From positions 1-23,928 of the IMG/VR virus record IMGVR_UViG_3300042453_002507: 23,928 bases of DNA, one strand, 5' to 3'. The DNA comes from a virus. A model generated the notes under the pieces. It had not been told where the DNA came from, ran no database searches, and saw only the letters and a list, made by a program, of their open reading frames with translations. Position numbers and translations under genes: made by a program. This document shows positions 1-23,928 of the stretch, one piece after another (position 1 is the first letter of the stretch; the number at the start of each line of letters is the position of its first letter).

Positions 1-592
1 TTGTCCAAAGACCAGCCATAGCGCCCTGCCGCCATCCAACCATTGCGTCTTCCCAGCGACCGTCTACTTTGGCCCGCTCAATCTGGTTCTTTTTTTCCTG
101 CACAGCCCGTCCGATCATGGCCTTGTTCGCGCTGGTAAACACTTGCGCCTTGATCCCGTTCTCGGTGTTGGCCAGCCATGTGTCGCGCCGGTTGAGTCCG
201 TCGCGGGTGGTCATGCGAAGCGAGGTCACTTGGTCGCGCAGCTTGGGCGCGTAGTTGTTTTCCCAGATGCTGTTCCATTCGCTCTCCGGCTTGGTGGCGA
301 CCTCGGCGTCGAACTTGGAAACCATGTCCGTCTTGATCCGGTCGGCGGCGGCAAGGTTGGCCTCGTCGCTGGCGCGGGCCATTGACAGCGAAAAGTCGCC
401 CAGCACATTGGCCGCTTGCTGACCGGCGTTGCCAAGGTTCTCGTAGGCGCGGCCCACGGCCATGTAGCTCGCGTCGTCGATCATGCCCATCAGTTCGACG
501 TCGGGCGTGCGGATGGCCCCCACCGGCAACGGAACGGCGGTCGATCCGGTCTGCGGGGCGTTGGGGATTTGGACGAGCGGGATGTTGGCCAT
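1..592 (-). CDS. Internal virion / structural protein, N-terminal part (runs off the left end)
   Basis: The frame is open from an ATG at 592 to the window edge, giving 197 visible residues beginning MANIPLVQIPNAPQTG; the gene continues outside. The start lies three bases after the stop of the upstream gene (TGATCATGG), which fits tight coupling. The visible part is hydrophilic, with long Ala/Asn/Lys/Glu-rich helical stretches and no membrane segment. Position directly downstream of a T7 gp14-like gene at the end of a podovirus structural operon suggests an internal virion or ejection protein (gp15/gp16-like). That role is inferred from gene order; I recognise no catalytic motif in the visible part. 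Very confident it is coding, moderate about the role. Confidence 0.75.
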   Translation of the reverse strand, partial: MANIPLVQIPNAPQTGSTAVPLPVGAIRTPDVELMGMIDDASYMAVGRAYENLGNAGQQAANVLGDFSLSMARASDEANLAAADRIKTDMVSKFDAEVATKPESEWNSIWENNYAPKLRDQVTSLRMTTRDGLNRRDTWLANTENGIKAQVFTSANKAMIGRAVQEKKNQIERAKVDGRWEDAMVGWRQGAMAGLWT

Positions 593-594
593 GA

Positions 595-1386
595 TCAGCG
601 GGAAGCTAAAGTTGCGCGACGGACTGGCACGTTCATGCTGCCCCCGCCAAAGTTAAAACCACTCGCCGTGCTTGCGGCTTGCGAGACGCCGGAAATGAGC
701 GACCCGTAGCTATTGACGCGCAGGGCGCTGGCGGTGTTCTGGCCTTCCAAGAGGATCGGCTGGGCGCGGAAGGACGCGCTGGCCGCGTTGTAGTCAGCGG
801 CGGCTTTATCGACCAAAGAGTATCCGGCTTGCCATTTCTCGACCTCGGCCTTGCGGAAGTAGGCGCTGCGCTCCATGTCGGCCTTGTAGAGTTCGTCGCC
901 CACGGCGAGTTCCATCAATCCGGCGCTTTCCGCCATGATGGTCAGCGGCGAGCCTTCGCTGGTCACACCGGCTTTGCCGAAAGCGGCGCGTTGCGCCCCC
1001 AGCATGCGCTCGTTTTCGGTTCGCATGCGCTTGGCGCGTTCGCGGGCCTCCAGTTCCACGCGGGCCGCTTCGTTTTCCATGATGGAAGCGTTTTGCAATC
1101 CGGCCTGCTCCTGCTGCTCGGCCTGCATGCGGGCCATCGTGGCCTGCATTTCCATCTGCTGCTTTTGGACGGCAAAGTTGTAGTTGGCCATCCGCTCGGA
1201 AGCGGCGGCTTGCTGCTGCTGGCCGTAGTACGAGACGCCCGCGGAGGCCAAGGTGGCGGCAATGGCGGTGCTGGCCATAATGACCGCGGCAGTGGTGCCG
1301 ACATAGTGGCAAGCGGAATGCGTTTCCAGCGGAGTACCAAAAGTCAGCACTCCGGCGCGAAGATGGTGTGGCAGTTCGTGATACAT
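595..1386 (-). CDS. Internal virion protein, T7 gp14-like
   Basis: A 263-residue protein if it starts at the ATG at 1386, three bases after the GNAT stop with AAGGTG upstream. A second candidate start at 1278 (MASTAIAATLASAGVSYY) would give 227 residues. It has a small Ala/Gly/Ser-rich hydrophobic segment (VIMASTAIAATLASAGVSYY) followed by a long Gln/Glu/Ala/Met/Arg-rich coiled-coil-like region (QQQQAAASERMANYNF and on). That is the layout of podovirus gp14-type internal core proteins, which are ejected and help DNA cross the cell envelope. The position after tail tube B and the GNAT gene matches many temperate podoviruses. The family call rests on architecture and context, not catalytic residues. 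The N-terminal 36 residues look less typical, so the shorter start is possible. Confidence 0.75.
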   Translation of the reverse strand: MYHELPHHLRAGVLTFGTPLETHSACHYVGTTAAVIMASTAIAATLASAGVSYYGQQQQAAASERMANYNFAVQKQQMEMQATMARMQAEQQEQAGLQNASIMENEAARVELEARERAKRMRTENERMLGAQRAAFGKAGVTSEGSPLTIMAESAGLMELAVGDELYKADMERSAYFRKAEVEKWQAGYSLVDKAAADYNAASASFRAQPILLEGQNTASALRVNSYGSLISGVSQAASTASGFNFGGGSMNVPVRRATLASR

Positions 1387-1388
1387 GG

Positions 1389-1811
1389 CTACAGCACCTT
1401 GACCATGTGGGTCATGCCGGTGTCGGCTTTGGTAAAGCCGTTCTTTTGGTGGAACTTGACCAACGAATCTTGTCTGCATGTGGTCAGCATGACGGCATAT
1501 CCGGTGGCTTTGGCCTCGCCGGTCAAAAAGGTATCCAAGTGACGCAGCGCCTTGACGGCGCGTCCCGCGTTGGCCGCGGGATTGCTCACCATGTATTCCA
1601 GCCAGCAAACCGGCGCGGAGTTGTCCATGTAGAGCCAAGCGGCGGCGGTGTCCTCGGTCTTTTCGCCCTCGGCCCAGTAGGCAATGACGCCCAGCTTGGG
1701 CAGGAAAAACGGCGGCACCGCGTCCCAACCGTGTCCCTTCCACCATCCGGCGACCATGTCATAGTCTTTGGCCGGATCATACATGCGAAGCTGAAGAAGG
1801 GCGTTGCTCAT
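1389..1811 (-). CDS. GNAT-like acetyltransferase of phage structural operons
   Basis: A 140-residue protein (MSNALLQLRMYDPAKDYDMV) with the feel of the GNAT-like proteins that sit beside podovirus tail and internal virion genes. It has a central strand AAAWLYMDNSAPVCWLEYMV, a helix after SNPAANAGRAVKALRHL, and a C-terminal block HQKNGFTKADTGMTHMVKVL. GNAT enzymes transfer acetyl groups from acetyl-CoA; the substrate here is unknown. I chose the ATG at 1811. A TTG at 1823 would extend the protein by four residues, but that TTG lies inside a copy of the 13-bp dispersed motif placed immediately before the ATG. No clear Shine-Dalgarno precedes the start. Confidence 0.75.
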   Translation of the reverse strand: MSNALLQLRMYDPAKDYDMVAGWWKGHGWDAVPPFFLPKLGVIAYWAEGEKTEDTAAAWLYMDNSAPVCWLEYMVSNPAANAGRAVKALRHLDTFLTGEAKATGYAVMLTTCRQDSLVKFHQKNGFTKADTGMTHMVKVL

Positions 1812-1812
1812 G

Positions 1813-1825
1813 GGTTTAGTCAAAA
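1813..1825. repeat. Dispersed motif copy 1 (GGTTTAGTCAAAA)
   Basis: On the minus strand it reads TTTTGACTAAACC and ends one base before the ATG of the GNAT gene, where an RBS would be expected. It is one of eight copies in the window and may act as an operator or translational control site. Confidence 0.7.
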
Positions 1826-1835
1826 CACACTAATG

Positions 1836-4526
1836 TCAATCCCCGTATGCGTCGAGCTTTACGACAAGGGCGCGGACGGTCATGGGGTAAGGCAGGCGCT
1901 GACGGAGGTAGAGGTCGCTGTCGTCGGAGTAGTCGCCCGCGACGACGACCTCGGCATCGCCGGAAAAAGGCGGCGGGCTGGCGTCCATCGGGTCATCGAA
2001 GTCCCGCGGGTAGATCCAGAGCCACTCCTGTCCGTCGGTGCTGGCCTCGCCGCCCAAGGACTTGAAGAGGCTGACCTCCACGCGGTTGATGCGCTTCTTG
2101 CGCCCGCGGGTCGGGCCGTCGCGCAGATCGAAGTCGAACTTCATCGGCAGGATGGTTGAAGTGTAGGGCAGGCCCACCAGCACCTTGGTGGCGGGTTTGG
2201 CCAAAGTGATCTGTCCGCTGGCGACGACCGCGTCGGGTTGGACGGCCCCGTCGGCCAAGACGCCCACGGTTTTACCGTTGAGGTGCGCGAGTCCGGTGAT
2301 GGTGGTGGTGGCGGTGCCGGAATAGCGTTTGGCAGAGTCCAGATACCACCAGTCGGCCTTGGTCTGGGCGTCAAAGGTGGCGCGGGCGTCGGGCCGGAGG
2401 CGCTCGATGTAGCGTTTGGTCTGGCCCCCGATGGTGCGGCGCACCGTCAGCCACACCTCGTCGTCGGCCCCGCTGGCCCCGTAGATCGTGGCAACTGATT
2501 CAATGTCGCCCTCGGTCGAGTGACGGTGCCACGCGACGACGTTCTGGTCGCGCTCGTAGCTCATGCCGATCAGCTTGCCGTCGCCCCGCACCGCCCAAAA
2601 GGTGGCGTCGGGCTGCTGCTGGAAGGCGAGTTCAACGATTTCACTTTCGGTGATGTGTTCCGAAAGCACGGTCAAATCCGGCGCAACCCATCCGTCGCGC
2701 TCAAAGTTGTAGGTCAGTTCGCGCAGCTTGCGCCCGCGGCGCTGGACAAAGAGCAGGACGTCGTTAAGCAGGATGGCGCGGATGTATTTCGATCCGTAGC
2801 CGCTCTGGCGGCGGGCAATGAGGTTGGTCGCGGAAAACGCCTCGGAATCCAGCGCACTACCCAAGACCCACTCGTCGCCGCTGGTGCCAACCATCAGCTT
2901 GCTTTGACTGAAAAGCCAGTTGATGCGGTTGGCCTCGTCGGCGGCAAGGGTCAGCGCGATGCCGCTGTCGGCGCTGCTGCTGGTCTGAAAGTTTTCAAAG
3001 TCGTCCACCTTGCTGCACCAGACGGTGGTCGGCTGGTGGGCGGTTCCGCCAAAGCACAGGCGCTGCTCGTGCAGGCAGACGGCCCGCGGGTAGCCGCGCA
3101 CCGCGGAGAATGCTGCCTCGCTCCACTGGGTGGTGCCGGTGATGGTCTTGCCCAGCCACTTGTTGACGGTGGCTCCGGCGCTGGTGCCGCTGGCCACGCT
3201 GTTAATTGTGACCACGCCGCCGGAGTTGAAGTCGGTCGATTCTAAAAAGACGCGGGCTTGGTTCTTGGTGAGGTTGGTCACCGTCACGTTGCTCTTGGTG
3301 GTGATCGGGTTTTGCGCGACCCACTTGTTGGCCGCGAGGTCGGTGGCAAAGACTCCTCCAGCCACATGAGTGACAAGGCAGTAGTAGACGGTGCCGCCAT
3401 TGGTCACATAGACCCCTTCGGGATAGGTCACTCCGGTAGCCCACGCGGTCGGCTGCGGGTTTTCCGAAGTGTAGGTGTAGGTATTGGCGTCGATGACTGT
3501 GATCGAGCGCGGGTTGGGCGAGCCGATGGGTGCCTCGGCCTGCGCCAGCGGAATCTGAATCTGATCCCCCGTCTGGTACCCGTGGCCGGTCGAGGTCACG
3601 CTGCAAGTAAACTCGGTGCGGGTAATGGTCGAGGCGGTATTGTTAATCGATACATCAGCCACTTCCAGCTTGAGTCCGACGCGCTCGTCCTCGGTGCCGG
3701 TGGCAACAAAGTTGCGCGGCTCGTCGCCGCACTTGAACTCGCGCACCACCTCGTAGGCGGTGAAGCCGCTGCCGCCGTCCTCGTCCATTTCCTTGGTCGG
3801 AACGCGCAGGAGGCGCACGGTGCCTTTCCAGATGCCGACGGTGGTCAACGTCCAAGTGCCTTGGATGTCCAGCGTGCCGCTGGTGGTGCCGTTGGCGTTG
3901 ATGGCCCGCTCCAAGCTGCTGCTGTTGCGTGGCCATTGGATAGCCCACTGGCTACCCACATGACCGGCCAGAAAGGTGGACGCGCTGGCCGTCAGCGTGA
4001 CGGTGCCGTTGGCCGCGCTGGAGGCGATGGTGGCGGTGCCGGTGTTCTGGTCGAGAACCGGAGGATACTTGAAGCTGATCGCGGAAAGCGTCCAGTTGTT
4101 GTTGGCGATACGGGAAAGTTTGCGCGGTGCGTGGTTGGGGTGGACGATGTACATGACATCGTTGACCTGTGCGTATTGCAGTTCGCGCAGTTCGCTTTCT
4201 TGGTAGGGGCTGGCGATTTCGTAGGGATTGCCTCCGCTCAAAACCGGAGCGCCGCCCGTCCAGAAGCGGATGTATTGGTGGCCCAACTCCAAGACAAACG
4301 TCGTGGTCACGGAAAAGTTGAACCCAATCAAGCGGCACCGCTGGCTGGCGTTCTTGGCCTCGCCCAGATACTCGGTGCCAGCGCGGCGGTAGACGCCTCC
4401 GTAGGGCAGGACGATCATGTTCTCCAGCGTGCGGCACCCGCTGCGGTATTTTTCGACGTCCGTGCGGGCGTCCATGTAAGGACTCAACTCGCCTGCATTG
4501 AGGGCGGTGACGAGGAGATTGGCCAT
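1836..4526 (-). CDS. Tail tube protein B (T7 gp12-like)
   Basis: An 896-residue structural protein of the short tail. The N-terminus MANLLVTALNAGELSPYMDARTD and the block GYPRAVCLHEQRLCFGGT (residues about 478-495) are hallmarks of the tail tubular protein B family, which forms the nozzle of podovirus tails. It directly follows tail tube A, as in T7 (gp11-gp12). Residues about 361-402 (AWATGVTYPEGVYVTNGG, then YYCLVTH and KWV) look like an inserted carbohydrate-binding module of the CBM5/12 type, with the W...Y..G..V..G..Y.C...H pattern. A Gly-rich segment TGHGYQTGDQIQI lies just before it. The inserted modules may contact host surface sugars; that is inference. The C-terminus ends in RQRLPYPMTVRALVVKLDAYGD-like sequence typical of the family. 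Confidence 0.9.
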   Translation of the reverse strand: MANLLVTALNAGELSPYMDARTDVEKYRSGCRTLENMIVLPYGGVYRRAGTEYLGEAKNASQRCRLIGFNFSVTTTFVLELGHQYIRFWTGGAPVLSGGNPYEIASPYQESELRELQYAQVNDVMYIVHPNHAPRKLSRIANNNWTLSAISFKYPPVLDQNTGTATIASSAANGTVTLTASASTFLAGHVGSQWAIQWPRNSSSLERAINANGTTSGTLDIQGTWTLTTVGIWKGTVRLLRVPTKEMDEDGGSGFTAYEVVREFKCGDEPRNFVATGTEDERVGLKLEVADVSINNTASTITRTEFTCSVTSTGHGYQTGDQIQIPLAQAEAPIGSPNPRSITVIDANTYTYTSENPQPTAWATGVTYPEGVYVTNGGTVYYCLVTHVAGGVFATDLAANKWVAQNPITTKSNVTVTNLTKNQARVFLESTDFNSGGVVTINSVASGTSAGATVNKWLGKTITGTTQWSEAAFSAVRGYPRAVCLHEQRLCFGGTAHQPTTVWCSKVDDFENFQTSSSADSGIALTLAADEANRINWLFSQSKLMVGTSGDEWVLGSALDSEAFSATNLIARRQSGYGSKYIRAILLNDVLLFVQRRGRKLRELTYNFERDGWVAPDLTVLSEHITESEIVELAFQQQPDATFWAVRGDGKLIGMSYERDQNVVAWHRHSTEGDIESVATIYGASGADDEVWLTVRRTIGGQTKRYIERLRPDARATFDAQTKADWWYLDSAKRYSGTATTTITGLAHLNGKTVGVLADGAVQPDAVVASGQITLAKPATKVLVGLPYTSTILPMKFDFDLRDGPTRGRKKRINRVEVSLFKSLGGEASTDGQEWLWIYPRDFDDPMDASPPPFSGDAEVVVAGDYSDDSDLYLRQRLPYPMTVRALVVKLDAYGD

Positions 4527-4529
4527 GAC

Positions 4530-5135
4530 CTATTGGCTGCTGGGAAACTTGGTGTAGCGGGCCGCGACAAGGTCGCTGTTTGTCCACGGCATCTTGCGGC
4601 GCAGACGCTCCTCAAAAGCGTCGGCCATGCGGGCCTTGGGGCCGGTGATGGCTTCGTATTCTTGCAGCAGTTCTTGCGGCATGTTGCGGCTTCCAGTTAG
4701 TGGGCCTGCCAGACGCGAAGCCAGCATGGTGGCCAGCGCATGGACAAACAGCGGGTGATAGAACGACCCGTCCTCGACGCGGGAGACATACCGGATGTTG
4801 GCCTCCTCGGCGTTGGTCAGAAGCTGGTCGGCCTCGATGCTGAACTCCCCCATCCTCTCGTTCGGCTCGTAGCCGTTGAGTTGCACAACGCGCAGGCAAT
4901 CAACCGGAAGCTGGTAGGCGCTCTCCCATTCGCTTTGCGGGGCGGTGGCCAGCTTGTTAAGCGCGGCGCGGCGCATGGCGAAGTTCCAGCGATGCCCTTG
5001 CAGGACTTCGTCGCGGGTCTGGGCGTAGAAACGATTGCAAAACTGGGCCTGCTTGCTGTCGTCGGTCAGCGCCATGATTGGCGAGATGCCCAGCTTGGCC
5101 AGAGCCAAGTTGCAGATGGATGTTTCGTCGGCCAT
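4530..5135 (-). CDS. Tail tube protein A (T7 gp11-like)
   Basis: A 201-residue protein, the usual size for podovirus tail tubular protein A, the adaptor ring between portal and nozzle. Diagnostic features are the N-terminus MADETSICNLALAKLGISPI, the block FYAQTRDEVLQGHRWNFAMRR (about residues 36-56), and YQLPVDCLRVVQLNGY. The start lies downstream of a probable intrinsic terminator. Three bases separate its stop from the start of tail tube B. Confidence 0.92.
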   Translation of the reverse strand: MADETSICNLALAKLGISPIMALTDDSKQAQFCNRFYAQTRDEVLQGHRWNFAMRRAALNKLATAPQSEWESAYQLPVDCLRVVQLNGYEPNERMGEFSIEADQLLTNAEEANIRYVSRVEDGSFYHPLFVHALATMLASRLAGPLTGSRNMPQELLQEYEAITGPKARMADAFEERLRRKMPWTNSDLVAARYTKFPSSQ

Positions 5136-5141
5136 GAAAGT

Positions 5142-5174
5142 GAAAAAGGGGGCAGACTATTTAAGCCGGTCTGC
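5142..5174 (-). terminator. Intrinsic terminator between the decoration-type gene and tail tube A
   Basis: On the minus strand the stem GCAGAC/GTCTGC (5174-5169 with 5157-5152) is followed by a C-run and then TTTTT. It lies after the stop at 5191 and before the ATG at 5135. It would reduce, not abolish, expression of tail genes relative to capsid genes. Confidence 0.6.
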
Positions 5175-5190
5175 CAGCGGCTGTGAGCCT

Positions 5191-5661
5191 TTAGGGCATG
5201 CGGAACGCAAGCAGGAAGCTGATCTTCTTGCCTGCGGTGAGCGCGTTGGTGCGCGTGATCGCGGCAACCACAGTGCGGGTCGTTTCGGTCACAACGTAAC
5301 GCGGAAGCACGCTGACTCCGATGTTCGGAGTGACAGCGGCGCTACCGGCGGTCGAACTGTTCAGCGAGATGGAAGTCGCACTGTAACGGTCGGCATCGCC
5401 CGCGTCTCCGATGGTCGGGATCGCCACAACGGAGCCGCCCAAGGACGCCTCGTTGTTGACGCGCCAGAGTTCGGGCAGCGGGATCGCACCAACGGGCAGG
5501 ACGGCAACATTGATGTTGTCGCCGCTGGCCGCTTCGGTGCCGGTTGCGGTGTAGGTCGCCTGCGCGTAAACGACGTTGCCTTTGACAAGGTCGCCGTCCA
5601 CGCGGTTGCGGACGTTAAGCTCCAGATTTTCGGGAGCGATGTCGGTGTAGAACGTAGCCAT
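5191..5661 (-). CDS. Structural protein next to capsid, possible decoration protein
   Basis: A 156-residue protein starting MATFYTDIAPENLELNVRN with a good AGGAG Shine-Dalgarno. It is rich in Thr, Ala, Ser and Val, with alternating small and beta-branched residues, and lacks membrane segments or catalytic motifs, so a beta-rich structural fold is likely. It sits 31 bases downstream of the major capsid gene and ahead of the tail genes, the usual place of capsid decoration or head-stabilising proteins. I do not recognise a specific family; the function is inferred from position and composition. Confidence 0.75.
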   Translation of the reverse strand: MATFYTDIAPENLELNVRNRVDGDLVKGNVVYAQATYTATGTEAASGDNINVAVLPVGAIPLPELWRVNNEASLGGSVVAIPTIGDAGDADRYSATSISLNSSTAGSAAVTPNIGVSVLPRYVVTETTRTVVAAITRTNALTAGKKISFLLAFRMP

Positions 5662-5692
5662 ATTATGATTCTCCTATGGTTAGTTGTTGTTG

Positions 5693-6601
5693 TTAGAGAA
5701 CCTCGTCGGCCAAGATCGACACGACCTTCTTCTCTTCCATGCGCGTTGCACCAAGGCTGGCCACGGTGCGGATTTGCAGGGAGTGCGACTTGTCGGCGCG
5801 GATGTCCACATGCACCTTGCGACCGGCGTCGGCCAGCTTGAGGCCGGAGCGGACGTAGGCGAAGCAAGTGCGGACGCCCGTGGCGGCGACGTAGGGCAAC
5901 AGGGACGACGCCACACGGCGGAACTTGAAGCCCATGAAGGTGTCGATATCGCCCTGCACCAGCGCCTTGACGCTGTTGAAGTCGGCGCTCGTCACTTCGG
6001 TCGTGCGAAGCAAATCTTGGATTTGCTTGGCGCTGACCACAAGGATACGCGGATCGCTGTCGTCCACCTCTGCGTTGTTGAGCAGGAAGGCGGCTTGGCG
6101 GAGCTTCGCGATGGTGAGGCCGCTGTTGGCAGCGGAGCCGGTTTCGACGTAATCGACGGCGACTTCTTGGCCCGAAGGCAAGCTGGTCGGGGTCACGCCG
6201 GTTTCGCCCGTGTAGGCGGTTCCCAGCGCGGCGTCGATGACGACCTTGTCGCAAGTCCGCATGTAAGCCATCGCGTGATTGCTGACGGTTTCGGACTGCG
6301 GCAGGCTGACTTCGCCAAGGTACTCGGCATCCCACTCGTCGAACAACGTGGCGTGTTCGTACGGGTAAGGACGGAGCCAGCGTTTGGCCAGCGTGACGTC
6401 ACTGATGTTGGTGTCGGCGGCGCGGGCGGTGATTTTGGTCATCTCGACCGCGGCCATTTGATTGAACGTTTTTTCTTTGCCGCGAACGGACTCCACGCTC
6501 ACGAACTCACGCAGTTTGGAAACCTTCTGTTGAAGCAGGTGTTCCCAGTTGCTGGTGAATTCCGTCGTGAAATACTGCGGAATTTGACTGATAGCAGACA
6601 T
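5693..6601 (-). CDS. Major capsid protein
   Basis: A 302-residue protein (MSAISQIPQYFTTEFTSNWE) of the HK97-fold type capsid family seen in T7-like temperate podoviruses. Recognisable blocks are NWEHLLQQKVSKLREFV, RPYPYEHATLFDEWDAEYLG and QGDIDTFMGFKFRRV near the C-terminal third; the last matches the 'G.I..F.GF.F' motif common in these capsids. It has a strong Shine-Dalgarno, AAAGGAG, seven bases before the ATG, unlike many genes here. A 517-bp intergenic region with a terminator precedes it, so it probably has its own promoter. A copy of the dispersed 13-bp motif lies in its leader. Confidence 0.9.
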   Translation of the reverse strand: MSAISQIPQYFTTEFTSNWEHLLQQKVSKLREFVSVESVRGKEKTFNQMAAVEMTKITARAADTNISDVTLAKRWLRPYPYEHATLFDEWDAEYLGEVSLPQSETVSNHAMAYMRTCDKVVIDAALGTAYTGETGVTPTSLPSGQEVAVDYVETGSAANSGLTIAKLRQAAFLLNNAEVDDSDPRILVVSAKQIQDLLRTTEVTSADFNSVKALVQGDIDTFMGFKFRRVASSLLPYVAATGVRTCFAYVRSGLKLADAGRKVHVDIRADKSHSLQIRTVASLGATRMEEKKVVSILADEVL

Positions 6602-6617
6602 AGTTTTTCTCCTTTGG

Positions 6618-6630
6618 TTTTGACTAAACC
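6618..6630. repeat. Dispersed motif copy 2 (TTTTGACTAAACC on plus)
   Basis: Lies in the leader of the capsid gene, ending five bases before the AAAGGAG Shine-Dalgarno on the minus strand. Confidence 0.7.
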
Positions 6631-6719
6631 CGCGTCGTGCGGATCTCGTCGGGTTGATTGGTTGTGGTGTCCTCGGCGCTACCGATTATCCGCGAGCGCG
6701 GGTCGTCGGCCTTGGGCAT
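6624..6719 (-). CDS. Possible 31-residue leader peptide upstream of capsid
   Basis: An ATG at 6719 opens a 31-codon frame beginning MPKADDPRSRIIGSAEDTTT. Its TAG stop falls inside the 13-bp motif copy at 6618-6630. A GGAG is present but 13 bases from the ATG, which is far. The product is hydrophilic and resembles nothing I know. It could be a small virion-associated protein or chance. Confidence 0.2.
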   Translation of the reverse strand: MPKADDPRSRIIGSAEDTTTNQPDEIRTTRV

Positions 6720-6796
6720 GCGCGTTGGACAGGCTCCACAAGGAGTTGTCTGCCTAACTGTTCGCGAGAATTGCGCTGCGACGGAATTGGCGCAAG

Positions 6797-6809
6797 GGTT
6801 TAGTCAAAA
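6797..6809. repeat. Dispersed motif copy 3 (GGTTTAGTCAAAA on plus)
   Basis: Lies in the non-coding region upstream of capsid. On the minus strand it reads TTTTTTTGACTAAACCC, so a -35-like TTGACT is present, but no good -10 follows at 16-18 bases. Confidence 0.7.
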
Positions 6810-6852
6810 AAAGTTCGCGGCGCTTTCTTTAACAAGACCGGCGCTTATTTAA

Positions 6853-6892
6853 GCAACGTGTCGATGCCTTAAACATGTTGTCCGCAACGTGT
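6853..6892. repeat. GCAACGTGT direct repeat with inverted arm
   Basis: GCAACGTGT occurs at 6853-6861 and 6884-6892. The second copy also pairs with ACATGTTG (6873-6880) across a 4-base loop, with one G-T wobble. It sits between the terminator and the capsid promoter region, so it could be a regulator-binding site. Confidence 0.4.
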
Positions 6893-6893
6893 A

Positions 6894-6920
6894 CAAAAAC
6901 CTGTCATTTTTAGACAGGTT
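6894..6920 (-). terminator. Intrinsic terminator upstream of capsid
   Basis: AACCTGTC (6898-6905) and GACAGGTT (6913-6920) form a perfect 8-bp stem with a 7-base loop. On the minus strand the core stem CCTGTC/GACAGG is followed by TTTTTGT. It would end transcripts coming from the scaffold and accessory genes. Confidence 0.7.
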
Positions 6921-7017
6921 GTCGCAGTTCCCGAACGGGTATAGCGAAAAAGTGGATACAGAGACGGAGGAAAATCTGCGCCCCGATGGGGTATGCTGTC
7001 GGGAATCTTGAGTAGGG

Positions 7018-7115
7018 GGCGGTGGCGGGACTTGCACCCGCTTTGTTACATATTCTTGTGTTAGTTTGTAACGCTCCACTGTCTGGCCGCGTGTCCATCT
7101 CCACGCCGCACCGCC
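7018..7115 (-). tRNA. tRNA-like fold, degenerate or unusual (98 nt)
   Basis: On the minus strand a perfect 7-bp acceptor stem (GGCGGTG at 7115-7109 with CACCGCC at 7024-7018) abuts a 5-bp T-stem with loop GCGGG-TGCAAGT-CCCGC, one base off the canonical TTCAAGT. A D-arm-like hairpin GCGTG-GAGATGGA-CACGC, with the GG of a D-loop, follows the 5' acceptor. A long variable-arm-like stem GTTACA/TGTAAC precedes the T-arm. I could not place a normal anticodon arm with U33: the candidate stem is CCA/TGG only. It may be a decayed tRNA, a tRNA mimic or a class II-like tRNA with an atypical anticodon arm. No anticodon is assigned. Confidence 0.35.
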
Positions 7116-7118
7116 AAA

Positions 7119-7271
7119 TTATCGTCCGTTCAACGCGATGTAGACGAACGCGAAGTTGCTGAACATGTAGCCGACGAAGACCGCGCACATGGGGCGGTCA
7201 TCCTGCATGTAAAACCCCACCGCCGTCCAGCCGTAGCAGAGCGTGCAGATAAGCAGCGGGACAAAGGTCAC
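7119..7271 (-). CDS. 50-residue two-helix membrane protein
   Basis: A GTG at 7271 overlaps the stop of the metallopeptidase gene (GTGA), supporting a coupled gene. The product begins MTFVPLLICTLCYGWTAVGF, then a short charged turn (MQDDRP) and a second hydrophobic segment (CAVFVGYMFSNFAFVYIAL). Two short membrane helices with an acidic turn fit a class II holin-like or other small phage inner-membrane protein. It is the last gene before the terminator and tRNA-like region. A role in lysis is only a guess, because the endolysin lies far away in this orientation. Confidence 0.65.
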   Translation of the reverse strand: MTFVPLLICTLCYGWTAVGFYMQDDRPMCAVFVGYMFSNFAFVYIALNGR

Positions 7272-7558
7272 GAAATGACCCCGTCGTTGTGCCGCGCCAG
7301 CCAGCCACAGACTTCGCTAACCAGACGCCCGATCTCGTCCACGCACTCCTCATCCAAGTCGAAGAGGCGGGCGTGGATCAGTTCGTGGCAGGCCAGTTCG
7401 ATGCCGCGGTGGCTGATGGCGTCGGGATGGATGTAAATTGTCCGGTCGTCTTTGACGCACAGACCGTCGTGGGTCACGCGGGCCGGTGGGCGCTGAATCT
7501 TGATCCGCCACGGTTTGCCATCGATGGCGAGACGTTTGGTCGGGATGCGGCGGCTCAT
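7268..7558 (-). CDS. Small HExxH zinc metallopeptidase-like protein
   Basis: A 96-residue protein starting MSRRIPTKRLAIDGKPWRIK, with an ATGA overlap to the upstream gene. It carries HELIH at residues 58-62 and an acidic helix DLDEECVDEI at 67-76 that could supply the third zinc ligand, the minimal layout of a zincin. A strand IYIHPDAIS precedes the motif helix, as in small phage HExxH proteins and ImmA/SprT-like domains. Substrate unknown; it may cleave a host regulator or a virion protein. Its place in the late operon between scaffold and capsid argues for expression during assembly. Recognition is by motif only. Confidence 0.75.
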   Translation of the reverse strand: MSRRIPTKRLAIDGKPWRIKIQRPPARVTHDGLCVKDDRTIYIHPDAISHRGIELACHELIHARLFDLDEECVDEIGRLVSEVCGWLARHNDGVIS

Positions 7559-7806
7559 TTGAGTCGGTAATGCGGGACGGGACGGACGCGCTCGGAAAGG
7601 CGGATGGTGAAGTTGCGCTTTTCGCACATCCCTTGGTCGATCATCCGGCGCACTTGCTCGCTGGTAATGCACTCGCTGCGTCCGCGGGCCTTGGCCAGTT
7701 GCTTGATTGTATACCAGCCCTCCGGCACCTCCTCGACCGGCGTGGTGGGTTGTGAAAGGGCTTGGCACCATTGGGCCAGTTGTTTGTCGGCTTTGGTCTG
7801 TTTCAT
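7555..7806 (-). CDS. Small HTH-like DNA-binding protein
   Basis: An 83-residue protein starting MKQTKADKQLAQWCQALSQ at 7806, overlapping the metallophosphoesterase stop by ATGA. The middle (EGWYTIKQLAKARGRSECIT, then SEQVRRMIDQGM) has the spacing of a winged or MerR-like helix-turn-helix, followed by a basic beta-type tail (FTIRLSERVRPVPHYRLK). This arrangement is common in small phage proteins that bind DNA or adapt host transcription. No specific family is assigned. Confidence 0.7.
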   Translation of the reverse strand: MKQTKADKQLAQWCQALSQPTTPVEEVPEGWYTIKQLAKARGRSECITSEQVRRMIDQGMCEKRNFTIRLSERVRPVPHYRLK

Positions 7807-8543
7807 AGCGGTAACTGGTAGTGCGGATCGAAGACCGCGATGTTGACGTTGCAGTTGGTGCCATTGAACGACCCGAAACACGCGGCATGTCGCCATCCCA
7901 GCGTTTGCCGCCGGATGGCCGAATACCCGATGTCCAGCTTGATCCCGCACCCGATGTTGTAGCCGATGGCCTTGTTGTGGATGCGGGCGCTCTCCATCGC
8001 CACGCGGTGGGTGTGGCCCATGACCACCGAATGGCCCACCATTTCCGCGGTGTCCCGCGCCGCCGACACGTTATACATGGCCCCGTGGGTGAATCCGGTG
8101 TCGCCCAGCATGAACATGCCGCTCTTGTGGACGCCCGCGTAGGGAATGATCTGGCACTTGAGCTTGCCCATCTCGTCCTCAATGCGGGACAGGACGCTGC
8201 TGGCCGCGTAGGACAAGACCGCGTTGGGACTGTGGGCCAGTTCGGTCAATCGACTTTCGTGATTTCCGAAAAGAAAGACGTCGGGCTTGAGTTCGCGCAG
8301 GAAAGCCAGTCCTTGCATCAGATCGTCGGCCAGATCGGCCCCGTGGTCGGCGCTGTCGCTGTCTTTGCGAGCGCCGGAGCGCAGGGCGCGGGCATCGATG
8401 GCGTCGCCAAGGTGCAGGACAAAGTCCGGCTTCCACGCATCGCGCAGTCTCAAAATGGCGTCGAGCGCCCGCGGATCGGCCTCTGACCCGTGGGTGCATG
8501 TGCAGGCCAGAAACTTCTGCCAGCCTTTGGTTTTGTTGGCCAT
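7803..8543 (-). CDS. Calcineurin-like metallophosphoesterase
   Basis: A 246-residue phosphoesterase fold. Motifs are HLGDAID at 44-50 (GDxxD), FGNHESR at 92-98 (GNHE), FTHG at 151-154 and MGHTHR at 175-180 (GHTH), which together build the dinuclear metal centre. The usual first motif DxH is replaced by CTHG at 16-19, so one metal-binding Asp is absent. The family cleaves phosphomono- or diesters, possibly nucleic acid or a cyclic nucleotide; the substrate is unknown. It heads a four-gene accessory block inserted between scaffold and capsid. Confidence 0.88.
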   Translation of the reverse strand: MANKTKGWQKFLACTCTHGSEADPRALDAILRLRDAWKPDFVLHLGDAIDARALRSGARKDSDSADHGADLADDLMQGLAFLRELKPDVFLFGNHESRLTELAHSPNAVLSYAASSVLSRIEDEMGKLKCQIIPYAGVHKSGMFMLGDTGFTHGAMYNVSAARDTAEMVGHSVVMGHTHRVAMESARIHNKAIGYNIGCGIKLDIGYSAIRRQTLGWRHAACFGSFNGTNCNVNIAVFDPHYQLPL

Positions 8544-8565
8544 GATGAGCCGATTGTTGAGCCGA

Positions 8566-9435
8566 TTAGGCGCTGGTCAGCATCCGGCGCACTTGGTCAA
8601 CCACCTCCGCGTCACCCTCTTGGTAGCGGGCGTAAAGCGGGTTGGCTTGGTTGGTCATAATGTCGCGGGCGCGGGCGCGGGTGCTGCTTGCTCCGGTCTG
8701 ATCACCGGCAACCAGCTTGTCGTCGGAGAGCTTCTCCGCGAGGTTGACGATGGCCTTGACCACTTGCGGATCGACAAAGCCTTGGCTGGTCGGATCGACT
8801 CCGGCGGTCACCGCGGCGCGGCGGGCCAGTTCGATTTTTTCCGGCATCTTGTCGCCCCAGACCTTTTGCAGTTCGGCCCGTCCGGTTTCCAGTTGGGTTT
8901 CGATCATCTGGGCGGCGGCTTGGTTCATCAGCGCGGCCCGCTCCATGTCGAACTTCATAAACTCCTGCATCGCGGCGGCAGGCACGTTGTGCTTGTAGGC
9001 AAGTTCCGCGGCCTTCTTGGCCACGTTGTCGTCCCATGTGACTCCTTCGGGCAACTGATCCGGCTTCAGCTTGTAGGCTTCGGGGGATTCGGGAACGCCT
9101 ATGGCTTTGCGGTAGGCGGCAACTTCTTCCGGCGTAGACTTCTCACTGGGAGGAACGATGGCGTTGGCCTTCTTGCCCAAGAGTTGCTCCAGCCCTTGGT
9201 AGGACTTGGAAAGGCTTTCAATGTCAGCCTTGTCGTTGCGCCAGAACTTTTCCGGCAACCATTCCGGCTTTTCGGCTACTGCGGGCGCTGGCGCGTCGGT
9301 GGCGCTGGCAGGCGCACTGGAAAGGAGTGTCCCTTCCGTTGTGGTGTTGAGGTTAGCAGCGGGTGCGGTGGACGCGGGAACAGCGGCGCTGTCCGCGGTG
9401 GTGCTGGTTTCGGAGGTGGTGGTTGCATCGATCAT
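8566..9435 (-). CDS. Capsid assembly scaffolding protein
   Basis: A 289-residue protein with a long disordered Ala/Thr/Ser/Pro-rich N-terminus (residues 1-55), then EWLPEKFWRNDKADIESLSKSY. That block is a typical start of the ordered part of T7-like scaffolds ('P..f.d..DlesL.ksY'). Helical, charged sequence follows, with GVPESPEAYKLKPDQLPEGV. The position just after portal and the Bbp19-like gene matches podovirus order. It guides procapsid assembly with the capsid protein and leaves before packaging. The leader CAACCAACACCACCATG has no Shine-Dalgarno. Confidence 0.9.
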   Translation of the reverse strand: MIDATTTSETSTTADSAAVPASTAPAANLNTTTEGTLLSSAPASATDAPAPAVAEKPEWLPEKFWRNDKADIESLSKSYQGLEQLLGKKANAIVPPSEKSTPEEVAAYRKAIGVPESPEAYKLKPDQLPEGVTWDDNVAKKAAELAYKHNVPAAAMQEFMKFDMERAALMNQAAAQMIETQLETGRAELQKVWGDKMPEKIELARRAAVTAGVDPTSQGFVDPQVVKAIVNLAEKLSDDKLVAGDQTGASSTRARARDIMTNQANPLYARYQEGDAEVVDQVRRMLTSA

Positions 9436-9456
9436 GGTGGTGTTGGTTGGTTGGTG

Positions 9457-9469
9457 TTTTGACTAAACC
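9457..9469. repeat. Dispersed motif copy 4 (TTTTGACTAAACC on plus)
   Basis: Lies between the scaffold start and the stop of the upstream gene. With the adjoining bases it forms TAAAC-GCG-GTTTA, a short inverted repeat overlapping the upstream stop codon. Confidence 0.7.
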
Positions 9470-9473
9470 GCGT

Positions 9474-9764
9474 TTAGCGGAGGACTTCGGTGTTTGGACG
9501 CTCGACGTCGGCATCACCGACGACGGGCAGCGAAAGTTTGTGTTCGACGAAAAGGATCACCTCGCGCTGGCCATCACGCACCGCGGCGGCGATGGGATCA
9601 AACGGACGTCCCAGCGTGCGCTCAAAAGCGGGCCGGTTCATGCGGAAGTAGGCGCGGAGGTTGTCGAGGACAACGCGCCCGTCTTCGTTGTCGAAGCAGC
9701 GGTGGTAGGCGTTGTTGATGCGCTGAAGCGATTTGCTGCGCTCCAGTTCTTTGTCGGTGGTCAT
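9474..9764 (-). CDS. Bbp19-like phage protein
   Basis: A 96-residue protein overlapping the portal stop by ATGA. The blocks NAYHRCFDNEDGRVVLDNLRAYF (residues about 18-40) and AAAVRDGQREVILFVEHKLSL match small podovirus proteins found between portal and scaffold ('F.t.dG..VL..L', then 'GqR.v...I'). Function is not established; it is probably a minor head or assembly factor. Confidence 0.8.
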   Translation of the reverse strand: MTTDKELERSKSLQRINNAYHRCFDNEDGRVVLDNLRAYFRMNRPAFERTLGRPFDPIAAAVRDGQREVILFVEHKLSLPVVGDADVERPNTEVLR

Positions 9765-11452
9765 GCGGTGGCTTGGTTCATCAGTCGTCCCAAAGCGGAA
9801 TCCTGCTTGACGCTACCGGCCTTGCCCGCGGCCTCGGCCATCGTGAGCATCTCCTGCTGCTGCTGCATCTGGGCCTGTGCCTGTGCGCGGGCGGCGCGGG
9901 CCTCTTCGACCTCGTCCTCTTCGGCCAGCCAGTCGGCGGGCAGTCCGTCGTTGCGGGCGGTTTCGCGGGCGATGACGTCCCATTTGAAGTTGTCCAAAAC
10001 CTCTGGCCTTACTTGCGCGAGAATCGCATTGCGCTCCAGCGTGCGAGCCAGTGACAAATTGTGCATGGCGCGGATGGCGAGCGCGACCTTGCTGACGTAG
10101 CTGACTTCCGGCTCCGGCAGCATGGGCTGGCCCATCGCGTCCATTTGGATCGCGTCCTGCGGCGGCGGGGGAAAATGGCCGTTACGGATAAGAATCCCGA
10201 AAACCCCGCGCAGCATGGGCGAAAGAAGTTCGGTGGTCTTGCGGGTGAACGAAGGCGAAAACTGCACCAGCTTCTCACTGGCCCGCTCGGCCACTTCGGT
10301 CGCGGTCATGTTGGTGCGCTCCATCGAGGCGAACATGCGGAACATATCGACATGCATGGCGGTGTTGATCGCGTTGGTCTTGCGGGCCTCGCGGTCGAGT
10401 CCGATGGAATAGTCGCCCGCGGTGGCCCATTCCTGCGGGAGCGCGTTGGGTTGCGTCGGGTCGTAATAAGTGACGCCCCCAGAGCGCAAATCGACTTCCC
10501 CTTCGTGCGTAGCGGGCATGAGAAGACGCGGGAACGCTTTGATCTCGGAGAGGGAGTCAAGTTGCTTGGCTAAAAAGTTGAGTTGGCGGGCTTCGGGTAG
10601 CGCCATCCACGCCGGAGACACTCCGTAAACGCCCTGCTGGCTTTTAACGTGGCGACCGGCGAAGAAAGGTTTCTCGTCGTAACCGGAGTTGCGACACACA
10701 TGCTTGTTGCTCTGGTCAACGTAGACGCTGGCCCAAGGCTTGTTCGGGCCGTCGGCCTTGTTGCGGTCGCGGTCGTTGTCCTCGCGCTTGTAGAGGGCAT
10801 GAACGAAGCGATGCTTGACGGTGCCGCCCTTGCCGGTGCGCCGGATCTCTTGCAGCTTCTTCTGCATGGCAGGCGCAAGGGCCTCTTCGCCAAACTTGTC
10901 GGCGGCTTGCAGGACGGTCAGTTCCAGTTCGCGGAAGACGGTATCGATCAGTCCCTCGTCGTTTTCAGCCAGTGAATAGGTGCCGATGTCGAACTTGTGG
11001 AAAACAAGCGGGTGGGACATACCACTCTCGACGAACATGCAGTAGGTGCCGAAGACGCTGTCGTCGTAGTAGAGTTCGTGGATCTCGGTGTAGAGATTGC
11101 TGGTGGCCAAAAGCAACTGGGTCGCCTCGGAGCATTTGGCATACCACTGCTTGGCCTTGTCGCTGTTGACCCCCTTGGGCGGCTCGTAGACAAACCACCG
11201 GCTGTCGGCAGGCGTGATGTAGGCAAGCTGCCCATTGGCCAGCGTGGCCGCGGCTTGTACGGCGCTCGTATCGAAAAGGACGTCGTAGCGCGAAGAATCC
11301 GGCACGCTCCGCTTGGCGCTGATCTCGGCTTTCCTTGGGAGAAAATATTCCGCCAACTCCTGCCAATGCGTGTCCCATGAGGCCCGCTCGGAACCCAAGT
11401 CTTGGTTCCTTGCCAGCACCCAGTCGGCCAGTTGGACGTTGTCTTTCACCAC
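9761..11452 (-). CDS. Portal protein (head-tail connector, T7 gp8-like)
   Basis: A 563-residue protein, the usual size of podovirus head-tail connectors. The start is GTG at 11452 (a second GTG lies at 11449). Hallmarks are SERASWDTHWQELAEYFLPRK near the N-terminus, FDTSAVQAAATLANGQLAYITP around 60-80, and FSPSFTRKTTELLSPMLRGVF in the C-terminal third. The C-terminus is helical and Gln/Ala/Glu-rich (ARAAQAQ..QMQQQQEML). It forms the dodecameric ring through which DNA is packaged and to which the tail attaches. Confidence 0.93.
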   Translation of the reverse strand: MVKDNVQLADWVLARNQDLGSERASWDTHWQELAEYFLPRKAEISAKRSVPDSSRYDVLFDTSAVQAAATLANGQLAYITPADSRWFVYEPPKGVNSDKAKQWYAKCSEATQLLLATSNLYTEIHELYYDDSVFGTYCMFVESGMSHPLVFHKFDIGTYSLAENDEGLIDTVFRELELTVLQAADKFGEEALAPAMQKKLQEIRRTGKGGTVKHRFVHALYKREDNDRDRNKADGPNKPWASVYVDQSNKHVCRNSGYDEKPFFAGRHVKSQQGVYGVSPAWMALPEARQLNFLAKQLDSLSEIKAFPRLLMPATHEGEVDLRSGGVTYYDPTQPNALPQEWATAGDYSIGLDREARKTNAINTAMHVDMFRMFASMERTNMTATEVAERASEKLVQFSPSFTRKTTELLSPMLRGVFGILIRNGHFPPPPQDAIQMDAMGQPMLPEPEVSYVSKVALAIRAMHNLSLARTLERNAILAQVRPEVLDNFKWDVIARETARNDGLPADWLAEEDEVEEARAARAQAQAQMQQQQEMLTMAEAAGKAGSVKQDSALGRLMNQATA

Positions 11453-11529
11453 ATGTCGGGGTCGTTAGCCGCGGTAATCAGCAGGACAATGCCCACCGCA
11501 AAGACGGCCAGATGGAAGGTCAGTTCCAT
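11446..11529 (-). CDS. 27-residue single-helix membrane peptide
   Basis: An ATG at 11529 follows the stop of the proline-rich gene by three bases, and its TGA overlaps the portal GTG start. The product begins MELTFHLAVFAVGIVLLITA and ends in a short polar tail (NDPDMW), so it is essentially one transmembrane helix. Its exact fit between two coupled genes is the main support. Function unknown. Confidence 0.4.
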   Translation of the reverse strand: MELTFHLAVFAVGIVLLITAANDPDMW

Positions 11530-11532
11530 TCA

Positions 11533-11829
11533 TCAGCCCAAGAGGCTGTTGGCCCCCGTGGCCGGATTGACCGGCACAGTGTTCTCACCGGCCAAGATGG
11601 TCTTGCGGTAGCCTTGGCGCTGCATGGCAGAGCGTCTGGCCTGCTCGCTGGCGTCGTTGGCGCTCATGGTCTGTGGCTCCGGTGGGGGCGAAGGGCGCGG
11701 CGGCGTGGGCGGTGGCGGCGGCATCGGAGGTGGCTCAAACTTGGGCATAGGCGGCGGTGTGCCGCCTCCTCCACCGCCGAAGTGGCAACGGCACGTTAGG
11801 TCAATCTTGGACGAGTTGTAGAAGCGCAT
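11533..11829 (-). CDS. Proline/glycine-rich small phage protein
   Basis: A 98-residue protein with a GGGGGG and poly-Pro N-terminal half and an ordered C-terminal tail RRSAMQRQGYRKTILAGENT ending in GANSLLG. The tail matches the '(R)RGYR.TILTG....KTLLG' ending seen in small proteins near portal genes of many podoviruses. The start at 11829 overlaps the end of the upstream gene by 29 bases. No biochemical role is known to me; it is likely a head-tail or packaging accessory. Confidence 0.75.
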   Translation of the reverse strand: MRFYNSSKIDLTCRCHFGGGGGGTPPPMPKFEPPPMPPPPPTPPRPSPPPEPQTMSANDASEQARRSAMQRQGYRKTILAGENTVPVNPATGANSLLG

Positions 11830-12190
11830 ATTTTTGGATGAGTTTGTCGGTTGAGAAAAACGTCAGCGGATGCCCACTGCGCTCCCATGCGATGAGCGGA
11901 AGATAAAAGGGGATGTGGCGCAATAGTTTTTTGACTAAACCCGCAAGACCTTGATCGTCGGCCAAGGCGAAAGCGTAGACATACCATGCGTCCCAGTCCT
12001 TGCGCTGGAAGCCACACCAGACGTCGTTGATCATTTCCTGTGGCGCTTCGCTGCACACCGGCCTGCCCATGAGAAGATACTCCGGCGTCGAGAAAAAATA
12101 CCCATGCGACAGGTGCGCCAGCATGTCTTCCTCAAACGTCCGCGGGCTTTGCGGCGTGTAAAGCATCTTGCATTTTTCGATCGGCGTCAT
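11801..12190 (-). CDS. Conserved phage protein following the large terminase
   Basis: A 129-residue protein overlapping the terL stop by ATGA. It contains HGYFFSTPEYLLMGRPV (residues about 29-45) and WYVYAFALADDQGLAGLVKK, then FYLPLIAWERSGHPLTFFST. This set of blocks is typical of small proteins encoded next to podovirus terminases ('YvFSTP..FlmGRpV', 'PWvgweR.g..r.Y'). Function unknown. A copy of the 13-bp dispersed motif (11929-11941) lies inside its coding sequence, encoding part of GLVKK. Confidence 0.8.
   Translation of the reverse strand: MTPIEKCKMLYTPQSPRTFEEDMLAHLSHGYFFSTPEYLLMGRPVCSEAPQEMINDVWCGFQRKDWDAWYVYAFALADDQGLAGLVKKLLRHIPFYLPLIAWERSGHPLTFFSTDKLIQKYALLQLVQD
11929..11941. repeat. 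Dispersed motif copy 5 (TTTTGACTAAACC on plus)
   Basis: This copy is inside a gene, read as Gly-Leu-Val-Lys on the minus strand, so conservation of the exact bases is not explained by an intergenic promoter role. Confidence 0.65.
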
Positions 12191-13725
12191 CGTCGCACAA
12201 TTGTCCTGCGGGTAAAGTCGAGTTCGCGGATGCCGGTGGTCACCACGGTCGGGCGTGGCTTGGCAAAGCCGGTCTTGAGCATCCCTGCCATCTCGGCCTC
12301 GGCAATCATGCGAAGCGCATCCGCGGCGTGGCTGGCCCAGTTGTGGACTGGCTCGTTGACCACAATGCCGGTGGCGCTCGACCGCTTGTAGGCGTAGTTG
12401 GCCAAGGCATCCAACCCACGCTCGCAGGCAGGCAGGCGGAACGAGAACCGCGGGAACATTTGCAGGCAGGCGTTGATGCCGATCCAGATGTCGTGCGTCC
12501 GCGGCAGCACGCGCACGTTGGCCAGTCCTGCCTCGGTGTAGACTTGGGCGTCAGCCTTGCCGCTGGTGCGGGTCGCCGCGGCATCGTGAGGCAGGAAATG
12601 CGCCCCGTAGCTGTATCCCTTGGCCAGCATGTGGCCGACGCGCTGGACGGGCGTCATGTCCAGATCCATGTCGCAGTCGATGACGCGGATCTCGTTGCCC
12701 TTGATCACTTGGAAATACCAAACGACCGTATTGACCGGACTGCCCAAGTCCCACGCGGTATGGACGAGCGTGGAGTTGTCGTATTTGAAGGCGCTGATCG
12801 CGCCGCTGGCTCGCAGCTTGTCGAGTTCGCCCGCGTAGATCGCGCCCTCGACCGGCGACTTGAAGCACTCGTCGAGCGTCGTCGGGAACTCGCGGAAGAT
12901 GAAGAGGCCCAAGTCGCGGGACTGCCGGTCATACCACAGGCGCTGCTGGGGCGTGAAGGTGTGGCCGGTCGTCTGCTCCATGTTGTCCAAGTATTGACTG
13001 ATCGCTGGACTGATCGTGGACACATCGCCCTCGACCACATAGGTCGGATCTTTCCACCAAGGGAAAAAGACCACGCGCCAATCCTTGTCCGTCTTGGCCG
13101 CTTCCGGCGTCTCCAGCGCCCCCTTGACGATTTCCCAGAGGTGACCCCCTCGCCCACCCTTCCAAGTGGTTTCAATGATGATCCGGCCATGCTCGGCGCT
13201 GGGGATCGCGCCGGTCAAAATCTCCTCACTGCGGCGCGGGTCGTCCGCTTGGATCACGCCCCACTCGGAAAGGTGCAGCCAGTTGTTGGTGCCGCCACGC
13301 GCTCGCAGACCGGCAAAGAACGACGACGCGGCCTCTCCGGCCATGCTGACCTCAAGGATGCTTCCACTGTCGCGCACCTTCTCAATGCATTGCAAGGCGA
13401 CCGGAGGGAGGTTGTCCAAGGCAATCTTGGCAATCGTGGCCAGCTTGCGCTCCGCGTCCGCGGCGGTCTGATCGACAAGGCTGCACTGGGTGCCAGCGTT
13501 CCACAGCATCTGATCGGTGAGTAAGACGTCGAGCGCGGTAGACATGCCCAGCCGCCGCGCCTTCAAGATGATGAGTCGCTTGACGCCCCCCTTGAACAGC
13601 ATGTCGTAGACCAGTTGCTGCTCCGGCCTCGGCTCAAACTTCATGATGCGCCCGTCGTCGGCCCGCTTGATATGGTAAAGGTTCCGCAACCGCCAGAGCG
13701 GGTTGGCCAAGTCGTCGGTCGTCAC
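12187..13725 (-). CDS. terL: Large terminase subunit
   Basis: A 512-residue packaging motor. The ATPase domain has a Walker A-like KARRLGMST at 55-63 and Walker B NWLHLSE at 148-154. The nuclease domain has AWDLGSP at 325-330, RVIDCDMD at 347-354, LPHD at 378-381 and ASHAADALR at 464-472; these acidic positions bind the catalytic metals. The start is GTG at 13725, overlapping the small subunit stop by GTGA. The enzyme docks on the portal, pumps DNA into the procapsid and cuts concatemers. Confidence 0.95.
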   Translation of the reverse strand: MTTDDLANPLWRLRNLYHIKRADDGRIMKFEPRPEQQLVYDMLFKGGVKRLIILKARRLGMSTALDVLLTDQMLWNAGTQCSLVDQTAADAERKLATIAKIALDNLPPVALQCIEKVRDSGSILEVSMAGEAASSFFAGLRARGGTNNWLHLSEWGVIQADDPRRSEEILTGAIPSAEHGRIIIETTWKGGRGGHLWEIVKGALETPEAAKTDKDWRVVFFPWWKDPTYVVEGDVSTISPAISQYLDNMEQTTGHTFTPQQRLWYDRQSRDLGLFIFREFPTTLDECFKSPVEGAIYAGELDKLRASGAISAFKYDNSTLVHTAWDLGSPVNTVVWYFQVIKGNEIRVIDCDMDLDMTPVQRVGHMLAKGYSYGAHFLPHDAAATRTSGKADAQVYTEAGLANVRVLPRTHDIWIGINACLQMFPRFSFRLPACERGLDALANYAYKRSSATGIVVNEPVHNWASHAADALRMIAEAEMAGMLKTGFAKPRPTVVTTGIRELDFTRRTIVRR

Positions 13726-14120
13726 GCCGGTTTGTCGGTGGACTTGACAATGCCGCGGAAGATGCCGACGAACTCGTCAGTGACGTCGTGTTTGACCTCC
13801 TGCTTCTCGGCTTCGGCCAGCCCAAGGAGCTTGACCAGTTCGCGGATGGCTCCGGTCGCGGCGCTGTGGTCGTTCTCTCGCCGCGCCGAATGATAGGTGT
13901 CCTTCAAGCAGGCGACCACTTCGATGATCGTCGTCTCCTTCATGGTCATCCGCGCCTCGCGCACGATGGCATTGGCCGCGGCAATGTAGCTGCGGGCCGT
14001 CCGGTCGCACACCTTGAAAGTAGTGCAGGTTTTGGCAAGCACTTCAGTGTAGCCGATGCCGCTGACGATCCATTCAGCGACCTCGTCGATGCGCTTGTCT
14101 TTTTCGGTTTGCGAAGTCAT
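13722..14120 (-). CDS. Small terminase subunit-like DNA-binding protein
   Basis: A 132-residue protein directly ahead of terL, with ATGA coupling on its upstream side. The N-terminus (EVAEWIVSGIGYTEVLAKTC, then CDRTARSYIAAANAIVRE) fits a helix-turn-helix DNA-binding region, followed by a helical core for oligomerisation and an acidic/basic tail. That is the layout of terminase small subunits, which recognise the packaging site and present it to TerL. The call relies on position plus HTH layout. Confidence 0.75.
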   Translation of the reverse strand: MTSQTEKDKRIDEVAEWIVSGIGYTEVLAKTCTTFKVCDRTARSYIAAANAIVREARMTMKETTIIEVVACLKDTYHSARRENDHSAATGAIRELVKLLGLAEAEKQEVKHDVTDEFVGIFRGIVKSTDKPA

Positions 14121-14827
14121 GTCGTTGCCACTTTTTTACTCTGGTGGTCAAATAAAACATTGACCGCTTCCGCGTTTGGTTTCCTTAAATATCCTTCCTT
14201 ACTTGCTTCCGCTCCTGCCTGTGCGCTGTTGAGTCGTGGCAAATGGATCAAGTGTTCTGGATGCGGAATCACGCGATGGCACGCGATAAACGTGTCAGTG
14301 TCCTCTTCCTTGGCCACGCTCGCGGTGAAGCGCGTGTCGCCGGTTGGCAATACGCGCATGAGGTGCAAGTTGATTGCTACAGTGCCGTCGCTGCTCCGGT
14401 GGTGCCGCACCAGTTCGCCATGCCAGTGCCGCTGCTGTAGTGCCAGCGCCGTAGCGCGTGAAAGCGCGTAGCCGCACCCGCCATGAATCGCCGGAAACTT
14501 GTGCGTGTCGTTGGATAGCACGCCCTGCACGCAGCCGATGGCGTGCTGCTCGTCGGGACTGACGTCGATCAGTCGCAACTCCAGTCGCCGCGGGACAACG
14601 TAGCCATCGTCGTCCACAATGTAGAGCCAGTCGTAGTGCGGCTGGAACGTATCGATGGCGTAGATAGTCTTGTCTATCGCGCTCAAGTAGTCGCCTCGCC
14701 CCACTTGCTCGTCGCTGACAAACCGGACGGTGCTGGGTTTCTGAACGTGGCGCGTCCAGTTTTCGCAGAGCGTGCGCCGGTCGCGGGTGCGCTCGCTCGT
14801 TTGGATGGCGTAGTCGATTCTTACCAT
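14117..14827 (-). CDS. Fringe-like glycosyltransferase (GT31-type)
   Basis: A 236-residue protein with a GT-A type core: YDWLYIVDDDGYVVPRRLEL carries DDD at 72-74 (the DxD metal/nucleotide-sugar motif), then HGGCGYALSR at 115-124 (the GG.GY.LS loop of fringe-type enzymes) and SSDGTVAINL at 145-154 in the place of the catalytic-Asp segment. This order is that of GT31/fringe family glycosyltransferases, which add a sugar from a nucleotide-sugar donor to an acceptor sugar or protein. It lies between the nuclease-like gene and the terminase, overlapping the former by seven bases and the latter by ATGA. Possible roles are modification of host surface, virion protein or DNA base; the acceptor cannot be told from sequence. 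The last 100 bases are richer in A+T than the rest. Confidence 0.75.
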   Translation of the reverse strand: MVRIDYAIQTSERTRDRRTLCENWTRHVQKPSTVRFVSDEQVGRGDYLSAIDKTIYAIDTFQPHYDWLYIVDDDGYVVPRRLELRLIDVSPDEQHAIGCVQGVLSNDTHKFPAIHGGCGYALSRATALALQQRHWHGELVRHHRSSDGTVAINLHLMRVLPTGDTRFTASVAKEEDTDTFIACHRVIPHPEHLIHLPRLNSAQAGAEASKEGYLRKPNAEAVNVLFDHQSKKVATT

Positions 14828-15264
14828 GTGTATTCAATGGGCAGTCGTTTGAACTCGCTCACCGGAATGTGGACGACGGGTTCCTTGTCTGGTTCCCAGC
14901 GCACTTTGTTCGGAATCATGTAGCCCACCGGATACGGCTTGCGCTGGATCATCATGTAGTGAATCCCTTCAAGCCACTCGACGCAAAAGGCGACCGGCAA
15001 GAGGTCGGTCATCTGCATGGCGTGGACGTATTTTTGGGCGCTCCATGTCAGCGTGTTGTATTTGTTAATCGAAAGCAGTTCGCCGTCCTTGTCCTTGCGC
15101 TGACGAGCCTCGGCAAACGCCACAGCCCGCCCGTTCCGAAACAGCACAGCATCCACGCAATAGGCTTTAGAGCATGGCGCGGCCTCGCACTTAAACGCCT
15201 CGGCGGCGGTGCGGATGATCCGCTCCTCCACCTCGCGGTGCTGTGCTGTTTCAAAGAGCGGCAT
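14821..15264 (-). CDS. PD-(D/E)XK-like nuclease of the replication module
   Basis: A 147-residue protein with TGATG coupling to the SSB-like gene. Helix E13 region (EVEERIIRTAAEAF), then YCVDAVLFRNGRAVAFAEAR at about 35-54 gives the Asp..(x)13..Glu-x-Arg spacing of restriction-like nuclease folds, with Arg in place of the usual Lys. A later W...KY helix (WSAQKYVHAMQM) fits the fold. Such small enzymes occur in phage replication modules, but substrate and activity are unproven. The Lys to Arg change may lower or alter catalysis. Confidence 0.6.
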   Translation of the reverse strand: MPLFETAQHREVEERIIRTAAEAFKCEAAPCSKAYCVDAVLFRNGRAVAFAEARQRKDKDGELLSINKYNTLTWSAQKYVHAMQMTDLLPVAFCVEWLEGIHYMMIQRKPYPVGYMIPNKVRWEPDKEPVVHIPVSEFKRLPIEYTW

Positions 15265-15536
15265 CAAAACGGAATGTCGTCGTCAGCCGCCGGTTCGTCC
15301 GTTGTCCGCGGTGCCGCCGCTTTCGGTGCGTTGTAGTTGCCGCTCTTTTCCTTCGGTTGCCACGGAGGCCCGAACTTCAGCGAGAGGAAGTCCTTCCCGC
15401 TTTTGCTTGTTTGCTCCCAGATGCTGATCTCGTAGTCGCGGCCTTCGATTTTGACGGGGCCGCTCCACTTGGGCGCTTTGGGGTTGTCTGATTGCCGCTC
15501 AAAGGCGGCTCCTCGGTTGTCGTCGTTGTATTGCAT
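15264..15536 (-). CDS. SSB-like protein with acidic DDDIPF tail
   Basis: A 90-residue protein, start ATG at 15536 in the leader CAACACCAACACCATG. The N-terminal part (PKAPKWSGPVKIEGRDYEIS, then IWEQTSKSGKDFLSLKF) looks like a short OB-type beta-barrel edge. A Pro/Ala linker and the C-terminal DDDIPF follow, matching the tail by which bacterial SSBs recruit repair proteins. This is much shorter than bacterial SSB, so it may be a reduced ssDNA-binding protein. Its neighbours (RecT, exonuclease, replication protein) support that role. Its first 160 bases overlap another reading frame. Confidence 0.6.
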   Translation of the reverse strand: MQYNDDNRGAAFERQSDNPKAPKWSGPVKIEGRDYEISIWEQTSKSGKDFLSLKFGPPWQPKEKSGNYNAPKAAAPRTTDEPAADDDIPF

Positions 15537-15739
15537 GGTGTTGGTGTTGTGTTGATGTCGAGCGTCCCGTTGGGGAGCGCCCAGATTTGTTCGGATCGGA
15601 AATGCACAAACGCGCCGTCGCGCTCCATGACGACCGTCCAGATGTCGTTGGCGAGATTGCTCTCGCGGCTGACGATGATGGCCCAGCCGTAGCCAATGGG
15701 CGTCTCGACGGGGAACGGGCGTTGCAGTTCCAGCATCAT
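15377..15739 (-). CDS. Conserved phage small protein overlapping the SSB-like gene
   Basis: A 120-residue frame starting at ATG 15739 (or the next ATG at 15736). The first 65 residues (ETPIGYGWAIIVSRESNLAN, then DIWTVVMERDGAFVHFRSEQ) match a small beta-rich phage family of the pattern 'G.G.Ai......W.V....G....F....I....N.TlG'. Residues from about 67 on are Thr/Pro/Ser/Lys-rich and lie entirely within the first 160 bases of the SSB-like gene in another frame. So the C-terminal tail is either a disordered basic extension or read-out with no function. The upstream context is CTTTTTTTTATGATG without a Shine-Dalgarno. Confidence 0.6.
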   Translation of the reverse strand: MMLELQRPFPVETPIGYGWAIIVSRESNLANDIWTVVMERDGAFVHFRSEQIWALPNGTLDINTTPTPCNTTTTTEEPPLSGNQTTPKRPSGAAPSKSKAATTRSASGSKQAKAGRTSSR

Positions 15740-15852
15740 AAAAAAAAGTTCCGGCGGGCCGCGGTTAGCGTCATACCGCGACGGCCCCCACACACATATC
15801 GGGCGATTGCCACATGCACGTTGACACAGCCTGTTCCGCCGGAAAGTTTCAT
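15736..15852 (-). CDS. 38-residue coupled small protein
   Basis: The ATG at 15852 overlaps the stop of the upstream gene (ATGA), and its own TGA overlaps the next start (TTATGATG). It encodes a basic peptide starting MKLSGGTGCVNVHVAIARYV. Both junctions follow the rule used throughout this phage, which is the only support. No similarity recognised. Confidence 0.4.
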   Translation of the reverse strand: MKLSGGTGCVNVHVAIARYVCGGRRGMTLTAARRNFFL

Positions 15853-16055
15853 CGTCTCTTGGTTTTGACTAAACCTCTACGAAAGTATTGCGGATTGCGT
15901 TCCATCCACGCGACGACTTCGCCGGTATTGCCGACGTCCGCGGCGCGAAAGGCGTTGTCCGAAACGAGATAGCAATGCTCTGCGAGAATGTTCATCACCG
16001 TGATCTCGTCATCGTGGAGGACGTTCTGGATGTAGGACTCCAGCGTGTTGGGCAT
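15849..16055 (-). CDS. Small hypothetical phage protein
   Basis: A 68-residue protein MPNTLESYIQNVLHDDEITV and on, predicted all-helical, with an acidic N-terminal and basic C-terminal end (RRGLVKTKRR). The leader ATCCACACATG is A/C-rich without a Shine-Dalgarno, as for several other genes here. The 13-bp dispersed motif at 15863-15875 forms the codons for GLVK near the C-terminus. Function unknown. Confidence 0.6.
   Translation of the reverse strand: MPNTLESYIQNVLHDDEITVMNILAEHCYLVSDNAFRAADVGNTGEVVAWMERNPQYFRRGLVKTKRR
15863..15875. repeat. Dispersed motif copy 6 (TTTTGACTAAACC on plus)
   Basis: Lies at the 3' end of a coding sequence, 11 bases before the next start on the minus strand. It could affect that start or be a binding site. 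Confidence 0.65.
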
Positions 16056-16086
16056 GTGTGGATTTTATGGGTGTGGTCAAATGGAA

Positions 16087-16350
16087 TCATGGCTCAAAAC
16101 GGTTGGCCTGCCACGTTGTGCCTTGCTTGAAATAAGTCGTTTGCGGGCCGCTGGGATTCATCACGCAAATCATTGTTGCCTCCGGCATGACAAGATTTGC
16201 CAAATCGACCGCTCCCAGCATGTCCGGCCCGCCGTTGGTTGAAACTCGGATGACAAGAATTTCCTCGCCAAGCGGGTAAATGCTTTCCCAATAGCATTGC
16301 ATGACATTGCTCCAAGCGCATTGCGAGTAAGGGTCGGAATTTCTTTTCAC
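16087..16350 (-). CDS. Hypothetical phage protein
   Basis: An 87-residue protein from GTG 16350, which overlaps the replication protein stop by GTGA; GAAGGGG lies about ten bases upstream. The sequence starts MKRNSDPYSQCAWSNVMQCY and includes EEILVIRVSTNGGPDMLGAV, a mixed alpha/beta layout. No motif recognised. It is probably part of the replication operon. Confidence 0.6.
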   Translation of the reverse strand: MKRNSDPYSQCAWSNVMQCYWESIYPLGEEILVIRVSTNGGPDMLGAVDLANLVMPEATMICVMNPSGPQTTYFKQGTTWQANRFEP

Positions 16351-17192
16351 GCTGCCACCACCCCTTCCAGTTCGCGGATTTTCTCGCGGATGCGGGCAAC
16401 CTCGGCCTTGGCCTCTTCCTTCCACTCCGTTTCCCACGGGCAGTCGGCTTTTTGTCTGCGGTTCCGCGGATCACCCTTCATTCGCTCCAGCTTCGCTTTT
16501 AAGGCGTCGATGCCCTGTTTGGCGTCCCACACGCCGCGGGGTTTAGTCAAAGCCGTGGCGGGGCGTTTACGCTCGTTCTCGGCCCAATGTGATGCAAAGC
16601 GTGATAGGTCATGCGGCATGGACTTGATCGAGATCGCATTTCGATCCACCCAACCCACCGCTTCGCGGGCGTCGTAATACGCCTTGCACACTTCCGGTGT
16701 GACGCTGGCCAGTTGTCCGGCGGCGGTGACCTCCTCCAAAGTCCACCCGCGGCGGATAGATAGATCCATAGAAGATGAAGATGAAGAAGAAGGGGTTGGT
16801 TTTTGCTTGCCGGTTTGCTTAACCAAATTGCCAAGCAAAATCGGGTTGCCCCCCTTGCTTCCGGCCTCGGCCCGAATCTGTCTAATCTCCTCATCACGAA
16901 CCATTCGCCGCGAAAAGATCGCGCCATTTTCGTCGCGGGAGAACACTTTATTCTCCTCAAGTTCTTTCAATAATTTGAGACAGGTTTGCGGCGACAAACC
17001 CACAAGTTTTGCGAGGGTTTTGTGCGAGAAACCCCTGCCGTTTTGCGTGAGTTTTCCGTATTCGTCGCACTCATGGGCGATGCACATCATCTCAACCCAC
17101 AGGCCACGCGCCGCCAATGAGCAGAGCCGGAGGCCGGAGTCGTTGCGCCAGTCGGAAGGGTAAAATTGAAAGGATGGGCGTTTAATTTTCAT
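16347..17192 (-). CDS. Phage replication protein (initiator / DnaD-like)
   Basis: A 281-residue protein. The start KRPSFQFYPSDWRNDSGLRL, then ARGLWVEMMCIAHE and GFSHKTLAKLVGLSPQTCLK (an HTH), is the typical N-terminus of phage replication initiators, where the winged helix binds the origin. A linker with a run of seven Ser (135-141) separates it from a C-terminal helical region that may contact the helicase loader. The ATG at 17192 overlaps the methyltransferase stop by ATGA, and GGAGGA lies nine bases upstream. The Ser run is coded by a GAAGAT-type simple repeat (16771-16793). A motif copy (16540-16551) lies inside, coding ALTKP. Confidence 0.8.
   Translation of the reverse strand: MKIKRPSFQFYPSDWRNDSGLRLCSLAARGLWVEMMCIAHECDEYGKLTQNGRGFSHKTLAKLVGLSPQTCLKLLKELEENKVFSRDENGAIFSRRMVRDEEIRQIRAEAGSKGGNPILLGNLVKQTGKQKPTPSSSSSSSMDLSIRRGWTLEEVTAAGQLASVTPEVCKAYYDAREAVGWVDRNAISIKSMPHDLSRFASHWAENERKRPATALTKPRGVWDAKQGIDALKAKLERMKGDPRNRRQKADCPWETEWKEEAKAEVARIREKIRELEGVVAA
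16540..16551. repeat. Dispersed motif copy 7 (GGTTTAGTCAAA on plus)
   Basis: Inside the replication gene, read Leu-Thr-Lys-Pro on the minus strand. The 13th base differs (G instead of A). Confidence 0.6.
16771..16793. repeat. GAA/GAT simple repeat encoding poly-Ser
   Basis: A run of GAAGATGAAGATGAAGAAGA-type trinucleotides on the plus strand. It codes a seven-Ser linker in the replication protein and could vary in length by slippage in steps of one codon. Confidence 0.7.
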
Positions 17193-18072
17193 CGCTCTGA
17201 TCCTCCAAGCAAATGCCATGCGAGTCGCACCACTGCCGGAACTTGGGCGTTTCCAATGGCGCGGAGGCGGTGAACCCTATCGGGAACCCCATTAGCCACT
17301 CTGTCCAATCGGGGTTCAACTGCCCATTGCGCTCGCAATCGGTCATGCGGGCGCTGATCGCTTCGATCAAAGTTCCTCCCTTGCGGGCCTTGTTTGCCGT
17401 GATCCGCCCGCCCTTTGTTCCCAGCGAGCTTGTTGGCGTCGGCCACAGCACCACCGCCTCCTCCAGTTGCCTCCGGTAGCCGCGCTTGGCCACCGTCCGC
17501 AATATCTGCCCCACCGTCCCGCTGCTCATGGCCGGTGACGATCTGGGCGTGGGCCACAATCCAAATTCTGTCTCGCCTGTGGGGAGCGCCGACATGGTGC
17601 GCTCCCACAATTCCCCACCGCGCATCATACCCCAGCGTGGCAAGGTCAGAGAGGACTCTGGCAAGTCCTCGTCGAACAAGCATTGGACTGTTTTCCACGA
17701 AGACGTATTGCGGTCGAACCTCACCGACAATTCGCGCCATGTGTTTCCACATGGAGCTTGCCTGTCCGTCGATCCCTGCTCCTCGTCCGGCAACGCTGAT
17801 GTCGGTGCAAGGAAATCCTCCCGATACCACTTGAGCAATGCCTCGCCACGGTCGTCCGTCAAAGGACTGGACGTCATCCCAGACGGGAAACGCTTCCAAG
17901 CATCCGTCGTTTTGTCGCGCCACAAGAACGCTTGCGGCGTAGGCGTCCCACTCGACGGCGCAGACGGTGCGCCATCCAAGGAGTTTGCCGCCGAGTATTC
18001 CGCCGCCCGCTCCGGCAAAGAGCGCGATTTCTCGTAGGCCGCAACCATCGCCTTGCTGAACAGCCAACTCAT
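17182..18072 (-). CDS. Nested second-frame protein over the methyltransferase gene ('LWPTP / EWLMGFPIG' phage family)
   Basis: A 296-residue frame from ATG 18072, directly after the RusA stop, with GGAGAGG six bases upstream. It covers the methyltransferase gene completely in the +1 frame. It is not a random shadow by composition: residues 120-181 (DRNTSSWKTVQCLFDEDLPE, then SSLTLPRWGMMRGGELWE and FGLWPTPRSS) and 249-281 (NGQLNPDWTEWLMGFPIGFT, then LETPKFRQW) match a phage family I recall as a stand-alone protein or annotated near DNA methyltransferases. The N-terminus MSWLFSKAMVAAYEKS also matches that family. No catalytic role is known. Either it is a real overlapping gene or the family is a database artefact of the methyltransferase frame; see findings. 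Confidence 0.6.
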   Translation of the reverse strand: MSWLFSKAMVAAYEKSRSLPERAAEYSAANSLDGAPSAPSSGTPTPQAFLWRDKTTDAWKRFPSGMTSSPLTDDRGEALLKWYREDFLAPTSALPDEEQGSTDRQAPCGNTWRELSVRFDRNTSSWKTVQCLFDEDLPESSLTLPRWGMMRGGELWERTMSALPTGETEFGLWPTPRSSPAMSSGTVGQILRTVAKRGYRRQLEEAVVLWPTPTSSLGTKGGRITANKARKGGTLIEAISARMTDCERNGQLNPDWTEWLMGFPIGFTASAPLETPKFRQWCDSHGICLEDQSDEN

Positions 18073-18076
18073 TCAC
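17189..18076 (-). CDS. dcm: C5-cytosine DNA methyltransferase
   Basis: A 295-residue enzyme from GTG 18076, which shares the Shine-Dalgarno with the nested frame. Motif I is LFAGAGGGILGG (19-30, SAM binding), motif IV is SGGFPCTDIS (85-94, Cys90 catalytic), motif VI is VENSP (127-131, Glu-Asn), motif VIII is HRRDRIWIVAHA (166-177), and motif X is RLRAIGNAQVP (270-280). The region between VIII and X is short and Gly-rich, so the target-recognition domain is small. It methylates cytosine at C5, probably to protect phage DNA from host restriction; the site is not predictable. Arg codon CGA and Gly codon GGA look more frequent than in neighbouring genes, as expected if the other frame constrains it. 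Its stop overlaps the replication protein start by ATGA. Confidence 0.92.
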   Translation of the reverse strand: MNELAVQQGDGCGLREIALFAGAGGGILGGKLLGWRTVCAVEWDAYAASVLVARQNDGCLEAFPVWDDVQSFDGRPWRGIAQVVSGGFPCTDISVAGRGAGIDGQASSMWKHMARIVGEVRPQYVFVENSPMLVRRGLARVLSDLATLGYDARWGIVGAHHVGAPHRRDRIWIVAHAQIVTGHEQRDGGADIADGGQARLPEATGGGGGAVADANKLAGNKGRADHGKQGPQGRNFDRSDQRPHDRLRAQWAVEPRLDRVANGVPDRVHRLRAIGNAQVPAVVRLAWHLLGGSER

Positions 18077-18468
18077 AACCTCTCCTTCATGCTGACTTCC
18101 AAATACGGATCTCCCACGCGGCACTTTTCCGCGACGAGTTGATCCACCAGCGCGTCGTCCGCAATCCAGCCAGCAGGCACCAGCGCGTCCAAAACGCCCT
18201 TGCACAAGTTGTCAAGGTCGGGCCGCACCGCGTGGATGCGCTCGTTTGGCCGCGCCTTGGTCACGCGGAAGGCGAACTTGATCTTGATCAGCACCGGAAA
18301 CTCCACTGGTTGCCGCGGCTTAAATTTCCGAAGCTGCAAGACCAGCGCGTCCTGCGCGTCCTTGACCTTTTTCTTTGTGAAGAACATGGGGCGACCGGCG
18401 CGAACCATCACGCCCTTCTGCTGGGCAGTGACCGTTGGTGGGTCGCCGTCGATAATTGCAGTGATCAT
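18073..18468 (-). CDS. rusA: RusA-type Holliday junction resolvase
   Basis: A 131-residue endonuclease with the family signature AVRPDLDNLCKGVLDAL at 80-96 and DDALVDQL at 104-111. Asp84, Asp86 and Asp94 are the probable metal ligands. RusA dimers cut four-way junctions symmetrically and resolve intermediates formed by RecT-style annealing. The start is ATG at 18468 in the context CCCACACAATGA, overlapping the upstream stop. An upstream extension in frame exists but crosses two other genes and is rejected. Confidence 0.93.
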   Translation of the reverse strand: MITAIIDGDPPTVTAQQKGVMVRAGRPMFFTKKKVKDAQDALVLQLRKFKPRQPVEFPVLIKIKFAFRVTKARPNERIHAVRPDLDNLCKGVLDALVPAGWIADDALVDQLVAEKCRVGDPYLEVSMKERL

Positions 18469-18776
18469 TGTGTGGGCTTTTTTCTGCGCGGTGGGCGCGG
18501 TTTGGGTGTGGTAATCCGGCGGCGAACGAATCCCTCCGGCAGTCCGATTTGAATGAGGGCGGCTTGGAGATCTTGGTCGGGAACCTCCGCGGTGTGCTTC
18601 AGCATGTCGTCGAGCGCATCGCTGCGGTCGGGAACCATGCGGAGGGACAGCGTCTCCCACCAGATGATCCGCGCCGCGGCATGCCGCACCGGCAGCGCCA
18701 GCGTCAACAGACGCTGACGCCACTCGGTGGGCGTGACGCCCTTGCTCCATCTCGGAACAAAGGATTTTTCGCTCAT
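18465..18776 (-). CDS. Hypothetical protein of the recombination operon
   Basis: A 103-residue protein MSEKSFVPRWSKGVTPTEWR and on, overlapping both neighbours by ATGA. It is helical, with a hydrophobic middle (RLLTLALPVRHAAARIIWWE) and a basic C-terminal tail PKPRPPRRKKPTQ. The position between a small conserved gene and rusA suggests a DNA-processing accessory. No family recognised. Confidence 0.65.
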   Translation of the reverse strand: MSEKSFVPRWSKGVTPTEWRQRLLTLALPVRHAAARIIWWETLSLRMVPDRSDALDDMLKHTAEVPDQDLQAALIQIGLPEGFVRRRITTPKPRPPRRKKPTQ

Positions 18777-18994
18777 TGCACTCTCCAAACGCGATGACCT
18801 TGATAGACCCCTCCGCTCCACTGCGCCCTCGTTGCGGCCTTTTGATTGCGGCAACGGAACCAGTGATAGACGCGCAAAGCCTCTTGTTGGCTTGGCACAA
18901 GGATGCTGTCTCCGACATCCATGCGCTCCAAGACGTCCGCGTATTCGACGTCGCTATTGCGCCGCGCAAACGGAATGTGTTTGTCAATCTTCAT
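18773..18994 (-). CDS. Small phage protein (DNA-binding-like)
   Basis: A 73-residue protein MKIDKHIPFARRNSDVEYAD and on, with ATGA coupling at both ends and GGAGG upstream of its ATG at 18994. Residues about 33-72 (MDVGDSILVPSQQEALRVYH, then RAQWSGGVYQGHRVWRV) resemble small phage proteins of the 'M..GDS..VP......' type that have an alpha/beta fold. Function unknown. Confidence 0.65.
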   Translation of the reverse strand: MKIDKHIPFARRNSDVEYADVLERMDVGDSILVPSQQEALRVYHWFRCRNQKAATRAQWSGGVYQGHRVWRVQ

Positions 18995-19803
18995 AGAGTT
19001 GCCTCCGCTTGCTTTGCCGCCCACGCCGGTAACCCCAGCGTAGTGATGTCCGTCGTGAACGACGGCCAGTGGTCTTCGGCCATGCAGTGCTTCACCAGCG
19101 CGAGGTCACGCTGATACTGCTTGCGGCCCCACTCAATGGCCTGCTGGTCGAGCGCGTAGACAGCGACCGCGTAGGGCGGTGTCTTTTCGACGCAAACGAA
19201 AAGAAACTCACTCTTATCGATACCTAACAGCGCACATAGGTCGAGGTAGTAGGCGGCTTGAACGTCGTAGCGGTAGTTGACCACTGACTTGGCCATCATG
19301 TCCGCGTCCGCTGACTGGCAGCTTTTGATGTCCACGATGACGTTGCCGCCCTCCGGTAGCGCATCGATCCGCGCTTTGCGGAGAACTCCGTCTTCGCCAT
19401 TCGCAAACAGCGAAACCTCGGTCTTCGCGTTGGCCAGCACTCGCTTGACCGCGGGATGCGACCAGACTGACTCGCGCATGCCGGTGATGGTATCGGCTTC
19501 GTCTTGCGTGATGATCGGCTTGTCCTGCGCGGCCTTCCATTCCTTGCCCTCTTTAGTGGCAAAGTTCATGCCCGCGGGTTTGATGACCCACGCATTGGCA
19601 ACCGTCTCCGGCTCCAAGATGGCGCGGTGAATCATGCTGCCCAAGCGCATCGCGGGCGTCTGCTCGTCGGGGATCAGCCCGTCGAGCTTGGCCTTGAAAT
19701 GCGCGGGCGTTTTAGGCGGCGCAATCCAGTCGAGCAGCGATTTGCTGATGCCCTCGGCTTCGCGGTATTGCTTTTCCGGTAGCGAGAGGATGCCGCTGTT
19801 CAT
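18991..19803 (-). CDS. RecE/exonuclease VIII-like exonuclease (PD-(D/E)XK)
   Basis: A 270-residue enzyme. The N-terminal SKSLLDWIAPPKTPAHFKAK and MRLGSMIHRAILEPE (52-66) are typical of the DUF3799/RecE C-terminal nuclease group. The catalytic set is H59 region, Asp147 in ARIDALPE, IVDIKSC with Asp158-x-Lys160, and QAAYYLD at 182-188 (the RecB-type Q..xY motif). It degrades the 5' strand of dsDNA ends to give 3' ssDNA for RecT. The start is ATG at 19803 with AAGGAGG nine bases upstream and an ATGA overlap. Confidence 0.9.
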   Translation of the reverse strand: MNSGILSLPEKQYREAEGISKSLLDWIAPPKTPAHFKAKLDGLIPDEQTPAMRLGSMIHRAILEPETVANAWVIKPAGMNFATKEGKEWKAAQDKPIITQDEADTITGMRESVWSHPAVKRVLANAKTEVSLFANGEDGVLRKARIDALPEGGNVIVDIKSCQSADADMMAKSVVNYRYDVQAAYYLDLCALLGIDKSEFLFVCVEKTPPYAVAVYALDQQAIEWGRKQYQRDLALVKHCMAEDHWPSFTTDITTLGLPAWAAKQAEATL

Positions 19804-20015
19804 ATTCCGGCCTCCTTCGCTGCGGAGTTGAGAGTATCGCTCGTCGTGCGCCGATGTTCCAACTGGGCCATGAACTCGGCCACCATGTGGTCGCCGGTCA
19901 GCCGGTCGGTCAGCGTGTCGAGCCATTCCAGCGCCCAAACGAGGTCGAGAGTCGCCTGTCCATGAAGGACAAGCGCCTTGACCAGCGCGGGCTGTAGTGA
20001 ATTTTCAGCGTTCAT
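19800..20015 (-). CDS. 71-residue protein between RecT and the exonuclease
   Basis: A helical acidic-basic protein MNAENSLQPALVKALVLHGQ and on, with ATGA overlaps to both neighbours and a strong GGAGGTGAGG upstream. Its place inside the recombination pair suggests it modulates or stabilises that pair; nothing else supports a role. Confidence 0.65.
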   Translation of the reverse strand: MNAENSLQPALVKALVLHGQATLDLVWALEWLDTLTDRLTGDHMVAEFMAQLEHRRTTSDTLNSAAKEAGI

Positions 20016-20755
20016 TTCCTCACCTCCGCGAACAGTTCGCCGGTTGCCTTGTCGTTGAGCGCGGCGCGTTGGCTTGGCTCCGCGGCGCTGTCGAAGAACT
20101 CCGCGGCGGTTGTCGGCTCCGGCAGCACTACGCTGGACGCCACTTCGCGCCCGCGGGCCACCTTGACTTGGTAGTCGGCCACCTCTTCGCGGATGCCCAG
20201 ACCGCGCAGCGCGTCGGGGAAGGCATCGCGGAGCGCCCACGATCTTGCCCGCATCTGGAGCATGCGGCTGGGGTATTGCTGCCAAGGGCCAGCCTTGCCC
20301 CAGAGTTGCGCCTTCTTCGCGTCGGCCTCGCTGAACGTGCGGACGACGGCACTGCGGTCGCGGCGTTTCACGATGCATGTGGCAACGTGACCTTCAGCCG
20401 TTTTGTCGCGGCCAACCGTTTCTTCGATGTCGAGAAACGACGGGTGGGCGGTGCAGAGCGCCAGCGCCGCATCACCGTAGATGCAGGGCTTGCCGTTGAT
20501 GATGGCGATGGACTGGAGCGCCTGCATGGGCGCGAGGCCCAGTTCCAAGCCATGTTGGACGGCGACCATGACGGCCTCCGGTGTGTTGAATCCCTTCGGC
20601 GCAAGGCCGGAGTTCACGATGGCGCGGCAGAACCTCGCCATTTCATCGAAGTTGCGAAGTTGCACTCCGTGTTGGTCGAGTTGGATCTCGACGGGTTGGG
20701 TCTTTGGCAGAGCCAGTTGACCATTTTCTGCTGTCATTGTATTTGTTCCCTTCAT
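20012..20755 (-). CDS. recT: RecT-type single-strand annealing protein
   Basis: A protein of 247 residues from ATG 20755 (context GAACACAATGAA); ATG 20737 preceded by AAGGGA is an alternative that removes six residues. The core FNTPEAVMVAVQHGLELGLA, then PMQALQSIAIINGKPCIYGD and ALALCTAHPSF, is diagnostic for the RecT family. RecT pairs complementary ssDNA and drives homologous recombination of phage DNA with the RecE-like exonuclease encoded two genes downstream. The C-terminal third is rich in Ala and Glu and less conserved. Confidence 0.93.
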   Translation of the reverse strand: MKGTNTMTAENGQLALPKTQPVEIQLDQHGVQLRNFDEMARFCRAIVNSGLAPKGFNTPEAVMVAVQHGLELGLAPMQALQSIAIINGKPCIYGDAALALCTAHPSFLDIEETVGRDKTAEGHVATCIVKRRDRSAVVRTFSEADAKKAQLWGKAGPWQQYPSRMLQMRARSWALRDAFPDALRGLGIREEVADYQVKVARGREVASSVVLPEPTTAAEFFDSAAEPSQRAALNDKATGELFAEVRK

Positions 20756-20817
20756 TGTGTTCTGACCCGTCTCCGCGGCATGCTGCGGGGGCGGGTTTTG
20801 TTTTGTGGGTTGCATGC

Positions 20818-20979
20818 CTAAAATCGGACGCTGCGGTTTTCGTATTTGCGGAGCAGCCAGCGGTTCCACTTGTGGTGCGCCTGTGACTTGTCCCAGCCAG
20901 TCATCCATCCGGCGCTGTAGGCACCGATGACGGTGCAGAGCCACATGCCGACGAGGATCGCGATGAGGAGGTAGTCCAT
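20818..20979 (-). CDS. 53-residue single-pass membrane protein
   Basis: The ATG at 20979 overlaps the upstream stop as TAATG. The N-terminal segment YLLIAILVGMWLCTVIGAYS is one transmembrane helix, followed by a basic, Trp/His-rich tail. The position in an early operon argues against a holin; superinfection-exclusion or host-envelope proteins have this look, but this is inference. Confidence 0.6.
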   Translation of the reverse strand: MDYLLIAILVGMWLCTVIGAYSAGWMTGWDKSQAHHKWNRWLLRKYENRSVRF

Positions 20980-21164
20980 TACGCCAACCTCGCTTCCTTG
21001 ATTTTGCGCAGCGCCGCGATGGTGTTGCGGACGCTCTCGCGCCAATACTCACTGTCGTTGCGCCACTTCCAGCGGCGGCAGAGCGTGTCTTTAACGCTCA
21101 CCTCCAGTGTTATGAGTTCGCGCAACCGAAAAGTTGGCGTTTTGTATTCTGCTTCTGTGTTCAT
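20979..21164 (-). CDS. 61-residue early protein
   Basis: Starts MNTEAEYKTPTFRLRELITL at ATG 21164 in the context AACACACAATGAAC, with an ATGA overlap. It is a helical, basic protein (VKDTLCRRWKWRNDSEYWRE) that could bind nucleic acid. No family recognised. Confidence 0.6.
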   Translation of the reverse strand: MNTEAEYKTPTFRLRELITLEVSVKDTLCRRWKWRNDSEYWRESVRNTIAALRKIKEARLA

Positions 21165-21385
21165 TGTGTGTTCTTGTTCCTGCGGTGTTGAATGCGCTGG
21201 CACATAGCCGACGCGAAAGTGACCCAGTTCGGGTTGACGTCTTGGCCCTCGTCCGCGAGCCACTGGTGAATGGCGCGGAAGCCCCAGCCCTTCGACCGCA
21301 ACACTTCGACGGCATCGACAAGTTCGTGGCTGTAGTTGCGTTGGTCGCCGCGGGGAGCGGCGTGGGCTTTATCGATGAGATTCAT
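21161..21385 (-). CDS. 74-residue HTH-like early protein
   Basis: MNLIDKAHAAPRGDQRNYSH and on. The segment VEVLRSKGWGFRAIHQWLADEG (residues about 27-48) has the spacing of a resolvase-type or recombinase-like helix-turn-helix ('L...G.s...Ia..L...G'). It overlaps the upstream RHH gene by 17 bases. It is a DNA-binding candidate for early regulation. Confidence 0.6.
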   Translation of the reverse strand: MNLIDKAHAAPRGDQRNYSHELVDAVEVLRSKGWGFRAIHQWLADEGQDVNPNWVTFASAMCQRIQHRRNKNTQ

Positions 21386-21557
21386 GCTTGGGCTTGGTTA
21401 GGTGTATTACACCTTCGGACGCAAAAAAGTCGGCCACAATCTTGCTGACTTGCTTTGCGAAACTCCGGTGTTCGGCGCGGGCGCGATCTTCGATGACCGT
21501 GGCCAGATCACGCGGCATCGATATGCTTTTGCGGGTGGTGGTGGGTTTGGTGGGCAT
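21369..21557 (-). CDS. Ribbon-helix-helix (Arc/CopG-like) protein 2
   Basis: A 62-residue protein with a basic N-terminal strand TTRKSISMPRDLATVIEDRA, then helices RAEHRSFAKQVSKIVADFFA. This layout (strand followed by two helices, with a conserved S-[FK]-[AS] turn) matches Arc/MetJ/CopG-type repressors that act as dimers. Its coding sequence near the 3' end contains a perfect 13-bp palindrome (21401-21413), which repeats upstream of the previous gene and suggests autoregulation. Confidence 0.7.
   Translation of the reverse strand: MPTKPTTTRKSISMPRDLATVIEDRARAEHRSFAKQVSKIVADFFASEGVIHLTKPKHESHR
21401..21413. promoter_or_regulatory. Palindromic operator-like site GGTGTATTACACC
   Basis: A perfect 6+1+6 palindrome. 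The 17 bases starting at 21397 (GTTAGGTGTATTACACC) match 21823-21839 with one mismatch. It lies inside RHH gene 2, 16 bases before the next start. Confidence 0.55.
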
Positions 21558-21572
21558 GGGCTGGTTGGGTTG

Positions 21573-21794
21573 CTATATTCGGATCACTGCGCTGGTGCAG
21601 AGTTCGCAATCGCACGGGAGAACCGTTTCAGCCCGTGCGGCGCGTCGTGTGTCTTCGTGAATTCCATGAACGCAGCCGACGGGATCGCCAGACCACTTCC
21701 ATCCTTTTTTCAAGTCGATCCAATAGCCATCGCTGTCGCCGTATTCGCTTGCGATGTGCTTGGATGACACTCGTTGTGGCTTGATGTTTTTCAT
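21573..21794 (-). CDS. 73-residue early protein
   Basis: Starts MKNIKPQRVSSKHIASEYGD at ATG 21794 in the context CCACACACAATGAAAA. Contains Asp/Tyr/Trp-rich DGYWIDLKKGWKWSGDPVGC and ends with CDCELC, so four Cys residues could bind metal. It is the first gene after the candidate promoter at 21832-21860, so probably early and RHH-regulated. No family recognised. Confidence 0.6.
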   Translation of the reverse strand: MKNIKPQRVSSKHIASEYGDSDGYWIDLKKGWKWSGDPVGCVHGIHEDTRRAARAETVLPCDCELCTSAVIRI

Positions 21795-21805
21795 TGTGTG
21801 TGGAG

Positions 21806-21823
21806 CTTCGACATACATCGAAG
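21806..21823. repeat. Dyad CTTCGA-CATACA-TCGAAG in the early leader
   Basis: A perfect 6-bp inverted repeat with 6-base loop between the candidate promoter and the ATG at 21794. It could be an RNA hairpin in the leader or a protein-binding site. Confidence 0.5.
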
Positions 21824-21826
21824 TTA

Positions 21827-21853
21827 GGTGCATTACACCATGTGCATGACACC
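21827..21853. promoter_or_regulatory. Tandem operator-like sites over the early promoter
   Basis: Two 13-bp sites, GGTGCATTACACC (21827-21839) and TGTGCATGACACC (21841-21853), repeat at 14-base spacing. They cover the -10 and most of the spacer of the promoter on the minus strand. The arrangement fits a dimeric RHH repressor binding side by side. Confidence 0.55.
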
Positions 21854-21860
21854 TCGCCAA
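21832..21860 (-). promoter_or_regulatory. Early promoter candidate (-35 TTGGCG, 17 bp, -10 TGTAAT)
   Basis: On the minus strand TTGGCG (21860-21855) is followed after exactly 17 bases by TGTAAT (21837-21832). The -10 matches five of six consensus bases and the -35 four. Transcription would begin near 21825 and read the early genes from 21794 on. Confidence 0.55.
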
Positions 21861-21879
21861 GAAAAAAATGATGGCCCCG

Positions 21880-22122
21880 CTAAATTTTTTTCCGGCTGAA
21901 TTTGAAGGTCTGGTTTTCGCGCAAAAACTTCTTCGCTTCGGGATAGCGGGTCGCGAGGATTTCCAAGGTCGCCCTTGTGAAGTCGCCCCCGTATTGCGCG
22001 TCGGCAACGCCTTGGATGCGCTCGACCAAGTCACTGGGAAACGACAAGGACTTCACCACCCGATCTTTCGACCGGCGGTTGCCGCTTGTGCTGGTTTTCT
22101 TTTTCATGGGGGCAAGTGTCAT
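21880..22122 (-). CDS. Ribbon-helix-helix-like protein 1
   Basis: An 80-residue protein, MTLAPMKKKTSTSGNRRSKD and on. The basic N-terminus is followed by VVKSLSFPSDLVERIQGVAD (strand, turn, helix) and FTRATLEILATRYPEAKKFL, an RHH-like layout. AAGGTGA is close upstream of ATG 22122; an inner ATG at 22107 has no RBS. The first 92 bases overlap the previous gene. Its location immediately upstream of the operator cluster makes it the best candidate regulator of the early promoter. Confidence 0.6.
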   Translation of the reverse strand: MTLAPMKKKTSTSGNRRSKDRVVKSLSFPSDLVERIQGVADAQYGGDFTRATLEILATRYPEAKKFLRENQTFKFSRKKI

Positions 22123-22225
22123 TCACCTTCATACACCTGTCAAGTGCGTCGGCCAACAATTCGGATGGGGTAAAACCCTCCCTTTCTGCGATTTGCAAAA
22201 CGAGTTCAATAGCTTGGTGTTCCAT
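22031..22225 (-). CDS. 64-residue early protein overlapping RHH gene 1
   Basis: MEHQAIELVLQIAEREGFTP followed by a helical ELLADALDRCMKVND region. The C-terminal part is encoded by the first 92 bases of the RHH gene in another frame and looks disordered (basic/polar). The N-terminal half looks protein-like, so a real gene with a read-through tail is plausible. Confidence 0.45.
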   Translation of the reverse strand: MEHQAIELVLQIAEREGFTPSELLADALDRCMKVNDTCPHEKENQHKRQPPVERSGGEVLVVSQ

Positions 22226-22261
22226 ATCACCGGCCAAGCTACAGGGGGGCCAAAGACATTT

Positions 22262-22286
22262 ATAGGGAGAAGCCCCCTATTTTTTT
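22262..22286 (+). terminator. Plus-strand intrinsic terminator candidate
   Basis: ATAGGG (22262-22267), a 7-base loop and CCCTAT (22275-22280) are followed by a run of Ts. It overlaps the stop of the 59-residue early gene on the other strand. It would stop rightward antisense transcription before the integrase region. Confidence 0.4.
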
Positions 22287-22456
22287 CGGCGGTCGCGAAC
22301 TTTTTTCTTCACCCTGCGCTGGTACGCCGGATTCTCCGCGTAGAACTTGGCCTTACGCTTCGACTCGGCCTTACGGAACTTCGGGTCACCGGCATACCGC
22401 TCGGCGTAGCGTTGCCGCATTGCGGCCAGTTGTTCCTCGCGGTCGCTGTAAGGCAT
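22277..22456 (-). CDS. 59-residue basic protein, first early gene
   Basis: ATG at 22456, product MPYSDREEQLAAMRQRYAER and on, ending KKKVRDRRKK: about one-third Lys/Arg. Short helical basic proteins beginning 'MPY.D.e.q......Ry' are common in phages and often lie next to HNH or early genes; no HNH motif is present here. A copy of the 13-bp motif ends two bases before the ATG, so the site may control it. No Shine-Dalgarno is visible. Confidence 0.6.
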   Translation of the reverse strand: MPYSDREEQLAAMRQRYAERYAGDPKFRKAESKRKAKFYAENPAYQRRVKKKVRDRRKK

Positions 22457-22458
22457 AC

Positions 22459-22470
22459 GGTTTAGTCAAA
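22459..22470. repeat. Dispersed motif copy 8 (GGTTTAGTCAAA on plus)
   Basis: On the minus strand TTTGACTAAACC sits two bases before the ATG of the first early gene, the same arrangement as copy 1 before the GNAT gene. Confidence 0.65.
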
Positions 22471-22501
22471 CGCGGATCTAAAGCGTATGCAATATCTAAA
22501 A

Positions 22502-22670
22502 AGTGTGCCAACTGGGTGTGTCAACTTTCAGTCTTTTCTGCCGTTTTACAGAAAGAGAGGCGAGGGTCGGAATCGAACCGACGCTTCGTGTAACCCCTTC
22601 TGTTACAGAGACAAACGACTATTTTCTTGATGCATTGTAGGCATTTTAGTGTAGAACTGGCTGGGTCAAC
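22502..22670. other. attP-like region with integrase arm-type repeats
   Basis: Two imperfect direct repeats (22502-22525 and 22648-22670, sharing AGTGT, AACTGG and GTCAAC blocks) flank the tRNA T-arm and acceptor half at 22559-22582. The integrase gene begins 12 bases to the right. A dyad TTTCTG/CAGAAA (22535-22540 and 22549-22554) lies between the left repeat and the tRNA end. This is the usual layout of a phage attachment site: arm-type sites around a tRNA-derived core. Confidence 0.55.
22559..22582 (-). other. tRNA 3'-end fragment (T-arm plus acceptor 3' half), probable att core
   Basis: On the minus strand GTCGG-TTCGATT-CCGAC is a canonical T-arm (TTCGATT loop) followed by CCTCGCC, the 3' half of an acceptor stem. 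No matching GGCGAGG is found within tRNA distance upstream, so the tRNA is incomplete. A hairpin TGTAAC/GTTACA (22589-22607) lies next to it. The host tRNA identity is not recognisable. Confidence 0.6.
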
Positions 22671-22681
22671 TCTCACCTCTT

Positions 22682-23827
22682 ATGTCTTCACTCATCATCC
22701 TTCCCAACAGTCCCTATTGGATGGCACGCATGCGGGTCTGGATTTTCTCACAAGACCACCCAGACGGCGGTTTCTGGCGTCAGACTTGTCGTAGCACAAA
22801 GATGCTGCACAAGACAACCCCGCGCAAAACGGCCCAGCGGTATGCCGACGAATTGGAGCGGATCGGGCGCGAGCTACGCGACCAGATACCGGATGAGGTG
22901 TGGATGAAAGCGAGCGTGGCGGCTCTTATGCGGGCCGCGGGCGTCAAGGGGTCAACGCGCCGCACCACATGGGAAAAGGCCGCACAGGGCTATATAGGCG
23001 CAAAGACGGCCAAACCTCGCAGCGTTGACTCCTACCGATCCCACTGCCAGCACTTCGCTGATTTCCTTGGCCAACGGGCGCGGCATGACCTCAAGTCCAT
23101 AACCCCAGAGGATATAGCGGAGTTCTACCACGCGCTGATTAAGCGCGGGCTGTCGGCTCGCAGCGCCCAGCAGATCACCAAGACCATCCGCGCCGTCTTC
23201 ACCCGCGCCCTGCACCTCCGCGAGATCGACGCGAATCCGGCGGCACTGTTCCGCATGAGCGAGGACGCCACGCCGACGGGTCGGAAGCCGTTTTCGACCC
23301 AAGACATCAGCGCCATCCTCGCCGCCGCGGACAAAGAGTGGCGCATTGCGTGCCTCTTCGGGCTGTTCTTCGGCATGCGGTTGGGAGACGCCATCCATCG
23401 CAGCTACGAGGAAATAGAAAGCGGCGTCCTCCGGTTCATGCCAGAAAAGAAAAGCCGTCGCGGCAAGGTTGTCGCAGTGCCGCTGGTCGGGGAGCTAAAC
23501 AAGCTGCGGGGCCGCGGCAAGATCACGCCCACGCTCGACGCCATGAGCATCACCGTTGCCTCGCGGCACTTCTCCCGCCTGCTCGACGCCGCCGGTATCC
23601 AGCGCGTGAAGACCAAAAAGAAAGGCGAAGGCCGCGGGATTACGGACAAAACCTTCCACTCATGGCGTCACACCACCAACAGCATGCTCGTCGATGCCGG
23701 TGTCGATCAGCGCGTCCGACAGCTAATCTGCGACCATGATTCGACCAAGGTGTCCAACAACTACACGCACGCCAGCATCGAAACGATGGCCAAGGCGTTG
23801 GAGTCGCTCGCTACCCTCGCCAAGTAG
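22682..23827 (+). CDS. int: Tyrosine integrase
   Basis: A 381-residue tyrosine recombinase, the only clear plus-strand gene. The N-terminus MSSLIILPNSPYWMARMRVW is the arm-binding strand region, and residues about 95-185 form the SAM-like core-binding domain (KPRSVDSYRSHCQHFADFLG). Catalytic residues are Arg233 (GMRLGDA), Lys near 256-262 (PEKKSRRGK), His326 and Arg329 (HSWRHTTNSML), His352 (CDHDSTK) and Tyr361 (NNYTH). It joins phage and host att sites. No Shine-Dalgarno precedes the ATG. Its 3' end overlaps the endolysin gene on the other strand by 17 bases. Confidence 0.93.
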   Translation: MSSLIILPNSPYWMARMRVWIFSQDHPDGGFWRQTCRSTKMLHKTTPRKTAQRYADELERIGRELRDQIPDEVWMKASVAALMRAAGVKGSTRRTTWEKAAQGYIGAKTAKPRSVDSYRSHCQHFADFLGQRARHDLKSITPEDIAEFYHALIKRGLSARSAQQITKTIRAVFTRALHLREIDANPAALFRMSEDATPTGRKPFSTQDISAILAAADKEWRIACLFGLFFGMRLGDAIHRSYEEIESGVLRFMPEKKSRRGKVVAVPLVGELNKLRGRGKITPTLDAMSITVASRHFSRLLDAAGIQRVKTKKKGEGRGITDKTFHSWRHTTNSMLVDAGVDQRVRQLICDHDSTKVSNNYTHASIETMAKALESLATLAK

Positions 23828-23927
23828 CGTTGACGCCGCGGGTGTCCAGATGAACGAACGAGCGATACAATCCCAGCCCGCCCTTGAACATGCCCTCGCG
23901 CCGGAGGTCGAGCAGGACGAGGTAAAG
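23811..23927 (-). CDS. Peptidase M15-like endolysin, C-terminal end (runs off the right end)
   Basis: The minus strand is open from the window edge to TAG at 23813-23811. The 38 visible residues end with GGLGLYRSFVHLDTRGVNATW, the zinc-binding HxD tail (H-L-D-T-R-G) of D-Ala-D-Ala carboxypeptidase/endolysin M15 domains. Such enzymes cut peptidoglycan cross-links for lysis. Only the C-terminal part is here. It shows that phage genes continue to the right of the integrase, so the att-like site is not at the edge of an integrated prophage. Confidence 0.8.
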   Translation of the reverse strand, partial: LYLVLLDLRREGMFKGGLGLYRSFVHLDTRGVNATWRG

Positions 23928-23928
23928 C

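Follow-up and report, generated by a model that had tools for sequence, protein, structure and literature searches.

A tRNA-Cys-matching attachment site beside a tyrosine integrase gene in a podovirus-like phage, and covariation of its core with the integrase core-binding domain among relatives

The window, by which we mean the whole stretch of DNA analyzed here, is a linear 23.9-kb virus contig (23,928 bases) without end repeats, and its right-hand part is occupied by a gene for a tyrosine integrase of 381 amino acids (22682..23827, plus strand). The protein was identified with Pfam and PHROGs profiles (PF00589, E=7e-9; PHROG integrase, E=1e-33), carries an N-terminal SAM-like domain, and has counterparts in 35 viral relatives at 57-100% identity, but no full-length match was found among 50,697 phage records. 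For the comparisons below, residues 1-64 were taken as the N-terminal arm-binding region, 65-195 as the core-binding region, and 196-381 as the catalytic region. The end of the integrase gene overlaps the end of a gene for an M15-peptidase endolysin, of which the window holds the C-terminal end (23811..23928, minus strand) and whose full copy in the related locus L002 matches Peptidase_M15_3 (E=2e-16). Directly upstream of the integrase lies a compact attP (22503-22681), and adjoining its P arm is an early gene for a 59-amino acid protein (22277..22456, minus strand); because the start region of this gene recurs beside the attPs of relatives, the left side is phage DNA too. Further left are short early genes, a RecT-like annealing protein, a PDDEXK exonuclease of the exonuclease VIII type, and RusA, together with genes for a replication protein, terminase, portal, capsid, and tail. 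The initial annotation had described a tyrosine integrase beside the site, an endolysin to its right, and phage genes on both flanks; all three hold, and the arrangement recurs in relatives, including near-complete records of ~39-41 kb. Elsewhere in the window, two overlapping frames on the same (minus) strand at 17182-18205 each match phage families, apparently an instance of ~880 nt of dual coding: the frame at 17189-18205 is a C5 cytosine methylase (Pfam, E=9e-29; phrog_363, E=3e-60), and that at 17182-18072 matches phrog_1008, "DNA methyltransferase" (E=8e-25). A 236-amino acid protein at 14117-14827 (minus strand) gives a Fringe-like glycosyltransferase match (PF02434, E=2e-6), which is unusual beside terminase genes.

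The attP is built around a 27-nt core (22557..22583, minus strand) that reproduces exactly the 3' end of tRNA-Cys(GCA) genes. Read on the minus strand from 22583 to 22557, the core is CGTCGGTTCGATTCCGACCCTCGCCTC and comprises the T-arm (T-stem/T-loop/T-stem, 22566-22582) with its T-loop at 22571-22577, the acceptor 3' strand (22559-22565), the discriminator U at 22558, and the first C of CCA, which closes the core. It is separated from the integrase start by 99 bases, and the tRNA sequence in it faces away from the integrase. The core 26-mer has an exact counterpart in 3 of 388 genomes of Verrucomicrobiota, the only phylum covered by this search, and every time inside a complete tRNA-Cys(GCA) gene; by inspection, the identity between the phage and the tRNA-Cys gene extends over 27 nt, ending at the C after the discriminator, beyond which the sequences diverge. 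The T-arm plus acceptor 3' half that had been noted at this position is thus present at the coordinates given for it, and the check that had been proposed, a search for host tRNA genes sharing the same 3' end, gave a positive answer in these three genomes. An identical 26-mer is in place in 27 of the 35 viral relatives found first, with further cases among relatives found later. ARAGORN detected no complete tRNA in the 23,928 bases of the window, as expected for a core that is the 3' half only. Because tRNA genes do occur in phages, one might take the piece for a decayed tRNA gene of the phage itself, or for an RNA derived from a tRNA, rather than for an attachment core. The core strand does fold modestly better than its shuffles (z -1.6), but the fold is not significant, with 11 of 200 shuffles as good, and the RNA-fold idea was dropped. 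What has been retained is the T-arm and acceptor 3' half only, exactly the part that would restore a tRNA gene, and some relatives have instead a tRNA-Gly 3' half of equal extent, so that we consider a remnant or decoy very improbable.

On both sides of the core are arm-type repeats with a 13-bp period, GTGTGCCAACT and GTGTGTCAACT with gg between them in the P arm (22503..22526, plus strand) and GTGTAGAACT and TGGGTCAACT with ggc between them in the P' arm (22649..22671, plus strand). An alignment score as high as that of the two arms was obtained with 1 shuffle in 2000 and at 1 of the 367 control positions taken from the window, and mean conservation in 33 related attPs was 0.79 for the P arm and 0.74 for the P' arm, which confirms as real the two imperfect flanking repeats of the initial annotation. 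Nearer the core, two direct repeats of the TTACAGAG type, absent from the initial annotation, bracket it, TTTTACAGA on the left (22544..22552, plus strand) and GTTACAGAG on the right (22602..22610, plus strand), the latter contained in a near-palindrome, CTTCTGTTACAGAG (22597-22610). These bracketing repeats are the most conserved parts of the 33 attPs, whatever the core, with values of 0.93 and 0.95 versus 0.75 for the core itself, a value that is low by design, since the set of 33 mixes core types. Judged by their sequences, the core, the adjacent integrase, and the arms together constitute a class II (T-loop) tDNA attP of the tyrosine-integrase type.

Prophage ends, too, are marked by a tRNA fragment next to an integrase, and on that reading the site would be a chromosomal attL or attR, bordered on one side by host DNA. 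In an integrated copy, a restored tRNA or flanking host DNA would be expected, and the absence of both counts against this reading. Recombination, replication, and structural genes lie to the left and the endolysin to the right, the window is collinear with relatives of up to ~41 kb, and no tRNA gene was found by ARAGORN in 48 related viral loci. Phage genes on both sides led us to reject a prophage end, to which we give almost no credence, and together with the lack of tRNA genes in the related loci they argue for an attP in unintegrated phage DNA. This is the part that stands of the earlier proposal of an attP in a free or excised circular genome; circularity does not follow from a linear record lacking end repeats. 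In near-complete relatives of 37-41 kb the integrase and attP are internal, in the same arrangement wherever the left flank is visible. The window contig would be equally compatible with a linear virion genome carrying its attP internally and with a circular genome. Two relatives have overlapping ends (483 bases at 96.7% and ~1.19 kb at 92.6%), consistent with a circular or permuted family map.

Taken together, the locus very probably serves as attP for a podovirus-like phage whose genome measures ~40 kb and whose integrase would catalyze recombination between the 27-bp core and the identical 3'-terminal stretch of a tRNA-Cys gene in the host. Strand exchange would most likely occur in the T-loop, as suggested by the flanking T-stem inverted repeat and by analogy with the class II T-loop attP of mycobacteriophage Ms6 (tRNA-Ala), in which the T-loop lies within a 26-base core and integration declines when the loop is mutated (PMC1762012). 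The core described here, at 27 bases, has the same limits and a matching T-loop placement, but it corresponds to tRNA-Cys, belongs to another phage group, and has a host that is only inferred. The N-terminal domain of the integrase would hold the arm repeats that flank the core. Since the tRNA copy in the core points away from the integrase, integration is predicted to rebuild an intact tRNA-Cys beside the early genes and to leave the displaced 3' tRNA fragment beside the integrase. The capacity of an attP with a 3' tDNA fragment to rebuild the gene is shared with the tDNA islands mapped by Islander, about half of which, among 3919, use T-stem/T-loop sites (PMC4383910), although those islands are chromosomal and the site in the window is seen as a free attP. 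An integrated example with the predicted polarity is provided by a 5.5-kb chromosomal element in the Verrucomicrobiota genome G259 (L149:1542-7153), which is inserted in tRNA-Gly(CCC) and encodes a distant relative of the window integrase (E=8e-45). Its 28-bp repeats, GAGCGGGTGAAGGGAATCGAACCCTCGT, lie ~5.5 kb apart, with the integrase beside the truncated tRNA-Gly copy and the intact tRNA-Gly(CCC) at the opposite end, which is the layout that the orientation predicts. The ORF list of this element contains no obvious phage structural genes.

That the phage of the window actually integrates is suggested by these features, but integration should not be equated here with lysogeny. The T7-like cyanophages P-SSP7 and S-TIP37 integrate into tRNA-Leu in a manner that needs int and attP and yet form no lysogens (PMC8776855). 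They resemble the present phage in being short-tailed and in combining an integrase with a tRNA-matching attP; their attP, however, lies downstream of int, whereas that of the window precedes the start of int and has its tRNA sequence on the opposite strand, and their target is tRNA-Leu rather than tRNA-Cys. No CI-type repressor was recognized among the window genes scanned, the hint of a repressor being limited to a weak Arc-like match of the protein at 21369-21557, so that integration may not lead to lysogeny. Such a phage, essentially lytic and integrating only transiently through a functional site, as in P-SSP7 and S-TIP37, is compatible with the attP reading, and the finding of every viral relative in the attP form, without a restored tRNA, points the same way. 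On the other hand, most PHROGs are without known function, and a repressor could go unrecognized; portal homologs at 37-38% identity in many Verrucomicrobiota genomes also suggest that at least relatives form prophages. We therefore regard an essentially lytic life style as a tentative option, somewhat less probable than not.

Several lines of evidence bear on the host. A scan of ~85,000 species genomes recovered neither this phage nor any close relative as a prophage. It gave a single relative of the integrase, at 29% identity, in a Verrucomicrobia metagenome-assembled genome (L037) that has its own T-arm motif upstream of int; because this was the sole relative, Verrucomicrobiota was chosen for the core search. 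Distant integrase homologs occur in 53 of 388 genomes of the phylum, and nine of the distant bacterial homolog loci that were read show a T-arm-like motif, oriented as in the window, ahead of the integrase. Relatives of the portal were found in 19 of 145 Verrucomicrobiota genomes, at identities of up to 38%, versus at most 33% in cultured phages. Among structural genes there is also a likeness to HTVC010P-type pelagiphages (major capsid 43-45% and portal 31-33% identical), and no pelagiphage integrases were among the matches to the window integrase. The terminase search returned only phages, at about 35% identity or less; the phage capsid had no match in the three Verrucomicrobiota genomes carrying the Cys core, and a literature search found no Verrucomicrobia phage with a tRNA-Cys attP. 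One bacterial locus with a tRNA-Cys near an integrase, L045, was set aside, as the tRNA is ~1 kb from the integrase and lacks the core. With searches centered on this phylum, Verrucomicrobiota appears to be the likeliest host phylum.

The attP itself is an ordinary mechanism at a site of already known type, class II T-loop, and the main interest lies in the proposed exchange, across the family, of the core and the core-binding domain. Across ~60 related attPs, different cores occupy the same frame, corresponding to tRNA-Cys, to tRNA-Gly, or to a partial T-arm or none. The tRNA-Gly core is carried by L028, L029, L031, L034, L090, L096, and L120; an exact copy of its 27-mer is present in 36 of 289 Verrucomicrobiota genomes and, in the eight loci checked, lies within tRNA-Gly(TCC) genes. 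Only the integrase-side half of the T-arm, or nothing of it, is found in L032, L035, L088, L091-L094, L098, L099, L105, L115, and others. Among the partial cores, which also include those of L101-L103, L106, L117, and L119, the ~19 nt beyond the integrase-side half of the T-arm vary between phages. The commonest non-tRNA core, GTTATGGGTTCAAGTGAATCGGGCC, was not found in any of 388 Verrucomicrobiota genomes at a tolerance of up to 3 mismatches.

In the sequences compared, core type goes with integrase region 65-195, and the catalytic domain is common to the types: between core types, identity is 40-50% in the core-binding domain and up to 89% in the catalytic domain. For example, L013 (Cys) and L028 (Gly) share 75% of residues 1-64, 49% of 65-195, and 89% of 196-370, and the corresponding values for L009 and L096 are 64, 40, and 85%. 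We tentatively propose that a cassette running from the attP core to the core-binding domain is exchanged among phages and redirects them to tRNA-Cys, tRNA-Gly, or apparently non-tRNA sites while the arm repeats, catalytic domain, and neighboring genes stay, a model we hold to be possible but short of probable. The bracketing repeats may then be a fixed exchange frame or a factor site common to all targets. Alternatively, the differing identity levels could reflect only different rates along the integrase, without any cassette, and Approximately Unbiased (AU) tests on the catalytic domain indeed do not reject a single Cys clade (p 0.17-0.24). Rate differences would not, however, readily account for L013, which is nearest to L010 (Cys) in the core-binding domain (85% versus 49% to L028) but nearest to L028 (Gly) in the catalytic domain (89% versus 76% to L010), nor for the DNA identity between L013 and L029, which drops from ~90% upstream to 48-73% between attP and about residue 195 and recovers to ~86% beyond. 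We thus find rate variation alone rather unlikely. In the tree of the core-binding domain, built from 22 rows, those of Cys type form one group with full support, and grouping L013 with the Gly phages is rejected in this tree (p=0.0002) but tolerated in the catalytic-domain tree (p=0.42). Recombination is therefore well supported by the identity profiles and less so by the tree tests.

From a biological point of view, the tRNA-Cys match gives a precise, testable integration target and links an uncultured phage lineage to its probable host phylum, Verrucomicrobiota. The relatives, with the same catalytic domain and arms but differing core-binding domains and cores, amount to a natural domain-swap series from which the target specificity of the integrase could be read.
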